Shown piece by piece: positions 1 to 64,000 of a stretch of 64,000 nt of DNA. How positions within the stretch are numbered: the stretch's first letter is position 1; the number at the start of each line of letters is the position of its first letter. This DNA is from Angustibacter sp. Root456 (GTDB lineage: Bacteria > Actinomycetota > Actinomycetes > Actinomycetales > Angustibacteraceae). Both the position numbers and the translations under genes were made by a program. The notes beneath the pieces were generated by a model, which saw only the letters and a program-made list of their open reading frames with translations, ran no database searches and was not told the DNA's origin. Location: assembly GCF_001426435.1 (NCBI RefSeq), contig NZ_LMER01000020.1:131824-195823 (forward strand), read 5' to 3'.

Positions 1-6
1 AAAGGC

Positions 7-36
7 CAGCGCCCCCGGCGGGGGCCGGGGGCGCTG
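7..36 (-). terminator. Hairpin terminator of hppA
   Basis: A perfect 13-bp inverted repeat (7-19 with 24-36, loop GGGG) lies just past the hppA stop. Read on the minus strand, the stem is followed by GGCCTTT, so it can act as an intrinsic-type terminator with a very short T tract, as is usual in GC-rich actinobacteria. Confidence 0.7.
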
Positions 37-63
37 GGTGGAGCAGGTGGAGCAGGTGGGTCG

Positions 64-2463
64 TCAGCGGGTGGTCGTGCTCACCTGGTCCTCGACGGCC
101 TCGCCGGGGCCGGTGCTCGCCGTGCCCTCGTCGTCGACCTGCGGGACGTCGTCGCCGCCGTCCGTGGAGTCGTCACCGAAGGAGATGTCGCGGCGCTTGG
201 AGATCGCCACCATCACGACGATGATCAGCGCTGCCACCCCGGCGATCGCGTAGCGGATCGGGCCGCTCGCGTGCTGGCCCACCGTGAGCTGCACGATGGC
301 GGGGGCGATGAGCACCGACACCAGGTTCATCACCTTGATGAGCGGGTTGATCGCGGGACCAGCGGTGTCCTTGAACGGGTCGCCGACCGTGTCACCGATC
401 ACCGTGGCGGCGTGCGCGTCAGAGCCCTTGCCGCCGAAGTTGCCGTCCTCGACGATCTTCTTCGCGTTGTCCCAGGCACCACCGGAGTTGGCCAGGAACA
501 CCGCCATGAGCACGCCCGCCGCGATCGCACCGGCGAGGTAGCCGGCGAGCGGGCCGATGCCGAGACCGAAGCCGACGGCGATGGGCGCCATCGCCGCCAT
601 GAGGCCGGGCGTGGCCAGCTCGCGCAGCGAGTCGCGGGTGCAGATGTCGACGACGCGCCCGTACTCCGGACGCTCGGTGCCCGCCATGATCCCGGGGTGC
701 TCGCGGAACTGGCGGCGCACCTCGAAGACGATCGCGCCGGCCGCGCGGGTGACCGCGTTGATCGCCAGGCCGGAGAACATGAACACCACGGCCGCACCGA
801 GGATCACGCCGAACAGGTTCGACGGCGTGATGACCTGGAAGTCCAGCAGCGCCACGCGGGCGGCGGTGGTGAGCTGCTCCGGGCTGACGCCGGCGTCCTG
901 GATCGCGGTGCTGGCGGCGTCCGTGTAGCTGCCGAACAGCGCCGTGGCCGCGAGCACCGCCGTGGCGATCGCGATGCCCTTGGTGATCGCCTTGGTGGTG
1001 TTGCCGACGGCGTCGAGCTCGGTGAGGATCTGCGCGCCCTCGTCGTGCACGTCGCCGGACATCTCGGCGATGCCCTGAGCGTTGTCGCTCACCGGGCCGA
1101 AGGTGTCCATCGCGACGATGACGCCGACGGTGGTGAGCAGGCCGCAGCCCGCGAGCGCGATGAGGAACAGCGACAGGATCACGGTGCTGCCACCGAGCAC
1201 GAAGGCCAGGTAGACCGCGCCGCCGATGATGACGGCGGTGTAGACCGCGGACTCCAGGCCGACGCCGATGCCCGACAGCACGACGGTGGCCGCACCGGTG
1301 AGCGACGTGCGGGCGACGTCCTTGGTGGGGCGGTCCTCGGTGCCGGTGAAGTAGCCGGTGAGCCACAAGATGATGCCGGCGAGCACGATGCCGAGCGCGA
1401 CGGCGGCGGTGGCGACCAGGCGCGGGTCGCCCTGCAGCGTCGTGACGGTGTCGCCGGCGTTCGTCAGCTCCGCGAACGACGACGGCAGGTAGAGGAACGC
1501 CGCGATGCCGCAGAGCACCGCCGAGATCGCCGCGGAGATGTAGAAGCCGCGGTTGATGGCCGTCAGGCCGCTCTCGCCGGCGCGCGGCTTGACGATGAAG
1601 ACGCCGAGCACCGCGGTGAGCGCGCCGATGGCCGGCACGATGAGGGGGAAGACCAGACCGGCGTCGCCAAAGGCCGCCTTGCCGAGGATCAGCGCCGCGA
1701 CGAGCGTCACGGCGTAGGACTCGAACAGGTCGGCGGCCATGCCCGCGCAGTCGCCGACGTTGTCACCGACGTTGTCGGCGATCGTGGCGGCGTTGCGCGG
1801 GTCGTCCTCGGGGATGTTCTGCTCGACCTTGCCGACCAGGTCGGCGCCGACGTCCGCGGCCTTGGTGAAGATGCCGCCGCCGACCCGCATGAACATCGCG
1901 AGCAGCGCGGCGCCGAAGCCGAAGCCCTCGAGCACCTTGGGTGCGTCGCCCTTGTAGATCAGGACGACGATCGAGGCGCCCAGCAGGCCGAGGCCGACCG
2001 TGGCCATGCCCACCGTGCCGCCGGTGCGGAAGGCGACCCGCATGCCGCCGTCGCGGTCACCGTGGCGGGCCGCCTCGGCGACGCGCACGTTGGCGCGCAC
2101 CGCGAGGGACATGCCGAGGTAGCCGATCGCCGCCGAGAACAGCGCGCCGAGCACGAAGAACCCGGAGCGGCCGAACCGCACTCCGGAGCTGTCGGCCGGC
2201 AGCGCCAGCAGCAGGAAGAACACCACGACGACGAACGCCGCGAGCGTCTTGAACTGCCGCGCGAGGTACGCCGAGGCGCCCTCCTGCACCGCGCGCCCGA
2301 TCTCCTGCATCCGCTCGGTGCCTTCGCTCGCGGCGAGCACCTGGCGACGGAAGGTCACTGAGACGACGAGCGCCAGCACCGCGATCACCGCGACGACGAC
2401 GACGTAGGTCAGGTTGGAGCCAGAGATGGTGGCACCCGTAGCGGCCTGGGTCAGCCCGCGCAT
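64..2463 (-). CDS. hppA: K+-independent membrane H+-translocating pyrophosphatase
   Basis: Integral membrane pump that hydrolyses pyrophosphate to two phosphates and exports protons. The 799-residue product has the usual family length and about 16 hydrophobic segments. The pyrophosphate/Mg site DVGADLVGKVE is at residues 204-214, followed by the DNVGDNVGDCAG loop. The motif GNTTKAITKG has Lys where K+-dependent enzymes have Ala, so it should be the K+-insensitive, proton-pumping class. An upstream in-frame start exists, but AGGAGG six bases before the ATG at 2463 decides the start used here. It is the last gene of a minus-strand group with the RsbW-like gene and bldG, an order I recall from Streptomyces. 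A hairpin terminator follows. Confidence 0.96.
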   Translation of the reverse strand: MRGLTQAATGATISGSNLTYVVVVAVIAVLALVVSVTFRRQVLAASEGTERMQEIGRAVQEGASAYLARQFKTLAAFVVVVFFLLLALPADSSGVRFGRSGFFVLGALFSAAIGYLGMSLAVRANVRVAEAARHGDRDGGMRVAFRTGGTVGMATVGLGLLGASIVVLIYKGDAPKVLEGFGFGAALLAMFMRVGGGIFTKAADVGADLVGKVEQNIPEDDPRNAATIADNVGDNVGDCAGMAADLFESYAVTLVAALILGKAAFGDAGLVFPLIVPAIGALTAVLGVFIVKPRAGESGLTAINRGFYISAAISAVLCGIAAFLYLPSSFAELTNAGDTVTTLQGDPRLVATAAVALGIVLAGIILWLTGYFTGTEDRPTKDVARTSLTGAATVVLSGIGVGLESAVYTAVIIGGAVYLAFVLGGSTVILSLFLIALAGCGLLTTVGVIVAMDTFGPVSDNAQGIAEMSGDVHDEGAQILTELDAVGNTTKAITKGIAIATAVLAATALFGSYTDAASTAIQDAGVSPEQLTTAARVALLDFQVITPSNLFGVILGAAVVFMFSGLAINAVTRAAGAIVFEVRRQFREHPGIMAGTERPEYGRVVDICTRDSLRELATPGLMAAMAPIAVGFGLGIGPLAGYLAGAIAAGVLMAVFLANSGGAWDNAKKIVEDGNFGGKGSDAHAATVIGDTVGDPFKDTAGPAINPLIKVMNLVSVLIAPAIVQLTVGQHASGPIRYAIAGVAALIIVVMVAISKRRDISFGDDSTDGGDDVPQVDDEGTASTGPGEAVEDQVSTTTR

Positions 2464-2614
2464 TCGCGTCCTCCTAGACGTGGGGACGTCCCCTTCGCGG
2501 GTCGGCGCGCACGCTCTCGACACGCCGCACGGGGGGACGTTCGTGACGGACTGTATCGGTGGGGACTACGTGGCGGAAGCGATCCGGGGCGCGGATCTGC
2601 AACGACGTCACGGA

Positions 2615-3010
2615 TCAGCGCGACCACACCAGGCGCAGGGCGGGGCGTCCTCGCCGCGGGACGACGCTCACGTCGTGCGTCAGACCCGCCAGGACGGCGC
2701 GCAGCAGCGCGTCCTCGCCGACGTCAGAGGACCTCGGGACGTCGGTCACCGGCGCGACCCAGGCCACCAGGTCACCGGCGGGGTCGGCGTCGTCGAGCTC
2801 GAGGGTCACGGCGTCGCGTCCGGCCGCAGCTCGCAGGGCCAGAGCGCACGCCTCGCCGACGGCCTGGCGGACCGACTCGACCTGCTCCTCAGCCCAGCCG
2901 GCGCGGCGGGCCACCGTGACGGCAACCAGTCGTGCCGTGCGCACGTGCACGGGCAACGGCTGGAACGACAGGCGCACCGTGGTGCCCTGCGGTTCGGCCG
3001 TCTCGGCCAC
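2615..3010 (-). CDS. RsbW-like ATP-binding anti-sigma regulatory protein beside bldG
   Basis: A 131-residue GHKL-fold (HATPase_c_2) protein. The N-box is recognisable in the helix ending VRQAVGEACALAL, but the usual ELVTNA-type motif is weakened to GEAC, and the later G-boxes are poor, so kinase activity is uncertain. GTG start with GGAGGGGGG three bases upstream. It lies 61 bp downstream of the BldG-like gene on the same strand; in Streptomyces bldG is co-transcribed with a similar kinase-like gene (orf3). Likely role: anti-sigma factor or BldG kinase in a partner-switching pathway. The partner sigma factor is not in this window. Confidence 0.8.
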   Translation of the reverse strand: MAETAEPQGTTVRLSFQPLPVHVRTARLVAVTVARRAGWAEEQVESVRQAVGEACALALRAAAGRDAVTLELDDADPAGDLVAWVAPVTDVPRSSDVGEDALLRAVLAGLTHDVSVVPRRGRPALRLVWSR

Positions 3011-3071
3011 GGTCCCCCCTCCCTGGGGCGCGACGACACCCCGCTCCGTGTGGGGCGGCGCGCCGTCGGGC

Positions 3072-3428
3072 TCAGGCGCCGGCGTCAGACGGCTGCGAGG
3101 CCAGCGCCTCGTCGACCGAGTCGTGGATCGCGAAGACCTTGGTGAGACCGGTGATGCGGAAGACCTTCAGCACGCGCTCCTGGGAGCAGACCAGGTGCAG
3201 CGAGCCACCCTGGGTGCGCACCCGCTTCAGGCCGCCGACGAGCACGCCCAGGCCGGTGGAGTCCAGGAACTCCACGCCCTGCATGTCGACCACCAGGTGA
3301 TGGTGCCCGGCGGCGACGAGGGTGTTGAGCTGGTCGCGCAGCGCGGGAGCGCTGTACACGTCGATCTCGCCGCTGACCTCGACGATCATGCGGCCGCCCT
3401 GCTCACGCGTACCCACCGACAGATCCAC
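3072..3428 (-). CDS. bldG: BldG-like STAS anti-anti-sigma factor
   Basis: A 118-residue single STAS-domain protein. The phosphorylation motif [13 protein letters not shown], with the acceptor Ser, and the tail [10 protein letters not shown] are typical of BldG. Partner-switching proteins of this kind bind an anti-sigma factor when unphosphorylated and so free the sigma factor. The longer reading frame to 3470 is rejected: GGAGG precedes the GTG at 3428 and the product then begins VDLSV, as BldG homologues begin MDLS. Cotranscription with the downstream kinase-like gene is likely. BldG controls development and antibiotic production in Streptomyces; in this organism only the family role can be claimed. 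Confidence 0.88.
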
Positions 3429-3460
3429 AGTTCCTCCAGAGCCGATCGTCACTGCGCGCC

Positions 3461-3466
3461 ATCTAA
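3461..3466 (-). promoter_or_regulatory. Candidate -10 element of bldG
   Basis: TTAGAT read on the minus strand, about 32 bases before the GTG. This leaves a short leader holding the GGAGG site. No clear -35 element was seen. Confidence 0.4.
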
Positions 3467-3564
3467 CCACTGCAGCGCGCTACCGCCCACCGGCGGACCG
3501 GCGCCCGCCTCACCGCGCCCCCGGCAGGTCGTCCGCGGGTCGCCGCAGGAGCGACCATAGACGA

Positions 3565-5943
3565 GTGCCCGCCACCCCGCCTGCCGTCGTGCCCCCAGGT
3601 GACTCACGCCTGCTCGGGCTCGTGCGCGGCGCCGGTCGGCGCGACGACCGGGTGCGGCACGTGGAGCGGCTCGCGGCCCGCGCGGGACGCCGGTCGGCCT
3701 GGCCCGCGTGGGCCGACGCCGAGGTGGTGGAGGCGCTGCGGGGGCAGGGGATCGAGCAGCCCTGGGAGCACCAGGCCCGAGCCGCGGACCTCGTGCACGC
3801 CGGCGAGCACGTGGTGCTCGCCACGGGCACGGCCAGCGGGAAGTCGCTCGCCTACCTGCTGCCCGCACTCACTGCGGTGCGCCGCGAGCGTGGGACGGGG
3901 CTCGGGGCGCGGCGGCCCACGGCCTTGTACCTCGCTCCGACCAAGGCGCTGGCCGCCGACCAGCTGGCGCGCGTGGAGTCCCTGCGGCTGCCGGGCGTGC
4001 GGGCCGCGACGTACGACGGCGACACGGCGCCTGACGAGCGGCGCTGGATCCGCGACCACGCCTCGTTCGTGCTGACCAATCCCGACCTGCTGCACCACTC
4101 CCTGCTGCCGGGACACGAGCGCTGGGCGCGGTTCCTGCGCGGACTCGAGGTCGTCGTCATCGACGAGTGCCACCACTACCGCGGCGTGTTCGGCGCTCAC
4201 GTGGCCGCTGTGGTGCGGCGGCTGCGGCGGATCGCGGCGCGGTACGGCGCGTCGCCGACGTTCGTCCTGGCTTCGGCCACGGTGTCGGCGCCGGCTGAAC
4301 ACGCCGGGCGGCTCACCGGGCTGACCGTCACGCCCGTGACGGACGACGCCTCGCCCCGCGGCCAGCTCGACGTCGTGCTCTGGGAGCCGCCGCTGCTGCC
4401 GGGTGGCGGCGAGCACGACGCCCCGACCCGTCGCGGTGCCGCTGCGGAAACGGCCGACCTCCTGGCCGACCTCGCCTGCGCCGGCGTCCGCAGCCTGGCG
4501 TTCGTGCGGTCGCGGCGCGGGGCCGAGCACGTCGCGGCGACCGCCCGCCGCCTGCTGGCCGAGGTCGATCCCGACCTCGCGCCCCGCGTGGCGGCCTACC
4601 GCGGCGGGTACCTGCCCGAGGAGCGACGCGCGCTGGAACGCCGGCTGCGCAACGGGGACCTGCTGGCGGTGGCGGCCACCAACGCGCTCGAGCTGGGCGT
4701 CGACGTCACCGGGCTGGACGCCGTGCTGCTGGCTGGCTGGCCCGGACGACGCTCGTCGCTGTGGCAGCAGGCCGGGCGGGCCGGTCGCGAAGGGCAGGAC
4801 GCCGTCGCGGTGCTGGTGGCGGCCGACGACCCGCTCGACACGTATCTCGTCACGCACCCCGAGGCAGTGTTCGGCAGCGCCGTGGAAGCGACCGTGCTGG
4901 ACGAGCACAACCCGTACGTCCTCGGTCCTCACCTGGCGGCAGCGGCAGCCGAGCTGCCCCTCACCGACGACGACCTCACGCTCTTCGGCGAGCCGACCCG
5001 CGAGCTGCTCGATGTGCTGGTCGCTCGAGGCGTGCTGCGTCGGCGCCGCAGCGGCTGGTACTGGGCGCGCAGCGACCGCGCGGCGGCGCACGTCGACCTG
5101 CGCGGCACCGGCGGCCCGGTGTTCGAGGTCGTGGAGGAGCACAGCGGTCGGGTGCTGGGCACGGTCGACTCCGCGTCGGCCGATCGCACGGTGCACGAAG
5201 GCGCGGTGTACGTGCACCAGGGCGACAGCTACGTGGTGAGACGGCTCGACCTCGCCGGGCACGTGGCACTCGTCGAGCGCGAGGCGCCGCCGTGGACGAC
5301 GCAGGCGCGCACGGTCACCGACGTCCGGATCCTGCAGACGTCGCGGCAGCAGCGGTGGGGGCCGGTGACCGTGGCCTTCGGGACCGTGCAGGTGACCGGT
5401 CAGGTGGTGTCGTTCCTGCGCCGTCGTCTGGTCACCGGCGAGGTGCTCGGCGAGGAGCCGCTCGACCTGCCCCCGCGCGACCTGCGCACCAAGGCCGTGT
5501 GGTGGACCGCTCCCGAGGCATTCTTCACCCGCGCCGGGGTGGCGCCGGCCGACCTGCCGGGCGCGCTCCACGCCGCCGAGCACACGGCGATCGGGCTGCT
5601 GCCGCTGCTCGCGACCTGCGACCGGTGGGACGTCGGCGGCGTCTCGACCGCCCTGCACCCCGACACCGGCCAACCCACGGTCGTCGTGCACGACGGTCAT
5701 CCCGGCGGCGCGGGCTTCGCCGAGCGGGGGTACACGGCCCTGCAGGCGTGGCTGCGCGCGACGGCCGAGACGCTGGGCACCTGCGCGTGCCCGGCGGGCT
5801 GCCCCTCGTGCGTCCAGTCGCCCAAGTGCGGCAACGGCAACGAGCCGCTCGACAAGGCGGCGGCCCTGCGGGTGGTGCGCGCACTGCTCGGAGTCGCCCC
5901 GGACTCGCTTGCTCAACAGGACGACTCGGGCACCGCGCACTAG
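3565..5943 (+). CDS. DEAD/DEAH-box helicase with C-terminal DUF1998 cysteine motif (MrfA/YprA-like)
   Basis: Superfamily 2 helicase of 792 residues. Motif I ATGTASGKS is at residues 87-94, motif II IDECHH near 200, motif III SAT, then ELGVDVTGLDAV and QQAGRAGREG for motifs V and VI. The DUF1998 region near residues 740-760 has five cysteines (CACPAGCPSC, then a Cys in KCGNG), matching the metal-binding motif of B. subtilis MrfA, a mitomycin-repair helicase. The frame is open upstream to 3322, but GTG 3565 gives the family-like N terminus; AGGAG lies 14 bases before it. It is divergent from bldG. A DNA-repair role is inferred from the family. Confidence 0.88.
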   Translation: MPATPPAVVPPGDSRLLGLVRGAGRRDDRVRHVERLAARAGRRSAWPAWADAEVVEALRGQGIEQPWEHQARAADLVHAGEHVVLATGTASGKSLAYLLPALTAVRRERGTGLGARRPTALYLAPTKALAADQLARVESLRLPGVRAATYDGDTAPDERRWIRDHASFVLTNPDLLHHSLLPGHERWARFLRGLEVVVIDECHHYRGVFGAHVAAVVRRLRRIAARYGASPTFVLASATVSAPAEHAGRLTGLTVTPVTDDASPRGQLDVVLWEPPLLPGGGEHDAPTRRGAAAETADLLADLACAGVRSLAFVRSRRGAEHVAATARRLLAEVDPDLAPRVAAYRGGYLPEERRALERRLRNGDLLAVAATNALELGVDVTGLDAVLLAGWPGRRSSLWQQAGRAGREGQDAVAVLVAADDPLDTYLVTHPEAVFGSAVEATVLDEHNPYVLGPHLAAAAAELPLTDDDLTLFGEPTRELLDVLVARGVLRRRRSGWYWARSDRAAAHVDLRGTGGPVFEVVEEHSGRVLGTVDSASADRTVHEGAVYVHQGDSYVVRRLDLAGHVALVEREAPPWTTQARTVTDVRILQTSRQQRWGPVTVAFGTVQVTGQVVSFLRRRLVTGEVLGEEPLDLPPRDLRTKAVWWTAPEAFFTRAGVAPADLPGALHAAEHTAIGLLPLLATCDRWDVGGVSTALHPDTGQPTVVVHDGHPGGAGFAERGYTALQAWLRATAETLGTCACPAGCPSCVQSPKCGNGNEPLDKAAALRVVRALLGVAPDSLAQQDDSGTAH

Positions 5944-5991
5944 GGTCGAGATGATCCGGCGGCCCAGGCGCCGGACCGGACGGAGGTCCTC

Positions 5992-6528
5992 ATGATCGCC
6001 CTCGCTCTCATCCTGCTGCTGCTCGCCGCGGCCCTGGTTGTAGGCATCGTCGTCACGGGGACGTCGCAGCAGGTGCTGTTCGACTCCTCGGTCGGTACGT
6101 TCACGACCCAGCCCGTCTGGATCTTCGTCGCCGGCGTGGTCGCCACGCTGCTGGCCCTGCTGGGCTTCGCCGCGATCGGCCGGGGGACGCGCCGCCAAGT
6201 CGCCCGCCGCCGCGAGATGAAGCGGCTGCGCCGGGTCGAGAAGGAGCAGGCCGCACAGCGTCGCACCGAAGAGCGGGCCGTCGAGACCGCCGACACGCCC
6301 GCCGCCGCACACACCACCCGCGCCGCGGCCCGGGACGGCTACGACGAGCCGGACCGCCACCTGGTGCGCGAGCCGCGCGCCGAGCACTACGACCCCGAGG
6401 CCGGCGAGCACCTGCGCTCGAGCACCGCTGAGTCGAGCACCGCTGAGTCGAGCACCGAGGGGTCGAACCACAGCGCGTCGGATTCGGCGATCCAGCTCGA
6501 CGAGCCCGCCCGTCACCGCCAGCCCTGA
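5992..6528 (+). CDS. Two-TM membrane protein with long charged cytoplasmic tail
   Basis: Residues 1-22 and about 42-64 form two membrane helices, followed by a basic stretch and a 110-residue hydrophilic tail rich in Glu, Arg and Ala. The tail holds a short internal repeat, SSTAE, encoded by a 15-bp tandem repeat at 6417-6460. GGAGG precedes the ATG. The topology resembles small LapA-like (DUF1049) membrane proteins, but no diagnostic motif was seen, so no function is assigned. The last 16 bases overlap the end of the convergent TadE-like gene. Confidence 0.75.
   Translation: MIALALILLLLAAALVVGIVVTGTSQQVLFDSSVGTFTTQPVWIFVAGVVATLLALLGFAAIGRGTRRQVARRREMKRLRRVEKEQAAQRRTEERAVETADTPAAAHTTRAAARDGYDEPDRHLVREPRAEHYDPEAGEHLRSSTAESSTAESSTEGSNHSASDSAIQLDEPARHRQP
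6417..6460 (+). repeat. 15-bp tandem repeat, about three copies
   Basis: The unit TCGAGCACCGCTGAG recurs in frame in the hydrophilic tail of the gene at 5992-6528 and adds five residues (SSTAE) per copy. The third copy is degenerate. Copy number may vary between strains. Confidence 0.75.
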
Positions 6529-7277
6529 CTGCCGCCGCCCGTACCGCGCGGCCCGTGACCAGCACGAGCCCGCCCGATCGCCGCACCCAGCCGACCGGCC
6601 GGGCCGGCCGGTCGCACCCGCACGCTCACGTCGACCGACGTCTCACCCACCGCGCACTGGCTGATCCGGGCCCCGTTGCGCTGCGCGACGCGCTCGGCCG
6701 CGGTGCACGCGGCGTCCGGTGACCGGCTGAGCGTCGACGCGGCGGCGAGTGCCGCCAGGTCGGCCGCGCTCGCCGCTCGGTGACGGGCCACCACGGCGCT
6801 GGTGAGTCCGGCGAGCAGCACGGCCAGCGCGGCCGCGAGCGCGACCAGCGCCGTGGCGAGCACGGTGGCGCTGCCGCGATCGGCGGCGACGCCCACGCCT
6901 GCCTCGGTCTCGGCCGACGCCCGGGCGCCGACCGTGACCACCGGGCCGTGCGGTAGCACCAGGTGCACGCGCCGGTGCACGGCCACAGTGACACTGGCCG
7001 AGGACGTCGCGACGTCCACCACGGCGCCGGCGCCGCCGGCGGCCTCCCGGGTCACCTGCTGCACGCGCGAGGCGCTGTCGCCGCGGGCCGCCGCCCGGGC
7101 ACCAGCCCGGGCGGCGTCCACGCAGCTGACCTGGGCGACGGCGGCCTGCCCCACCGCGACGACGGCGGCTGCCGAGAGCGCGACGGCGGGCAACGCCACT
7201 GCCAGCTCGGCGGTGACGACACCCCGGTCGCGGCTGGTCGCCGGACGTCGGCGTGGGGGCCACCGCCGATCAGCCAC
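6513..7277 (-). CDS. Fused TadE-like pseudopilin plus Rv3654c-type TadE-like protein
   Basis: The 254-residue product joins two proteins that are usually separate in actinobacteria. The N-terminal half has a class III signal (RDRG, then VVTAE with Glu at +5) and one membrane helix, typical of TadE minor pilins. About residue 133 a second unit begins, DRGSATVLATALVAL, typical of the Rv3654c-type helicase/secretion-neighbourhood TadE protein, with its own helix. No stop codon separates the halves. Its start overlaps the DUF4244 gene by 8 bp, so translation is likely coupled. Role: minor subunit(s) of the tight-adherence pilus. Confidence 0.82.
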   Translation of the reverse strand: MADRRWPPRRRPATSRDRGVVTAELAVALPAVALSAAAVVAVGQAAVAQVSCVDAARAGARAAARGDSASRVQQVTREAAGGAGAVVDVATSSASVTVAVHRRVHLVLPHGPVVTVGARASAETEAGVGVAADRGSATVLATALVALAAALAVLLAGLTSAVVARHRAASAADLAALAAASTLSRSPDAACTAAERVAQRNGARISQCAVGETSVDVSVRVRPAGPAGRLGAAIGRARAGHGPRGTGGGSQGWR

Positions 7278-7506
7278 CCAGAGCCAGCGCCTTCGTGATC
7301 ACGCCGAGCAGCAGGGCCCGCACGGCCGAGCCGCGCAGGATCGTGACGAGCAGCGCGGCGAACCCACAGGCCGCCAACGTGCCGATGGCGTACTCAGCGG
7401 TGGTCATGCCGTGGTCGGCGAGCCGGCGCAGGCGATGCATCCGGCGCAGGGGATGCAGCCGGCGCAGGCGATGCAGGCGATGCAGGCGATGGAGCGCAGA
7501 ACCCAT
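7270..7506 (-). CDS. DUF4244 Flp-type prepilin
   Basis: A 78-residue type IVb prepilin, the probable major subunit of the Tad pilus. A basic leader ends DHG, followed by MTTAEYAIG, placing Glu at +5 and Tyr at +6 of the mature protein as in Flp pilins cleaved by TadV-type peptidase; one hydrophobic helix follows. AGAAGGAGA four bases before the ATG fixes the start and is the strongest ribosome site in the locus, fitting a highly produced subunit. The leader is enlarged by an Arg/Leu/His repeat encoded by tandem DNA repeats. No prepilin peptidase gene is nearby. Confidence 0.88.
   Translation of the reverse strand: MGSALHRLHRLHRLRRLHPLRRMHRLRRLADHGMTTAEYAIGTLAACGFAALLVTILRGSAVRALLLGVITKALALGG
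7428..7493 (-). repeat. Tandem repeats in the prepilin leader
   Basis: Imperfect units built on GGCGCAGGCGATGCA (18-bp period, then 9-bp steps) encode the HRLHRLRRLHPLRR-type leader of the DUF4244 prepilin. They stay in frame and lie before the cleavage site. Confidence 0.7.
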
Positions 7507-7578
7507 GTGATCTCCTTCTGTGGGGGAACGCGTTGCGGCGCAACACGATGAGGGCCGAATCGAGGTCGGCGGTGCTGG

Positions 7579-8103
7579 TCAGGCGGACAGCAGCTGCTGC
7601 GCAAGCCCGATGACCACGGGGACGACACCGAGCAGCACGAACGCGGGCAGCACGGCCAGACCCAGCGGGACGACGAGGCGGACGCCGAGCCGGCTGGCCG
7701 CCACGGCCACTGCCGCCCGCCGGGCAGCCCGCTCGTCCGAGGCCGCGCGACGCAGCAGCTCGGCTGCGGACGCACCAGTGCGCTCGGCGAGCGCGAAGGC
7801 CCGATGAACAGCTTCTGGTAGCTCGTGCAGGCCGCCGTCGGGCGCGTCCGGCGACTCCGGCGCGGCCGCGCGGCGCGCGGCCGCCACCGCCGACGCCGCG
7901 GGCAGGCCGGCCACGAGCGCTGCCACCACGAGGTCGACGAGCACCACGTCGGGGACACCGACGTCGGCGTCGGCCGCAGGTGGCGCGCCGACCTGGCGGC
8001 TGGCGCTCACCTGCCGTGCCGCCCGGTGGCGAGGTACCGGCCGGCACAGCCACGCTGCGCCGGCGAGCACCGCGCTCAGGCCGGTCGTGAGGGTGGTGCT
8101 CAC
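7579..8103 (-). CDS. TadC-like type II secretion F-family inner-membrane protein
   Basis: A 174-residue GspF/TadC-family membrane component, one of two platform proteins on which the TadA ATPase acts. It has an N-terminal hydrophobic segment, a central helical F-domain (the ERTGASAAELLRR stretch resembles the same site in the TadB gene) and a strongly hydrophobic C terminus. The frame extends upstream, but the GTG at 8103 overlaps the tadB stop as GTGA, the pattern throughout this operon. The cytoplasmic domain is short, as in other actinobacterial TadC proteins. Confidence 0.85.
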   Translation of the reverse strand: MSTTLTTGLSAVLAGAAWLCRPVPRHRAARQVSASRQVGAPPAADADVGVPDVVLVDLVVAALVAGLPAASAVAAARRAAAPESPDAPDGGLHELPEAVHRAFALAERTGASAAELLRRAASDERAARRAAVAVAASRLGVRLVVPLGLAVLPAFVLLGVVPVVIGLAQQLLSA

Positions 8104-8804
8104 GACGCCGCCGCGGCGACGTCGGCCCGGGGTCGGGCCAGCGCCTCGACCGAGCCCACCTGCCGACGCATCCAGAACCGCCCCGCCAGGAGCAGCGCCG
8201 AACCGGTGAGAGCGCACGCCCGACCGGCCGGCGTCGCCCACAGGACGTGCACGGGTGCGGCACCGATGAGCTCACCGAGCCCGATTCCGGCGACGGGTAG
8301 CGCCAGCAGCAGGCGGCTGGTGGCTCGTGGGCCGGCCAGCGCGGCCTCGACGGCAGCACGGTCCGCGCGCTCGGCGCGAACGGTCGCGCAGACGCTGTCG
8401 AGCAGGTCGGCCAGCGGCGCTCCGGTGCGCTCGGCCAACCGCCAGGCGGCTGCTGCGGCCTGGGCTGCGGGATCCCCGCTCGCACCGCCGGTACCACCAG
8501 CCCAGCGCAGCAGGTCAGCCACCGGCTCGGCCGTCGCCGTCGTCCGTGGCACGTCGACGACGTCCAGCGCCGCCTGCCAAGCCTCCACCGGCGCCGCGCC
8601 CGCGCGCACCTGGGCCGCCACCATGTCGAGCACCTGCAGCACCTGGTCGGCCGGTGTCGGCGCCCGCCAGCGTCCGCGCGGGCGGGCGCGACACTCGCCG
8701 TCGCGCGCCGCAGGCCGCGGCCGAGCGATCCTGGCCGGCGTGCGCCTCACCGGCCAGCACAGGACGGCGAGGGCCAGCCCGGCGGCTGACCACGCGATCA
8801 TCAC
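8100..8804 (-). CDS. TadB-like type II secretion F-family inner-membrane protein
   Basis: A 234-residue F-family platform protein of the Tad pilus. An N-terminal helix (about residues 2-18) is followed by a helical domain with the F-family pattern (AAAWRLAERTGAPLADLLDSV) and two C-terminal hydrophobic segments. Start is the GTG at 8804, overlapping the tadA stop as GTGA, or the ATG one codon later. Close relative of the downstream TadC-like gene; both probably descend from an ancestral duplication. Confidence 0.86.
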   Translation of the reverse strand: MMIAWSAAGLALAVLCWPVRRTPARIARPRPAARDGECRARPRGRWRAPTPADQVLQVLDMVAAQVRAGAAPVEAWQAALDVVDVPRTTATAEPVADLLRWAGGTGGASGDPAAQAAAAAWRLAERTGAPLADLLDSVCATVRAERADRAAVEAALAGPRATSRLLLALPVAGIGLGELIGAAPVHVLWATPAGRACALTGSALLLAGRFWMRRQVGSVEALARPRADVAAAAS

Positions 8805-9976
8805 GCCCGCTCCTGCAGCATGCGCTGCAGCACCGGCCAGCCCTCGGCTCGCGCGCCGCCGGGCGCGGAGCCTTCGACAGCGCGCACGAGCGCCGGCACC
8901 ACCTCGACGCGACCGTCGGCCGCGGCGTCGGCACGGCGCACGACACCTACCTGCGTCAGCTGCCGGCGGGCGCCGCGCCGGGTGAGGTGCAGTACCACCT
9001 GCACGGCCCCAGCCAGCTGGGCGTGAACGGCGGCCCGACCGAGTCCCGCCAGCGCGCCCAGCGCCTCGAGGCGGGCGGGCACCTCCGTCGCGTCGTTGGC
9101 GTGCACGGTGCCGCAGCCACCCTCGTGGCCGGTGTTGAGGGCGGCCAGGAGCTCGCGCACCTCCGCCCCGCGCACCTCACCGACGACGAGCCGGTCGGGC
9201 CGCATGCGCAGCGCCTGCCGCACCAGCTCGGTGAGGTCGATCCGACCACGCCCCTCGACGTTCGGTGCCCGTGACTCGAGGCGGACGACGTGCGGGTGGT
9301 CGATGCGCACCTCCGCGCAGTCCTCGACGACGACGATCCGCTCGTTCGCAGGCACCCGCGCGAGCAGCGCTGCGAGCACGGTCGTCTTGCCTGCGCCCGT
9401 GCCACCGCAGACCAGGAACGCCAGCCGCTGCTCGACCACCGCCGTGATGACCTGCGCCCAGTCGGCCGGGATCGTGCCGCACTCGACCAGCTCGGCCACG
9501 GTCATCGCCCGACGGGCGGGGACGCGCAGGCACAGGTGCGTGCCGCCCTCGACGAGCGGCGGGAGCGCCACGTGCAGGCGCACACCGCCCGGCAGCCGGG
9601 CGTCCACGAAGGGCGCGGCGTCGTCGAGCCGGCGTCCGGCCGCGGCGGCGAGCCGCACCGCGAGCGCCCGGACGGCGGGTTCGGGCCCGACGTCGACGCG
9701 CACCTGCTCGACACCACGCCCGCGGTCGACCCACACCCCGGCCGCGCCGTTGACCATGATGTCCGTGATGCAGGGGTCGGCGAGCAGCCCCTCGAGCGGA
9801 CCGGCTCCGACCAGCTCGGCCTGCACGACCGTGGCCGCGGCGAGCACGGCCTGGTCGCCGAGCACCCCGCCGGTGTCTCGCACGGCCTGCGCCACCCGGC
9901 CGCGCGTCACCGCGCCGGGGCGACTGCCGAGCTCGGTGCGGACCCGTTCGACCAGGCCCGGGTCGAGGCCCCTCAC
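8801..9976 (-). CDS. tadA: TadA/CpaF pilus-assembly ATPase
   Basis: Secretion ATPase of the GspE/VirB11 group, 391 residues. It carries the CpaF-type N-terminal domain (LLADPCITDIMVNG), Walker A CGGTGAGKTT, an Asp/Glu box near VVVEDCAEV, Walker B region RPDRLVVGEVRG and the His box TGHEGGCGTVHAN. It powers assembly of Flp-type pili with TadB and TadC. The frame stays open nearly 1.2 kb upstream; the true start is the GTG at 9976, which overlaps the preceding stop as GTGA and gives the normal CpaF N terminus. Confidence 0.95.
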   Translation of the reverse strand: MRGLDPGLVERVRTELGSRPGAVTRGRVAQAVRDTGGVLGDQAVLAAATVVQAELVGAGPLEGLLADPCITDIMVNGAAGVWVDRGRGVEQVRVDVGPEPAVRALAVRLAAAAGRRLDDAAPFVDARLPGGVRLHVALPPLVEGGTHLCLRVPARRAMTVAELVECGTIPADWAQVITAVVEQRLAFLVCGGTGAGKTTVLAALLARVPANERIVVVEDCAEVRIDHPHVVRLESRAPNVEGRGRIDLTELVRQALRMRPDRLVVGEVRGAEVRELLAALNTGHEGGCGTVHANDATEVPARLEALGALAGLGRAAVHAQLAGAVQVVLHLTRRGARRQLTQVGVVRRADAAADGRVEVVPALVRAVEGSAPGGARAEGWPVLQRMLQERA

Positions 9977-11085
9977 GCCGCGGCCGGCTGCGCCGCGCGG
10001 TCGAGGCAGTGAGCCGCGGCGCGGTGCAGGTGGCTGCGCGGGCGCTGCGCCGGCAGCAGACCCTCGCTCAGGTCGGTGTCGAGGTGCGGGTCGTCGCGGA
10101 GCTGAGCGGCCAGGGCGAGCCCCAGGCTCTCGGCCACCTGCCGGCCACTCCACCGCCCCTGGCCCGTGCGCACGACGGCCGACGTCGCCACACCGTTCCC
10201 GCCGAAGGCGGCCACCACCTGGCTGGCTGCGGCGACCGCACGCAGCTGAGCGGGCAGCACGACGAGCAGCTCGTCGCTGCGCTCCAGTGCGGCCTGGGTG
10301 ACGGTGTCGAGTGCCCTCGGCAGGTCGACCACCACGAGGTCGTGCGCCCCGCAGGCGGCGTCGAGCACCGACTCGACTGCGGCCGGCGGCAGGTCGACGG
10401 GGCCACCGCGTCCCCAGCCGAGGACGGCCATCGCGCCGGCTCGCGGCAACGAGGCGTGCAGGTTCAGGCCAGGCAGCCGGCCGCGGGCCGTCGCCAGATC
10501 CGGCCAGCGCAGGCCGGCGACGTCGTCGAGCCCGACGAGCAGGTCGATCCCCCCGCCCAGCGTGTCGGCGTCGACCAGCAGCGTGCGCCGTCCCTGGCCG
10601 GCCGCGACCACCGCGAGCGCCGCGGCGAACACGCTGGCCCCCGCTCCGCCGCAGCCACCGACGACCGCGAGCACCCGCGCGGAGGTGGTCGGCGCGCAGA
10701 CCCGCGCCAGCCGGGCGAGCAGCCACTCGGTCGCCTGCGGCAGCGGCACCACCTGCTCCGCGCCGACCGCGACGGCGTGCTGCCAGAGCTGCCCCTCGTC
10801 GCCCCACCACCGCCCGCCGGCAGGGTCGAGGGCCACGACAAGCACCTCGTGCGTGACCGCTCGACGCCCAGCCAGCGCCGGCGCGAGGTCGGCTCCCACG
10901 AGCACCAACCCGCGCGGCCAGCGGCCTGGGGCGGGCAGCTGGGCGCGCACGGTCAGCCGCACCGCGGCGGCCGCCGCCAACCGCTGCAGCTCGTCCGCGA
11001 GGGCCGGGTCGGCAGTCAGCGCGGTCACCGCACCGGCGGGGTCGGCCGGCGCGGCCTGGTCGGTTCGAGCTGAAGGGGAGACCAT
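9973..11085 (-). CDS. CpaE-like/septum-site-determining (Ssd) family protein
   Basis: A 370-residue MinD/ParA-superfamily protein, first gene of the Tad operon. After a receiver-like N-terminal region, the nucleotide site is the deviant GGCGGAGAS: the P-loop Lys of the normal KGGxGKT is missing, as in actinobacterial Ssd proteins. LLVDADTLGGG and LVVVDLPRALD match the later ATPase motifs. AGGAGG eight bases before the ATG at 11085 sets the start. Related proteins guide Tad pilus placement or affect septation; ATPase activity is uncertain given the altered P-loop. Confidence 0.87.
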   Translation of the reverse strand: MVSPSARTDQAAPADPAGAVTALTADPALADELQRLAAAAAVRLTVRAQLPAPGRWPRGLVLVGADLAPALAGRRAVTHEVLVVALDPAGGRWWGDEGQLWQHAVAVGAEQVVPLPQATEWLLARLARVCAPTTSARVLAVVGGCGGAGASVFAAALAVVAAGQGRRTLLVDADTLGGGIDLLVGLDDVAGLRWPDLATARGRLPGLNLHASLPRAGAMAVLGWGRGGPVDLPPAAVESVLDAACGAHDLVVVDLPRALDTVTQAALERSDELLVVLPAQLRAVAAASQVVAAFGGNGVATSAVVRTGQGRWSGRQVAESLGLALAAQLRDDPHLDTDLSEGLLPAQRPRSHLHRAAAHCLDRAAQPAAA

Positions 11086-11162
11086 CGAGAAGCCCTCCTG
11101 GGGGGGTCGGGCTCTCAGCGTCGGCGACGGCGGCCACAGCGCGCATCCAGCGCACGCCGGCC

Positions 11163-11171
11163 TGTGGACAA
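11163..11171 (-). promoter_or_regulatory. Perfect DnaA box (TTGTCCACA)
   Basis: TGTGGACAA on the plus strand equals TTGTCCACA on the minus strand, the consensus used by GC-rich actinobacteria. Near copies follow at 11191-11199 (TGTGGACGA) and 11329-11337 (TGTGGACCC). One perfect box alone can be chance. Confidence 0.35.
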
Positions 11172-11578
11172 CTCGACGCGCGGCTCGGCCTGTGGACGAC
11201 GCCGGCTCTCGCCCGACGCCGGGCGCGCGGCGACCCCCGCCGGGGGGACGACGGGGGTCACCTGGCGCCACCGGTTCGGGGGGGATGAACCCGCGGCACC
11301 TGCACGGTCCGTGGACCGGCAGCCTCAGTGTGGACCCGCACCCAGGTCGGCGCAACGTCCTTCGCGGACTGGGTGGGCGCCCGATTCGTCCTCCGGCCAG
11401 CCGCGAATGTCAAGGCTTCACTTCACCGCCGGGGAGGAGTAGACAAGTGGTGAGCCGCCGGAGAACGGCGACCCAGCACGGCCCTCCCGGTACCCACGTG
11501 CGGGCAGTCCACTGATGGACCGGTCGTGGCGGGCTTGTCCCGCTGCGACGACGCACAGCACGCTTGGTAGCCGGTGAC

Positions 11579-11627
11579 CGTGCACGTGACGGCGTCCCGT
11601 TGGCGGGGCGCCGTCATCGTGTGCACG
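11579..11627 (+). other. Long imperfect hairpin
   Basis: Arms 11579-11599 and 11604-11627 pair over about 20 bases with one 3-base bulge, one mismatch and a four-base loop. It lies 53 bp before the first twin gene. It could be a terminator, a transcript leader element or an untranslated RNA; nothing distinguishes these. Confidence 0.5.
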
Positions 11628-11680
11628 TCCGTGCGTCGAAGCGCTACCCAACCCCTGGCGGCCGGGTGACACTGGCAGAC

Positions 11681-12706
11681 GTGGGCTACGAGGTGCTCGA
11701 CACCGGCGGGGCCCGACACGAGGATCCCTCGTCGCCGGAGACCCCGCCCGAGGTCGTGGCCTACGACGCGCTCACGCCGGTCGACCCGCAGCCAGCCTCG
11801 AACCCCTGGTCGGGACGGCTCAACCCCTGGCCCGTCACCCGTTTCGGCCTCTTCCCCGTGGTGTCGGCCGCGGTCGTGCTGCTGCTCGTGGGCTGGGGCG
11901 TCGGAGGCAGCGTGGCCTCTCGGCACGCCGACCGGGTGCGCGCCGCCGAGCGCGCCTCTCGGCTCGCGGTGGTGGCGACGGTGAGCAGCGTCGACACCGT
12001 GCCAGGACGCCAGGTGGCCGACTTCACGGTGCGCCTGCAGAACGCCGGACCGCTACCGGTCTCGGTGGTGCTGTCGGCCGACGACGACCGCGCCACGACG
12101 ACGACGCCGGTCGTCCGGCCACTCGGCGGAGCCGCCGTCGTGCCCGCTGGCGGCACGCTCTACGCGAGCCTGCGTCTCGGCGTCGACTGCACCGGCCCGC
12201 AGGACGTCCAGGCGGCGCTGCGGGTGCCGTTGCGCACGGCGGACGGCGTCGTGCACCGCGTACCGGTGTCGGACGACGGCGAGACGGCCAGCTCTGGTGT
12301 GTACGGCGGGTCGGCGTGCAGCCAGGGGTTCCCGTCGATCGACGCGTCCGTCGAGGGCACGCTCGACCACCCGCTGCTGCGGCTGAGCAACACCACCCAC
12401 CGCGCGTTGCTCGTGCGGCTCGACCTCGACAGCTCGCCGTTCGTGGCCCAGACGAAGAACTTCTCGGTGCTGCGCCTGAAGCCCGACCTGCCGCAGGTGG
12501 TGCTCGCCGGGGGCAGCGTCGACCTCGCCGTGACGCTCGTGCCGTGGTCGTGCCCGCAGGGTCTGTCCGTGATCCTGAGCTCGCAGGTCTCGCCGTACAT
12601 CGTGCTGGTGAGCGGCTTCCCGGGTACCGGCAGCCTGGCGCAGGACCGCGTCGGCGTCGACCTCAGCACCCTGTGGGGCGTGGCGCTGGCGCGAACCTGC
12701 TCCTGA
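11681..12706 (+). CDS. One-TM exported-domain protein, twin A, function unknown
   Basis: Product of 341 residues: a 53-residue acidic, proline-rich cytoplasmic N terminus, a membrane helix at about 55-78, and a 260-residue beta-rich extracytoplasmic domain. It is paralogous to the next gene: both begin GYEVLD, both end with a GVD(L/V)S...LxR/ExC pattern (DRVGVDLSTLWGVALARTC here) and both have four cysteines at matching places. The GTG at 11681 is chosen because it aligns with the twin's ATG; a GACACT box lies 7 bases before it, suggesting a leaderless start. The strand pattern recalls immunoglobulin-like assembly or adhesion domains, but I recognise no family. Confidence 0.72.
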   Translation: MGYEVLDTGGARHEDPSSPETPPEVVAYDALTPVDPQPASNPWSGRLNPWPVTRFGLFPVVSAAVVLLLVGWGVGGSVASRHADRVRAAERASRLAVVATVSSVDTVPGRQVADFTVRLQNAGPLPVSVVLSADDDRATTTTPVVRPLGGAAVVPAGGTLYASLRLGVDCTGPQDVQAALRVPLRTADGVVHRVPVSDDGETASSGVYGGSACSQGFPSIDASVEGTLDHPLLRLSNTTHRALLVRLDLDSSPFVAQTKNFSVLRLKPDLPQVVLAGGSVDLAVTLVPWSCPQGLSVILSSQVSPYIVLVSGFPGTGSLAQDRVGVDLSTLWGVALARTCS

Positions 12707-12746
12707 ACCCCTCCCGCGCGCGACGCCCACAGGACACAATGCGCGG

Positions 12747-13766
12747 ATGGGGTACGAGGTGCTCGACTCGGGGCGCACGAGCGACGGCGGGGGCGCAGGC
12801 CTCGGCCCGATCGACGTCGTCTCGCTCGACGACCTCCCCGATCCGCACGAGCACGCCGGACGGCCACCCGGACCGCCCCGGCTCCCCCACTGGGTGCGGC
12901 AGGCCGCCGCGCGCATCTCGCCCGTGCTCGCGATCGTGCTCGTGGGGGCACTGGTGGCGGGTGGAGCCGCCGGCGCGTGGGTGGCGCATCGCCGAGCTGC
13001 TGCGACGCAGGAGTCGGCAGCCCGCGCCGCCGTCTCGGCGTTCGCGCTCGCCGTGGGCTTCGACGGTGGCACGACCGGTGAGTCGGGGCAGGTGCAGCTG
13101 CCCGTGAGCGTCAGGGTCTTCAACGTCGGCAGCCGTCCCCTGACGATCGCCGCCGCCAAGGGCGCCGGCGCGCTCGTCGACACGAGCTCGCGCGTCACCG
13201 TGGCCACGGGCGACGGCGTCGTCCAGCCCGGGCAGGACGCCCTCGTGCGGGTGAGGGTCCATCTGCGATGCGACTCCCCCGAGGCGGTCCGTCTCTCAGT
13301 GCCCGTGCGCAGCGAGGACGGCACGCTGCACGAGCTCACCGTCCGCGACTCCGACCAGGGGATGCTGAGCCAGACACCCCAGGCGATCTGCGCCCAGTCG
13401 TCGCAGGTCGAGCCGATGTCGGTGCAGCTCATCGGGACGCTGGCCCAGCCGGCGCTCGAGCTCGCGAACTCCACCGAGCACCCGGTCACCGTGAGCCTCG
13501 ACTCGGGTTCGCCGCTGACCCAGGCGGCGAGCCAGTACCTCTCGGTGACGACCAAGCCCGGCCTGCCGGTCACCGTCGCAGCCGGCGCCACCCGCCGGCT
13601 CACCCTGCGACTCGACGTGCAGGGGTGCCACCGCGACCTCGGCCGACTCACCGACGGCGGCATGGGGTACTTCGGTCTCAACGTCGAGAGCCCGAACGAG
13701 CTGAGTCAGGTGGGCGTCGACGTCAGCGCGCTCGTGGGTGCCGCGCTCGAGCGCTCGTGCCGCTGA
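12747..13766 (+). CDS. One-TM exported-domain protein, twin B, function unknown
   Basis: Product of 339 residues with the same plan as the preceding gene: acidic proline-rich N terminus, membrane helix at about 58-80, and an extracytoplasmic domain containing all four cysteines (HLRC, AIC, VQGC, ERSC). Sequence identity to twin A is modest, except at the GYEVLD start and the C-terminal QVGVDVSALVGAALERSC. CACAAT lies six bases before the ATG, a leaderless pattern. The 40-bp gap from twin A is short, but the own promoter suggests separate expression. Two disulfides are likely. No function can be named. Confidence 0.75.
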   Translation: MGYEVLDSGRTSDGGGAGLGPIDVVSLDDLPDPHEHAGRPPGPPRLPHWVRQAAARISPVLAIVLVGALVAGGAAGAWVAHRRAAATQESAARAAVSAFALAVGFDGGTTGESGQVQLPVSVRVFNVGSRPLTIAAAKGAGALVDTSSRVTVATGDGVVQPGQDALVRVRVHLRCDSPEAVRLSVPVRSEDGTLHELTVRDSDQGMLSQTPQAICAQSSQVEPMSVQLIGTLAQPALELANSTEHPVTVSLDSGSPLTQAASQYLSVTTKPGLPVTVAAGATRRLTLRLDVQGCHRDLGRLTDGGMGYFGLNVESPNELSQVGVDVSALVGAALERSCR

Positions 13767-13779
13767 GTGGCCGAGGGCG

Positions 13780-14610
13780 TCAGCGCGGCAGGCGCCCGGC
13801 CAGCACCGCGTCAGCGACGGCGCGGCCGTCCGCAGCGCCTCGCCGCACCAGGTCGGCGCAGTACACCAGCCACGCGGACACGCCCTCGGGCGTACCGGCC
13901 ACGTAGTCCTTCAGTGCGTCCACATACGCGGGCAGACCCGTTGCGAGGCAGGCGCTCTCGGGGATCGCGACGCCCGTCGGGTCGAGGCCGCGGTCGATCA
14001 CGACGGCGCGGAACAGCGCGCGCGCCACGAGACCGTTGCCGGCCACGAACGGGCGGGCCGCCATCACCTCGCCGTGCGCCAGCGCCGCCACCACGAGGGC
14101 CGGGACGTCGCCCGGTGCCCGCAGCAGCGAGGCCAGGGCCTCGACGCGGTCGCCGAGCTCGCCACCACGCGGCGCGGGGCCGGGGCCGGGCAGGTCACGC
14201 GGCTCCTCCGCACCCTGCCGGGGACGCCCGACCTCGTCGGCGGGCAGCAGCCCGGCGGCGGCTGCGGTGTGCAGCCGGGCGATCGCCTGCAGGGGTGCGC
14301 TGCGCACCACGTCGCCCAGCTGGTGGGCCTCCACCGTCACGCGGATGGCGCTCGCCACGACGCGCCCCACGGCGTCGTCCGGCGCCGGCCGCGCTCCACG
14401 CAGGACGTCGCGCACGACGTCGACCGGAAGCTCCGCGCCATCGAGCGCCGCACTCGCCCGCGCCGCCCGGGCCGCCGTCTCGGCACGCGCCTCGGCGGTG
14501 CGCCGGCGCAGCGCCTGGTGCCAGCGCAGCTCGGTGCAGGCCTCGCGCGCGGCCGTCACGGCGTCCTCGACGCCGGGCAGCGTCGCGAGCTGGTGCAAGG
14601 CGTCGTCCAC
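13780..14610 (-). CDS. Fic-like protein with degenerate active-site motif
   Basis: A 276-residue, Ala-rich helical protein. ARPFVAGNGLVARAL near residue 195 resembles the Fic motif HPFxDGNGRTAR, but the catalytic His position is Ala, the acidic residue is Ala and the first GNGR Arg is Leu. AMP transfer is therefore unlikely; a structural or regulatory Fic relative is more plausible. An N-terminal helical region precedes it. The frame is open far upstream; the GTG at 14610 is favoured because TAGGGT lies 8 bases before it. Convergent with twin B (13-bp gap) and divergent from the LytS-like kinase. Confidence 0.65.
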   Translation of the reverse strand: MDDALHQLATLPGVEDAVTAAREACTELRWHQALRRRTAEARAETAARAARASAALDGAELPVDVVRDVLRGARPAPDDAVGRVVASAIRVTVEAHQLGDVVRSAPLQAIARLHTAAAAGLLPADEVGRPRQGAEEPRDLPGPGPAPRGGELGDRVEALASLLRAPGDVPALVVAALAHGEVMAARPFVAGNGLVARALFRAVVIDRGLDPTGVAIPESACLATGLPAYVDALKDYVAGTPEGVSAWLVYCADLVRRGAADGRAVADAVLAGRLPR

Positions 14611-14618
14611 GATCGGCG

Positions 14619-14648
14619 ACCCTACGCGCCGCGCGCCGACTACTGTCA
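14619..14648. promoter_or_regulatory. Interlocked divergent promoters
   Basis: Plus strand: TACTGT (14641-14646) lies seven bases before the kinase GTG. Minus strand: TAGGGT (14619-14624) lies eight bases before the Fic-like GTG, with TGACAG (14643-14648) 18 bp upstream as its -35. The minus -35 therefore overlaps the plus -10. Confidence 0.5.
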
Positions 14649-14653
14649 CGACG

Positions 14654-15934
14654 GTGCACCTCATGGGCCTGCTGGCGGCGGTCGGGCAGCACGACGACCT
14701 GCTCCGCGCACCGGCGGCGGCTGGGGCCTCGGGCACCAACCTGCTCCCCTTCGCGGCCCTGACCGCCGGAGGCGTGCTGGTCGCCGGACTCGCCGCGCGC
14801 TTCGGGCGCCGCCGCCGCGACTTCGGCTCGTCGGCCGACCGCGCCACCTTCGAGACGCTGCACACGGCCTCGCTGGCCGGCCCGAGCTTCAGGGAGGGCC
14901 TCACCGAGTCGGGCGCGCAGCGCGCCGCCAGGCACCTGCGCGCCCTGCTGGGCACACCCGCGATCGCGCTCACCGACGCCGCGGGACGCTGCCTGGCCTG
15001 GGACGGCCTCGGCGCGCGGCACGCCGCTGACGCCCACGCCCACGCTGCGGGTGTGCTCGCCACCGGACGCTCGGCCGTGGTCTCCGGTGATGCCGTCGCG
15101 CCGGGCGCCACGGCCCGCTGCGACGACCTCACCTGCCCGCTGCGGGCCGTGGTGGTGGCCCCCGTGGTGAGCGGCGACACGGTCGTGGGGGCGCTGCTGG
15201 CGTACGGCGGCCTGCCCTCAGCGGGGCTCGTCCGGGCCACCGACGAGGTCGCGCGGTTCGTCTCGTCGCAAGTGGAGCTGGCCGAGGTCGACCGCTCCCG
15301 CACCCGCGCCATGGAGGCCGAGCTGCGGGCCCTGCGAGCCCAGATCAGCCCGCACTTCATCTACAACTCGCTCGCGGCGATCGCGTCCTTCGTGCGTACC
15401 GACCCCGAGCGCGCCCGCGAGCTGCTGCTGGAGTTCGCCGACTTCACGCGCTACGCCTTCCGGCGCGGAGGCGAGTTCACGACGCTGGCCGACGAGCTGT
15501 CGAACGTCGAGCGCTACCTGCGCCTGGAGAAGGCGCGCTTCGGCGAGCGGCTGCAGATCTCGCTGCTCGTCGCGCCCGAGGTGCTGTCGGTAGCGGTGCC
15601 GTTCCTCGTCGTCCAGCCGTTGGTGGAGAACGCCGTCCGGCACGGGCTCGAGGGACGCGTCGGCACGGGGCACGTCACCATCACCGCCGAGGACGCCGGC
15701 GCCGAGGCCCTGCTGGCCGTGGAGGACGACGGCGTCGGCTCCGACCCCGACGTCGTGCGCGCGGCCCTGTCGGGCGAGTCGTCGGCCGACTCGGTGGGCC
15801 TGGGCAACGTCGATGCCCGGCTGCGCCAGGTCTACGGCGACGCCCACGGGCTCGTCGTCGAGACGGCACCCGGCGCCGGCACCCGGGTCAGCTTCCGCGT
15901 GCCGAAGTACGCGCCGGGCGTCACGGCCCGCTGA
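14654..15934 (+). CDS. LytS-type sensor histidine kinase with GAF-like domain
   Basis: A 426-residue kinase with one N-terminal membrane helix (about residues 30-50), a GAF-like domain containing several Cys residues (CLAWDG, ARCDDLTCP), and a His_kinase/HATPase core. The phosphoacceptor His is in RAQISPHFIYNSL, the LytS/YehU signature; the N-box is PLVENAVRHG and the G-box is SVGLGNVDARL. The GTG at 14654 follows a TACTGT box by 7 bases. It is the natural partner of the LytTR regulator at 16472. Related LytS/LytTR pairs sense pyruvate or other carboxylates and control their importers, fitting the symporters downstream. The signal is not shown by sequence. Confidence 0.9.
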   Translation: MHLMGLLAAVGQHDDLLRAPAAAGASGTNLLPFAALTAGGVLVAGLAARFGRRRRDFGSSADRATFETLHTASLAGPSFREGLTESGAQRAARHLRALLGTPAIALTDAAGRCLAWDGLGARHAADAHAHAAGVLATGRSAVVSGDAVAPGATARCDDLTCPLRAVVVAPVVSGDTVVGALLAYGGLPSAGLVRATDEVARFVSSQVELAEVDRSRTRAMEAELRALRAQISPHFIYNSLAAIASFVRTDPERARELLLEFADFTRYAFRRGGEFTTLADELSNVERYLRLEKARFGERLQISLLVAPEVLSVAVPFLVVQPLVENAVRHGLEGRVGTGHVTITAEDAGAEALLAVEDDGVGSDPDVVRAALSGESSADSVGLGNVDARLRQVYGDAHGLVVETAPGAGTRVSFRVPKYAPGVTAR

Positions 15935-15947
15935 GCTGCGCCGGGCC

Positions 15948-16349
15948 CTAGGTCAGCATGAACCAGACGGCCTTGCCGCGCCCACGGCTCGGCGCCACTC
16001 CCCAGCGGTCGCTGATGACGTCGACGAGGTAGATGCCGCGGCCGGACTCGTCGTCCTCGGCCGCCTCGCGCGGCACCGGGGTGTGGTCGCTGCCGTCGGT
16101 GACGGCCACGCGCAGGCCCTGGGTGCCGTCGCACTCGACGTTCACCGTGATCGGCGGGGCCCCGTGCACGACGGCGTTCGTGACGAGCTCGCTGACGAGC
16201 AGCTCCGCCTCGTCCATGACCCGTGCGTGGTGCGTCTGGCACGACGTCTCACGCAGGAACTTGCGGGCAACACCCGGGGCCCGTTGGTCTACAGGCAGGG
16301 TGAGCTCAGCGGGCGGCGTCACGGAGCACATGCTCAGATCATCGGGCAT
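15948..16349 (-). CDS. RsbW-like ATP-binding protein
   Basis: A 133-residue stand-alone HATPase_c_2 domain: N-box ELLVSELVTNAVVHG, then VTDGSD and GRGIYLVDVISDRWG for the G-boxes. Family members are anti-sigma factors or kinases in partner-switching systems. It lies between the kinase and its regulator on the opposite strand. The frame is open upstream to 16484; I chose the ATG at 16349, although a second ATG at 16331 is equally possible. No STAS or sigma partner is adjacent. Confidence 0.8.
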   Translation of the reverse strand: MPDDLSMCSVTPPAELTLPVDQRAPGVARKFLRETSCQTHHARVMDEAELLVSELVTNAVVHGAPPITVNVECDGTQGLRVAVTDGSDHTPVPREAAEDDESGRGIYLVDVISDRWGVAPSRGRGKAVWFMLT

Positions 16350-16417
16350 TCGGGCCGATCCCGCTCGCTCGACGCGCTGGCCCGGCTCCCTGCCAACCAC
16401 CGCGGCCCACGATGACC

Positions 16418-16455
16418 GTGGTGGCCCCGCATCACCGGCGATGCGAGGGCACCAC
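16418..16455. promoter_or_regulatory. 38-bp imperfect palindrome before the LytTR gene
   Basis: An extended dyad (GTGGTG at one end, CACCAC at the other, GCATCACCGGCGATGC in the centre) ends 4 bases before the -10 element at 16460 and covers the -35 region, so it could be an operator. A 30/38 match occurs inside dnaX at 63847-63884. Confidence 0.5.
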
Positions 16456-16459
16456 GTCG

Positions 16460-16465
16460 TAGGCT
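16460..16465 (+). promoter_or_regulatory. -10 element of the LytTR regulator gene
   Basis: TAGGCT followed by six bases and then the ATG at 16472, consistent with a leaderless transcript. Confidence 0.5.
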
Positions 16466-16471
16466 CCGCGC

Positions 16472-17215
16472 ATGGCCGACGCACCGCCGCTCAGCGTGCT
16501 CGTCGTCGACGACGAGGAACCCGCGCTCGCCGAGCTCACCTACCTGCTCGGCCGCGACGAGCGGATCGGCCGGGTGGTCACCGCCAGCGGTGGCCCGCAG
16601 GCCCTGAAGGTGCTCGAGCAGGAGCCGGTCGACGTCGTCTTCTGCGACATCGCCATGCCCGGCCTCGACGGACTCGACCTCGCTCGCGTGCTGGCGCGGT
16701 TCGCCCGGCGACCCCAGGTCGTCTTCGTCACCGCCTACGACCAGCACGCCGTCGACGCCTTCGAGCTGCAGGCCACCGACTACGTCATGAAGCCGGTGCG
16801 CGCCGAACGGCTCAGCGAGGCGGTGCGGCGCGCCGTCGAGTCGAGGGACGGCGGCCCCGACACGGCCTCCGACGACGAGACCATCGCCGTCGAGCTGGGT
16901 GGCGTGACGCGGTTCGTGCAGCGCTCGCAGGTGCGGTACGTCGAGGCTCAGGGCGACTACGCGCGCCTGCACACGGCCACCGAGAGCCACCTCGTGCGCA
17001 TCCCGCTCGCTACGCTCGAAGAGCGTTGGGGCGCAGCCGGTTTCGTGCGCATCCACCGAAGCACCCTCGTCGCGTTGCGGCACGTCGACGAGGTGCGTTC
17101 GGACGCCGGGCGCTTCACCGTGCGGCTGGGCGACGACGAGCTCGTGGTGAGCCGGCGGCACACCCGCGAGCTGCGCGACCGGTTGATCCGCTCCGCGCGA
17201 CCGGGCCGGCCGTGA
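16472..17215 (+). CDS. LytTR-family response regulator
   Basis: A 247-residue regulator. The receiver domain (about 8-125) has the acidic pair in VVDDEEPA, the phosphoacceptor Asp in VFCDIAMPG, the Thr/Ala switch in FVTAYD and Lys in DYVMKPV. The LytTR DNA-binding domain (about 145-240) has the typical VRYVEAQGDYARLHT and FVRIHRSTLVAL. It pairs with the LytS-like kinase at 14654 and probably controls the symporter genes that follow, starting with the GTGA-overlapping gene at 17212. The start is supported by TAGGCT six bases upstream and by an adjoining palindrome that could be an operator. Confidence 0.94.
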   Translation: MADAPPLSVLVVDDEEPALAELTYLLGRDERIGRVVTASGGPQALKVLEQEPVDVVFCDIAMPGLDGLDLARVLARFARRPQVVFVTAYDQHAVDAFELQATDYVMKPVRAERLSEAVRRAVESRDGGPDTASDDETIAVELGGVTRFVQRSQVRYVEAQGDYARLHTATESHLVRIPLATLEERWGAAGFVRIHRSTLVALRHVDEVRSDAGRFTVRLGDDELVVSRRHTRELRDRLIRSARPGRP

Positions 17216-17613
17216 GCCAGCAGCGGGCCGGCGCCACGCCACCTGACCGGCCCCGGCGGGTGCGGGTCACCAGCCCGCTCATGGGTGCCGCGCGCCGCGT
17301 GCCGCACCGCCCGGCCACGCGCGAGATCGACGAGCAGACCGGTCTCGGCGAGGTCTACATGCGCTCGCTGCTGCGCAGCCAGCTGCGGCTCGCACTCAGC
17401 GTCCTGGCCGCCACTGCCGTGCTGATCGGCGGGCTGCCCGTGCTCTTCGTCGTCGCGCCCTCCGTCGCGCAGGCGCACCTCGTGGGCCTGCCGTTGCCCT
17501 GGCTGCTGCTCGGCGCGCTCGCCTACCCGATGCTCTGGCTCGCCGCGCGGTACTACGTGCGGCAGGCCGAACGGAACGAGGACGACTTCACCGACGTCCT
17601 CAAGCGACACTGA
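17212..17613 (+). CDS. Small two-TM membrane protein paired with SSS symporter
   Basis: A 133-residue protein: about 45 residues of basic cytoplasmic N terminus, then two membrane helices (about 58-80 and 90-112) and a short charged tail ending NEDDFTDVLKRH. The GTG overlaps the LytTR stop as GTGA, and the symporter gene follows after one base, so the three are almost certainly one operon. Size and position match the small subunits or DUF485-like partners often found beside sodium:solute symporters. It is a distinct protein from the DUF485 gene at 19525. Confidence 0.78.
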   Translation: MSQQRAGATPPDRPRRVRVTSPLMGAARRVPHRPATREIDEQTGLGEVYMRSLLRSQLRLALSVLAATAVLIGGLPVLFVVAPSVAQAHLVGLPLPWLLLGALAYPMLWLAARYYVRQAERNEDDFTDVLKRH

Positions 17614-17614
17614 C

Positions 17615-19381
17615 GTGGGACGCGACCCACAGCTCGCAGCGGTGGTGGCCGTCGTCCTGGTGACGGTCGCCACGATCGCGATCGGCTCGTACGGGCTGCG
17701 GTTGTCGCGCACCACGAGCGACTTCTACGTCGCCAGCCGCGCCGTGTCACCGCGCTGGAACGCCTCGGCGATCGGCGGTGAGTACCTGTCGGCGGCGAGC
17801 TTCCTCGGCGTCGCCGGGCTGGTGCTCGCCTCGGGCACCGACATGCTGTGGTTCCCCGTCGGCTACACCGCGGGCTACCTGGTGCTGCTGGTGCTCGTCG
17901 CCGCACCGCTGCGCCGCTCCGGCGCCTACACGCTGCCCGACTTCGCCGAGGCGCGGCTGGAGTCAGGGCGCGCACGGGTGGCGGCGTCCGTGCTGGTGGT
18001 GGGCATCGGCTGGCTCTACCTCGTGCCCCAGCTGCAGGGCGCCGGGATCGCGCTGCGGGCGGTCACCGGCGCCCCGACCTGGATGGGCGGCGCGCTCGTC
18101 GCCCTCGTCGTCGTGCTCAACGTCGTGGCCGGCGGCATGCGCTCGATCACGTTCGTGCAGGCGTTCCAGTACTGGCTGAAGCTCACGGCGATCGCCGTCC
18201 CCATGTTCTTCATCCTGCTGGTGTGGCAGTCGGCCGGCGCGCCCTCGCCCGCCGCGCCCGGCGCCCCGCGCGCGCAGGTCGACCTCACGACCACGCTCGC
18301 GCGCACGGTCACCATCACGTCCGACGTGGCCACGCAGGTCGTCGTCGACGGGCGGGTCGACGGCGGGGCCGTTCACGACGCGGTGCCCGTCGCGCCGCAG
18401 CAGCGGGTGCAGATCGCAGCGGGCAGCCGCGTCACCGTGCCGCAGGGCGAGGCCGTTCCGCGGCCGGTGGACGCCGCGGCGAGCGACGGCGAGAGCTGGC
18501 TGCGCCCGCTCAGCGGGGCGTCCGGGCGCTCGCACCCGGTGTACTCGACGTACTCCATCGTGCTGGCGCTGTTCTTCGGCACGATGGGCCTGCCGCACGT
18601 GCTCGTGCGCTTCTACACCAACCCGGACGGCCGCGCGGCGCGCCGCACGACCCTCACCGTGATCGCGCTGCTCGGCGCCTTCTACCTCTTCCCCCCGCTG
18701 TACGGCGCGCTCGGCCGCGTCTACGCCGGTGACCTGCTCATCAGCTCCCGCGCCGACACGGTGGTGCTGCTGCTGCCGAGCCGGGTCGTCCCAGGGCTCG
18801 GCGGGGAGCTGCTGAGCGCCCTCACCACGGCCGGCGCGTTCGCGGCGTTCCTGTCGACGTCGTCCGGCCTGGTGATGTCGGTATCCGGTGTGCTGCACCA
18901 GGACCTGCTGATCTGGCGACGGCGCACCGCACTGCGCCAGATGCCCGACACCATGCGCGGCTTCCGCAGCGCCACCCTCGTGTCGGTGTCCGTGCCCTTC
19001 GTGCTGTCGCTGTTCGCCGGTCGGCTCAGCCTCGCCGACACCGTGGGCCTGGCCTTCGCCGTCGCCGCCTCGACGTTCTGCCCCTTGCTGGTGCTCGGCA
19101 TCTGGTGGCGCCGGCTCACTCGGGCCGGCGCGCTCGCCGGGCTGGCGGTGGGCGGGGCGCTGGCGAGCGCGGCCGTGCTCGTCACCATGCTCACGGGCGT
19201 CCGGCAGGGCTGGGTGGGCTCGCTGCTGGCGCAGCCGGCAGCCTGGACCGTTCCGATCGCCTTCGCCGTCAGCGTGGGCGTGTCGTTGCTGACGCCTCGC
19301 ACCCTGCCGCCGCACGTCGCCCGCACCATGGTGCGCCTGCACACGCCCGAGGACGTCGACGTCGACCGTTCGTCGCGCTGA
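17615..19381 (+). CDS. Sodium:solute symporter, probable monocarboxylate importer
   Basis: A 588-residue SSS-family transporter with about 13 membrane segments. The N-terminal block TTSDFYVASRAVSPRWNASA followed by GEYLSAASFLG, and MGLPHVLVRFYT, are the same motifs as in ActP at 19902. An extra hydrophilic, extracytoplasmic-looking insert lies at about residues 215-305. Coupled by one base to the small membrane gene. Likely substrates are acetate, pyruvate or related acids, inferred from similarity to ActP/MctP and from the LytS/LytTR and acs context. A 143-bp gap follows before the second transporter operon. Confidence 0.87.
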   Translation: MGRDPQLAAVVAVVLVTVATIAIGSYGLRLSRTTSDFYVASRAVSPRWNASAIGGEYLSAASFLGVAGLVLASGTDMLWFPVGYTAGYLVLLVLVAAPLRRSGAYTLPDFAEARLESGRARVAASVLVVGIGWLYLVPQLQGAGIALRAVTGAPTWMGGALVALVVVLNVVAGGMRSITFVQAFQYWLKLTAIAVPMFFILLVWQSAGAPSPAAPGAPRAQVDLTTTLARTVTITSDVATQVVVDGRVDGGAVHDAVPVAPQQRVQIAAGSRVTVPQGEAVPRPVDAAASDGESWLRPLSGASGRSHPVYSTYSIVLALFFGTMGLPHVLVRFYTNPDGRAARRTTLTVIALLGAFYLFPPLYGALGRVYAGDLLISSRADTVVLLLPSRVVPGLGGELLSALTTAGAFAAFLSTSSGLVMSVSGVLHQDLLIWRRRTALRQMPDTMRGFRSATLVSVSVPFVLSLFAGRLSLADTVGLAFAVAASTFCPLLVLGIWWRRLTRAGALAGLAVGGALASAAVLVTMLTGVRQGWVGSLLAQPAAWTVPIAFAVSVGVSLLTPRTLPPHVARTMVRLHTPEDVDVDRSSR

Positions 19382-19484
19382 GGCCGCCACTCGGCGTACG
19401 TGAGCGCACCGCCGGACGCCGCAACGCACCGCCGAGCGACGAGCGGGCCCCTGACGCTTCCGGCCCCGCGGGCGGCGCGAGCAG

Positions 19485-19500
19485 AGTGACCGGCGTCACA
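19485..19500. promoter_or_regulatory. CRP/GlxR-type binding site before DUF485-actP
   Basis: AGTGA-N6-TCACA matches nine of the ten fixed positions of TGTGA-N6-TCACA. It lies 25 bases before the GTG of the DUF485 gene. Crp is encoded at 37622. Whether it activates or represses depends on the unmapped transcription start. Confidence 0.6.
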
Positions 19501-19524
19501 GCCGTCCCACCTGGGAGGACCCGC

Positions 19525-19902
19525 GTGAGCACCACCGACGAGATCCGGGGCGAAGACCCCGGAGGCACGGCCACCACCGGCTACATGCACGTGCAGGACC
19601 TGCCGGAGTTCGTGGCGCTGCGGCGCCGCTTCCGCCGCTTCGTGTTCCCCCTGACCGCCCTGTTCCTGGTCTGGTACTTCCTCTACGTCCTGCTCTCGAC
19701 GTACGCGCCGGAGTTCATGGCGCACAAGCTGGCGGGCAACATCACCACCGGCCTCGTCTTCGGCCTGCTGCAGTTCGTCTCGACGTTCGCGATCACGATG
19801 ATCTACGCCCGCTGGGCCGACCGCAGCTTCGACCCCGCCGCCGAGCACCTCGCCGAGCGCGTGCTCTCCCACCCCGGACACCGCCCTGACGGAGGCATCT
19901 GA
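19525..19902 (+). CDS. DUF485 family membrane protein
   Basis: A 125-residue two-helix membrane protein. The DUF485 core is FRRFVFPLTALFLVWYFLYV, followed by LSTYAPEFM and the second helix TTGLVFGLLQFVSTF, ending in a motif like MIYARWA. DUF485 genes sit directly before actP in many bacteria. GGAGG six bases before the GTG at 19525 selects the start. Its stop shares one base with the actP ATG (TGATG), so the two are translated together. The exact role of DUF485 in acetate uptake is not known. Confidence 0.92.
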   Translation: MSTTDEIRGEDPGGTATTGYMHVQDLPEFVALRRRFRRFVFPLTALFLVWYFLYVLLSTYAPEFMAHKLAGNITTGLVFGLLQFVSTFAITMIYARWADRSFDPAAEHLAERVLSHPGHRPDGGI

Positions 19903-21542
19903 TGAGCGCAGCCATGCAGGCCGCGGAGACCGTCGGCAGCCCCGGCGTCAACATCGCCATCTTCGCGGCCTTCGTGCTCGTGACGCTGGGCATCGTGTTC
20001 CGGGCCTCGCGCACCAACCGCACCACCGCCGACTACTACGCCGGTGGCCGCAACTTCACGGGGCCGCAGAACGGCATCGCGATCTCCGGCGACTACCTGT
20101 CGGCCGCGAGCTTCCTCGGCATCGCCGGCGCGATCGCCATCAACGGCTACGACGGCTTCCTGTACTCGATCGGCTTCCTCGTGGCCTGGCTCGTCGCGCT
20201 GCTCCTGGTGGCCGAGCTGCTGCGAAACACGGGCCGGTTCACCATGGCCGACGTCCTGTCGTTCCGGTTGCAGCAGAAGCCCGTCCGCACCGCGGCGGCC
20301 ATCACCACGCTCGTCGTGAGCTTCTTCTACCTGCTGGCGCAGATGGCCGGCGCGGGCGGTCTGGTCGCCCTGCTGCTCGGCGTCAACGGCAAGGTGGGGC
20401 AGAGCGTCGTCATCGCCGTCGTGGGCGTGCTCATGGTGCTGTACGTGCTGATCGGCGGCATGAAGGGCACCACCTGGGTGCAGATCGTCAAGGCCGTGCT
20501 GCTCGTCATCGGCGCCGGCATCATGACCCTGTGGGTGCTCGGCAAGTACGGGCTGAACCTGTCCGACCTGCTCGGCAAGGCGGTCGAGGGCAGCGCCAAG
20601 GGCGAGAGCATCCTCGGCCCGGGCGTGCAGTACGGCAAGAGCGACGCCACCAAGCTCGACTTCATCTCGCTGTCGCTCGCACTGGTGCTCGGCACGGCCG
20701 GGCTGCCGCACGTGCTGATGCGCTTCTACACGGTGCCCTCGGCGAAGGAGGCCCGCCGCAGCGTCGTGTGGGCCATCTGGATCATCGGCATCTTCTACCT
20801 GTTCACCCTCGTGCTCGGGTACGGCGCCGCCGCGCTCGTCGGGCCGAAGACCATCGCAGCCGCACCAGGAAAGGCCAACTCCGCCGCACCGCTGCTGGCC
20901 TACGAGCTAGGTGGCACGGTGCTGCTGGGCATCATCTCGGCGGTGGCGTTCGCGACGATCCTCGCGGTGGTCGCGGGACTCACCATCACCGCCAGCGCGT
21001 CCTTCGCCCACGACGTGTACACGAACGTCATCAAGGACGGGAACGTCACGGCTCAGCAGGAGGTGCGCGTCGCCCGCCGGACGGCGCTCGTCATCGGTGC
21101 GGTCGCCATCGTGGGCGGGATCTTCGCCAACGGGCAGAACATCGCGTTCCTCGTGGCCCTCGCGTTCGCCGTCGCGGCGAGCTCGAACCTGCCCACGATC
21201 CTGTACTCGCTGTTCTGGAAGCGGTTCAACACCCGCGGTGCCCTCTGGAGCATGTACGGCGGCCTGATCGTCTGCGTGACGCTGATCGTGTTCTCGCCCG
21301 TGGTGTCGGGCAAGCCGGCCGACCCGGTGACGGGCAAGAGCGCGTCGATGATCACCGACGCGTCGATCGACTTCCACTGGTTCCCGCTCGACAACCCGGG
21401 GCTGGTGTCGATCCCGCTGGCGTTCCTGCTGGGCTGGCTCGGCACGGTCACGAGCAAGGAGAGCTCGAGCCGGGAGAAGTTCGCCGAGATGGAGGTTCGC
21501 TCGCTCACGGGCGCCGGCGCCGAGAAGGCCGTCGTCCACTAA
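19902..21542 (+). CDS. actP: Cation/acetate symporter
   Basis: A 546-residue SSS-family symporter with about 13 membrane segments, bringing acetate and similar short acids in with Na+ or H+. Diagnostic stretches are TTADYYAGGRNFTGPQNG, GDYLSAASFLGIAGAI, GTAGLPHVLMRFYTVP and SASFAHDVYTNVI. The GGAGG at 19891-19895 and the TGATG overlap with DUF485 show coupling. Immediately downstream are a strong hairpin and acs, so uptake and activation of acetate are encoded side by side. A CRP-type site lies before the operon. Confidence 0.95.
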   Translation: MSAAMQAAETVGSPGVNIAIFAAFVLVTLGIVFRASRTNRTTADYYAGGRNFTGPQNGIAISGDYLSAASFLGIAGAIAINGYDGFLYSIGFLVAWLVALLLVAELLRNTGRFTMADVLSFRLQQKPVRTAAAITTLVVSFFYLLAQMAGAGGLVALLLGVNGKVGQSVVIAVVGVLMVLYVLIGGMKGTTWVQIVKAVLLVIGAGIMTLWVLGKYGLNLSDLLGKAVEGSAKGESILGPGVQYGKSDATKLDFISLSLALVLGTAGLPHVLMRFYTVPSAKEARRSVVWAIWIIGIFYLFTLVLGYGAAALVGPKTIAAAPGKANSAAPLLAYELGGTVLLGIISAVAFATILAVVAGLTITASASFAHDVYTNVIKDGNVTAQQEVRVARRTALVIGAVAIVGGIFANGQNIAFLVALAFAVAASSNLPTILYSLFWKRFNTRGALWSMYGGLIVCVTLIVFSPVVSGKPADPVTGKSASMITDASIDFHWFPLDNPGLVSIPLAFLLGWLGTVTSKESSSREKFAEMEVRSLTGAGAEKAVVH

Positions 21543-21567
21543 CCCCACCCCCGACGCACTGACGGCA

Positions 21568-21623
21568 AATTCCCCGGAACTCGTCGCCTGGAACCCCTCC
21601 AGGCGTGCGAGTTCCGGGGAATT
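21568..21623. terminator. Long two-part hairpin after actP
   Basis: Outer 16-bp perfect arms (21568-21583 with 21608-21623) enclose a 7-bp inner stem, GCCTGGA with TCCAGGC. No T tract follows. It probably ends the actP transcript before the acs promoter. Confidence 0.55.
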
Positions 21624-21707
21624 CGTCGTTCGGGACCGCTGGGCGAGGCGGAGGCACCGCTGAGCGGAGCGCGCCGACCACCACTGTCGCGGCTGCGATC
21701 GCTTGAC

Positions 21708-21713
21708 TAGGGT
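21708..21713 (+). promoter_or_regulatory. Candidate -10 element of acs
   Basis: TAGGGT, 37 bases before the acs ATG, leaves a leader containing the CGGAGG ribosome site. The -35 is weak. Confidence 0.4.
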
Positions 21714-21750
21714 CCAAGGGACGACGTCAGCGACGCGCGGAGGATGCCTC

Positions 21751-23721
<1,971 letters not shown>

Positions 23722-23759
23722 CCCCCCAGCACCGCCCCACTTCCGCCCCCCACCTCCGG

Positions 23760-23810
23760 CGTGATCATGCACGCCAGCGCACTCGGAGTGCGCTGGCGTG
23801 CATGATCACG
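23760..23810. repeat. Perfect 25-bp palindrome arms, REP-like
   Basis: Arms 23760-23784 and 23786-23810 are exact reverse complements separated by one base. The 23-base core (CGTGATCATGCACG then CCAGCGCAC) recurs at 44381-44450 with a different loop. It lies between convergent acs and the YtxH-like gene and may terminate both. Confidence 0.75.
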
Positions 23811-23834
23811 GGCGGGGAGGAGAGGGGCAGCGGG

Positions 23835-24119
23835 TCAGATGCCGCTGCCGGCGTTCTCGAGCTGTCGGTCGTCGCCGCGGTGCGTCGCCTTGTCGGCCAC
23901 CTGCTTGGCCGCGTGCACCACCTGCTCGGCCACCACGGGCGCCTGCGCCTTCACGGCCTCCTGCGCGTGCGACACCTGCTGCTGCACGGCCGGGCTGCTC
24001 CAGACGTCCTTGCTGCGCGCCTTGAGCCGCTCGTAGCTCTGCCGCCCGCTGCGCGAGCCCAGCACGTACCCGATCGCCACCCCGGCGCCGAGGATCAGCT
24101 TGCCCTTCACGTCCACCAC
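23835..24119 (-). CDS. YtxH-like small membrane-anchored protein
   Basis: A 94-residue protein: an N-terminal glycine-rich hydrophobic stretch (LILGAGVAIGYVLGSRSGRQ) followed by an amphipathic Ala/Gln/Val helix typical of YtxH and general-stress membrane proteins. GTG codons at 24119 and 24116 are both possible starts; no strong ribosome site was seen. Convergent with acs across the palindrome. Function is unknown beyond membrane association. Confidence 0.7.
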   Translation of the reverse strand: MVDVKGKLILGAGVAIGYVLGSRSGRQSYERLKARSKDVWSSPAVQQQVSHAQEAVKAQAPVVAEQVVHAAKQVADKATHRGDDRQLENAGSGI

Positions 24120-24187
24120 CTGCTCTCGTCGGTGTTCCTGGCCACCAGCCCACCAGTGAACTCACCGACGCGCATCTCGGTCGTCCC

Positions 24188-25576
24188 TCAGCCCAGGGTC
24201 GGCGGCCCGGAGTGCTGCCACGGCAGGTTGGTGGCGCCGGAGCGCGCCGAGCGCAGCCAGAACGCGCCGGCCGCCAGAGCGGCGGGCACGAGGAGCAGCC
24301 ACCACCAGCCAGACGCCGACCCGCTCCCGAGGTCGACCGCCCTGGGCTCGGCAGTGGCGAGCACGGACGACGCCACCGCCAGCGCCGACGTCGCCGGCCC
24401 GGAGTCGCTGCGGGGCAAGGCGAACGTCGTCAGCGTCCGCAGCTCACCGGTCGAACCCACGGCCATCAGCCGGCGCGGCTCGGCACCGCTGACGAGCCGC
24501 GCCGTACGCTGGCGACCGTCGTCGGTGACCACGACGCGCCCACCGGCGGCACTGACCACCCGCAGCTCGCGCGCCTGGGCGTCCGGCTGCACCACGCCGA
24601 CCGGTGCGGAGGCGCCGGTGCGCAGGTCGTGCGCGACCAACCGGCCGTCGTCCAGGGTGACCAGGCGTCCGGTGTCGTCGGGCCGCGAGGCCGCCCAGCC
24701 GGACGTCGCCACCCACGGTGCCGCGCCGCTGGCGACCTGCCCAGTGGCGCTGTCGAGCCGCCACATCCACGGCCGGCCGCCTCGTTCGGCCGTGACGAGC
24801 GCCGCGCCGCCACCGTCGGCCTCGACGACGAGCCCGGCACCGGCGTCCAGCTCCGGCAGCGCGACGGTGCGCTCGCCCAGGCCGACCTGACCGATCCGCA
24901 GCCCCGACAGGTCGTCGGAGGGCAGGGCGTACCGCCCGCCGTCCAGCGCCGCCACGGTGAGCAGGTTCGCGCCGTCAGGCCCGGGGGGCGCCTTCTGGTG
25001 CACCAGCATCGCCCGGCCCTGCGCGAGATCGAACACCAGATCCCAGGCGTCCCAAGGGTTCTGGTAGCTGACGACGACCGTTCTGCCGTCGGGGCTCAAG
25101 GCGACGAGCACAGGCACTGCCGACTCCGAGACCTCAGCCAGGGCAGCGGCGTCGAGCCCTGGCACGTCCGTGCCGAGCTCGGGCAGCAGCACCACGCGGC
25201 CTGTGACCGCGTCCAGCCCCACCGGCGTGAGCTGCCCGCGCAGCGTGCCGAGGAACGCCATCGACAACCGGCGCGCCGTCACCTCGCCGGACTCGTCCAC
25301 GAGCGGCCGCGCGCCGGTGAGGTCGTCGACCCGCGCCGGGACGACGAACGCCCCGTCGCGACCGGCCGGCTCGGCCCGCGTCGTCGGCGACCACCCACCC
25401 GCCACGAGCAGGGCGAGCGGGATCAGGATCGCCAGGCACGCGGCGACGCCGAGCAGCCCCCGGCGGGCTGTCCGGCGGCGCCGCTCGGCCCGCAACAGCC
25501 GGACGTCGAAGGCACTGATCCTGCGCCCCGCCACCGCCTCGTCGGCCGCGCGGTCGAGCAGCTCGTGCACGCTCAT
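24188..25576 (-). CDS. Membrane protein with propeller-like exported domain, coupled to sigma factor
   Basis: A 462-residue protein: a 40-residue basic cytoplasmic N terminus, a membrane helix at about 42-63, an extracytoplasmic region of repeated beta strands (ALSPDGRTVVVSY, VTLDDGRLVAHDL, VTDDGRQRTARLV) suggesting a beta-propeller, and a second helix near the C terminus. Its ATG overlaps the sigma-factor stop by four bases. Position suggests an anti-sigma or sensor partner, but no zinc-binding anti-sigma motif is present. Function is inferred from context only. Confidence 0.7.
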   Translation of the reverse strand: MSVHELLDRAADEAVAGRRISAFDVRLLRAERRRRTARRGLLGVAACLAILIPLALLVAGGWSPTTRAEPAGRDGAFVVPARVDDLTGARPLVDESGEVTARRLSMAFLGTLRGQLTPVGLDAVTGRVVLLPELGTDVPGLDAAALAEVSESAVPVLVALSPDGRTVVVSYQNPWDAWDLVFDLAQGRAMLVHQKAPPGPDGANLLTVAALDGGRYALPSDDLSGLRIGQVGLGERTVALPELDAGAGLVVEADGGGAALVTAERGGRPWMWRLDSATGQVASGAAPWVATSGWAASRPDDTGRLVTLDDGRLVAHDLRTGASAPVGVVQPDAQARELRVVSAAGGRVVVTDDGRQRTARLVSGAEPRRLMAVGSTGELRTLTTFALPRSDSGPATSALAVASSVLATAEPRAVDLGSGSASGWWWLLLVPAALAAGAFWLRSARSGATNLPWQHSGPPTLG

Positions 25577-26145
25577 CGGACCTCCTCGGGTTGGGGGTGG
25601 TCGAACAGGTCGGCGAGCTCAGGCGCCAGCACCCGCAGGCGGGCGATGGCGTGACGGGTCTGCGACTTCACCGTCGACACCGAGCAGCCGAGCTCGCGGG
25701 CCGCCGCAGCCTCGGTGAGGTCCTCGTAGAACCGCAGGACGAGCACGGCCCGCTGGCGGGCGGTGAGCCGCATGAGGGCTGCCTGCACGGTGAGCCGCAC
25801 CGCCGCGTCGCCGGCCGGGTCGACGGCGGCGCGCTCGTCGCCGAAGTGGACGTCGTCGTCCACCAGCACCTCGCGCAGCCTGCGGCGCCGCCAGCCGTCG
25901 ATGAACGTCGTGCGGATCACCGAGCGCACGTACGGCTCGGGTGCGCCACCGGCGACGATGCGCCGCCAGCGCGGCAGCACCTTCACCAACGCCTCCTGCA
26001 CCAGGTCCTCGGCGGCGTCCGCGTCGGCGCACAGCAGCCACGCGAGCCGCAGCAGCGCCGGGCCCCGTTCGCCCACGAACGCCTCGAACGACGTGCCCAC
26101 GTCCGTCTGGCCCACGTCACCCCCTCGCTCGCCGTCCTGCCGCAT
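25573..26145 (-). CDS. SigE-family RNA polymerase sigma-70 factor
   Basis: A 190-residue ECF-like factor with region 2 (LRLAWLLCADADAAEDLVQE, then VRSVIRTTFIDGWRRRR) and region 4 (MRLTARQRAVLVLRFYEDL, then VSTVKSQTRHAIARL). It should direct RNA polymerase to an unknown regulon. An alternative GTG start at 26115, giving 180 residues, has a better ribosome site (GAGGGGG) and a more family-like N terminus. Coupled by a 4-bp overlap to the following membrane protein. Divergent from the CBS gene. Confidence 0.9.
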   Translation of the reverse strand: MRQDGERGGDVGQTDVGTSFEAFVGERGPALLRLAWLLCADADAAEDLVQEALVKVLPRWRRIVAGGAPEPYVRSVIRTTFIDGWRRRRLREVLVDDDVHFGDERAAVDPAGDAAVRLTVQAALMRLTARQRAVLVLRFYEDLTEAAAARELGCSVSTVKSQTRHAIARLRVLAPELADLFDHPQPEEVR

Positions 26146-26200
26146 CCCGCGGTCACTGTCTACACGTTCCAGGGGGCCGATCCGGGTGGAGGCGGCTGAC

Positions 26201-26206
26201 TAGGGT
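26201..26206 (+). promoter_or_regulatory. -10 element of the CBS gene
   Basis: TAGGGT followed by seven bases and the ATG at 26214, a leaderless arrangement. Confidence 0.5.
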
Positions 26207-26213
26207 GGCCGAC

Positions 26214-26780
26214 ATGCTGGCCAGAGACCTCGCGGAGCAGGTGCCGGTCGTCCGGCGGAGCGACAACGCCATGGAGGTCGCCCGGCTCATCGCCTCGCTG
26301 CGCCTCGCCGGAGTGGTGGTGGCCGACGCCCGAGGCGAGCCTGTCGCGCTGCTGCAGGGCTCCCAGGTGCTGCGGATCGTCGTCCCCCGCTACGTGCGGG
26401 AGGACCCTCGGCTCGCGCACGCCTACGACGAGGCAGGCGCCGACGAGCTGTGTGCCGGGCTCGGACGACGCACGGTCGGCGACCTGCTGGACGACGACGA
26501 GGTGACCGCACGCGAGCTGCCCCAGGTACGGCCGGACGACACGCTCGTCGAGATCGCGTCGGTGATGGTGCGCGAGAGCTCCTCGCTGGTGGTGGTGCGC
26601 GACGAGGACGGCGCGTCGTCGGGTGTCGTGACGCTCCCCCGGGTGATGGCGGCGGTGCTGCGCGCCGCGGGCCGCGAGGACGAACGCGTGGCCCACACGC
26701 TGGCGCACGACCTCGCCGACCTCGACAGCCCCCACGCCCCTCTCGCGGCTCCCGACGCCGACGCGGAGGACGACGCGTGA
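26214..26780 (+). CDS. CBS-domain-pair protein
   Basis: A 188-residue soluble protein made of two CBS motifs (about 5-60 and 95-150; VPVVRRSDNAMEVARLIASL and VRPDDTLVEIASVMVRESSS) with an acidic tail. Such pairs bind adenine nucleotides and control a partner. Its stop overlaps the following permease GTG as GTGA, so it probably regulates that transporter. The in-frame GTG at 26205 lies inside the -10 box, so the ATG at 26214 is preferred. Confidence 0.85.
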   Translation: MLARDLAEQVPVVRRSDNAMEVARLIASLRLAGVVVADARGEPVALLQGSQVLRIVVPRYVREDPRLAHAYDEAGADELCAGLGRRTVGDLLDDDEVTARELPQVRPDDTLVEIASVMVRESSSLVVVRDEDGASSGVVTLPRVMAAVLRAAGREDERVAHTLAHDLADLDSPHAPLAAPDADAEDDA

Positions 26781-28069
26781 CGGTGCAGGCCACCCTGGCG
26801 ATCGTCGTCTTCGCGGGCGCCTACGTCCTGATCGCAACGGAGTGGGTGCACCGCGTGGCCGCTGCGGTCGGCGGCGCGGCGCTCATGGTGCTCATCGGCG
26901 CCACCGGCTCGCACGTCGCGTTCTTCAGCGAGGAGACGGGCGTCGACTGGAACGTCATCTTCCTGCTGCTCGGCATGATGATCATCGTCGGCGTGCTGCG
27001 TCAGACCGGCCTGTTCGAGTACCTCGCCATCTGGGCGGCCAAACGCGCGCGGGCCAAGCCTTTTCGGGTCATGGCGCTGCTGGTGGTCATCACGGCGGTC
27101 GCGTCAGCGCTGCTCGACAACGTCACGACCGTGCTGCTCGTCGCGCCGGTGACCCTGCTGGTCTGCGAGCGGCTCGGCGTCCAGCCCGTGCCGTACCTGA
27201 TCGCCGAGGCCATGGCCAGCAACATCGGCGGCACCGCGACGCTCATCGGCGACCCGCCCAACATCATCATCGCGAGCCGCGGCGGCCTGAGCTTCAACGA
27301 GATGGCGGCGAACCTCGCACCGATCATCGTGGTGCTGCTGGTGGTGTTCGTGGGGCTGTGCCGTTGGCTGTTCCGGCACGCCTTCGTCGCCGACCCCGAG
27401 CGGGCGGCCAAGGTGATGGCGCTCGAGGAGCGCGAGGTGATCCAGGACGCCAAGCTCATGCGCCGCGGGCTGTTCGTGCTCGCCGTCGTCATCTCCGCGT
27501 TCGCCCTGCACTCGGTGGTGCACCTCGAGCCGGCGATCGTGGCCCTGCTGGGCGCCGGGGCGATGGTGCTGGTGTCGGGCCAGTCCTCGCAGACCTACCT
27601 GGCCGACGTCGAGTGGGAGACGCTCGTCTTCTTCATGGGCCTGTTCGTCATGGTCGGGTCGCTGGTGAACCTCGGGGTGATCGAACAGCTCGGCCAGGCC
27701 GCCACGAGCGCCGTCGGTGACCACTACCTCGCCGCGGGCGTCGGGCTGCTCTTCGGCTCGGCCGCGCTGTCGGGCATCGTCGACAACATCCCGTACGTCG
27801 CCACGATGGCGCCGCTGGTGAAGGGGCTCGTCGACGCGTCGGGCGGCGCGCCCGGCGCGCACGCGCTGTGGTGGGCGCTCGCCCTCGGCGCCGACCTCGG
27901 CGGCAACGCGACCGCCGTCGGCGCCAGCGCCAACGTCGTGGTGCTGGGCATCGCGGGTCGCAACGGCCACCCGATCTCGTTCTGGGAGTTCACCAAATAC
28001 GGCCTCGTGGTGGCCGCCGTCACCGTGACCCTGTGCCTGCCCTACCTCTGGCTGCGCTACTACCTCTGA
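26777..28069 (+). CDS. ArsB/NhaD-type ion permease (SLC13-like, IT superfamily)
   Basis: A 430-residue permease with about 11-12 membrane segments. Signature stretches are LLDNVTTVLLVAPVTLLVCE, ASNIGGTATLIGDPPNI and, in the second half, LSGIVDNIPYVATMAPL and LGADLGGNATAVGASANV: the inverted repeats of the ion-transporter superfamily. Substrate cannot be read from sequence; Na+/H+ exchange, arsenite or dicarboxylate are all possible. GGAGG lies upstream and the GTG overlaps the CBS stop, suggesting nucleotide-sensing control by that protein. Confidence 0.87.
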   Translation: MTVQATLAIVVFAGAYVLIATEWVHRVAAAVGGAALMVLIGATGSHVAFFSEETGVDWNVIFLLLGMMIIVGVLRQTGLFEYLAIWAAKRARAKPFRVMALLVVITAVASALLDNVTTVLLVAPVTLLVCERLGVQPVPYLIAEAMASNIGGTATLIGDPPNIIIASRGGLSFNEMAANLAPIIVVLLVVFVGLCRWLFRHAFVADPERAAKVMALEEREVIQDAKLMRRGLFVLAVVISAFALHSVVHLEPAIVALLGAGAMVLVSGQSSQTYLADVEWETLVFFMGLFVMVGSLVNLGVIEQLGQAATSAVGDHYLAAGVGLLFGSAALSGIVDNIPYVATMAPLVKGLVDASGGAPGAHALWWALALGADLGGNATAVGASANVVVLGIAGRNGHPISFWEFTKYGLVVAAVTVTLCLPYLWLRYYL

Positions 28070-28117
28070 TCGCCCCGGCCGCCCTTCCCCCGTTGATCAC
28101 GTTCAGTGGGCGACACT

Positions 28118-28151
28118 CCGCTTGCCGAGGGTTGCACCCCTCGACAAGCGG
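28118..28151. terminator. Hairpin between convergent permease and glpD
   Basis: CCGCTTG (28118-28124) pairs with CAAGCGG (28145-28151), and GAGGG with CCCTC inside. No T tract. Probably a two-way terminator. Confidence 0.5.
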
Positions 28152-28195
28152 TCGGAACCCTCGAGAAGGACGCCGCTCCCCGAACCGGGCGCCGC

Positions 28196-29929
28196 TCAGC
28201 GGGTGGCGGTGACGCGACGCAGGCCGGGCCGCGACTCGGGCGCCTCCAGCCTGGCGGCCTCGCTGGCGGGGTCGTTGGGGAGGCCCTGCGACCGGCGTTC
28301 GGCCTCCACCCGGCCCCGGTAGACCTCGGTCTCGTGCCGGACGGCGTCGGCGTCCCACCCGAGGACGTCGGCCACGAGGTCGGCCGCCTCCTGCGCCGCG
28401 TCCACACCCCGGTGCGGCGTGTCGATCGACATGCGGGTGCGTCGGGCCAGCACGTCGTCGAGGTGCAGGGCCCCCTCGTGCGTGGCGGCGTACCGCAGCT
28501 CGACTCGCAGGTACTGCTGCGCCGTCGTCACCGGCTGCAGCAGCGAGGGGTCGTCGTCGGCCAGGTCGAGCACCTCACCGACGAGCGAGCCGTAGCGCCC
28601 GAGCAGGTGCTCCACCCGCCACGGCGCCAGCCCCACCTCGCGCCCGATCTGCGGCGCGAGGTTCACCATCGCGGCGTAACCCTCGGCGCCCACGAGCGGC
28701 ACGTGCTCGGTGACCGACGGCCGGATCGGCCCGAGGTCCTGCGCCGCGGCGTCGACGGCGTCTGCCGCCATCACGCGGTACGTCGTGTACTTGCCGCCCG
28801 CGATCGACACCAGCCCGGGCTGCGGGCGCGCCACCGCGTGCTCGCGCGAGAGCTGGCTGGTGTCCTCGCTCTCCCCCGCGAGCAGCGGCCGCAGCCCGGC
28901 GTACACGCCCACGATGTCGGATCGCGTCAACGGCACCGCGAGCACCTCGTTGACCGTGGTGAGGATGAAGTCGAGGTCGCTCGACGTCGCCGCCGGGTGC
29001 GCGAGGTCGAGCTGCCAGTCGGTGTCGGTGGTGCCGACGATCCAGTGCTGGTCCCACGGGATCACGAACAGCACGCTGCGGTCGGTGCGCAGGATCAGCC
29101 CGACCTCGCCGGCGATCCGGTCGCGCGGCACGACGAGGTGCACACCCTTGCTGGCCCGCACGCGGAACCGGCCGCGGCCGCCAGCCATGCGCTGGATGTC
29201 GTCGGTCCACACTCCCGTCGCGTTGATCACCGCGCGAGCCCGAACCTGTTGCTTCGCACCGGTTTCGACGTCTCGGACGACGGCACCGACCACCCGGTCG
29301 GCCTCGCGCACCAGCTCGACGACCTCCGTCGAGCTGCGCACGATGGCGCCGTAGTGGGCGGCGGTTCGGGCGACTGTGAGCGTGTGCCGGGCGTCGTCCG
29401 CCTGGGCGTCGTAGTACTGCACGGCGCCGACGAGGGCGTCGCGCTTCAGGCCGGGGAAGCGCCGTAGCGCACCGCCGCGCGACAGGTGCTTCTGCCGCGG
29501 CACCGACCGCGCGCCGCCCATGGTGTCGTAGAGGGTGAGGCCGGCGGCGACGTACGGACGCTCCCAGCCCCTGTGCGACAACGGGTACAGGAACGGCACG
29601 GGCCGCACGAGGTGAGGCGCGATGCGCGTCAGCATGAGCTCGCGCTCCTTGAGCGCCTCGGCGACGAGCCCGAAGTTCAGCTGCTCGAGGTAGCGCAGCC
29701 CACCGTGGAAGAGCTTGCTCGACCGCGACGACGTGCCGCTGGCGAAGTCGCGCGCCTCGACCAGACCCGTGCGCAGGCCGCGGGTGGCTGCGTCCAGCGC
29801 TGCCCCCGAGCCGGTGACGCCACCACCGACGACGAGGACGTCGAGCTCGCGCTCGCCGAGGGCCGTCCAGGCGTCGGCTCGCTCCTGCGGGCCGAGTCGG
29901 GTGGTCGAGGACGCCAGTGCGTGGGCCAT
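28196..29929 (-). CDS. glpD: Aerobic glycerol-3-phosphate dehydrogenase
   Basis: FAD-dependent membrane-associated enzyme that oxidises glycerol-3-phosphate to dihydroxyacetone phosphate and passes electrons to quinone. Length is 577 residues. The FAD site is [18 protein letters not shown] near residue 29-46, followed by [20 protein letters not shown]; the C-terminal GlpD cap domain runs from about 410. The ATG at 29929 has CATAAT six bases before it. It is divergent from glpK with only 20 bp between the start codons; together they catabolise glycerol. No glpF or glpR gene lies nearby. Confidence 0.96.
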
Positions 29930-29935
29930 GGCTCG

Positions 29936-29943
29936 ATTATGGT
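29936..29943. promoter_or_regulatory. Overlapping divergent -10 elements of glpD and glpK
   Basis: Minus strand CATAAT (29936-29941) precedes the glpD ATG by six bases. Plus strand TATGGT (29938-29943) precedes the glpK ATG by six bases. The two boxes share four base pairs, so polymerase cannot open both at once. Confidence 0.6.
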
Positions 29944-29949
29944 GCGGGC

Positions 29950-31458
29950 ATGTACGTGGCCGCGATCGACCAGGGCACCACCAGCACCCGCTGCCTCATC
30001 ATCGATCACGACGGTCGGGTGGTGGCGGGTCATCAGCTCGAGCACCGGCAGTCGTTCCCGCGCGCCGGCTGGGTCGAGCACGATCCGTTGGAGATATGGA
30101 AGAACACGCGCGAGGTGTGCGCCGGCGCCCTCGCCCGTGCCGACCTCAAACCCGCGGACGTCGCGGCCGTCGGCATCACCAACCAGCGCGAGACGGCGGT
30201 CGTCTGGGATCGCGCCACCGGCGAGCCGATCCACCCTGCCATCGTGTGGCAGGACACTCGCACCGACGCCATCTGCCGCCGCCTGGGCGACCTCGGCGGG
30301 GGCGCCGACCGCTACCGAGCGCGCGTCGGTCTGCCGCTCGCCACCTACTTCTCGGCACCCAAGGTCGCCTGGATCCTCGACCACGTCGACGGCGCCCGCG
30401 AGCGCGCCGAGGCTGGCGAGCTGGCCTTCGGCACCATCGACTCCTGGCTGGTCTGGAACATGACCGGTGGACCGGACGGCGGGCGACACGTCACCGACGT
30501 CACCAACGCCTCGCGGACCATGCTGATGGACCTCGAGCGCCTGGCCTGGGACGAGTCGATCGCCCACGAGATGGGCGTCCCGACGGCGATGCTCCCCGAG
30601 ATCTGCTCGTCGAGCGAGGTCTACGGCCAGGTGCGCGCTGGTGGGGTGCTGGCCGGCGTCCCCATCGCCGGGATCCTCGGCGACCAGCAGGCGGCGACCT
30701 TCGGGCAGGTGTGCTTCGAGCCCGGAACGGCCAAGAACACTTACGGCACAGGCAACTTCGTGCTGCTCAACACCGGCCACGAACGCGTCGTGAGCCGGCA
30801 CGGGCTCATCACGACGGTGTGCTACCAGCTCGGCGACGCACCAGCGGTGTACGCGCTCGAGGGGTCGATCGCCGTGACCGGCTCCCTCGTGCAGTGGCTG
30901 CGCGACAACCTGGGTCTGATCGGCTCGGCCGACGAGATCGAGGCGGTGGCACGCAGTGTCGACGACAACGGCGGCGCCTACATCGTGCCTGCCTTCTCGG
31001 GCCTGTTCGCGCCGCACTGGCGTTCGGACGCGCGCGGTGTCGTGGTGGGCCTCACGCGGTACGTCAACCGCGGCCACCTCGCCCGCGCTGCGTTGGAGGC
31101 GGCCGCATTCCAGTCCTACGAGGTGATCCAGGCGATGAACGCCGACTCCGGCGTCCCCCTCACCGAGCTGAAGGTCGACGGCGGCATGGTGGCCAACGAC
31201 CTGCTCATGCAGTTCCAGGCCGACCTGCTCGGCGTCGACGTCGTGCGGCCGGTGGTGGCCGAGACGACGGCGTTGGGCGCGGCCTACGCGGCTGGTCTCG
31301 CGGTGGGGTTCTGGGCGAGCACCGACGAGCTGGTCGCCAACTGGGCCGAGGACCGCCGCTGGCAGCCGAGCATGGCCGACGACCGGCGCCAGCAGCTGCT
31401 CACCGACTGGTCGCGCGCGGTCGAGCGCACCTTCGACTGGGCCGAGCCCGAGGACTGA
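29950..31458 (+). CDS. glpK: Glycerol kinase
   Basis: FGGY-family kinase of 502 residues that phosphorylates glycerol with [15 protein letters not shown] at the N terminus is the phosphate-binding site; [18 protein letters not shown] and [16 protein letters not shown] are GlpK hallmarks, and [20 protein letters not shown] is the C-terminal ATP-site signature. The ATG at 29950 is chosen because TATGGT lies 6 bases upstream and the protein starts like other GlpK; an in-frame codon at 29917 lies in glpD. Partner of the divergent glpD. Confidence 0.97.
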
Positions 31459-31485
31459 GTCGCAGGCGGTCGCACCTGCTGCCGG

Positions 31486-31491
31486 TACCCT
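31486..31491 (+). promoter_or_regulatory. Candidate -10 element of nhaA
   Basis: TACCCT, about 104 bases before the nhaA start, implies a leader of about 97 bases. Confidence 0.4.
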
Positions 31492-31493
31492 GG

Positions 31494-31594
31494 ACGCGGA
31501 GCGCCGGGAAGTCTGGTCGGCCGCGACGTCTCACCTGACGCGTCGTGCCCCCGTGAGCCGCGCCCGGAGCGGCCCGACCGACGAGGAGCCGCCC
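31494..31594 (+). ncRNA. Possible structured leader RNA of nhaA
   Basis: The segment from CGCGG (31495-31499) to CCGCG (31531-31535 region) can pair, enclosing a smaller stem GCCG/CGGC around GGAAGTCTGGT, followed by a GACGCGTC palindrome before the GAGGAG ribosome site. A long, foldable leader before an antiporter gene suggests cis-regulation by ion or pH. RNA motifs upstream of nhaA are known (nhaA-I, nhaA-II), but I cannot verify a match. Confidence 0.35.
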
Positions 31595-32860
31595 GTGCCC
31601 AGCCCCGCCACCTCCCCCCCGCCGACACCTGCCCGCCGCCTGCTGCACCGCACGCGCAACCTCGCCGACTCGACGTTCGTCGCCGACGCCCTGCGCACCG
31701 AGACCGTCGGCGGCGTGCTGCTGCTGGTCGCGGCCGGCGTCGCGCTGGTGTGGGCCAACTCGCCCTGGCGCGAGGCCTACGACGCGCTCAAGCACCTGAC
31801 GGTCGGGCCGGCGTCCCTGCACCTGCAGCTCGACCTCAGCCACTGGGCCAGCGACGGGCTGCTCGCGGTGTTCTTCTTCGTCGCCGGCCTCGAGCTCAAG
31901 CGCGAGCTCATCGTGGGCGACCTCAGCGACGTGCAGCGCGCCGTCCTCCCCGTGGTCGCCGCGGTGGCCGGCGTGGTCGTGCCGGCCGCCCTGTTCCTGG
32001 CGGTCACCGCGGGCACCGCCGGCGCCGCGCGCGGGTGGGCCGTACCCACGGCCACCGACATCGCCTTTGCCCTGGCGGCGCTCGCGGTCATGGGCTCGCA
32101 CCTGCCGTCGGGGTTGCGGTCGTTCCTGCTGACGCTCGCCGTCGTCGACGACCTCATCGCCATCACGATCATCGCGGTCTTCTACACCGCCGACCTCGAC
32201 GTGCGCTGGCTGCTCGCCGCCGTCGTCCCGCTGCTGGGGTTCGGCCTGCTCGCGCAGCGACGCCTCGGCCGGTGGTGGCTGCTGCTGCCGCTGGGCCTGG
32301 CGACCTGGGGTCTGGTGCACGCGTCCGGTGTGCACGCGACCGTGGCCGGCGTGCTGCTCGCCCTCACCGTGCCCGTGCGGTCGCGGACCGACGAGAAGCA
32401 GTCGCCGGCCGAGCGCCTGGAGCACGCCGTGCGGCCGTTCTCCGCCGGCGTCGCGGTGCCGGTCTTCGCGTTCTTCGCCGCCGGCGTGACCTTCGTCGGC
32501 GGCGGCCTGAGCGCGGCGGTTCGCGACCCGGTGGCCTGGGGAGTCGTCGTCGCCCTCGTGGTGGGCAAGGCGGTCGGGGTGTTCGGCGGCACGTGGCTCA
32601 CCGCGCGGTTCACGCGCGCCGAGCTCGACGAGGGGCTGGAGTGGGGTGACGTGGGGGGCTTGTCGCTGCTCGCCGGCATCGGGTTCACGGTCAGCCTGCT
32701 CATCGGCGAGCTGGCCTTCGGTGAGGGGAGCCCGCGCGACGACCACGTCAAGGCCGCGGTGCTCGCGGGCTCGCTGCTCGCCGCGGCGCTCGCGGCCCTG
32801 GTGCTCCGCAGGCGCGACCGTGCCTACCGTCGCCTCGCCGAGGCCGACGCCACCCCCTGA
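31595..32860 (+). CDS. nhaA: Na+/H+ antiporter NhaA
   Basis: Exports Na+ in exchange for protons; 421 residues and 11-12 membrane helices. Family motifs are [44 protein letters not shown] and [15 protein letters not shown], which holds the two transport aspartates. The C-terminal half includes FGGTWL and [20 protein letters not shown] at 31553 is also in frame, but GAGGAG six bases before the GTG at 31595 marks the better start. The long leader may be regulatory. Confidence 0.95.
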
Positions 32861-32952
32861 CCCCCGGTGCGACGCCGCAGCCATCCCGTCACCGTGCCAC
32901 AACCTGGTGGTGCAGGGACGCCACGCAGCAGGCGAAGTGCGCCCGCTGCCCC

Positions 32953-32958
32953 TAGGCT
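32953..32958 (+). promoter_or_regulatory. Candidate -10 element of the holin-X gene
   Basis: TAGGCT about 46 bases before the ATG, leaving a leader with GGGAGGAG. Confidence 0.4.
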
Positions 32959-33003
32959 CGAACCGGTCCGGACGTCGGACGCGCCACCAGGGAGGAGCCC
33001 GAC

Positions 33004-33462
33004 ATGAGCGACGCCACGGCGAGCACGCCGTCCCCCACCACGCCGCCCGTGGTGGGCCGGCCCCCTGCGGTGGACGGCGGTCGCACCCTCGGCCAGCTCG
33101 TGGCCGACGCGTCCTCGGACCTCTCGAGCATCCTGCGCAGCGAGGTGGCGCTGGCGAAGGCCGAGCTGAAGGCCGACGTGAAGGCGGCGGCCATCGGTGG
33201 CGCGATGTTCGCCGTCGCGGGGGTCGTGGCGTTCCTGGCGCTCATCCTGCTGCTCATCGCAGCGGCGTACGGCCTGGTCGCCGCGGGCCTGTCGCCGTGG
33301 CTGGCGTTCCTCATCGTCGCGGTGGTGCTTTTGATCATCACCGGTGTGCTCGCGCTGGTGGGCAAGTCGCAGATCGGCCGCGCCGGCCCGCCCGAGCGCA
33401 CGGTGCGCACCACCAAGGAGACCGTCAACACCCTCAAGGGCATCAAGCCGCACACCCCCTGA
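33004..33462 (+). CDS. Actinobacterial holin-X family membrane protein
   Basis: A 152-residue protein. After a Ser/Thr/Pro-rich N terminus, an amphipathic segment LGQLVADASSDLSSILRSEV and then two membrane helices (about 65-87 and 97-118) match the phage-holin superfamily III (Act_PHE) proteins common in actinobacterial chromosomes. GGAGGAG precedes the ATG. Despite the name, no phage genes are near; the family probably has a housekeeping membrane role. In many actinobacteria it neighbours nhaA and marP, as here. Confidence 0.87.
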   Translation: MSDATASTPSPTTPPVVGRPPAVDGGRTLGQLVADASSDLSSILRSEVALAKAELKADVKAAAIGGAMFAVAGVVAFLALILLLIAAAYGLVAAGLSPWLAFLIVAVVLLIITGVLALVGKSQIGRAGPPERTVRTTKETVNTLKGIKPHTP

Positions 33463-33508
33463 CTCCCGGGCGTCCGCCGCGGACGCCGCGATCTGTGAGA
33501 CTGACCCC

Positions 33509-34432
33509 GTGACCGCCGTCGACGCCACGCACGTCCTGCACGACGGGCCCTGGCGCCACCGCTTCGTGGCCGCCAACGGCGCGCGCTTCCACGTCGCCGA
33601 GGCTGGTGAGGGCCCCCTGGTCGTGCTGCTGCACGGCTTCCCGCAGATGTGGTGGTGCTGGCGCGCCCAGATCCCGGCGCTCGCCGAGGCCGGCTACCGC
33701 GTCGCGGCCATGGACCTGCGCGGCTACGGCGCGTCCGACAAGCCGCCGCGCGGCTACGACACCCCCACGCTGGCCGCGGACGTCGCCGCCGTCGTCCGCT
33801 CGCTCGGCAGCGACGACGCGGTGATCGTCGGGCACGACTGGGGTGGGTGGATCGCCTGGTCGATGCCGGCCCTCGAGCCGGCCGTCACCCGCGCCGTCGC
33901 GGCGCTGTCGATCCCGCACCCCCTGGCGATGAAGCGCTCGCTGCGCCGCTCGGTCCGCCAGCTCGGCGCGAGCAGCTACATCTGGTCGTTCCAGCTGCCG
34001 TTCCACCCTGAGCGCCACCTGTCGAGCGGCGGGACGGCGGTGGAGGAGCTGCTGCGCAAGGGCTCCGGCACGTCGTGGCCCGGGGTCGACGACGAGGGCC
34101 GCGACATCGTGCGCACCTACACCGAGGCGATGCAGGTGCCGTTCGTCGCCCACTCGGCCATGGAGTACTACCGGTGGGTGGTGCGCTCGTCGGTGCGCTC
34201 GGACGGTCGCCGCTTCGTCGAGCGGGTCGACCAGCCGGTCACGGTGCCGGTGCTGCACATCCAGGGCTCGCGCGACCCCGCGGTGCTCGCCTCGACCGTG
34301 CGCGAGTCGACCCGTTGGGTGCAGGGCTCCTACCGCTACTTCGAGCTCGAGGGCGCCGGCCACTTCCTGCCCGAGGAACGCGCGGACGACGTCACCGCCC
34401 TGCTGCTGGAGTGGCTCGCCACGCTGCCGTGA
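33509..34432 (+). CDS. Alpha/beta hydrolase, epoxide-hydrolase-like
   Basis: A 307-residue cytoplasmic alpha/beta hydrolase. Oxyanion motif HGFPQMWWCWR, the Asp nucleophile in VGHDWGGWIAW near residue 112, and the terminal His in GAGHFLPEE are as in soluble epoxide hydrolases (EphE type). The cap domain runs about 135-240. The GTG at 33509 is six bases after GAGACT. Convergent with marP (18-bp gap), the same order as ephE and marP in M. tuberculosis. Substrate unknown; haloalkane dehalogenase-like activity cannot be excluded. Confidence 0.88.
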   Translation: MTAVDATHVLHDGPWRHRFVAANGARFHVAEAGEGPLVVLLHGFPQMWWCWRAQIPALAEAGYRVAAMDLRGYGASDKPPRGYDTPTLAADVAAVVRSLGSDDAVIVGHDWGGWIAWSMPALEPAVTRAVAALSIPHPLAMKRSLRRSVRQLGASSYIWSFQLPFHPERHLSSGGTAVEELLRKGSGTSWPGVDDEGRDIVRTYTEAMQVPFVAHSAMEYYRWVVRSSVRSDGRRFVERVDQPVTVPVLHIQGSRDPAVLASTVRESTRWVQGSYRYFELEGAGHFLPEERADDVTALLLEWLATLP

Positions 34433-34450
34433 CCTCGGCCGGCTGACGGC

Positions 34451-35644
34451 TCAGCCGGCGGCGCAGGGGCCGGTAGACACCGTCCGGTCGGCCGTGAGCC
34501 CCCTCTGCAGCACCGGGCGCGCCTCATCCATCGTGAGGGCGTAGCCGGTGGAGTCGTCGTCGAGGCTCTTGGCGAAGACCACGCCGACCACGTGCCCCTG
34601 CGGGTCGAGCAGCGGTCCGCCCGAGTTGCCGGGCTGCACCCGCGCGTAGAGCGAGTAGACCTCGCGCACCGAGGGCTTGCTGCCGTAGATGTCCTCACCG
34701 CGGGCGGTGATGACGTCGCGGACGCGCGCCGAGTCGAGGCGGTAGGGCCCGTTGAGCGGGAATCCCGCGACGACGGCCTGGTCGCCTCGCGACAGGTCGT
34801 CGGCCCGGGTGAGAGCCGGCGCCGTCAGCCCGTCGACATCGAGCACCGCGAGGTCGCGCACAGGGTCGAAGACCACCACGCGGGCCGTGTACGAGCGGCC
34901 CGCGCCGCCCACGCGCACCGTCGGCTCGCGCACGCCCGCCACGACGTGGGCGTTCGTGACGACCACGCCCCGGTCGAGCACCCAGCCACTGCCCTCCTGA
35001 GACCGGCCGCACGAGCTGGCGTCGCCGGTGATCTTGACGATGCTCTCGGCCGCCCGCTGCACACCGGGGGTCTGCACGACCGCCGGGTCGGGCGGGGCGA
35101 CCGGGCGGATGATCTCGGGGCCGAAGCCCTCGAACACTCGGGGGAAGCCCTCGGCGTCGAGCAGCGAGCGGAAGCCCGCGAACACCCGACCGGTCTGGGG
35201 CGGGACGACCTGGCCGATGGCGGTGACGATCCGCGACTGCGCGACGGCCCGCGACAGTGACTGCGAGGGGCCGCCGCGCACGGCCGCCGCGATGAGCCAC
35301 ACCATGAGGCAGACCGCGACGACGCTGGCCACGGCTCCCAGCAGGGCGTCGACCACTCGGGCCGGCCGCGCGGTCACGCGGTTGCGCAGCCGGACGCCCA
35401 CCGCCACGGCGAGCGCCTGCCCCAGTGCGGCGGCGAGCAGCACGCCGACGACGAGCAGCAGCACGCGGCGCAGGTCGGTGCCGTCCATCGCCAGCGAGCG
35501 GTCGAGCAGGCGCGGCAGCCCCCACATCGCGAGGGCACCGCCGCCGAGGAAGCCGGCCAGCGACAGGAAGCCGACGACAGCGCCCTGGCGGTAGCCGGAC
35601 ACGGCGTACCCCAGGATCACGAGCGCGAGCACGAGGTCGATCAC
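34451..35644 (-). CDS. marP: MarP-family membrane serine protease
   Basis: A 397-residue protease: four N-terminal membrane helices (CvpA-like, about 1-125) and a periplasmic chymotrypsin-fold domain. The catalytic triad is His233 in TNAHVV, Asp264 in DLAVLDVD and Ser341 in QPGNSGGPL; Cys212 and Cys395 could pair. In M. tuberculosis MarP keeps internal pH in acid and under oxidative stress. The GTG overlaps the NUDIX stop as GTGA, making nth-NUDIX-marP one operon. All catalytic residues are intact. Confidence 0.93.
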   Translation of the reverse strand: MIDLVLALVILGYAVSGYRQGAVVGFLSLAGFLGGGALAMWGLPRLLDRSLAMDGTDLRRVLLLVVGVLLAAALGQALAVAVGVRLRNRVTARPARVVDALLGAVASVVAVCLMVWLIAAAVRGGPSQSLSRAVAQSRIVTAIGQVVPPQTGRVFAGFRSLLDAEGFPRVFEGFGPEIIRPVAPPDPAVVQTPGVQRAAESIVKITGDASSCGRSQEGSGWVLDRGVVVTNAHVVAGVREPTVRVGGAGRSYTARVVVFDPVRDLAVLDVDGLTAPALTRADDLSRGDQAVVAGFPLNGPYRLDSARVRDVITARGEDIYGSKPSVREVYSLYARVQPGNSGGPLLDPQGHVVGVVFAKSLDDDSTGYALTMDEARPVLQRGLTADRTVSTGPCAAG

Positions 35645-36297
35645 TGCAGCAGCGCCAGGACGTCGGCGGGCAGGTCGACCACGCGCTCACGCTGCCAGGG
35701 GAACGTGAGTCCCGCAAGGTCGAGCACCCGCGACAGCAGCCCGGCGGTGAACCCCCAGACGAACAGCCCGCGCACGGTGAACGCCGGCCCGAGGTATCCG
35801 CTCGGGTGACGGGCAGTCACGCGGTTGTCGGGGTCGAGCAGGTCAGCAAGGGGCACGCGCTCGACGCGGGCGACCTCGTCGGGGTCGACGGCGGTGACCG
35901 GCGACGGCTCGCGCCACCAGGCCAGCACGGGGGTGACGACGAAGCCGCTCGGCGGGAGGAACAGCGACGGCAGCTCACCCAGCACCTCGACGCCCTCCCG
36001 TAGGACGCCGGCCTCCTCGTGCGCCTCGCGCAGCGCGGCGTCGACCGGGCCGTCGTCGTCCGGGTCGAGCGAGCCGCCGGGGAACGACACCTGGCCGGCG
36101 TGCGAGCGCATCGAGCTGGACCGCTGGGTCAGCAGGACGTCGGGCTGGCCGGCGTCGTCGGTGCCGAAGAGCATGAGCACGGCCGAGGGCCGCCCACCCG
36201 ACTCCGGCGGCAGGAACCGCGAGAGCTGCTCGGGCCGCGCGGTCGACGGCACGCTCGCCAGGCGGTCCAGCCAGTCGCTGGGCAGCGCCGGCGTCAC
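35641..36297 (-). CDS. NUDIX CoA pyrophosphatase-like hydrolase
   Basis: A 218-residue NUDIX hydrolase. [15 protein letters not shown] is the coenzyme A pyrophosphatase (UPF0035) signature, followed by the NUDIX box with [11 protein letters not shown]. Likely cleaves CoA or its derivatives to phosphopantetheine and 3',5'-ADP. The box has three extra Asp residues compared with the strict 23-residue form. Start and stop overlap nth and marP by 4 bp each. Confidence 0.9.
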
Positions 36298-37016
36298 GCC
36301 GAGGCCTCCTGCGCCCGCTCGTACTTCAGCAGCTTGCGGGCCTTGACGGGGTCGGTCTCGCCCTCGCCGTACGCCGGGCAGAGCCGCTGGATCGGGCAGG
36401 CACCGCAGGCCGGGCGCTTGGCGTGGCAGGTGCGGCGCCCGTGGAAGATCAGGACGTGCGAGAGCATCGTCCAGTCCTTGCGCGAGAACAGCGCACCGAT
36501 GGCGTGCTCGACCTTGACCGGGTCGGTCTCCGTCGTCCAGCCGAACCGGCGCACGAGGCGCCCGAAGTGCGTGTCGACGGTGATGCCGGGGATGCCGAAG
36601 GCGTTACCCAGCACCACGTTGGCGGTCTTGCGGCCGACTCCGGGCAGGGTGACGAGGTCGGCCAGTCGGGGCGGCACCTGGCCGTCGAACCGCTCGACGA
36701 GCGCCGCGCTCAGCTTCAGGACGCTGTCGGTCTTGGCGCGGAAGAAGCCGGTCGGCTTGAGCAGCGTCTCGAGGTCGTCGCGGTCAGCCGCGGCCAGCGC
36801 GGCCGCGTCGGGGTAACGGGCGAAGAGCTGCGGGGTCACCTTGTTGACCATGACGTCGGTGGTCTGCGCCGACAGCACCGTGGCCACGAGCAGCTGCAGG
36901 GGGTTGTCGAAGTCCAGCTCGCAGTGGGCGTACGGGTAGAGCTCATGCAGCTCGCGGTAGGTCTTGCGGGCCCGGCGGACCAGGGCAGTGGGTGGCGCTT
37001 CGGGCGGTGTCGACAC
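36294..37016 (-). CDS. nth: Endonuclease III
   Basis: Base-excision repair glycosylase/AP lyase for oxidised pyrimidines, 240 residues. The helix-hairpin-helix is [14 protein letters not shown] with the catalytic Lys, the catalytic Asp is in VDTHFGRL, and the 4Fe-4S cluster ligands are Cys-x6-Cys-x2-Cys-x5-Cys in [17 protein letters not shown]. The GTG at 37016 has TACCCT seven bases upstream. First gene of the nth-NUDIX-marP operon. Confidence 0.96.
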
Positions 37017-37023
37017 GCCCTTC

Positions 37024-37029
37024 AGGGTA
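37024..37029 (-). promoter_or_regulatory. -10 element of nth operon
   Basis: TACCCT read on the minus strand, seven bases before the GTG: leaderless pattern. Confidence 0.5.
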
Positions 37030-37123
37030 CGTGGCGCCGCTGACAGCTCGGGTCGATGATCCGGTCGGGTGAGCGTGGCCGGAGCATCTCAAGCGCCGCT
37101 CCCGCCGCTCCGACATCGCTGGG

Positions 37124-37492
37124 GTGAACCTCACCCTGCCAGCCGAGCGCGACGCCACCCCGTGCGAGCGGCTGCGCACCGAGCGTCGACGCCTCCTGGG
37201 TGAGGTGCAGCGCCTGTCCTGGCTGCGTCGGCTGGTGCAGGCGCGGTCGGACCTAGAGGTCGCCCGGCTCACCGGCCTCGACGAGCTGACCGGCCCCGGC
37301 GAGCTCGACCCGCTCGTGCGGTCGGCCCTGGTCGTGGGCGAGGTGCGCGGCCCCGAGCTGCTGCGGTCGCTGTCCGACACCGCCCGCGGCCTCGACGTAG
37401 CGGGGAACCAGGCCCGGGCCGAGCTCGCGCAGGCCACCGAGCAGCTGCTCGACCAGCTCGCCCAGGACCCTGCCCGCTGCCTCGGGCTCTGA
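37124..37492 (+). CDS. Small helical protein with an RsiG/AmfC-like motif
   Basis: A 122-residue, highly charged, predicted coiled-coil protein with no membrane segment. EVQRLSWLRRLVQARSDLE near residues 28-46 matches the spacing S-x2-R-x3-Q-x3-D of the c-di-GMP-binding motif of RsiG (AmfC), the anti-sigma factor of WhiG; the motif Glu is shifted by one residue. Only one motif copy is present, and the protein is shorter than Streptomyces RsiG. It sits between nth and crp, two genes before a GGDEF-EAL protein. The GTG start at 37124 lacks a ribosome site. Function is inference. Confidence 0.6.
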   Translation: MNLTLPAERDATPCERLRTERRRLLGEVQRLSWLRRLVQARSDLEVARLTGLDELTGPGELDPLVRSALVVGEVRGPELLRSLSDTARGLDVAGNQARAELAQATEQLLDQLAQDPARCLGL

Positions 37493-37541
37493 CCCTCAGG
37501 ACCGGCCCCTCCCCGTGCGGCTGCACCGGGGGGCGGTGGTT

Positions 37542-37557
37542 AGTGTCGAACGTCACG
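37542..37557. promoter_or_regulatory. Partial CRP-type site at the crp promoter
   Basis: AGTGT-N6-TCACG keeps the GTG-N8-CAC core of the CRP consensus and overlaps a candidate -10 box TAGTGT (37541-37546). Possible autoregulation of crp. Confidence 0.35.
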
Positions 37558-37621
37558 GTAGGGCAGACTTCCCCCGGACGCGGGCGTCGACGGCTCCGCG
37601 CCGCCCGGCGAAGGAGACCTC

Positions 37622-38299
37622 GTGGACGACGACATCGTGCGCAGCGCCCCGCTGTTCGCCGCACTCGACGAGGAGTCGGCCGCCTCATTGCGCCGCTCGA
37701 TGCTCGAGGTCAGCCTCGGCCGCTCGGAGGTCCTGTTCGCCGAGGGCGACCAGGGCGACCGGCTGTACGTCATCGTCGAAGGCAAGATCAAGCTCGGCCG
37801 CACGAGCAGTGACGGCCGGGAGAACCTCCTCGCGATCCTCGGCCCCGGGGAGATGTTCGGCGAGCTGAGCCTGTTCGACCCCGGTCCCCGCACGGCCACC
37901 GCGACCTCGGTGGGCGACACCCGACTCATCGGACTCGGCCACGACGCCTTGAAGCCGTGGCTGGTCCAGCACCCCGAGGTCGCGCTCACGCTGCTCAACG
38001 CCCTGGCCCGCCGGCTGCGCCGGACCAACGAGACGCTCGCCGACCTGGTGTTCTCCGACGTCCCCGGCCGCGTGGCCAAGGCGCTGCTCGACCTGTCGAC
38101 GCGCTTCGGCCGCCCCACCGACGACGGCATCCTGGTGGCCCACGAGCTCACGCAGGAGGAGCTCGCCCAGCTCGTCGGGGCGTCGCGCGAGACCGTCAAC
38201 AAGGCGCTCGCCGACTTCGCGACCCGGGGCTGGCTGCGGCTCGAGGCGCGCGCCGTCGTCCTCATGGACGTCGAGCGGCTGCGCCGCCGCGCGCGCTGA
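37622..38299 (+). CDS. crp: Crp/Fnr-family cAMP receptor regulator
   Basis: A 225-residue global regulator. The cyclic-nucleotide pocket is GEMFGELSLFDPGPRTATA (about 80-98), with the Glu, Arg and Thr that bind cAMP; the dimer helix follows, and the DNA-binding HTH is LTQEELAQLVGASRETVNKALADF (about 178-201) with the conserved RETVNK recognition helix. It closely resembles M. tuberculosis CRP (Rv3676) and Corynebacterium GlxR in length and motifs. AAGGAG seven bases before the GTG supports the start. Possible targets in this window are the actP operon and itself. Confidence 0.95.
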   Translation: MDDDIVRSAPLFAALDEESAASLRRSMLEVSLGRSEVLFAEGDQGDRLYVIVEGKIKLGRTSSDGRENLLAILGPGEMFGELSLFDPGPRTATATSVGDTRLIGLGHDALKPWLVQHPEVALTLLNALARRLRRTNETLADLVFSDVPGRVAKALLDLSTRFGRPTDDGILVAHELTQEELAQLVGASRETVNKALADFATRGWLRLEARAVVLMDVERLRRRAR

Positions 38300-38393
38300 C
38301 CCCACCGCGCCCTGATCGCGCCCGGCCAGAGACGGGCCAGGGACGGGCCACAGACGCGGTTCATGTCGCGTGGAGGCGTGCCGATAGGACGGC

Positions 38394-40352
38394 ATGACCT
38401 CACGCAGCAGACGACGCACCGGCTCGCGCCTGTTCGTCGTCTACGCTGCCGCGAGCCTCGTGCCGGTGGCGGTGCTCGGCGCCGTCCTGCTGCGCGGGTA
38501 CCACGACCAGGCCCTCGAGCGCGGGCGCGAGCAGGGCCGGGCGCAGGCCGCCGTCATCGACGAGATGGCGATCGGACCCGCCCTCACCGGCGCCGACCTC
38601 GCCACCGGGCTGAGCGACACCGAGCTCGAGCGGCTGCGTTCGGCCACCGACCTCGCGCTCTTCCACGGCTCGGTCGTGCGGCTGCGGCTGCGCAGCTTCG
38701 GCGGCGCAGTCGCGTTCTCCGACGACGGCAGCGTGCTCGGCGCCGTCTCACCCACTGACCCGGCGTTCCGGACGGCCGCCGCCGGCGGCACCGACGTCCA
38801 GATCGTCGACGACCCTCAGCAGGCACCCGGCGCCACCGTGCGCGTGCTGCAGCCCGTGATCGCCGCCGCGAGCGGCCAGGCGATCGGCGTGCTCGAGGTG
38901 TACCTGCCCTACGACGCGATCGCCGCCAAGGTGCAGGCCGAGACGCGCCGGGCCATCTGGCACCTGGGCCTGAGCCTGCTCGCACTGTATGCGGTGCTCG
39001 CGCTCATCTCGTGGTGGACGACGCGCGCGCTGCGGCGCCACGCCGCCGCTCACGAGCACCAGGCGCTGCACGACCCGCTCACCGGGCTCGCCAACCGCGA
39101 GCTGTTCCGCCGCGTCGCCGGCGACGCGGTGCAGGACGGGCAACGCGGCGAGGGTGGCGCGCTCGTGCTGGTCGACCTCGACCACTTCAAGGAGGTCAAC
39201 GACACCCTCGGCCACCACGCCGGTGACGAGCTGCTGAAGGTGGTGGCCCAGCGCCTGCACGGCGCCCTGCGCACCGACGACACGGTCGCGCGCCTGGGCG
39301 GTGACGAGTTCGGCATCGTGCTGCCCCGAGCCACCGACCGCACCGGCACGGTGGCGCTGCTCGCCCGGGTGCGCAGTCAGCTGGCCGAGGAGATCGTCAT
39401 CCACGGCGTGCGGCTGAGCGTCGAGGCCAGCTTCGGCGTCTGCTTCTACCCCGACGACGCGCAGAGCCTCGAGGAGCTGCTGCAGCACGCCGACGCCGCG
39501 ATGTACCAGGGCAAGAACGGCACCACCGGGGTGGTGGTCTACGAGCCCGCGGGCGAGCACCATCCCACGCACTCCCTCGTGGTGCAGCAGGAGCTGCGCT
39601 TGGCCCTGGAGCGCGACGAGCTGGTGCTGCACTACCAGCCGAAGCTCGATCTCGGCAGCGGCGAGGTGCACGGCGTGGAGGCGCTCGTGCGCTGGGAGCA
39701 CCCTGAGCGCGGGCTGTTGCAGCCCGGTCAGTTCCTGCCGGTGGCCGAGCGCTCCGAGCTCATCGAGCCGCTCACGGTGTGGGTGCTGCGCCGGGCGCTG
39801 GCCGACCACGCGCGCTGGACGGCGCAGGGCGTCGCCTGGACCGTCGCGGTCAACGTCTCGGCTCGCAACCTGGGCTCGCTGGACTTCGCGCGCACCGTCG
39901 CGGCCCTGCTCGAGGAGACTGGCACGCCGCCCGAGCAGCTGCACCTGGAGGTCACCGAGACGGCGCTGGCCTTCGACCCCGAGACGGCGGCAGCGGTGGT
40001 CAGCGAGCTCGCCCGGCAGGGCATCCAGATCTCGGTCGACGACTTCGGCATCGGGTTCACGAGCCTGTCGCAGCTGCGCACGCTCACCGTCGCCGAGGTG
40101 AAGATCGACCGCACGTTCGTCGCCGGGCTCTCCGGCAGCGAGCAGGACCGCGCCATCGTCGGCTCGGTCATCGGTCTCGGGCACAGCCTCGGCTGCACCG
40201 TGACCGCCGAGGGCGTCGAGACCGAGGACGTCGCCCGCTGGTTGTCGGACGCCGGGTGCGACCGCGCGCAGGGTTACCTGTGGATGCGCCCGGCTCCCTG
40301 GACGGAGGTCGTCTCCGCGTTCTCCGCCGCACACGAGAGGTCCCTGACATGA
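38394..40352 (+). CDS. Membrane GGDEF-EAL c-di-GMP cyclase/phosphodiesterase
   Basis: A 652-residue protein: membrane helix at about 12-33, extracytoplasmic sensor region (about 35-185), second helix near 187-210, GGDEF domain (about 225-385) with intact RLGGDEFG near 300, and EAL domain (about 400-645) with EALVRW, NVSARNL, EVTETAL, DDFGIGF and KIDRTFV. Both catalytic sets look complete, so it may make and degrade c-di-GMP. No known sensor fold was recognised outside the membrane. Its stop overlaps the start of a solute-binding lipoprotein gene by four bases, suggesting that protein delivers the signal. Confidence 0.92.
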   Translation: MTSRSRRRTGSRLFVVYAAASLVPVAVLGAVLLRGYHDQALERGREQGRAQAAVIDEMAIGPALTGADLATGLSDTELERLRSATDLALFHGSVVRLRLRSFGGAVAFSDDGSVLGAVSPTDPAFRTAAAGGTDVQIVDDPQQAPGATVRVLQPVIAAASGQAIGVLEVYLPYDAIAAKVQAETRRAIWHLGLSLLALYAVLALISWWTTRALRRHAAAHEHQALHDPLTGLANRELFRRVAGDAVQDGQRGEGGALVLVDLDHFKEVNDTLGHHAGDELLKVVAQRLHGALRTDDTVARLGGDEFGIVLPRATDRTGTVALLARVRSQLAEEIVIHGVRLSVEASFGVCFYPDDAQSLEELLQHADAAMYQGKNGTTGVVVYEPAGEHHPTHSLVVQQELRLALERDELVLHYQPKLDLGSGEVHGVEALVRWEHPERGLLQPGQFLPVAERSELIEPLTVWVLRRALADHARWTAQGVAWTVAVNVSARNLGSLDFARTVAALLEETGTPPEQLHLEVTETALAFDPETAAAVVSELARQGIQISVDDFGIGFTSLSQLRTLTVAEVKIDRTFVAGLSGSEQDRAIVGSVIGLGHSLGCTVTAEGVETEDVARWLSDAGCDRAQGYLWMRPAPWTEVVSAFSAAHERSLT

Positions 40353-41257
40353 CGCACCACCGCTCCGCTCGGGCCGCACTGCTGGCCGCCGTCCTCGGGT
40401 TCACCGCGCTCACCGCGAGCGCGTGCGGTGACGCGCCGTCCGCCGAGCCGGCGAAGTCGGCCGGGCCGACGGTGTCGGTCGACCGCGCGCTGCACGACCG
40501 CCTGCCCGACGCGGTCAAGGCGTCCGGCGTGCTGCGGGTGGGCACCGACGCCTCCTACGCACCCATGTCGTTCTTCGCTCCCGACGGGCGCACGATCGTC
40601 GGCATCGAGCCCGATCTGGCGCAGCAGATCGGGGCGGTGCTGGGCGTGCGCCTGGAGTTCCGGAACGTCGACTTCACCGAGCTGCTGCCGCACGTCGCCG
40701 ACGGCTCGCTGGACGTCGCGATCTCGGCGGTGACCGACACCCCCGAGCGCGAGCAGGAGGTCGACTTCGTCAACTACTTCAACGCCGGGACGTCGATCGT
40801 CGTCCAGCGCGGCAACCCCGACGGCGTCACCGACCTGAAGGACCTGTGCGGCAAGGTCGTCGCGGTGGAGGACGGCACCACCCAGGTCGACCTCGTGAAG
40901 CGCAGCCAGGCCAACTGCGCCGGGCAGCCCATCCGGATCAAGACCTTCCCCACCAACTCCGACGCGCTGGTGCAGCTGCGCACCGGCCGCGCGGTCGCGG
41001 TGCTCAACGACTACCCACCCGCGAGCTACCTCACGAGCGACGTGCGCACCAAGGCCCACTACCAGCTGGCGTCGACGGCGCAGTACGAGCCCGGCCTCTA
41101 CGGCATCGCGGTGTCGAAGCGCGAGCAAGGGCTGCGCGACGCGCTGCAGGGAGCACTCGAGACGCTGCTCGACACGGGGGCGTACCAGCAGGTGATGGAC
41201 CACTGGAACGTCGCCAGCGGTGAGGTGCGCGAGGTGGCGGTCAACTCGGGTCGCTGA
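40349..41257 (+). CDS. Family 3 solute-binding lipoprotein (amino-acid-type)
   Basis: A 302-residue ABC-type binding protein. The signal peptide ends TASAC, giving a lipid-modified Cys near residue 27. The fold motifs VLRVGTDASYAPMSFF, GIEPDLAQQIGAVLG and DVAISAVTDTPEREQEVDFV are those of polar-amino-acid receptors. No ABC permease or ATPase gene is in the window. The 4-bp overlap with the GGDEF-EAL gene implies joint translation; a sensor role is plausible. Its last 17 bases overlap the convergent MBL gene. Confidence 0.9.
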   Translation: MTHHRSARAALLAAVLGFTALTASACGDAPSAEPAKSAGPTVSVDRALHDRLPDAVKASGVLRVGTDASYAPMSFFAPDGRTIVGIEPDLAQQIGAVLGVRLEFRNVDFTELLPHVADGSLDVAISAVTDTPEREQEVDFVNYFNAGTSIVVQRGNPDGVTDLKDLCGKVVAVEDGTTQVDLVKRSQANCAGQPIRIKTFPTNSDALVQLRTGRAVAVLNDYPPASYLTSDVRTKAHYQLASTAQYEPGLYGIAVSKREQGLRDALQGALETLLDTGAYQQVMDHWNVASGEVREVAVNSGR

Positions 41258-42035
41258 GGTAGTCCAGCTGGGCGCGCACCGACAGCTCGGCCGCGGGCCA
41301 CAGCGAGCGGTCGACGTCGGCGTACACCACCTCGACCACGCGCCGCGCGGTGGTCGCCCCCCCGGCCACCGCGGCGCGCACCTGCTCGAGCCGCTGGCCG
41401 CGGTGGGCGAGGTAGCGGTCGATGACGGTGGTGGCGTCATCGAGCGCCGGCCCGTGGCCGGGCAGCACCGTCCCGATGCGTCCGTCGCGTGCGAGCGAAC
41501 CCAAGCGCCGCAACGACTCCAGGTAGTCGGCGAGCCGCCCGTCCGGGTGGGCCACCACGGTGGTGCCCCGCCCCAGCACCGTGTCGCCGGTGAGCACGGC
41601 CGCGTCGGCCGGGAGGAGGAACGACAGCGAGTCGGACGTGTGCCCGGGCGTGGCCACCACCTCGAGCGCCAGGCCGTCGACGTCGAGCTGCTGGCCCTGC
41701 GCCAGACCCTCAGAACCCAGGCGCTGCAACGGATCCAGCGCGAGCACGGGCGCGCCGGTGAGCTCGTGGAACCGCCGGGCGCCGCCACTGTGGTCGAGGT
41801 GGCCGTGGGTCAGCAGCGTCATCGCGACGACGGCCCCGGCCTCCCGGACGACGCCCAGCACCGCCTCCAGGTGCGCCGGGTCGTCCGGGCCGGGGTCGAC
41901 GACCACCGCCCGCTGGGCGCCCGGCTCGAGCAGCACCCAGGTGTTGGTGCCGTCGAGCGTCATCGGCGAGGGGTTGGGCGCGAGCACGCAACGAGCCCGC
42001 CGGCCCACGGCTCCGCCGGGCCAGGCAGCGGTCAC
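41241..42035 (-). CDS. MBL-fold metallo-hydrolase
   Basis: A 264-residue metallo-beta-lactamase-fold hydrolase. Metal ligands are in LLTHGHLDHSGG, TPGHTSDS, TGDTVLG and LPGHGP. The C-terminal LACTB2-like winged region (about 195-264) suggests the ribonuclease/thioesterase-like LACTB2 group; substrate unknown. Orthologous by position to Rv3677c. Its GTG overlaps the upstream NUDIX stop as GTGA, so these two genes are one operon. Confidence 0.9.
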   Translation of the reverse strand: MTAAWPGGAVGRRARCVLAPNPSPMTLDGTNTWVLLEPGAQRAVVVDPGPDDPAHLEAVLGVVREAGAVVAMTLLTHGHLDHSGGARRFHELTGAPVLALDPLQRLGSEGLAQGQQLDVDGLALEVVATPGHTSDSLSFLLPADAAVLTGDTVLGRGTTVVAHPDGRLADYLESLRRLGSLARDGRIGTVLPGHGPALDDATTVIDRYLAHRGQRLEQVRAAVAGGATTARRVVEVVYADVDRSLWPAAELSVRAQLDYLSDPS

Positions 42036-43009
42036 GGCGCGTCCTCGATGCCCGACGCCGGCCCGGGCTCTCCGCCGCCTCGGCCGTCGAGGTCGATGCG
42101 CACGCCGAGTCCGTCCGGACGCCGCACCAGCCAGGGCATGAGCAACCGCGGCTCGCGAGGTTGGGCCAGCACGTCGGCGATCTCACCGCAGGCCGCGACC
42201 TCCTCGAGCGTCACGAGCGTGGGCGGCAGCATGGCCAGGCGGCCCGTGCGACCCCCCTCGGCCGCCTCGCGCACCGGCAACCAGGTCGAGTGGTCGGCCT
42301 CGCCGCTCACGTGCCGCGCCACCTGCCCGTGCGGCAGGGCCGCGACGAAGAACCACGTGTCGTAGCGGCGCGGCTCGAACACCGGTGTGCACCAGTGGCT
42401 CCACGCGCTGAGCAGCTCGGTGCGCAGCTGCAGGCCACGCCGTTCGAGCAGCTCCGAGAGGGCGAGCGAGCGGTCGAGCAGCGCCAAGCGGTCGGCTTCC
42501 CAGGAGTCGTCGCTGACGTCGCGCACGACCTCACCGCCGGCCGGGCCGGCGAGCAGCACACCGCACTCCTCGAACAGCTCGCGGACCGCCGCGCACACCA
42601 GCCCCGACGCCTCGGGCGCCGGCACGCGCAACCGCCGCGCCCACTCGGTCAGGCTCGGCCCGCCCCACGCGACGTCGTCGTCGCAGTCGCGCGGGTCGAC
42701 CCCGCCACCGGGAAACACGTGCATGTGCGCCGCGAAGGCCATGGACGACGTCCGGCGCAGGACGAACGCCTCCGGCCCGCCGCCCGGACCGCCGCCCGGA
42801 CCGCCGCCCGGCCCGCCGCTCGGACCGCCGCCCGGACCGCCGCCCGGACCGCCGCCCGGCCCGCCGTCCGGACCGCCGCCCGAGCCGCCGTCTCGCAGCA
42901 AGATCACCGTCGAGGCACGCCGTGGCTGCGCAGGATCTCCCGCTTGGCGCTGGCTAAACGTCGTAGCGTGGTCGAGCAACCGCGGGTTCAGCGGGAATTC
43001 ACGCAGCAT
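42032..43009 (-). CDS. NUDIX hydrolase with GGGP-repeat insert
   Basis: A 325-residue NUDIX-family protein. MHVFPGGGVDPRD begins the NUDIX region and AAVRELFEECGVLL ends it, with a 35-residue insert between, typical of the NUDT19/RNA-pyrophosphohydrolase-like subgroup. A run of Gly/Pro (about residues 41-78), encoded by a 12-bp DNA repeat, interrupts the first beta strand region. TACGAT precedes the ATG by six bases. Divergent from merR and coupled to the MBL gene. Substrate unknown. Confidence 0.87.
   Translation of the reverse strand: MLREFPLNPRLLDHATTFSQRQAGDPAQPRRASTVILLRDGGSGGGPDGGPGGGPGGGPGGGPSGGPGGGPGGGPGGGPEAFVLRRTSSMAFAAHMHVFPGGGVDPRDCDDDVAWGGPSLTEWARRLRVPAPEASGLVCAAVRELFEECGVLLAGPAGGEVVRDVSDDSWEADRLALLDRSLALSELLERRGLQLRTELLSAWSHWCTPVFEPRRYDTWFFVAALPHGQVARHVSGEADHSTWLPVREAAEGGRTGRLAMLPPTLVTLEEVAACGEIADVLAQPREPRLLMPWLVRRPDGLGVRIDLDGRGGGEPGPASGIEDAP
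42772..42891 (-). repeat. In-frame 12-bp tandem repeat in the NUDIX gene
   Basis: About ten imperfect copies of CGCCCGGACCGC (plus-strand view) encode GGGP/GGPG units. Strong period, few substitutions; copy number is likely variable and assembly errors are possible. Confidence 0.85.
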
Positions 43010-43015
43010 GCCGCG

Positions 43016-43025
43016 ATCGTAGGCT
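43016..43025. promoter_or_regulatory. Overlapping divergent -10 elements (NUDIX/merR)
   Basis: Minus strand TACGAT (43016-43021) lies six bases before the NUDIX ATG. Plus strand TAGGCT (43020-43025) precedes the merR leader. They share two base pairs. Confidence 0.5.
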
Positions 43026-43042
43026 CACGAGAGGAACGAACG

Positions 43043-43723
43043 GTGCGACGGGAGTACACCCTCGCCGAGGTGGCCGCCGCAGTCGGCATGACCGAGCGGA
43101 ACGTGCGCGCCTACCGATCGCGCGGGCTGATCCGGCCGCCGCGCATGCGCGGCCGGGTCGGCTACTACTCGCAGGAGCACCTCGCGCAGCTCCGGCTGAT
43201 CCAGGCCCTGCTGGGCCGCGGCCTGAGTCTGTCGGTGATCGCCCAGCTGGTCGACCGCGGCGTCGCCCACACCGAGCTGGCGCGTCTGGTGCGCGAGGAG
43301 CTCCCGCCGGGTGGCGAGGTGCCGGTGTCGAGCGCGACGGTCGAGGTGCTCGAGGGCGCCGAACCCGGCCTGCTCGGGCGCCTCGCCGACTTCGGACTGG
43401 GGCGGCGCACCGACGACGGCTTCGCCGCCGACCCCTCGTACCTGGCGATGTCGAACCTGCTCGTGGCCATGGGGTTGCCGCACCTCGACGTCGCGCGCGT
43501 CAGCGAGCGCACGGCTCAGTGCGCACACACCCTGGCCGAGCGGCTGCCGTCCCTCGAGCTCGACCCGCCCGCGCCCGACGCCCCCGCGGACGACGACCCG
43601 CCGCCCAGCGCCGCTGACGTGCGGGCGTGCGCGGTGGAGCTGGCTTCGACGGCGTTCCGGCTCGCGCTCTCCGCCGCCCTGGAGCGGCGCGACGCGGCCA
43701 GGATCAGCGAACCCGAACCGTGA
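43043..43723 (+). CDS. MerR-family transcriptional regulator
   Basis: A 226-residue regulator. The N-terminal winged HTH YTLAEVAAAVGMTERNVRAYRSRGLI plus GYYSQEHLAQLRLIQALLGRG is MerR-type; the rest is an Ala/Pro-rich helical domain with one or two Cys but no metal-site cluster. The GTG at 43043 follows GAGAGGA. It likely controls itself and the divergent NUDIX-MBL operon through the shared promoter. The 3' end overlaps the convergent RidA gene by 20 bp. Effector unknown. Confidence 0.88.
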   Translation: MRREYTLAEVAAAVGMTERNVRAYRSRGLIRPPRMRGRVGYYSQEHLAQLRLIQALLGRGLSLSVIAQLVDRGVAHTELARLVREELPPGGEVPVSSATVEVLEGAEPGLLGRLADFGLGRRTDDGFAADPSYLAMSNLLVAMGLPHLDVARVSERTAQCAHTLAERLPSLELDPPAPDAPADDDPPPSAADVRACAVELASTAFRLALSAALERRDAARISEPEP

Positions 43724-44186
43724 TCTCGACCTCGACCGGCGCGTCCAGGGGCAGCACCGCGACGCCCACAGCGCTGCGCGCGTGGATGCCCGCGTCGCCG
43801 AAGGCCTGACCCAGCAGCTCGCTGGCGCCGTTGACGACGCCAGGCTGGCCGGTGAAGCCCGGCTCGCTGGCCACGAAACCGACGACCTTCACGACGCGCT
43901 CGACCTGGTCGAGGTCACCGACCACCGACTTCACGGCGGCGAGGGCGTTGAGGGCGCAGGTGCGCGCGAGCTCCTTGGCGTCGTCCGGGCTGACGCAGCC
44001 GGCCGCGTCGCCGACCTTGCCTGTCGCGGCGAGCGAGCCGCCCACCATGGGCAGCTGCCCGGAGGTCCACACCAGGTCGCCGTCGCGGACGGCGGGCACG
44101 TACACCGCGACGGGCGGTGCGACGTCCGGCACGCTGAGGCCCAGCTCGGCGAGGCGCTGCTCGACCTGACCCACGGCGTCCCCCAT
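43704..44186 (-). CDS. RidA-family protein
   Basis: A 160-residue YjgF/YER057c/UK114-fold protein, likely an imine deaminase that removes reactive enamines. The N-terminal region VAVYVPAVRDGDLVWTSGQL and the C-terminal RSAVGVAVLPLDAPVEVE are typical of the longer RidA subgroup, also seen as Rv3678c. GGGAGAA before the ATG at 44186 selects this start over longer frames. Two bases separate it from the DUF4177 gene, so the two are co-transcribed. Confidence 0.88.
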   Translation of the reverse strand: MGDAVGQVEQRLAELGLSVPDVAPPVAVYVPAVRDGDLVWTSGQLPMVGGSLAATGKVGDAAGCVSPDDAKELARTCALNALAAVKSVVGDLDQVERVVKVVGFVASEPGFTGQPGVVNGASELLGQAFGDAGIHARSAVGVAVLPLDAPVEVEITVRVR

Positions 44187-44188
44187 GC

Positions 44189-44338
44189 TCACTTCTCCCG
44201 CTTCAGGTAGGCGACCAGGTTGCCGGCGTCGCCGGTGACGACCTGCACGAGCTCCCAGCCGTCCTCGCCCCACTGGTCGAGGATCTGCTTGGTCGCGTGC
44301 ACGATGAGCGGAACCGTCGCGTACTCCCACTTGGCCAT
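44189..44338 (-). CDS. DUF4177-family small protein
   Basis: A 49-residue protein, MAKWEYATVPLI at its start, then LDQWGEDGWELVQVV and LVAYLKREK at its end. This is the DUF4177 pattern (WEY, then GWELV, then a basic end). It overlies longer reading frames in other phases, so it is easily missed. It directly precedes RidA by two bases; the same small gene often accompanies this locus in actinobacteria. Function unknown. Confidence 0.85.
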   Translation of the reverse strand: MAKWEYATVPLIVHATKQILDQWGEDGWELVQVVTGDAGNLVAYLKREK

Positions 44339-44380
44339 GGCTGGCATCCTGCCGCACCCGGCCGCACGCCCACCACCGGG

Positions 44381-44450
44381 GTGCGCTGGCGTGCATGATC
44401 ACGCCAGAAGGGGCCGCCTACCTCGGGCGTGATCATGCACGGCAGCGCAC
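44381..44450. repeat. REP-like hairpin, second copy
   Basis: Arms 44381-44405 and 44426-44450 are reverse complements with one mismatch and a 20-base loop. The arm sequence is the same as in the palindrome at 23760-23810, so both belong to one dispersed family. It lies between divergent DUF4177 and the hydrolase gene. Confidence 0.75.
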
Positions 44451-44469
44451 GTCAGGCGAGGATGGCAGC

Positions 44470-45279
44470 GTGAGCAACCCCCGCGACGTCCTCGACCGCC
44501 CGGCACCGCCGCCCGACGCCACGGTCTGGTACGGCCGGCTGCCCGTGCACGTGGCCGACGTCCGCTGGCCGACGAACCCCTCGGACGACGCCGCGCCGCT
44601 CGTGGTGGTCGTGCACGGTGGCTTCTGGCGCGCCGAGTTCGACCGCCATCACACCGGCCCGCAGTGCGCCGGTCTGGCCGACGCCGGGTACGCCGTCGCC
44701 GCCATCGAGTACCGCCGCACCGGCATGGACGGCGGTGGCTTCCCCGGCACCCTCGAGGACGTCGCGACTGCCGTCGAGCGCGTGCCCGGGCTGGTCGCCG
44801 AGGCCGCCGAGCACGCCGGCGTCGCCGTCGACACCGCGCGCACCGTGCTGCTGGGCCACAGCGCGGGCGGCCACCTGGTGGCCTGGGCCGCCACCCAGGC
44901 CACCACGGCAGCCACCGGGGCGATCAGCCTCGGCGGCGTGCTCGACCTCGCCCAAGCGGCAGCCCTCGGGCTCGACCCCGGTGAGGGCGGCTCGGCGGTC
45001 GAGGCGCTGCTCGGCGGCGGGCCCGCCGACGTGCCCGAGCTGTACGCCGCGTGCGACCCCACCGCGCTCGGCCGACCGCTGATCCCGGTGACCGCGCTGC
45101 ACGGCGCTGACGACGACGTCGTGCCGCCAGCGCTCTCGCTCACCTACGCCGACCGCACCGGCCAACCGGTCGTCGTCCTGCCCGCGATCGAGCACTTCGG
45201 CCTGATCGACCCGCAGTCGCCGGCGTGGCCCGTGGTGCTGCAGCACCTTGCCCACGCGACCGGCCGTACCGGTCGGTAG
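44470..45279 (+). CDS. Alpha/beta hydrolase, kynurenine-formamidase/esterase-like
   Basis: A 269-residue alpha/beta hydrolase. VVVHGGFWR is the oxyanion motif of the hormone-sensitive lipase/BD-FAE and formamidase groups, LLGHSAGGH carries the Ser nucleophile, ALHGADDDVVP the Asp and IEHFGLIDP the His. Arylformamidase or carboxylesterase activity is plausible. The GTG at 44470 lies six bases after GAGGAT, a weak leaderless signal. The stop codon forms part of the next gene's promoter. It is an addition relative to the mycobacterial order. Confidence 0.85.
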   Translation: MSNPRDVLDRPAPPPDATVWYGRLPVHVADVRWPTNPSDDAAPLVVVVHGGFWRAEFDRHHTGPQCAGLADAGYAVAAIEYRRTGMDGGGFPGTLEDVATAVERVPGLVAEAAEHAGVAVDTARTVLLGHSAGGHLVAWAATQATTAATGAISLGGVLDLAQAAALGLDPGEGGSAVEALLGGGPADVPELYAACDPTALGRPLIPVTALHGADDDVVPPALSLTYADRTGQPVVVLPAIEHFGLIDPQSPAWPVVLQHLAHATGRTGR

Positions 45280-45282
45280 CCT
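45277..45282 (+). promoter_or_regulatory. -10 element of ArsA-like pair, overlapping a stop codon
   Basis: TAGCCT, whose first three bases are the stop codon of the hydrolase; the ATG follows after seven bases, so the transcript is probably leaderless. Confidence 0.5.
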
Positions 45283-45289
45283 CCTCACC

Positions 45290-46303
45290 ATGGCGACCAC
45301 GGCTCGGGCGGCGAGCGCCGGCCGCGACCGCGACTGGGAGGGCGTGCGCCTGCACGTCGTCACCGGCAAGGGCGGCACCGGCAAGACGACCGTCGCCGCC
45401 GCGCTCGCGCTCGCGCTCGCGACCGACGGCCAGCGGGTGCTGCTCACCGAGGTCGAGGACCGCCAGGGCATCGCCCAGCTGCTCGACGTCCCGCAGCTGG
45501 GGTACGACGAGCACCGGGTCGCGACGGCGCCTGGCGGCGGTGAGGTCTTCGGGCTCTCGGTGGAGCCCAAGGCGGCGCTGCTGGAGTACCTGCAGATGTT
45601 CTACAAGCTGGGCCGCGCGGGCGGGTTGCTCGAGCGCTTCGGCGCCATCGACTTCGCCACCACCATCGCCCCGGGTGTGCGCGACGTGCTGCTCACCGGC
45701 AAGGTCTACGAGGCCGTCCGCCGCCGGGCGCACGGGCGTCCGGTCTACGACGCCGTCGTGCTCGACGCTCCGCCCACCGGCCGCATCACCCGGTTCCTCG
45801 GCGTCAACAACGAGGTCGCCGGGCTCGCGCGCGTGGGGCCGATCCGCGGCCAGGCGGACTCCATCACGACGCTGCTGCGCTCGCCCCAGACCGCAGTGCA
45901 CCTGGTGACGCTGCTCGAGGAGATGCCGGTGCAGGAGACCGTCGACGGCGTCGCCGCGCTGCACGAGGCGGGACTGCCCGTGGGTGGGATCGTCGTCAAC
46001 CTCGTGCGCGACCCGGTGCTGTCCGGCCGTCGGCTCACCGCGGCGGCCAAGGGACGCCTCGACGCCGCCGAGGTGGCAGGCGGGCTCGCGGACGCCGGCC
46101 TGCCCCACACCGACACCGCCGTGCGCGCCCTGCTCTCCGAGGCCGAGGAGCACGCCCAGCGCGTCGCGCTGCAGCAGCGCGAGCGGGGCGAGATCGACGC
46201 GCTCGACCGGCCCGTCTACGAGCTGCCCGCCCTCGCCGAAGCCATCGACCTCAGCGCGCTGTGCCGACTCGGTGACGTCCTGCGCGAGCAGGGGATGGCA
46301 TGA
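45290..46303 (+). CDS. ArsA/GET3-like ATPase, first of a pair
   Basis: A 337-residue P-loop ATPase. Walker A is HVVTGKGGTGKTTVAAAL near residue 22-39, switch-like VVLDAPPTGRI near residue 160, and VGGIVVNLVRD later. It has one nucleotide domain, without the Cys metal site of arsenical pump ATPases, so arsenite transport is not indicated. Orthologue by order of Rv3679; the mycobacterial pair has been described as an anion-transporting ATPase-like complex. Its stop overlaps the next ATPase by 4 bp, and heterodimers are likely. Confidence 0.9.
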   Translation: MATTARAASAGRDRDWEGVRLHVVTGKGGTGKTTVAAALALALATDGQRVLLTEVEDRQGIAQLLDVPQLGYDEHRVATAPGGGEVFGLSVEPKAALLEYLQMFYKLGRAGGLLERFGAIDFATTIAPGVRDVLLTGKVYEAVRRRAHGRPVYDAVVLDAPPTGRITRFLGVNNEVAGLARVGPIRGQADSITTLLRSPQTAVHLVTLLEEMPVQETVDGVAALHEAGLPVGGIVVNLVRDPVLSGRRLTAAAKGRLDAAEVAGGLADAGLPHTDTAVRALLSEAEEHAQRVALQQRERGEIDALDRPVYELPALAEAIDLSALCRLGDVLREQGMA

Positions 46304-47478
46304 GCCCGCGCCGTAGCCACGAGGTGCCGCCGCTCAGCCCACCCGCCCTCGACGTCGACGCCCTGCTGCGCGACCCGGCCACCCGGATCGTGGTGTGCTG
46401 CGGCTCCGGCGGCGTGGGCAAGACGACCACCGCCGCGGCCCTCGGCCTGCGCGCGGCCGAGCAGGGCCGCAAGGTCGTCGTGCTCACGATCGACCCCGCC
46501 CGCCGGCTGGCGCAGAGCATGGGGCTGGTCGAGCTCGACAACACCCCGCGCGCGGTGAAGGGCGTCGACCAGGCGGCGGGCGGCCGGCTCGACGCCATGA
46601 TGCTCGACATGAAGCGCACCTTCGACGAGATCGTCGAGGCGCACTCCTCGCCCGAGAAGGCCCAGCAGATCCTGGCCAACCCCTTCTACCAGGCGCTGTC
46701 GAGCTCGTTCGCGGGCACGCAGGAGTACATGGCCATGGAGAAGCTCGGCCAGCTGCGCCGCCAGGCCGACCGCGAGGGCACGTGGGACCTCGTCATCGTC
46801 GACACCCCGCCGTCTCGCTCGGCCCTGGACTTCCTCGACGCGCCGCAGCGCCTCGGTTCGTTCCTCGACGGGCGGTTCATCCGCCTGCTCGCGGCGCCGG
46901 CCAAGGCCGGTGGTCGGGCGTACCTCAAGGCGTTCAGTGCCGGCGTCAACGTGGTGACCAACACGCTCACCAAGGTGCTCGGAGCGCAGGTGCTACGCGA
47001 CGTGCAGACCTTCGTGGCGGCGCTGGACACGATGTTCGGTGGGTTCCGCGAGCGGGCCGACGCGACGTACCGCCTGCTGCAGGCGGACGGCACCGCGTTC
47101 GTCGTGGTCGCCGCCCCCGAGCGCGACGCGCTGCGCGAGGCCGCCTACTTCGTCGAGCGGCTCGACCGCGACCGCATGCCGCTCGCGGGCCTCGTGCTCA
47201 ACCGCGTGCACGACGCCGACCACGTCGACATCTCGGCCGAGCGGGCGCTCGCTGCCGCCGAGACGCTCGCCGAGCGCAAGGAGCACCCGCTCACGCAAGC
47301 GCTGCTGCGCCTGCACGCTGACCGCGTCCGCGTCGCCGAGCGCGAGCAGGCGATCGCTGACCACTTCACCGCCGCGCACCGCGAGGTGCCGGTACGCCGG
47401 GTGCGGGCCTGCGCGCAGGACGTGCACGACCTGCCCGGCCTGCGCCAGATCGGCGCCGACCTCGCCGGCGACGCCTGA
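46300..47478 (+). CDS. ArsA/GET3-like ATPase, second of a pair
   Basis: A 392-residue P-loop ATPase. Walker A is CGSGGVGKTTTAAAL near 41-55; TIDPARRLAQSMG is a deviant switch I, LVIVDTPPSRSALDFLD is switch II. Longer than the first subunit, with an additional helical segment (about 95-250). Position matches Rv3680. No Cys metal-binding triad is visible. Overlaps the first ATPase by 4 bp and is followed by a strong hairpin, so the pair is a two-gene unit. Confidence 0.9.
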   Translation: MSPRRSHEVPPLSPPALDVDALLRDPATRIVVCCGSGGVGKTTTAAALGLRAAEQGRKVVVLTIDPARRLAQSMGLVELDNTPRAVKGVDQAAGGRLDAMMLDMKRTFDEIVEAHSSPEKAQQILANPFYQALSSSFAGTQEYMAMEKLGQLRRQADREGTWDLVIVDTPPSRSALDFLDAPQRLGSFLDGRFIRLLAAPAKAGGRAYLKAFSAGVNVVTNTLTKVLGAQVLRDVQTFVAALDTMFGGFRERADATYRLLQADGTAFVVVAAPERDALREAAYFVERLDRDRMPLAGLVLNRVHDADHVDISAERALAAAETLAERKEHPLTQALLRLHADRVRVAEREQAIADHFTAAHREVPVRRVRACAQDVHDLPGLRQIGADLAGDA

Positions 47479-47491
47479 CCCCCACCGCCCC

Positions 47492-47523
47492 AACCGTGCA
47501 CCTTGTACACAACGTGCACGGTT
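47492..47523. terminator. Hairpin between ArsA pair and whiB
   Basis: AACCGTGCAC (47492-47501) pairs with GTGCACGGTT (47514-47523); inner TTGT/ACAA extends the stem with one mismatch. Between convergent genes; likely a two-way terminator. Confidence 0.6.
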
Positions 47524-47575
47524 CCACCGCTCCAGGCGTGCACGTCGGATCCGAAGTGCCCGCCGAGGGGCCGCC

Positions 47576-47905
47576 TCAGATGGCGATGGCTCCGTCGTCC
47601 GTGGCCGTGCGCTGGTGGTCGGTGCGGGCGGCCTCGAGCAGGCGCCGCCATGACGTCACGTTGGGCCGCTTCTTCAGCAGGGCCCGGCGCTCACGCTCGG
47701 TCATGCCGCCCCACACACCGAACTCGGTGCGGTTGTCGAGGGCGTCGGCCAGGCACTCGGTGCGCACGACGCACCCCATGCAGACCGCCTTGGCACGGTT
47801 CTGCTCCGCGCCCTGGACGAACAGGTCGTCCGGATCCCCCTGGCTGCACGACCCCCGCGTCGCCCAGTCCTGGTCCCACCCTGCGTTGCTCGCCATGGTG
47901 CTCAT
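47576..47905 (-). CDS. whiB4: WhiB-family iron-sulfur regulator, WhiB4-like
   Basis: A 109-residue WhiB protein. Cluster ligands are Cys in RGSCSQGD, then CMGC and REC-like TEC: the pattern Cys-x29ish-Cys-x2-Cys-x5-Cys; the turn EFGVWGGMTERERRAL and the basic KKRP tail follow. The 4Fe-4S cluster would respond to O2 or NO. Adjacent ponA2-like and ArsA genes match the place of whiB4 in M. tuberculosis (Rv3681c). The start is the ATG at 47905 preceded by GGAG; the longer frame is not used. It is divergent from the penicillin-binding protein gene, a possible target. Confidence 0.92.
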   Translation of the reverse strand: MSTMASNAGWDQDWATRGSCSQGDPDDLFVQGAEQNRAKAVCMGCVVRTECLADALDNRTEFGVWGGMTERERRALLKKRPNVTSWRRLLEAARTDHQRTATDDGAIAI

Positions 47906-48042
47906 CGGCGGTCTCCACCCTTGAAAATCGTCGGGCGACCCGGCACCGGCTGTGCGACGACGCCACCCTTTCCCCGCTACAGACGGTAGGGAGTGAGAGG
48001 GGGTGGCGACCATGACCCGTTCCGGCCATTCCTGGCCCACCG

Positions 48043-48098
48043 GTGACTAGTCACAGGGCGTGACCTTCGTCCCGATCGGGTTCGTCCCAAGGCGTGAC
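48043..48098. promoter_or_regulatory. Cluster of palindromes and direct repeats before ponA2
   Basis: GTGACTAGTCAC (48043-48054) is a perfect 12-bp palindrome. GGCGTGAC occurs at 48057-48064 and 48091-48098, TTCGTCCC at 48066-48073 and 48081-48088, flanking CCCGATCGGG (48071-48080). This organised array in the whiB4-ponA2 divergent region looks like an operator, target protein unknown. Confidence 0.5.
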
Positions 48099-48200
48099 TG
48101 GCCGCCTTGTCAGGTCCGCGGGTTACCCTGAGGAGTCCCACGCGCACGGATCGCGCAGCGACCAGGGCCGTTCGAGGTCCGTCACAGCGGAGGAGCACGG

Positions 48201-50624
48201 ATGACGAGGCAGGCCGACGACCGCGGAAGCGGGATAGTCAGCATCCTCACCCTCCTCTCGGCCCTCATCGGCACGGCCGTGGTGGCTGGGCTGGTCGGGG
48301 CCGGGTTGTTCATGCCGGCGGTGGGTGCGGCCGGTGCCACGGCCCGCACCGGCGTCGACTTCTTCGACGCGCTGCCGGCCGAGCTCGAGCAGAGCCCGCT
48401 CGCGCAGCAGTCGCGCATCCTCGATGCCGACGGCCACGTGATCGCGACGTTCTACAACGAGAACCGCGTCGTGGTGCCGCTGAAGAAGATCGCGCCGATC
48501 ATGCGCGAGGCGCAGATCGCGATCGAGGACACCCGCTTCCGCGAGCACGGCGGCATCGACCCCAAGGGCGTGCTGCGTGCCGCGCTCAACAACGCCTCCG
48601 GTGACTCCACGCAGGGCGCGTCGACGCTCACCCAGCAGTACGTGAAGCTCACGCTGCAGGAGAACGCGATCTACGCCGGCGACGAGGAGGCCGCCAAGGC
48701 CGCCGTCGACAAGAACCTCGCCCGCAAGATCCAGGAGATGAAGTACGCGGTCGCGCTCGAGAAGAAGATGAGCAAGGACCAGATCCTCGAGGGCTACCTC
48801 AACATCGCGTACTACGGCGACGGCGCCTACGGCGTCGAGACGGCGGCCCGCCACTTCTTCTCCACCACCGCCGCCAAGCTGACGCTGCCGCAGGCGGCGC
48901 TGCTGGCCGGGCTCGTGCAGCAGCCGGGCGCGTTCGATCCCCGCCGCAATCCCAAGTCCGCCCTGAACCGCCGCAACGTCGTGCTCGCGCGCATGCTGCA
49001 GACCGGCAAGATCACGCAGAAGCAGCACGACGCCGCGGTGAAGACCAAGCTGGGCCTGAAGATCAAGCCGGCCGGCAACGGCTGCGACGGGTCGCGCTAC
49101 CCCTTCTTCTGCAACTACGTGTACCGCCAGGTGCTCACCAACAAGGCGTTCGGCGCCACCGAGCAGGCGCGCCGCACGCTGGTGTTCCGCGGCGGCCTCA
49201 CCATCCAGACCACGCTCGACCCGAAGATGCAGGCCGCTGCCGAGAAGGCCGTGGCCAAGAAGGTGGCCGCGCGCAACAAGAGCAACGTGGCAGCGGCGAT
49301 CTCCGTGGTCGAGCCGGGCACGGGGGCCGTGCGCGCCATGGCCCAGAGCCGTCCGTACGGCCGCAACCCCAAGAAGGGCCAGACGGTCGTCAACTACAAC
49401 GTCGACAACGTCTACGGCGGCGGCAACGGCTTCCAGACCGGTTCGACCTTCAAGGCGTTCACGCTCGCGGCCGCACTGTCGGAGGGCAAGTCGCTCAACA
49501 GCACCTTGAACGCGCCGGTCAGCGGGCACGTCTTCAAGAAGGACGACTTCCAGCTCAACGGCAGCTGCCCTGACCTGCGCACGCCGGTCTACCCCGTGAG
49601 CAACAGCGAGGGCAACGAGCACGGCACCCGCACCCTCCTGGAGTTCACCGCCAAGTCGGTCAACACCGCCTTCGTCAAGCTCGAGGGCGAGGTCGGCCTG
49701 TGCAAGGTGCTGGCCGTCGCCGACAACCTCGGCATGCACCTGGCGGCGCCGTCCAAGAAGGATCGCGCCGACGGCAAGATGAGCACCGCCCTTCGGCCCT
49801 ACGAGTCGCTCACGCTCGGCATCGAGCCGGTGGCGCCTCTCACCATGGCCGCGGCGTACGCCACGTTCGCCGCTGACGGCCTGTACTGCCCGCCGGTGTC
49901 CATCACCGCCGTGACGGCGCTGGGCGGCAAGAAGATCAAGCTGCCCGAGCAGCAGTGCGACCAGGCCCTCGACCAGAACGTCGCCCGCGGTGTCACGCAG
50001 GCCCTCGAGAAGGTCATCACGAGCGGCACCGCCCGCGGCAACGGCATCGGGCGCCCGGCAGCCGGTAAGACGGGTACGACCAACGGGTCCACCGACCTGT
50101 GGTTCGCGGGCTACGTGCCGCAGCTCGCCGCGGCCGTCTGGTTCGGGCACCCCGACAAGACGAAGCAGATGAAGGGCATCGACACCGGCAAGGCCAAGTA
50201 CCCGCGCCAGATGTACGGCGCGACGTTGTCTGCACCGCTGTGGGCTGACTTCATGGAGTCCGCCACCAAGGGCATGCCGCGCGAGAACTTCGGCAACCCC
50301 AGTGACAAGATTCTGTACGGAGACAAGGTCAGCGTGCCGAGCACGACGGGCCAGTCGATCGCCGATGCGACCAAGACGCTCGAGGACGCGGGTTTCTCGG
50401 TGTCGGTGGGCTCGCCGCAGAGCTCGAACATCGCCCAGGGCCTGGTCGCCGCCACCAACCCGTCGCCGGGCTCGCGGGTGCGTGCCGGAAGCTCGGTCAC
50501 CATCTACCCGAGCAGCGGCCCGGCCCCGGCGCCGCAGCCCACGACGACGGCGCCCGCACCGACGCCCACCCCACCCCCGCCTCCTGGCAAGACGAAGCCA
50601 CCCAAGAAGCCGAAGAGCGGGTAG
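48201..50624 (+). CDS. ponA2: Bifunctional class A penicillin-binding protein with PASTA domain (PonA2-like)
   Basis: A peptidoglycan glycosyltransferase/transpeptidase of 807 residues. An N-terminal membrane helix (about 15-38); GT51 domain with EDTRFREHGG near 108 and QGASTLTQQYVK; transpeptidase with SxxK in GSTFKAF near 415, SxN in SVNTAF and KTG in GKTGTTNGS near 622; one PASTA domain (about 710-775) and a Pro-rich tail. GGAGGAG before the ATG. Divergent from whiB4. All catalytic motifs are intact. In mycobacteria ponA2 is non-essential but stress-related. Confidence 0.95.
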   Translation: MTRQADDRGSGIVSILTLLSALIGTAVVAGLVGAGLFMPAVGAAGATARTGVDFFDALPAELEQSPLAQQSRILDADGHVIATFYNENRVVVPLKKIAPIMREAQIAIEDTRFREHGGIDPKGVLRAALNNASGDSTQGASTLTQQYVKLTLQENAIYAGDEEAAKAAVDKNLARKIQEMKYAVALEKKMSKDQILEGYLNIAYYGDGAYGVETAARHFFSTTAAKLTLPQAALLAGLVQQPGAFDPRRNPKSALNRRNVVLARMLQTGKITQKQHDAAVKTKLGLKIKPAGNGCDGSRYPFFCNYVYRQVLTNKAFGATEQARRTLVFRGGLTIQTTLDPKMQAAAEKAVAKKVAARNKSNVAAAISVVEPGTGAVRAMAQSRPYGRNPKKGQTVVNYNVDNVYGGGNGFQTGSTFKAFTLAAALSEGKSLNSTLNAPVSGHVFKKDDFQLNGSCPDLRTPVYPVSNSEGNEHGTRTLLEFTAKSVNTAFVKLEGEVGLCKVLAVADNLGMHLAAPSKKDRADGKMSTALRPYESLTLGIEPVAPLTMAAAYATFAADGLYCPPVSITAVTALGGKKIKLPEQQCDQALDQNVARGVTQALEKVITSGTARGNGIGRPAAGKTGTTNGSTDLWFAGYVPQLAAAVWFGHPDKTKQMKGIDTGKAKYPRQMYGATLSAPLWADFMESATKGMPRENFGNPSDKILYGDKVSVPSTTGQSIADATKTLEDAGFSVSVGSPQSSNIAQGLVAATNPSPGSRVRAGSSVTIYPSSGPAPAPQPTTTAPAPTPTPPPPPGKTKPPKKPKSG

Positions 50625-50634
50625 GCCGCGAGGC

Positions 50635-51090
50635 CTACTGCGCGAGCTGGCGGCGCACCTCGGCGGCCACGCGCCCACCCTCGGCGCGGCCAGCGACGGC
50701 GGCCGATGCCGCCTTCATGACCTGCCCCATGGCCTTCATGCCCTCGGCGCCGGTGTCGCGGATGGCGGCGCTCACCAGCTCGGCCAGCGCGGCGTCGTCC
50801 AGCTGCGCCGGCAGGTAGCCCTCGATCACGGCCATCTCAGCGCGCTCGCGGTCGGCCCGCTCCGGGCGCCCGCCGTCCGCGAACGCCGTGGCCGCCTCGC
50901 GGCGCTTCTTGGCCTCGCGCCGCAGCACGGCCTGGACGTCGTCGTCGCTGAGCTCGCGCGCGACGTCCCCGGCGACCTCCTCGTTCGTGATGGCTGTGAG
51001 CACCATGCGCAGCGTGGCGACGCGCACCTCGTCCTGCTCGCGGATCGCGGTGGTGAGGTCGTCGCGCAGCGTCTGCTTGAGGGTGCTCAT
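50635..51090 (-). CDS. GatB/YqeY-domain protein
   Basis: A 151-residue YqeY protein: LKQTLRDDLTTAIREQDEVRVATLRMVL-like start (only short pieces shown: LRDDLTTAIRE), central IEGYLPAQLDD, and QVMKAASAAVAGRAEGGRVA at the end, which is the tRNA-binding-like YqeY module of GatB. Stand-alone members have no agreed role. The ATG at 51090 is taken; longer frames lie over the neighbouring gene. Convergent with ponA2 (10-bp gap), divergent from the phosphoesterase. Confidence 0.9.
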   Translation of the reverse strand: MSTLKQTLRDDLTTAIREQDEVRVATLRMVLTAITNEEVAGDVARELSDDDVQAVLRREAKKRREAATAFADGGRPERADRERAEMAVIEGYLPAQLDDAALAELVSAAIRDTGAEGMKAMGQVMKAASAAVAGRAEGGRVAAEVRRQLAQ

Positions 51091-51129
51091 GGATCGCGAG
51101 TCTGTCAGGCCCTGGCACGATGGACCACC

Positions 51130-52059
51130 ATGAGGCCTGCACGCACCATCGCCGCACTCGGGGGCCTCGGCGGCCTCGGCCTCGCGTTCGTCGCAGGGTG
51201 CGTCGTCGAGAGCCGCGCCTACACCCTGCGCCGCTTCGAGCTCCCGGTGCTCCCCGCGGGGACGCCCACGCTGAGGGTGCTGCACCTGTCGGACCTGCAC
51301 CTCACCGACCGCCAGCGCCTGGAGCGGGAGTGGGTCCGCGGCCTGGCCGCGCTCGAGCCCGACCTGGTCGTCGACACCGGCGACAACCTCGCGCACCTCG
51401 ACGCGGTGCCGAACGTCCTGCGCGCCCTCGAGCCACTGCTGGAGCGCCCGGGCGCCTTCGTGCTGGGTTCGAACGACTACTTCGCGCCCAAGCCGAAGAA
51501 CCCCGCTCGCTACCTGCTGCCCGATGGCGGCAGGCGGCGCATCGCCGGCCGCCGCCTGCCCACCGACCGGCTCGTCGAAGGCCTGACCGCGCAGGGTTGG
51601 CTCGATCTCACCAACACCCGCGGGCAGCTGCGCGTCGCCGGCGTCGACCTGTCGTTCGTGGGGGTCGACGACCCGCACCTCGGGTACGACCGGTTTCCCG
51701 CGCCGGACCACACCGCACCTGCCGCCCTGGCGATCGGTGTCAGCCACGCGCCGTACACGCGGGTGCTCGACGCCATGGTGCGCGACGGCGCCTCGCTGCT
51801 GCTCGCCGGGCACACGCACGGCGGCCAGCTGCGCCTGCCCGGCTACGGCACGATCGTCACCAACTGCGACCTCGACCGGCACCGCGCGCGCGGCGTCAGC
51901 CGCTGGTGGGACGGCGCCGCCCACCAGCCGCCGCAGGCGCCCCCGCCGCCGGATGCCGCGTGGCTGCACGTGAGCGCGGGCCTCGGCACCTCGCCGTACA
52001 CCCCGGTGCGCTTCAACTGCCGCCCCGAGGCCAGCCTGCTCACCCTCACCGCCCCCTGA
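51130..52059 (+). CDS. Metallophosphoesterase (Rv3683-type)
   Basis: A 309-residue calcineurin-like phosphoesterase with an N-terminal hydrophobic anchor (about 7-24). The metal-site motifs are LSDLHL, DTGDNL, GSND where NHE/D is usual, GVSHAP and AGHTHGGQ. Likely membrane-associated; substrate unknown. CACGAT eight bases before the ATG is a possible leaderless promoter. Orthologous by position to Rv3683, completing the conserved block that began at marP. Confidence 0.88.
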   Translation: MRPARTIAALGGLGGLGLAFVAGCVVESRAYTLRRFELPVLPAGTPTLRVLHLSDLHLTDRQRLEREWVRGLAALEPDLVVDTGDNLAHLDAVPNVLRALEPLLERPGAFVLGSNDYFAPKPKNPARYLLPDGGRRRIAGRRLPTDRLVEGLTAQGWLDLTNTRGQLRVAGVDLSFVGVDDPHLGYDRFPAPDHTAPAALAIGVSHAPYTRVLDAMVRDGASLLLAGHTHGGQLRLPGYGTIVTNCDLDRHRARGVSRWWDGAAHQPPQAPPPPDAAWLHVSAGLGTSPYTPVRFNCRPEASLLTLTAP

Positions 52060-52077
52060 CCCTTCCCGCCATCGCTT

Positions 52078-52157
52078 TGCGCCACCCAGGCCGCTTTGCG
52101 CGGCCAGGGAGCGGTCTGGTTGGCGCAGGCACCACGGGCTTGCGCTACTCAGGCCGG
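52078..52157. repeat. Degenerate 17-bp repeat, three copies
   Basis: TGCGCCACCCAGGCCGC (52078-52094), an inverted copy at 52111-52127 (15/17) and a direct copy at 52141-52157 (14/17). The first two can form a hairpin after the phosphoesterase gene. Confidence 0.55.
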
Positions 52158-52306
52158 ATGTGGCGGCGCCAAACCGGCCCGGACGGCGGAAGGCGGGCTG
52201 AGTGGCGGGAGGGGGTGGGTGCCGGGGGATCCGGTTTCAGACTTGCGGCTGGCCTCGGCTACGATGGCGTGGCTTCGCCGTCCGCAGGGACGGCGGCGAG
52301 CAGCCA

Positions 52307-52383
<77 letters not shown>

Positions 52384-52407
52384 ATGTGATGTCTCAGGAC
52401 ATCCCGG

Positions 52408-52440
52408 ACGCCCGAACCTGCAGGATGCAGGTTCGGGCGT
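52408..52440. terminator. Hairpin serving tRNA-Pro
   Basis: Perfect 15-bp arms 52408-52422 and 52426-52440 with loop GGA, followed by TCGTCATTTCT. It lies within the IS remnant, so the tRNA terminator is IS-derived. Confidence 0.65.
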
Positions 52441-52443
52441 TCG

Positions 52444-52656
52444 TCATTTCTGGGTTCGGGGTTGGTAGTCCCTGGTGGTGTCGATGGTGAGCTCGCGGAG
52501 GGGCTCGCGGGCGCGGGTCGACGCGGCTTCGCCGTCGGCCGGTAGGGCCATCAGCCGGCTGACCGTGGCCTCGGAGACCCGGTAGGTCCTGGCGGCCTCG
52601 GCCTGGCTCAGGCCCTGGCTGATGACGGCGGTCATGACCAGCCTCGCTCTCGACAC
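52444..52656 (-). pseudogene. Remnant IS481-family transposase, both ends joined
   Basis: The 70-residue frame begins with the HTH of this transposase group (ARLVMTAVISQGLSQAEAAR, then YRVSEATVSRLM) and jumps at about residue 50 to the typical C terminus LRELTIDTTRDYQP. The DDE catalytic core is deleted in frame, so it cannot transpose. The GTG at 52656 is the canonical start. It could make a small DNA-binding protein able to recognise the IRs, which is inference. Confidence 0.75.
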
Positions 52657-52714
52657 GTGCGAGCATGACCGACCACGCCCTTGCAGATGTCGTGAGACGT
52701 CCTGAGCCAGGACA

Positions 52715-52730
52715 CCGTTACCCCGACCAA
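52715..52730 (+). repeat. Right copy of the IS target-site duplication
   Basis: Matches 14 of 16 bases of the tRNA-Pro 3' end (52369-52384) and directly abuts the right inverted repeat. Confidence 0.7.
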
Positions 52731-52843
52731 CCAGACGTTCGACCATCGCGCCGGTTGCCGCTGATGCGCCTGCTGCCTGCCAGGTCTCGTTCACTCGTCC
52801 ACGGGACCTGCGGCCCTGTCGCGGGCTGGACGCACGAGAGCAG

Positions 52844-52867
52844 GGTGTCGACGACCAGTTCGACACC
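52844..52867. promoter_or_regulatory. Inverted repeat at the ribosome site of the ScyD-like gene
   Basis: GGTGTCGA (52844-52851) pairs with TCGACACC (52860-52867), ending one base before GAGGGGG. Could be an operator or limit translation. Confidence 0.4.
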
Positions 52868-52880
52868 GAGGGGGTTCGAC

Positions 52881-53798
52881 ATGTTCCGCACTGCGCTCAG
52901 GTCGGTGGCCGTAGCGGCCGCGATCATCGGACTCGCTCCCCTGGGCGCCGCAGCCGGCGTGCCGGGCGGCCCGAACGGCCCCGGGCCCCTCGTCCGGTTC
53001 GCACCAGGTTCCTTCCCCGAGTCCATGGCCCTGTCCGGGGGCAGCGAGCTGGTCACCCTCGGCTTCGCCGGTGAGCTGGTGCGGGTGACGGGCAGCCAGG
53101 TGAGCAGCGTCGCCACCGTCGACCTCGAGGGCACCTCGCTGCTCACGGGCGTCGTCGTTCGCGGCGGGTACGCCTACGTCGCGCGGGCTCCCTTCGCCGG
53201 CGGGCCGTCCTACCTCTACCGCGTGCCGGTGACCGCCTCGGACGTCGCGCCGCAGCCCTGGGTGACGTTGTCCGACGACGGCGGGTTCCCCAACGGGCTG
53301 GCCGCCCGTGGCGGTCGCATCTACGTCGCCGACTCCGCTGCCGGCGTGATCCGCACGGTGTCGACGGACACCGGCACGGTCGCCACCTGGTGCGCGGACG
53401 ACCTGCTGAAGCCCGGCCATTACGGCTTCGGCGTCAACGGCATCACGTTCGGCCCGGACGGCGCCCTGTACGGCGTGGTGTCGGACTTCGGCCGCGTCGT
53501 GCGCATCACCACGACCGCGACCGGATGCACCGTCACGGCGGTCGTCGAGCAGCAGCAGCTCGCCAGCGCCGACGGCGTCTCCTTCGGCCCGGACGGCGGC
53601 CTGTACGTCACCGTCAACCGCAGCAACCGCCTGTGGCGCGTCGACCTCACGACGCGGCGGCTCACCGACCTGGCCGGTCGTTCGGACGGCCTGTCGTACC
53701 CGACCCAGGTGCTCTTCCCGGACGCCGACACCATGCTCGTGACCAACGGCGCGCTGTCCGGCGGTGTCCCTGACCTCCTCGCGTTCGGCTTGCACTGA
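52881..53798 (+). CDS. Secreted ScyD/ScyE-like six-bladed beta-propeller protein
   Basis: A 305-residue exported protein. The signal peptide ends about residue 25 (PLGAAAGVP). The mature part consists of repeated NHL/SMP-30-like blades: NGLAARGGRIYVADSAAGVI, VNGITFGPDGALYGVV, and ADGVSFGPDGGLYVTV. It matches the ScyD/ScyE family pattern in actinobacteria; enzyme activity is not established. GAGGGGG six bases before the ATG at 52881 fixes the start. It stands alone between the IS remnant and the S9 peptidase gene. Confidence 0.82.
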   Translation: MFRTALRSVAVAAAIIGLAPLGAAAGVPGGPNGPGPLVRFAPGSFPESMALSGGSELVTLGFAGELVRVTGSQVSSVATVDLEGTSLLTGVVVRGGYAYVARAPFAGGPSYLYRVPVTASDVAPQPWVTLSDDGGFPNGLAARGGRIYVADSAAGVIRTVSTDTGTVATWCADDLLKPGHYGFGVNGITFGPDGALYGVVSDFGRVVRITTTATGCTVTAVVEQQQLASADGVSFGPDGGLYVTVNRSNRLWRVDLTTRRLTDLAGRSDGLSYPTQVLFPDADTMLVTNGALSGGVPDLLAFGLH

Positions 53799-53845
53799 GG
53801 CATCCGGCCACCGGCCGGTCTGGCTGGCGTGGCAGGCTCTCGGCC

Positions 53846-55657
53846 ATGACCGACCTGCCCGCCTGGGAGGCGCGCTTTCGCGCCCGCCGCCTCGGCCTGC
53901 CCGACTTCGCCCGCGACCGCGACGAGCGCACCGTCGCCGTCGCCACCACGGACGACGGCACGATCGAGCTGCACTGGTGGACCGTCGGCGCCGACGGCCT
54001 GATCCAGGCCACCGACCGCCCCGAGGGCACCAGCGACGGCACGCTCGACCCCACCGGCGAGCAGCTGTGGTGGTTCGACGACCGCAAGGGTGACGAGAAG
54101 GGCGTGTGGCGCCGCCAGCCGTACGGCTCCGCGCCCGGCAGCCACACCACCGCCACGAGCCTGCCCGCCGCCTACAGCAGCGGCCTGGCGCTCGGAGTCC
54201 GCACGGCCGTCGTCGGCAGCACGGACGACGGCTACGGCGTCCGCGTGCACGTCGTCGACCCGGACGCCGGCCCCGACGCACCCGCGCGCCTGCTCTACGA
54301 GCACGAGGAGGAGGCGTACGTCGGCGACCTGTCGCGCGACGAGTCGCTCGTCGTCCTGGCCCACAGCGAGCACGGCGACTCGCGCCACCCCGCCCTGCGG
54401 GTGCTGCGCGTCGACGACGCCTCGACGGTCGCCGAGCTGTGGGACGGCGAGGGCAAGGGCCTGCACCCCGCCGCCTTCTCCCCCGTCGCCGGCGACCAGC
54501 GTCTGCTGGTGGTGCACGAGCGCGACGGCGTCCCCGCGCTGCTGGTCTGGGACCCGCTCACGGGCGCCGAGACGCCACTGGCCATCGACGCCCCCGGCGA
54601 GGTCGAGGACGCCGAGTGGTGGTCGGACGCCACCGCCGTCGTCGTCGCCGTGTCGCACGAAGCCCGCACCCGGCTCGTGCGTGTCGACCTCGAAACCCTT
54701 GCGACGCAGCCGTTCGGGCCGACCACCGGCACGGTCACGTCCGCCACCGTGCGCGACGACGGCAGCATCTGGGCCACCTGGTCGTCCGCCGCGAGCCCGT
54801 CGTCCGTGCGCGTGCTGCACCCTGACCGCGCCGACGAGGGCGAGCTGCTGCTGGCCCCGCCCGGGCCGGCGGCGCCGCCGTCCGTCGCGGTCGAGGACGT
54901 CTGGGTCGAGGGCCGCGGCGGCCGCATCCACGCCCTGCTGCGCCGTCCGGCCGACGCCGCGCCCGGCCCCCTCCCGCTGGTGGTCGAGGTGCACGGTGGA
55001 CCGACGCACCACGACATCGACGCCTTCATGGCCTACCCCAGCGCCTGGGTCGACCACGGCTTCGCCGTCGTGCAGGTCAACTACCGCGGCTCGACGGGCT
55101 ACGGCTCGGCGTGGCGCGACGCCCTGGAGGAACGCGTCGGCCACGTCGAGCTCGAGGACGTCGTCGCCGTCCGCGACCACCTCGTCGGCACCGGCGTCGC
55201 CGACCCGCGTCGCGTCGTGCTCGCGGGCGCGTCCTGGGGCGGCTTCATCACGCTGCTCGGCCTCGGCACCCAGCCCGACGCCTGGGCCCTCGGGCTCGCC
55301 GGCGTCCCCGTGGCCGACTACGTCGCCGCCTACGAGGACGAGATGGAGGGCCTCAAGGCGTTCGACCGCTCGCTGTTCGGCGGCTCACCGGACGACGTCC
55401 CCGACCGCTACGCCGACTCCAGCCCGATCACCTACGTCGACCAGGTCAGCGTGCCCGTGCTGGTGCTGGCAGGCGAGAACGACCCGCGCTGCCCGATCCG
55501 CCAGATCGAGAACTACCTCGCGCGGCTGACCGAACGCGGGGTGCCGCACGAGGTCTACCGCTACGACGCCGGCCACGGCTCGCTGGTCAACGACGAGCGC
55601 GTGCGCCAGATGCGCGTCGAGCTCGACTTCGCGGCGCGACACCTGCCGCAGGGGTAG
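53846..55657 (+). CDS. S9-family prolyl oligopeptidase-like peptidase
   Basis: A 603-residue cytoplasmic serine peptidase. An N-terminal beta-propeller (about 20-340) gates the C-terminal alpha/beta hydrolase: VVEVHGGPTHHD, nucleophile Ser in LAGASWGGFITL near 460, Asp in LAGENDPRCP near 545 and His in DAGHGS near 577. Acylaminoacyl peptidase or dipeptidyl peptidase activity is likely. The ATG has CAGGCT seven bases upstream. The last 71 bases overlap the DUF2157 gene on the other strand. Confidence 0.9.
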   Translation: MTDLPAWEARFRARRLGLPDFARDRDERTVAVATTDDGTIELHWWTVGADGLIQATDRPEGTSDGTLDPTGEQLWWFDDRKGDEKGVWRRQPYGSAPGSHTTATSLPAAYSSGLALGVRTAVVGSTDDGYGVRVHVVDPDAGPDAPARLLYEHEEEAYVGDLSRDESLVVLAHSEHGDSRHPALRVLRVDDASTVAELWDGEGKGLHPAAFSPVAGDQRLLVVHERDGVPALLVWDPLTGAETPLAIDAPGEVEDAEWWSDATAVVVAVSHEARTRLVRVDLETLATQPFGPTTGTVTSATVRDDGSIWATWSSAASPSSVRVLHPDRADEGELLLAPPGPAAPPSVAVEDVWVEGRGGRIHALLRRPADAAPGPLPLVVEVHGGPTHHDIDAFMAYPSAWVDHGFAVVQVNYRGSTGYGSAWRDALEERVGHVELEDVVAVRDHLVGTGVADPRRVVLAGASWGGFITLLGLGTQPDAWALGLAGVPVADYVAAYEDEMEGLKAFDRSLFGGSPDDVPDRYADSSPITYVDQVSVPVLVLAGENDPRCPIRQIENYLARLTERGVPHEVYRYDAGHGSLVNDERVRQMRVELDFAARHLPQG

Positions 55658-56630
55658 CGGCCCGGCGCGCGATCCGGACGGCGGCCAGCACCATCACGAG
55701 CCCGGTCACCAGCAGGATCACCGGCACCGCGAGCCGTCCGGGGAACCACTCCTCCACCACGCGCGGCACGAGCTCGAGCGAGCCGGCACCGGCGATCACG
55801 AGCAGCCACAGGTCGCGCCAGCGGACGGCAAGCACGACCAGGCCGGCGACGGTGGCCAAACCGAGCCACAGCCCCCAATCCGCCATCGAGGCCATGACCG
55901 CACCGAGCACGGTGACCGCCGGCCCCAGCACGGTCGCGGCGCGCCGGGGGGTGACCAGCCCGCGAGCGCCGAGCACCCACCACGCGAGACCGACCAACCC
56001 CACGGCCACGCCGAGCCCCGGGCCCTCGAGGGTGGTGAACCGCGTCAGCAGCGCGAGCACTGACGCCACGACCCCGACGACCAACCCTGCCTGCAGCAAC
56101 GCTGACCGCTCGCGCCACCACAGCACCGCGAGCTGCCCGGTGACGCCGCAGGCCACCCACGACGCCACGCTCGACTCACCCCAGTGCCACCACTCGCCGG
56201 CGACCAGACCGAACGCGACGGCCAACGCGATCGCACCGGCGAGCCACAGCACCGAGCGCACGCGGGACCCCTGCCGTCCCAGCCACTGAGGAACGGCGAG
56301 CCCCGCCCCGACCAGCACCATCCACACGGCGAGCATCAGCCCGGTGCGGACGCCGCGCGAGAGCTCGTCCCAGAACTGCCCCACCAGCAGCGCGGACGCC
56401 GTGACCATGAGGACACCGCCGAGGTAGCCAAGCGCCTCCAGCACCAGGGACGTCGCGTGCTCGGACGGGTGCGGCTCGACGGCGGCCGGCGGCGTCTCCC
56501 CGCGCTCGGCCTCGCGGATCAGCTCGGCCTGGCTGCGGCTGATGTACCCGGCCGCCACCCACCGCTCGAGCAGCGCCACCTCTTCGGCGGCCGCAGACGT
56601 CGGCTGCGCGCGGTGCAGGACGTCATCCAT
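55587..56630 (-). CDS. DUF2157 multi-spanning membrane protein
   Basis: A 347-residue protein: a DUF2157 N-terminal helix-turn segment (LLERWVAAGYISRSQAELI) followed by about nine membrane helices and an Arg-rich cytoplasmic tail. The tail (about 24 residues) is read from the strand opposite the S9 peptidase's C terminus, a 71-bp convergent overlap. Function unknown. The ATG at 56630 lies 72 bp from the exonuclease start on the other strand. Confidence 0.82.
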   Translation of the reverse strand: MDDVLHRAQPTSAAAEEVALLERWVAAGYISRSQAELIREAERGETPPAAVEPHPSEHATSLVLEALGYLGGVLMVTASALLVGQFWDELSRGVRTGLMLAVWMVLVGAGLAVPQWLGRQGSRVRSVLWLAGAIALAVAFGLVAGEWWHWGESSVASWVACGVTGQLAVLWWRERSALLQAGLVVGVVASVLALLTRFTTLEGPGLGVAVGLVGLAWWVLGARGLVTPRRAATVLGPAVTVLGAVMASMADWGLWLGLATVAGLVVLAVRWRDLWLLVIAGAGSLELVPRVVEEWFPGRLAVPVILLVTGLVMVLAAVRIARRAATPAAGVAPRSRARRASGARARR

Positions 56631-56689
56631 GCGGTCATGATCACCGCCACGCCGGGAGGGCGGCAGGGCCGGAAGTCACCCCCGCGGGT

Positions 56690-56695
56690 TAGCGT
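56690..56695 (+). promoter_or_regulatory. -10 element of the exonuclease gene
   Basis: TAGCGT followed by six bases and the GTG at 56702. A GTG at 56696 is in frame but touches the box. Confidence 0.45.
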
Positions 56696-56701
56696 GTGAC
56701 G

Positions 56702-57763
56702 GTGACCTTCGCGCCGTCCGTGCCGCCCACAGCGCCGCTGCTGCTCGCGGTCGACGGCAACAGCCTGCTGCACCGCGCGCACCACGCGCACGCTTACAGC
56801 GGCCACCGCGACCCCGACGGCCGACCGGTGTGGGGCCTGCGCGGCCTGGTCACCTCGATCGCCGGTGCGGCGGCTCGACTCACGCCGGACGCCGTGGTCG
56901 TCGGCTTCGACTGCTCCGTGGCCTCGCGCCGCCGCGACGAGTACCCGGAGTACAAGGCCGGACGCCGTGAGAAGGAGCCCGAGCTCGTCGACCAGCTCGC
57001 GAGCGCACCGGGGCTGCTGCGCGAGGCCGGCTTCGCCGTCGTCCAGCACGAGGGGTGGGAGGCGGACGACGTGCTGTGCTCGTCGGCCGCGCTGGCCCGA
57101 CGCTCGGGGTGGCGCTGCGCGGTGGTCACGAGCGACCGCGACTCCTTCGCGCTCATCGACGATTCCACCGCGGTGCTGCGGCTCATCACCGGAGGCATCG
57201 ACGCCTCGCCGCTGCTCACACCCGCGCGGCTGCCCGCGCTGTGTGGTGTCGCGGCGGGCCAGTACCGCGACTTCGCGGCGCTGCGCGGTGACACGTCCGA
57301 CAACCTGCCGGGCGCGCGGGGCATCGGCGCCAAGACGGCCGCCAAGCTGCTGGCCGCCTTCGCCGGCGTGGCCGAGGTCTACGCCGCGATCGACGCCGGC
57401 CGGGCCGGTGAGGTCGAGGCCGTCGTCGGGCGCGCCGCCACCCGCCGCCTGGCCGAGCCGGCCGCCCGCGCGAACGTCGAGCGCAACCTGCGGCTCATGG
57501 CGATGCGGCACGACCTGCCGCTACCCGACCTGATGAGCATGCGCGTGCCGATGGACGTGCCGCGGCTGCACGCCGGACTGGCCACGCGCGACATCCGGCT
57601 CGGCCCCTCCCTGTGGGCGCTCACCGGCGCGGCGCCCCCGGGCAGCGAGAGCTGGGCTTCGATCGCCGAGCAGGACGACGTGCCACCGGCTCGCCTCGTC
57701 GAGCCGGTGGTCGTGCCCGCCCAGAAGGCGCTTGAGCCGGAGCCCGAGCTCACGCTCTTCTAG
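56702..57763 (+). CDS. Stand-alone 5'-3' exonuclease (FEN-like)
   Basis: A 353-residue nuclease like the N-terminal domain of DNA polymerase I. LLAVDGNSLLHRA, GFDCSVASRRRDEYPEYKAG, GWEADDVLCSSA and TSDRDSFALI supply the acidic metal ligands, and LRGDTSDNLPGARGIGAKTA is the helix-hairpin-helix. Likely removes flaps or RNA primers; actinobacteria commonly carry such a gene besides polA. A C-terminal 80-residue Pro-rich region is less conserved. The GTG at 56702 is chosen because of the promoter spacing. Confidence 0.9.
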   Translation: MTFAPSVPPTAPLLLAVDGNSLLHRAHHAHAYSGHRDPDGRPVWGLRGLVTSIAGAAARLTPDAVVVGFDCSVASRRRDEYPEYKAGRREKEPELVDQLASAPGLLREAGFAVVQHEGWEADDVLCSSAALARRSGWRCAVVTSDRDSFALIDDSTAVLRLITGGIDASPLLTPARLPALCGVAAGQYRDFAALRGDTSDNLPGARGIGAKTAAKLLAAFAGVAEVYAAIDAGRAGEVEAVVGRAATRRLAEPAARANVERNLRLMAMRHDLPLPDLMSMRVPMDVPRLHAGLATRDIRLGPSLWALTGAAPPGSESWASIAEQDDVPPARLVEPVVVPAQKALEPEPELTLF

Positions 57764-57778
57764 GCACCGCGCACACGC

Positions 57779-58195
57779 TCAGGCGGCGCTGCCCGCGATG
57801 TTGACGAGCCAGGAGACGCCGAAGCGATCGACGCACATGCCGAAGGCGTCACCCCAGGGGGCCTTGTCGAGCGGCATGACGACCGTGCCGCCATCGCTGA
57901 GCCGGCCCCAGTAGCCGTGCAGCTCGCTCTCGTCGTCGCCGCTGAGCGACACCGAGTAGTTGTTGCCCGGCGTGTACGGCATGGCGTTCGGCGAGTCCGC
58001 GGCCATCAGCGTGAGGCCACCGGGGCTCACGAGCTGGGCGTGCATGATCTTGTCCTGCTCGGCGGGGTCCTGGCTCGCCTGGAAGTCGCCGAACGTCGAC
58101 AGCGTGAGCTCGCCGCCGAAGACGTCGCGGTAGAACTCCATCGCCTCGCGGGTGGTGCCCTGGAAGTTGAGATACGGGTTGAGCTTCGTCGCCAT
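57779..58195 (-). CDS. VOC-superfamily PhnB-like protein
   Basis: A 138-residue glyoxalase/bleomycin-resistance-fold protein. LNPYLNFQGTTREAMEFY, VFGGELTLSTFGDF and KIMHAQLVSPGGLTLMAADS are the hallmarks of the PhnB (DUF1338-unrelated) subgroup. Metal-binding residues are not clear, as is common in PhnB. GGAAGGA before the ATG at 58195 selects the start. Convergent with the exonuclease. Function not assignable beyond family. Confidence 0.88.
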   Translation of the reverse strand: MATKLNPYLNFQGTTREAMEFYRDVFGGELTLSTFGDFQASQDPAEQDKIMHAQLVSPGGLTLMAADSPNAMPYTPGNNYSVSLSGDDESELHGYWGRLSDGGTVVMPLDKAPWGDAFGMCVDRFGVSWLVNIAGSAA

Positions 58196-58268
58196 GACGG
58201 TCCTTCCCTCTTCGCTGCTGATGGCGCCGATCTTGGCCCTGCCCTGGCCGGGGCACAACCGAGTTCGG

Positions 58269-60227
58269 TCAGGCCGACTCACCCGCCCCGGGCTCGACCA
58301 GCCACAGCGCCTGGTAGGGGCTCAGCCAGAGGTCACCGTGAGCGTCTGGCCGGACGTCGACCCCGCTGATCGCGTCGTGGGCGGCCGCCAGACCCAGCTC
58401 GGCCAGGCGCCAGGCACCGAACCGCGCCGGCCGCGCGCTGACGTTGTAGAGGCCCACCATCGGGCCGACCGGATGGCGCCGCACCACCGCGAGCACCACC
58501 GGGTCGTCGAGGTCGATCACCTCCGCCGGGACGGCGGCGTCCAGGTGCGACAGGCCGGCGCGCACGCGAGCCAGGTGGCGCAGCCCCTCGAAGACCCGAC
58601 CCTCGACCGTGGCCAGGTCGTGCCGCCGCTCGGCAGCCGCCCAGTCGAGCCGGGGCCGGTGCGCCCAGCGGTTGTCGCCCTCGTGGCCCGGTTCATCGGC
58701 CCAGAGCGGGTCGTTGGGCTGCGCGAGCTCGTCGCCCGACCAGATCACCGGGATCCCACCCCAGCCCAGGACCACTGCGTGGGCGAGCAGCAGCCGGCTC
58801 ACCGCCGTCCGCACCGCGGGGTCGTCGACGGCGTCGTGCGCGGCCTCGCGGGCCGCCTCGAGCCCCACCAGGCTGGCCGCCGTCCCGCTGATCCGCCGGT
58901 CGCCGGTGGCCGGGTTGGCCTGGAACACCAGACCCCTCGCGGTGGAGCCGGGGAACTCACCGGCGTAGAAGTCCGACAGGAAGGCCCGGTGCCCCGGGCC
59001 GGTGACGCCGGCAGCCTCGGCGTCGCGGTCGTCGATCGCCCAGCCGATGTCGTCGTGGCAGCGCACGTACGTGATCCAGGCGGTGGTGGACGGCGCCGGC
59101 GGCAGAGAGCCCAGCGCCGCCGCGGCGAGGCGCACGTCCTGCGCGGCGAGCATCGACCACACCTGCACCATGAGGCTGTTGTGGTAGGCCAGGTCGCTCA
59201 CCTTGCCGTGGTGCTCGCGCTCGCCGAGGTAGGCGAGCAGGTCGTCCGGCCCGACGATCGCCTCAGCCTTGAAAACCACTGCGGGACAAGCGATCCGGGC
59301 CACCGCACGCAGGGCCTGGGTGATGGCGTGCACCTCGGGCTGGTTCTGGCACGTCGTGCGCAGGCGCTTCCACAGGAACGCGATGGCGTCGAGCCGGAAG
59401 ACCTCGACCCCCTGGTTGGCGAGGTAGAGCACGATGTCCGCGAACTCCAGCAGCACCTCGGGGTTCGACCAGTCGAGGTCCCACTGCCAGGCGTTGAAGG
59501 TCGTCCAGACCCACCCGCCGAGCTCGTCGTCGTAGGTGAAGCTGCCGGGGGCGAAGTCGGGGAACACCTCCGGCAGCGTGCGCTCGTAGGCGTCCGGCTC
59601 AGTGCGGTCGGCGAAGACGTGGAAGTAGCGGCGGTAGCGCGGGTCGCCCTGGCGCGCCGCGGCCGCCCAGCGGTGCTCGCGGGCGACGTGGTTGAGCACC
59701 AGGTCGAGCACGAGGCTGATGCCGTGGGCGCGCAGGTCGCGGGTGAGGGCAGCGAGGTCGTCAACGGTGCCGAGGTCCGGCCGCACGGTGCGGTAGTCCG
59801 CGACGGCGTAGCCACCGTCGTTGTCACCGTCGCGCGGCAGCAGCAGCGGCATGAGGTGCAGGTAGGTGACGCCGAGCTCGCGCAGGTAGCCGATGCGCTC
59901 TCGGACGCCGGCCAGGTCGCCCGCGAAGCGCTCGGTGTAGGCGGCGTAACCGAGCATGGCGGGGTCCTGGAACCACCCCGGACGCAGGGTGCGCGCCAGG
60001 TCGAGCCGGCGCAGGTCGGGATCGCGTTCGCTATAGGCCGCCGCGGCGAGCCCGACGAGTCGCGCGGCCAACGTGTCGGCCCCTGCGGGGTACACCGTGC
60101 GCAGCGCGGCGTGCAGGTCGCCCCACCAGCGCTCGACGCGGACGTCGAAGACCTCACGCGCCGCAGGGTCGACGTCCGCGAGCGCCTTCGCCGCGGCGTC
60201 GAGCGCTGCCGGGGACGGCGCGCGCAT
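58269..60227 (-). CDS. Amylosucrase-like GH13 enzyme
   Basis: A 652-residue GH13 subfamily 4 enzyme: N-terminal all-helical domain (about 1-95), TIM barrel, C-terminal beta domain. [17 protein letters not shown] carries the Asp nucleophile, VFKAEAIVG the acid/base Glu and VRCHDDIGW the third carboxylate. [12 protein letters not shown] is typical of amylosucrases, which turn sucrose into alpha-1,4-glucan and fructose; sucrose hydrolase or phosphorylase-like action is possible. No signal peptide. No sucrose transporter or glycogen gene is adjacent. Confidence 0.88.
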
Positions 60228-60257
60228 CAGCCGACCCTCGTGCCGCTCGAGTTCGGC

Positions 60258-61538
<1,281 letters not shown>

Positions 61539-61601
61539 GGTGACCCTCCTCCGGGTGCGACGGCGCCAGCACGGTGCGACGCCGCGTGCGCTCCCTGCTC
61601 G

Positions 61602-61607
61602 AGTCTA
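61602..61607 (-). promoter_or_regulatory. Candidate -10 element of lysC
   Basis: TAGACT on the minus strand, about 63 bases before the GTG. Confidence 0.4.
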
Positions 61608-61708
61608 CCGAGCGTCCGGTGGGTGACCGCGGGCGCTCGGATCGCGAGACGCCGCGGCCGCTGCCGGTGCGACGTCCGGCGAGCCCTGAGAGTCCGGAGC
61701 GTCCTGCG

Positions 61709-62338
61709 TCAGCGGGGCGGGTGCAGCGCGTCGAACTCGGCGTCGGCCACGATCTCGTCGTCGGCGTCCAGGCGCAGGTGGGCGAGGATCGACTGGACCA
61801 CGCGCAGCGCCGCCGCGGCCCGGGCGCCCCAGCTCGACAGGTAGGAGAACTGCCACCACCACAGCGCCTCGTCGACCCGCCCGCTCTCGAAATGGCGCAG
61901 GCCGTGCGAGAGGTCGGCGGCCACCGTGGCCAGGTCGCCGGACAGCGAGCCCGAGACGACCTCGCCCGACACGATGGGGTCGACGACGTCGGCGTAGTCG
62001 TCCAGCCCCTCGAGGACGTTGGCCAGCGCCCCGTGAAGCGGGTCGACGTCGGTGTCGGGGCCCGGGTCGGGCTCGAAGCGCTCGGTGGGGACGACGTCGC
62101 CGATGGCCCCCAGCCGCGCGCCGGCCACGAGCACCTGGCTCACGGCCAGCAGGACGATGGGCAGGGCGACGTCCGGGCTGGTGCCGCTGGCCACCGTGGT
62201 GGTCGCCTCGAGGTAGGCCCGCACGTCGATCGCGGTGTCGGCGGCGAGCCGCACCAGCTCGCGGCGCTCAGTCTCCGCAGGTGCGTTCTCGTCGTCGCGC
62301 AGGTCGACGTCTGCCTCGGTGCGGGGTGGCTCAGACAT
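61709..62338 (-). CDS. DUF5063 family protein
   Basis: A 209-residue soluble acidic helical protein. [36 protein letters not shown] and [22 protein letters not shown] are the DUF5063 pattern. The ATG at 62338 lies inside the end of recR (8-bp overlap), so it is translated with recR. It accompanies recR in many actinobacteria, hinting at a DNA-repair-linked role, but nothing in the sequence shows one. Confidence 0.88.
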
Positions 62339-62930
62339 CCAGCAGTCTCCGTCCCTCGAAGGCTCGTCCCAGCGTGATCTCGTCGGCGTACTCGAGGTCG
62401 CCACCCACCGGCAGACCCGAGGCGATGCGGGTGATCCGCAGGCCCATCGGGCGCAGCAGGCGGGCGAGGTAGGTGGCCGTGGCCTCGCCCTCGAGGTTGG
62501 GGTCGGTGGCGATGATGACCTCGGTGACGACGCCGTCGGCGAGCCGCGTCATGAGCTCGCGGGTGCGCAGGTCGTCCGGGCCCACGCCGTCGATCGGGCT
62601 GATGGCGCCACCCAGCACGTGGTAGCGGCCGCGGAACTCGCGCGTCTTCTCGATCGCCACGACGTCCTTCGGCTCCTCGACCACGCACAGCACGGCGAGG
62701 TCGCGGCGCGGGTCGCGGCAGATGCGGCACAGCTCGTCCTGCGACACGTTGCCGCAGGTGGCGCAGAACCGGACCTTCTCCTTGACCTCGGTCAGCGCCT
62801 GCACGAGGCGACGGACGTCGGCGGGCTCGGCCGCGAGCAGGTGGAAGGCGATGCGCTGGGCGCTCTTCGGCCCGACCCCGGGCAGCCGCCCGAGCTCGTC
62901 GATGAGGTCTTGCACCACGCCTTCGTACAC
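62331..62930 (-). CDS. recR: Recombination mediator RecR
   Basis: A 199-residue RecFOR-pathway protein. [17 protein letters not shown] is the helix-hairpin-helix; the zinc finger is Cys-x2-Cys...Cys-x2-Cys (CATCGN, then CRIC); the Toprim domain has [13 protein letters not shown] and [17 protein letters not shown] start with TAGGGT six bases upstream, a leaderless promoter. Overlaps the DUF5063 gene. The ybaB/ebfC gene that commonly lies between dnaX and recR is absent here. Confidence 0.96.
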
Positions 62931-62936
62931 ACCAGC

Positions 62937-62942
62937 ACCCTA
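62937..62942 (-). promoter_or_regulatory. -10 element of recR
   Basis: TAGGGT on the minus strand, six bases before the GTG: leaderless pattern. So recR is probably not only read through from dnaX. Confidence 0.5.
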
Positions 62943-62998
62943 CGTCCTCGGGCTGACAGCGGTTGCTTCGGCGGCGTACGACGCGCGGTGACTCGCCC

Positions 62999-64000
62999 TC
63001 AGCCGTCGCTCTCGTCGATGACGACGCCCCCGAGCAGCCGCTCGACGACCGGCCGCCCGACGAGGTCGCTGTCATCGGCGTCGTCATCGTCGACGCTGGG
63101 ATGGTCGTCCTGCGGCGCGACCCGGGGAGGGATCGGCGCAGCCGGTGCTGCCGGAGGGCTGGGCGCCTCGCGCGGCGGGCGCGCACCGGCCTCGCGCGCG
63201 TCGGAGGGTGCCGGACGCTGCGGCGGTGTGGCGTCCGACCGCTGGGGCCTCTCGGACGACGGCGCCGGCCGCTCGCCAGCGGGCGGCGCAGCGGCCTGCT
63301 GGGCGGGACGCTCGGACGAGGGCGCTGCCGGCGCGGGCGCCCGTCCCCAGCCGGCGGGCTCGCCGGACTCGTCGGCGGGTGGGCGAGCGGGCGCTGGTGC
63401 GCTCGGTGCGGTGGCCTGAGCACCGGGCCGGGAGGGCACCGTGTCGCCGTGCACCGCCTCGACCTGGGCGTCGAGCGCCAGGACGTCGATGAGCGCCTGC
63501 CGCACGAACTCACCGTGCGCGCCGGCCCGGAAGTTCGCGGCGGCTCCCTCGGAGGCGATGCCCAACGTGACCCGACGGCCGTCGAACGCCAGCACCTGGG
63601 CGTCCTTGACCATCATGAAGGTCACCTTCTTCATGCTGAACAGGCGCGTGGCGACGTCCGGCCACGCGTGCCGGATCGCCTCGACGTCGAGCGCGCCCGG
63701 CGTCGGCGCGGGGGCGGGCGGTGTGGTGGGCCTGGCCGGCGGACCCGGCGACTGCTCGGGCGCCGGCTCGGGCGGCTGCTCTTGGGTCGGCTCGGGCTCG
63801 GGCTCGGACGCCGGCTCGGCCTCGGGTGCCGCGGCCACCGGCTGAGCGTGGTGCGTGGGCATCACAGGTGATGCGGGGGCACCACGATCGGGCGCCGCGG
63901 CCGCTGGCACCGGTGCCGGTGCGGCGACCGACAGCCGCCGCTCGATCCGGTCGAGCCGCGCGCCGTAGCCGGCGGCGCCGTCGGCCGCCGGCAGCAGCAC
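62999..64000 (-). CDS. dnaX: DNA polymerase III gamma/tau, C-terminal part
   Basis: Runs off the window, so the N-terminal AAA+ clamp-loader domains are not seen. The 333 residues present hold an Ala/Pro/Glu linker, the conserved tail domain (ALDVEAIRHAWPDVATRLFS, VTLGIASEGAAANFRAG) and a long Pro-rich low-complexity region ending in an acidic DDDDADD segment and VVERLLGGVVIDESDG. This layout is normal for actinobacterial DnaX. A 38-bp palindrome-like repeat (63847-63884) lies in the linker. Confidence 0.87.
   Translation of the reverse strand: MLLPAADGAAGYGARLDRIERRLSVAAPAPVPAAAAPDRGAPASPVMPTHHAQPVAAAPEAEPASEPEPEPTQEQPPEPAPEQSPGPPARPTTPPAPAPTPGALDVEAIRHAWPDVATRLFSMKKVTFMMVKDAQVLAFDGRRVTLGIASEGAAANFRAGAHGEFVRQALIDVLALDAQVEAVHGDTVPSRPGAQATAPSAPAPARPPADESGEPAGWGRAPAPAAPSSERPAQQAAAPPAGERPAPSSERPQRSDATPPQRPAPSDAREAGARPPREAPSPPAAPAAPIPPRVAPQDDHPSVDDDDADDSDLVGRPVVERLLGGVVIDESDG
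63847..63884. repeat. 38-bp repeat inside dnaX linker
   Basis: Matches 30 of 38 bases of the palindrome before the LytTR gene (16418-16455), including GTGGTG at one end, central CATCAC-N-GG-N-GATGCG and final GGGCACCAC. Encodes part of the variable linker, so insertion there would be tolerated. Confidence 0.5.

Follow-up and report, generated by a model that had tools for sequence, protein, structure and literature searches.

A conserved Crp-type site overlapping the predicted -10 element of a putatively LytTR-driven DUF485-actP promoter in Actinobacteria

Our comparison of actinobacterial loci suggests that the DUF485-actP operon encoded in the window (that is, the whole 64-kb stretch of DNA analysed here) has a composite promoter, which a LytTR-type response regulator (RR) would activate and which cAMP-Crp, placed on the -10 element and the start site (+1), would repress; we consider this reading probable. 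The comparison supports the Crp site, an upstream repeat array, the link of that array to the RR gene, a phase common to repeats and site, and the overlap of the site with the -10 element; from these we infer binding of Crp and of the RR, the transcription start and the sign of each regulator. The outcome would be a testable wiring for carbon control in actinobacteria, in which the two-component system switches monocarboxylate uptake on and cAMP switches it off, reversing the textbook arrangement of E. coli.

Genes around the site and the presumed regulators

The stop codon of the DUF485 gene overlaps the start of the ActP/MctC-type symporter gene (at 19902; Table 1), and the transported substrate is assumed, from the family, to be acetate, pyruvate or propionate. 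The pair is preceded by a single gene row (14654-19381) encoding the sensor histidine kinase, the LytTR regulator, a DUF485-like protein and a second sodium:solute symporter family (SSF) protein, for which a role as co-sensor may be speculated. The kinase exhibits a single apparent transmembrane segment and a weak GAF match, as opposed to BtsS and YpdA of E. coli, which are kinases of the 5TMR type. A PDB search with the RR yielded mainly receiver-domain matches, and among the best 60 matches listed none was informative on DNA contacts.

Table 1. Positions of genes and of observed or predicted promoter elements in the window
Feature	Position	Strand	Basis or remark
Sensor histidine kinase gene	14654..15934	+	His_kinase PF06580, GAF; start codon uncertain
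LytTR response regulator (RR) gene	16472..17215	+	Response_reg and LytTR PF04397
DUF485-like gene of upstream transporter	17212..17613	+	PF04341, E 6.3e-6, slightly under the Pfam cut-off
Second SSF gene	17615..19381	+	Domain search
LytTR repeat 1, ACCGTTCGTCG	19365..19375	+	Within 3' end of upstream SSF gene
LytTR repeat 2, GCCACTCGGCG	19386..19396	+	21 bp after repeat 1
Candidate LytTR repeat 3, ACCGCCGGACG	19408..19418	+	Chosen by eye
Candidate LytTR repeat 4, ACCGCCGAGCG	19428..19438	+	Chosen by eye
Predicted -10 hexamer CAGAGT	19482..19487	+	Phase to repeats, invariant A at 19483; shares 3 bases with left Crp half-site
Predicted Crp operator AGTGA-N6-TCACA	19485..19500	+	Predicted to span promoter positions from about -9 to +7
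Predicted transcription start	19494..19495	+	Inside Crp site; derived from -10 position
Shine-Dalgarno GGGAGGA	19513..19519	+	Window sequence
DUF485 protein gene	19525..19902	+	PF04341, E 2.3e-35
ActP/MctC-type sodium:solute symporter gene	19902..21542	+	PF00474, E 1.3e-98
crp, presumed regulator	37622..38299	+	Homology to M. tuberculosis CRP

The original prediction had rightly pointed out that Crp is encoded in the same window. It aligns with M. tuberculosis CRP almost from end to end (E 3.8e-82), and the recognition region of its helix-turn-helix (HTH) is identical except for L/I, i.e., a matching recognition helix is present in the genome, along with two class III cyclase genes. A search of the genome for cNMP-binding proteins with a C-terminal HTH found none besides Crp; a second cNMP-binding match occupies the C terminus of an open reading frame of 340 aa and leaves no space for a following HTH. 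For L017 and L018, the 340-aa protein with its C-terminal cyclic-nucleotide-binding domain is adjacent to a 1243-aa open frame with a match to a cyclase domain.

Conservation of the Crp-type site

The sequence AGTGACCGGCGTCACA, in which AGTGA and TCACA flank CCGGCG, differs by one mismatch from the Crp/GlxR operator palindrome TGTGA-N6-TCACA. Its letters and its coordinates, 19485-19500, had been given correctly in the original prediction, as had its location upstream of the operon; the distance to the GTG start codon of DUF485-actP is 24 nt and not 25 bp. Within the 64-kb window the Crp motif is not above chance (four matches with at most two mismatches, versus 12.6 expected from shuffles), and in DNA of 73% G+C content one may ask if the site is a fortuitous match. 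What makes the site convincing is its recurrence before this operon in further genomes, and not window statistics. In the whole 3.84-Mb genome, 21 sites with at most one mismatch stand against two for the reversed pattern. The deviation falls on an outermost base in 11 of these 21, with G or C in ten and A solely in the site before DUF485-actP.

We assembled 80 named actinobacterial loci around ActP, 81 with the window, and searched as much as 400 bp of the DNA preceding DUF485 in each. Allowing one mismatch, we found a Crp site in 25 of the 81, while 29 permuted control palindromes yielded 0.41 on average and three at most. The exact AGTGA-N6-TCACA, with the same deviant first A, recurs in 15 loci, the TGTGA form in two, and CGTGA or GGTGA forms in none of the 81. 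Loci were then sorted by tblastn as with or without an RR gene. Among relatives from the same order, the site (again with at most one mismatch) was present in 18 of 56, namely in 16/32 with the RR gene and in 2/24 without; since 16 of these 56 are genomes already contained in the discovery set, the counts outside that set are 9/21 and 1/19. The genomes are related and thus non-independent, and several upstream regions are similar, those of L116 and L210 being 92% identical. Conservation is also patchy, in that 53 of the 87 loci encoding an RR are without such a site in 400 bp, including that of G002 (L182), a genome of the same family. Recurrence before the same operon and in the same register across relatives nonetheless renders a chance match hardly credible, and we conclude that AGTGA-N6-TCACA before DUF485-actP is, judged from sequence and conservation, a genuine Crp operator which Crp is predicted to bind.

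Could the palindrome serve a different regulator whose site, GTGA-N6-TCAC, is similar? Crp binding is here a prediction, and the window sequence can likewise be read as the longer palindrome GTGAC-N4-GTCAC. Relatives, however, keep the Crp positions only, with the inner C and G varying, and Crp is the sole cNMP protein with a C-terminal HTH found in the genome, which makes another regulator quite improbable.

A LytTR-type repeat array linked to the response regulator gene

Inspection of the upstream regions of relatives revealed recurring copies of ACCGTTCGTCG or ACCGCTCGTCG, resembling ACCGYTCGTCG and spaced by about 21 bp. The repeat consensus was derived by eye from these relatives and then tested on the 80 named loci and the order relatives, with two copies 21 bp apart and at least 18 of 22 positions matching being demanded. 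Such repeats are present at 47 of the 55 loci with a LytTR RR gene nearby and at one of the 26 without, four of the latter (L077, L142, L129 and L145) having short or incomplete upstream DNA. Dinucleotide shuffles (50) gave a mean of 0.86 and a maximum of three, and the reverse strand gave 1/55. The spacing is likewise specific: 21 bp was seen at 47 loci and 20 bp at 22, with other spacings between 12 and 44 bp at 3 to 16. The repeats occur in 19 of 22 genera and, among order relatives, at 28/32 loci with the RR gene and 4/24 without (19/21 and 4/19 outside the discovery set). A strict pattern search across the whole genome was uninformative (71 forward matches versus 105 for the reversed control) because strings resembling CTCGTCG are common in this G+C-rich genome; judged by this genome on its own, the array does not stand out.

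LytTR sites have been described as repeats of 9-11 nt with spacers of 11-13 nt (PMC4847170) or, alternatively, as 9-bp repeats 10-13 bp apart (PMC11347149). Direct repeats are also found here, and their length of 11 nt combined with the period of 21 implies a 10-nt spacer. In the window, repeats 3 and 4 deviate from the consensus and the periods are 22 and 20; the start of candidate repeat 3 precedes the -10 hexamer by 74 bp, the same distance as in Micrococcaceae-type loci. In the latter, kinase and RR genes are divergent from DUF485 and about 200-340 bp off, so that the array lies between them and DUF485. We thus propose that the array is the predicted binding site of the LytTR regulator whose gene lies close by, which would provide a DNA target for the LytTR regulator beside DUF485-actP. 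A search of the open-licence literature found no paper naming a LytTR regulator together with a DUF485-actP-type operon.

Overlap of the Crp site with the predicted -10 element

In the 44 repeat-bearing loci in which no Crp site (one mismatch allowed) was seen, the motif TANNNT occurs most often at offset +95, counted from where the repeats start; it does so in 14 loci with 10 labels, against a mean of 0.28 per offset, and lesser maxima are at offsets 94, 116 and 96. Across all 75 repeat loci, phases 10-12 of the 21-bp period contain 27 of 31 TANNNT motifs, and phases 13-15 contain the starts of 29 of 45 Crp-like sites (at most two mismatches); the Crp site accordingly begins some 3 bp downstream of where the -10 element does.

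The flanking bases point to the same register. All 23 AGTGA-N6-TCACA sites (12 labels) at loci with the RR gene have an A at -2 before AGTGA, which is the sole invariant column outside the palindrome between -45 and +35; the mirror-image T on the right occurs in 9/23, and Crp sites in loci without the RR gene have the A in 1/9. The resulting N-A-N-A-G-T fits a -10 element from -12 to -7: the invariant A falls on -11, the A that mismatches the Crp consensus on -9 and the T on -7. In two members whose site begins with CGTGA, the hexamer reads TAACGT and TAGCGT, both of which are TANNNT. The overlap with the -10 element can thus account for the conserved deviation from the Crp consensus.

The hexamer is CAGAGT in the window, and CACAGT is its most frequent form in relatives. 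A -10 element was assigned at 67 of the 75 loci, and 22 of 26 Crp sites (at most one mismatch, between -60 and +40) are in the overlap register; of the remaining sites, two follow a second register, shifted upstream by 15 bp, and two lie elsewhere. With up to two mismatches, the overlap register has 26 sites and the second register 6. Since this assignment favours hexamers ending in AGT, the phase test over the 75 repeat loci is less biased. A scan of 19300-19560 for consensus sigma-70 promoters returned no promoter; the CAGAGT of the window is devoid of the first T, and there is no conserved -35 element.

A hairpin hiding the Shine-Dalgarno sequence was also considered and dropped, because the full palindrome would be absent from the RNA if transcription starts within the site.

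Sign of Crp control and proposed promoter logic

A consensus match by itself cannot give the sign of Crp control. Repression appears likelier than activation, because the Crp site coincides with the predicted -10/+1 of a promoter that is probably LytTR-driven. Its centre would be located at about -1 to -2, and not at the positions typical of CRP-activated promoters of class I and II (centres at about -41.5, -61.5, -71.5 and so forth). The CRP sites of E. coli acs-yjcH-actP are found near -70 and -122. In M. tuberculosis, repression has been associated with CRP sites close to the transcription start and activation with upstream ones (PMC4117774), and in C. glutamicum cAMP-GlxR is described as a repressor of genes of uptake and metabolism, e.g., ptsI-ptsG and citH (PMC7026483).

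In the proposed logic, the LytTR RR from the upstream operon would bind the tandem array and drive transcription of DUF485-actP, acting from about -56 to -87 and, in the group to which the window belongs, from a greater distance, with transcription beginning at about 19494-19495. Crp-cAMP, spanning about -9 to +7, would exclude RNA polymerase, and high cAMP may therefore repress uptake despite an active two-component system. The original prediction had deemed cAMP control of the operon likely. Crp control is borne out by the conserved site, the M. tuberculosis-like Crp and the two cyclase genes; the prediction named no sign and missed the LytTR array, and it now seems that repression is the likelier sign and that the main switch is probably the LytTR system.

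Alternatively, Crp might activate, as CRP does at E. coli acs-yjcH-actP, either because transcription starts further downstream or because Crp assists the LytTR regulator. There are precedents: Crp activates acs-yjcH-actP according to PMC3014970, and E. coli btsT is described as depending on CRP as well as on the LytTR system BtsSR (PMC7730263). Moreover, at four loci (L048, L195, L095 and L042) the centre of the Crp site lies 65.5 to 72.5 bp upstream of the TANNNT-based start, which is an activating position, with no RR gene having been found in L195 and L095 and with L042 and L048 being short loci. For the window itself, however, the 24 nt between site and start codon include the Shine-Dalgarno sequence and hence offer no space for a downstream promoter, and the phase together with the invariant A puts the -10 element on the Crp site. 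We thus regard activation as rather unlikely.

It is tempting to speculate beyond the composite promoter of the window, and on balance we would give equal credence to and against the following generalization: a conserved actinobacterial module may exist in which one half of the Crp site also serves as the -10 element of a promoter driven by LytTR, with cAMP-Crp and RNA polymerase then competing for shared bases, and in which the cAMP logic is the inverse of that of E. coli acs-yjcH-actP. Some lineages without LytTR would then have Crp back at the activating position of about -66 to -73, and the deviation from the consensus would represent the price of the -10 element rather than decay.

Comparison with known systems

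The E. coli acs-yjcH-actP operon is similar in that CRP controls a DUF485(YjcH)-ActP operon (PMC3014970); it differs in that CRP activates there, while here the site is on the predicted -10/+1, a LytTR system is adjacent and the operon contains no acs. The BtsS/BtsR-btsT and YpdA/YpdB-yhjX systems of E. coli share the principle that LytTR tandem-repeat sites drive a monocarboxylate transporter (PMC5552118, PMC4847170), and btsT also shares CRP as the second regulator beside the LytTR system (PMC7730263). Unlike btsT and yhjX, the transporter is of the SSF type here and of the CstA or MFS type there, the spacer is 10 nt, and the Crp site is on the -10 element.

Operators of M. tuberculosis CRP near the start (frdA type) belong to the same Crp family, with start-occluding sites being reported as repressive; a LytTR array is not part of that description (PMC4117774). 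C. glutamicum mctBC encodes a homologous DUF485-SSF pair. The analogy to GlxR control of acetate genes in corynebacteria, drawn in the original prediction, is loose, as the 2009 table entry for mctB-mctC gives RamA and RamB as regulators and no GlxR (PMC2807442).

Variant arrangements in relatives

At six loci (L070, L071, L190, L191, L192 and L204) the second register is realized such that the right half CACA of a Crp-like site, followed by GT, constitutes the -10 hexamer CACAGT. In a Kocuria locus (L134), AGTGA-N6-TCACA stands 24 bp ahead of DUF485, just as it does in the window, with neither an RR gene nearby nor an A at -2. Two Amycolatopsis loci (L075 and L093) exhibit a symmetric variant, TGTGG-N6-CCACA, over a -10 element TACTGT in the same register.

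Follow-up and report, generated by a model that had tools for sequence, protein, structure and literature searches.

A gene-paired solute-binding protein and membrane GGDEF-EAL enzyme as a probable two-protein c-di-GMP receptor in Actinobacteria

Here, we describe two genes that lie one behind the other in the window (the whole 64-kb stretch of DNA that was analysed), a membrane GGDEF-EAL gene and the gene for a probable lipoprotein of solute-binding protein (SBP) family 3. The first gene (38394..40352; this and all features of the pair are on the + strand) encodes the receptor/enzyme, a protein of 652 aa with a first transmembrane helix at residues about 12-34 (38427..38495), an outside domain at residues about 35-187 (38496..38954), a second transmembrane helix at residues about 188-210 (38955..39023), a GGDEF domain (39063..39521) and an EAL phosphodiesterase domain (39588..40292). 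Both helices were placed from the sequence and a low-confidence model, and the enzymatic domains from Pfam (GGDEF 147 bits, EAL 239 bits) and motif reading, with the GGDEF A-site, the inhibitory RxxD I-site and the EAL catalytic motifs all intact. The second gene (40349..41257) encodes the SBP, of 302 aa, and shares 4 bp with the first in the stop/start overlap ATGA (40349..40352), from which we infer translational coupling of the two genes. The original prediction of an SBP/GGDEF-EAL pair with a 4-bp overlap, intact cyclase and phosphodiesterase domains and an outside domain of 150 residues (here about 153) is thus borne out by the open reading frames, the overlap as read directly and the motifs.

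The SBP matches SBP_bac_3 (PF00497) over its full length (108 bits, Pfam cut-off 26.4), and its signal sequence contains a candidate lipobox, ASAC (Cys26), in which position -3 differs from the usual Leu. The solved structures nearest to it are mostly amino-acid-binding proteins, and its residues Arg134 (40748..40750) and Asp221 (41009..41011) align with those of the amino-acid-binding ancestor AncQR and of ABC-linked paralogues. By analogy with SBP family 3 in general, Arg134 is the predicted contact for the carboxylate of the ligand and Asp221 that for its amino group. With both residues kept as in AncQR, the predicted ligand is likely an alpha-amino acid. Placement in the NspS family proper, which is polyamine-binding and not family 3, was ruled out by the SBP_bac_3 match and by these nearest structures.

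Does this SBP belong to a transporter? The genome of the window (3.84 Mb in 20 contigs) has 37 GGDEF matches and five SBP_bac_3 matches. A homology search found no ABC permease or ATPase within the window, which upholds the earlier claim that ABC subunits are absent from the locus; a polar amino-acid ABC uptake system was rejected as a classification, there being no adjacent permease and ATPase in the window. Each of the three other complete SBP_bac_3 genes of the genome has an adjacent permease and the SBP of the pair has none, and a phmmer comparison of the genome's remaining permease loci with known polar-amino-acid permeases found no orphan permease of this type, with one permease of a different kind matching weakly. 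Hence, judged by gene content, the SBP is an orphan as to transporter. One option is that it is nevertheless an ordinary transport component for an ABC permease elsewhere, its place behind the GGDEF-EAL gene being incidental. Several SBPs can share one permease, this SBP remains in the same Pfam family with the amino-acid pocket conserved, and the genome holds a 40%-identical paralogue on contig C1, together with a permease and an ATPase, whose permease the SBP could in principle share.

The distribution of the pair bears on this option. The SBP3 pair is present in six genomes of three families, so that the pairing, on whose lack of conservation the original prediction would have fallen, is kept well beyond the window. 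In G001, the sole congener sampled, the genes for an RsiG-like protein, Crp, the GGDEF-EAL enzyme and the SBP stand in matching order with the 4-bp overlap kept, and identity to the window is 66% for the SBP, 67% for the outside domain, 75% for GGDEF and 76% for EAL. Further pairs were located by a profile search with the outside domain: one in another family of the order (G889), with a GGDEF-only receptor and a 4-bp overlap, and three from a second order of the class, all within one family (G1242, G1264 and G1219), with a 4-bp overlap in G1242 and G1219 and the two genes close in G1264. In these four genomes the SBP_bac_3 gene lies directly downstream of the receptor gene. The distribution is patchy (the pair occurs in 1 of 12 genomes of the family of G889). 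Because order and overlap recur in the congener and the pair in four further genomes, the pairing is, on gene arrangement, more than chance. SBP divergence correlates equally with ectodomain and GGDEF divergence (r 0.84 for both), and no ectodomain-specific co-evolution with the SBP was seen beyond divergence of the operon as a whole.

Phylogenetic analysis of 40 SBP3 proteins places the six pair SBPs on a branch of their own (SH-aLRT 99.8), apart from 30 ABC-linked SBPs. This separation, and the maintenance of pair and overlap over three families, argue against a transport component that merely happens to lie behind the enzyme. A related option is a dual role, in which the SBP works for the receptor and also for a shared transporter and uptake is coupled to signalling; SBPs with both roles are on record (PMC9602780) and the genome contains a close permease set, but the homology search found no ABC genes near any SBP-receptor pair, and the divergent G889 SBP has lost the conserved pocket Arg yet still stands beside its receptor. 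We therefore hold a dual role to be quite improbable. Having lost this Arg, the G889 SBP may bind a ligand that differs from that of the other pair SBPs.

The outside domain is probably a single Cache (PDC) domain. The dCache_1 profile matched the outside domains of two relatives with E values of 6e-5 and 0.03, both under the cut-off, and a search of PDB sequences with the outside-domain profile gave no matches. The predicted structure (three rows) reached only pLDDT 55, and Foldseek with this low-confidence model returned mostly Cache/PDC receptors in the PDB at low TM-scores, with LuxQ of the LuxP-LuxQ complex at rank 42 among the matches, which is a hint only.

Of the 12 SBP-linked receptors, 11 fall within a single clade (15 members, support 99) of a tree built from 73 outside domains, so that 11 of the 15 have an SBP gene next to them. 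Three unrelated families are represented among the SBPs of this clade, SBP_bac_3, SBP_bac_1 and OpuAC. The OpuAC partners (two copies in G201 and one in G305) lie directly downstream of GGDEF-only receptors, with a 4-bp overlap in both G201 copies and abutting genes in G305. The SBP_bac_1/8 partners, in a Cellulomonas MAG (L093) and in Pengzhenrongella frigida (L094), are divergently transcribed and not co-directional with the receptor, and their receptors nest in a supported group (96) whose other members have SBP3 partners or none. A fourth family, Bmp/PnrA, lies upstream of and overlaps a more distant receptor in G443. The close clade members G415 and G339 have no SBP neighbour. An adjacent SBP was found for 1 of 58 outside-domain relatives beyond the clade and, by the same homology test with a limited set of SBP queries, for 1 of 82 background GGDEF/EAL genes, that single match being weak. 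Fisher p values of about 4e-9 against the other relatives and 2e-10 against the background are indicative only: the sequences compared are related and hence not independent, the tree itself served to define the clade, and a limited set of SBP queries was run against the background.

Related receptors are paired with SBPs that a polar-amino-acid permease would not use, which adds to the case against a purely transport role, and we consider such a role unlikely. That one outside-domain clade is paired with unrelated SBP families would be most simply explained if the outside domain is the SBP docking site, and as 4 of the 12 SBP-linked receptors are GGDEF only, without EAL, the output they share is likely control of the cyclase. 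We lean somewhat towards a broader reading, in which the outside domain is a general SBP dock. On this view, one actinobacterial receptor lineage has swapped its partner among at least three unrelated SBP families, of amino-acid, sugar and glycine-betaine type, and has moved between a GGDEF-EAL and a GGDEF-only output.

The outside-domain family extends beyond these receptors. It is seen above GGDEF-EAL and above GGDEF alone, and also on proteins of roughly 460-515 residues without GGDEF (L232, L237, L238, L198 and L201); a response-regulator-like gene lies 3' of the gene for such a protein in L198, L201 and L232, which suggests histidine kinase outputs. The window's own genome carries a second, more distant outside domain of the family (G000:C20:526470-527102; L188) on a GGDEF-EAL protein with no SBP neighbour, and the congener also has an L188-type GGDEF-EAL protein with a distant outside domain (L190). 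Elsewhere, the gene for a lipoprotein without a Pfam family (L235:2367-3473) shares 4 bp with that of a GGDEF-EAL protein whose outside domain is a distant member of the family, an arrangement repeated in a second genome of that genus (L236:2-373, truncated by the contig end); the L235 lipoprotein had been suspected to be an SBP but, having no Pfam match, was left out of the SBP count. Two other neighbours, GSDH (L178) and NAGPA (L173), proved on inspection not to be SBPs. In L205-L210 (upstream of the outside-domain gene) and in L179 (L179:5774-6844), distant relatives that lack an SBP neighbour adjoin a secreted Matrixin-like protein (Peptidase_M10), which may be a different sort of outside partner; the Pfam match was checked in L205 and L179, and a same-sized neighbour is present in the other five genomes of the L205 genus.

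Given this pairing, how might the SBP act on the enzyme? For the pair itself, what is established directly is how the genes are ordered and conserved, which motifs they carry, that the SBPs form a clade of their own and that receptors of the outside-domain clade stand beside several SBP families; ligand, docking, direction of change and cellular output we infer. We consider it probable from the sequences that the two genes encode a two-protein receptor of the NspS-MbaA kind, in which the SBP docks on the Cache-like outside domain and shifts the c-di-GMP balance. The SBP, probably tethered outside the membrane, would bind a small polar ligand, an alpha-amino acid being the likeliest, and its closed form would dock on the outside domain of the GGDEF-EAL protein. 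Docking would shift the membrane-crossing helices and tip the balance between c-di-GMP synthesis and breakdown. The GGDEF cyclase is the most probable route for this, and EAL would supply a reverse mode, as in MbaA. By analogy with NspS-MbaA, the ligand-closed SBP would favour synthesis (PMC8967002).

Speaking for this receptor are the absence of ABC genes near the pairs and of a leftover polar-amino-acid permease; speaking against it are SBP divergence that is not ectodomain-specific, the SBP-less G415 and G339, the divergent orientation of the SBP_bac_1 partners and the lost Arg of G889. Clade members with no SBP neighbour also fit a further option, that the outside Cache domain binds a ligand of its own, as Cache domains frequently do, and that SBP and enzyme are merely co-expressed in one nutrient response and make no contact. 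Repeated pairing with different SBP families would be hard to explain in this way, and we rate co-expression as the least probable of the options raised. The receptor of the NspS-MbaA kind agrees with the original prediction in that the SBP would report a nutrient to the enzyme, a reading favoured by the conserved pairs, the separate SBP clade and the several SBP families beside the outside domain. The mechanism is not without precedent, as NspS-MbaA and ScrB-ScrC work in this manner (PMC8967002, PMC10269520).

A second-messenger hub with Crp and the RsiG-like protein had also been suggested. This does not hold up, as those neighbours accompany the pair only within the genus and the pairs of other families lack them. 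The region encodes a MarP-like protease, NUDIX, endonuclease III, Crp, a metallo-beta-lactamase-fold protein, RidA and ArsA-like ATPases, and so resembles the crp neighbourhood of other actinobacteria; a literature check on the mycobacterial crp locus found nothing. Crp and the metallo-beta-lactamase-fold gene flank the pair, which has the look of an insertion between them, so that its co-location with Crp is weak evidence of joint function. As to the name "RsiG-like", a small protein of this appearance is present (window 37124-37492), but it scores 18.7 bits in Pfam against a cut-off of 27. It contains S..R...Q...D (the congener has Val for Gln) and lacks the leading Glu of the RsiG c-di-GMP motif. 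Also nearby is a NUDIX-type protein (window 42032-43009), in which a long, low-complexity repeat of Gly-Gly-Pro lies close to the N terminus.

The extracellular cues of most c-di-GMP enzymes are unknown, and a gene-paired SBP points straight to the cue, since ligand screens on SBPs can be run in solution. If the proposal is correct, a receptor clade with several SBP families shows how an input can be gained without evolving a new binding pocket, and an outside domain acting as a general dock would amount to plug-in control of c-di-GMP by different nutrients. The clade is also a natural set for testing SBP docking on Cache-type domains in Gram-positive bacteria.

In Vibrio, NspS-MbaA (PMC8967002) and ScrB-ScrC (PMC10269520) are established cases of a c-di-GMP enzyme under SBP control; for ArtI-STM1987 (PMC8846402) such control is indicated. 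The wider control of receptors by SBPs has been reviewed, with a count of no fewer than 13 SBP families known to bind receptors (PMC9602780). In the window, an SBP gene is paired with a membrane GGDEF/EAL gene outside any ABC transporter locus, two of the marks of an NspS-MbaA-like system. Like the pair, the polyamine receptor NspS-MbaA of Vibrio cholerae combines a dedicated SBP with a membrane GGDEF-EAL enzyme, whose activity is governed by SBP occupancy (PMC8967002); it differs in SBP family, in the diderm host of NspS and in the SGDEF/EVL motifs of MbaA; in addition, some of the actinobacterial relatives are paired with SBP_bac_1, OpuAC or Bmp proteins, and some are GGDEF-only enzymes. ScrB-ScrC of Vibrio parahaemolyticus likewise joins a periplasmic binding protein and a dual GGDEF-EAL enzyme in one operon (PMC10269520), but has the signal maker ScrA, for which there is no such gene beside the actinobacterial pair. 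LuxP-LuxQ of Vibrio harveyi offers an SBP docked on a PDC-type periplasmic domain, with a histidine kinase as output, and the Foldseek match to LuxQ comes from a low-confidence model. ArtI of Salmonella is a transport SBP. The arginine response there needs both arginine-binding ArtI and the dCACHE_1 cyclase STM1987, and ArtI is not reported as a dedicated, gene-paired SBP (PMC8846402).

The nearest actinobacterial case is GlnH-GlnX-PknG of Mycobacterium and Corynebacterium, in which an amino-acid-binding signalling lipoprotein shares one operon with its receptor (PMC6069109); GlnX, however, is predicted to contain four-helix bundles and has a Ser/Thr kinase as its target, with no c-di-GMP enzyme. 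Membership of this system was ruled out, the partner of the SBP being a GGDEF-EAL protein and the neighbours Crp and the metallo-beta-lactamase-fold protein. A narrow full-text search of open-access papers found no actinobacterial combination of an SBP with a c-di-GMP enzyme. Thus, set beside these systems, an SBP-controlled c-di-GMP receptor is apparently new for Actinobacteria, with the exchange of partners as its interesting feature.
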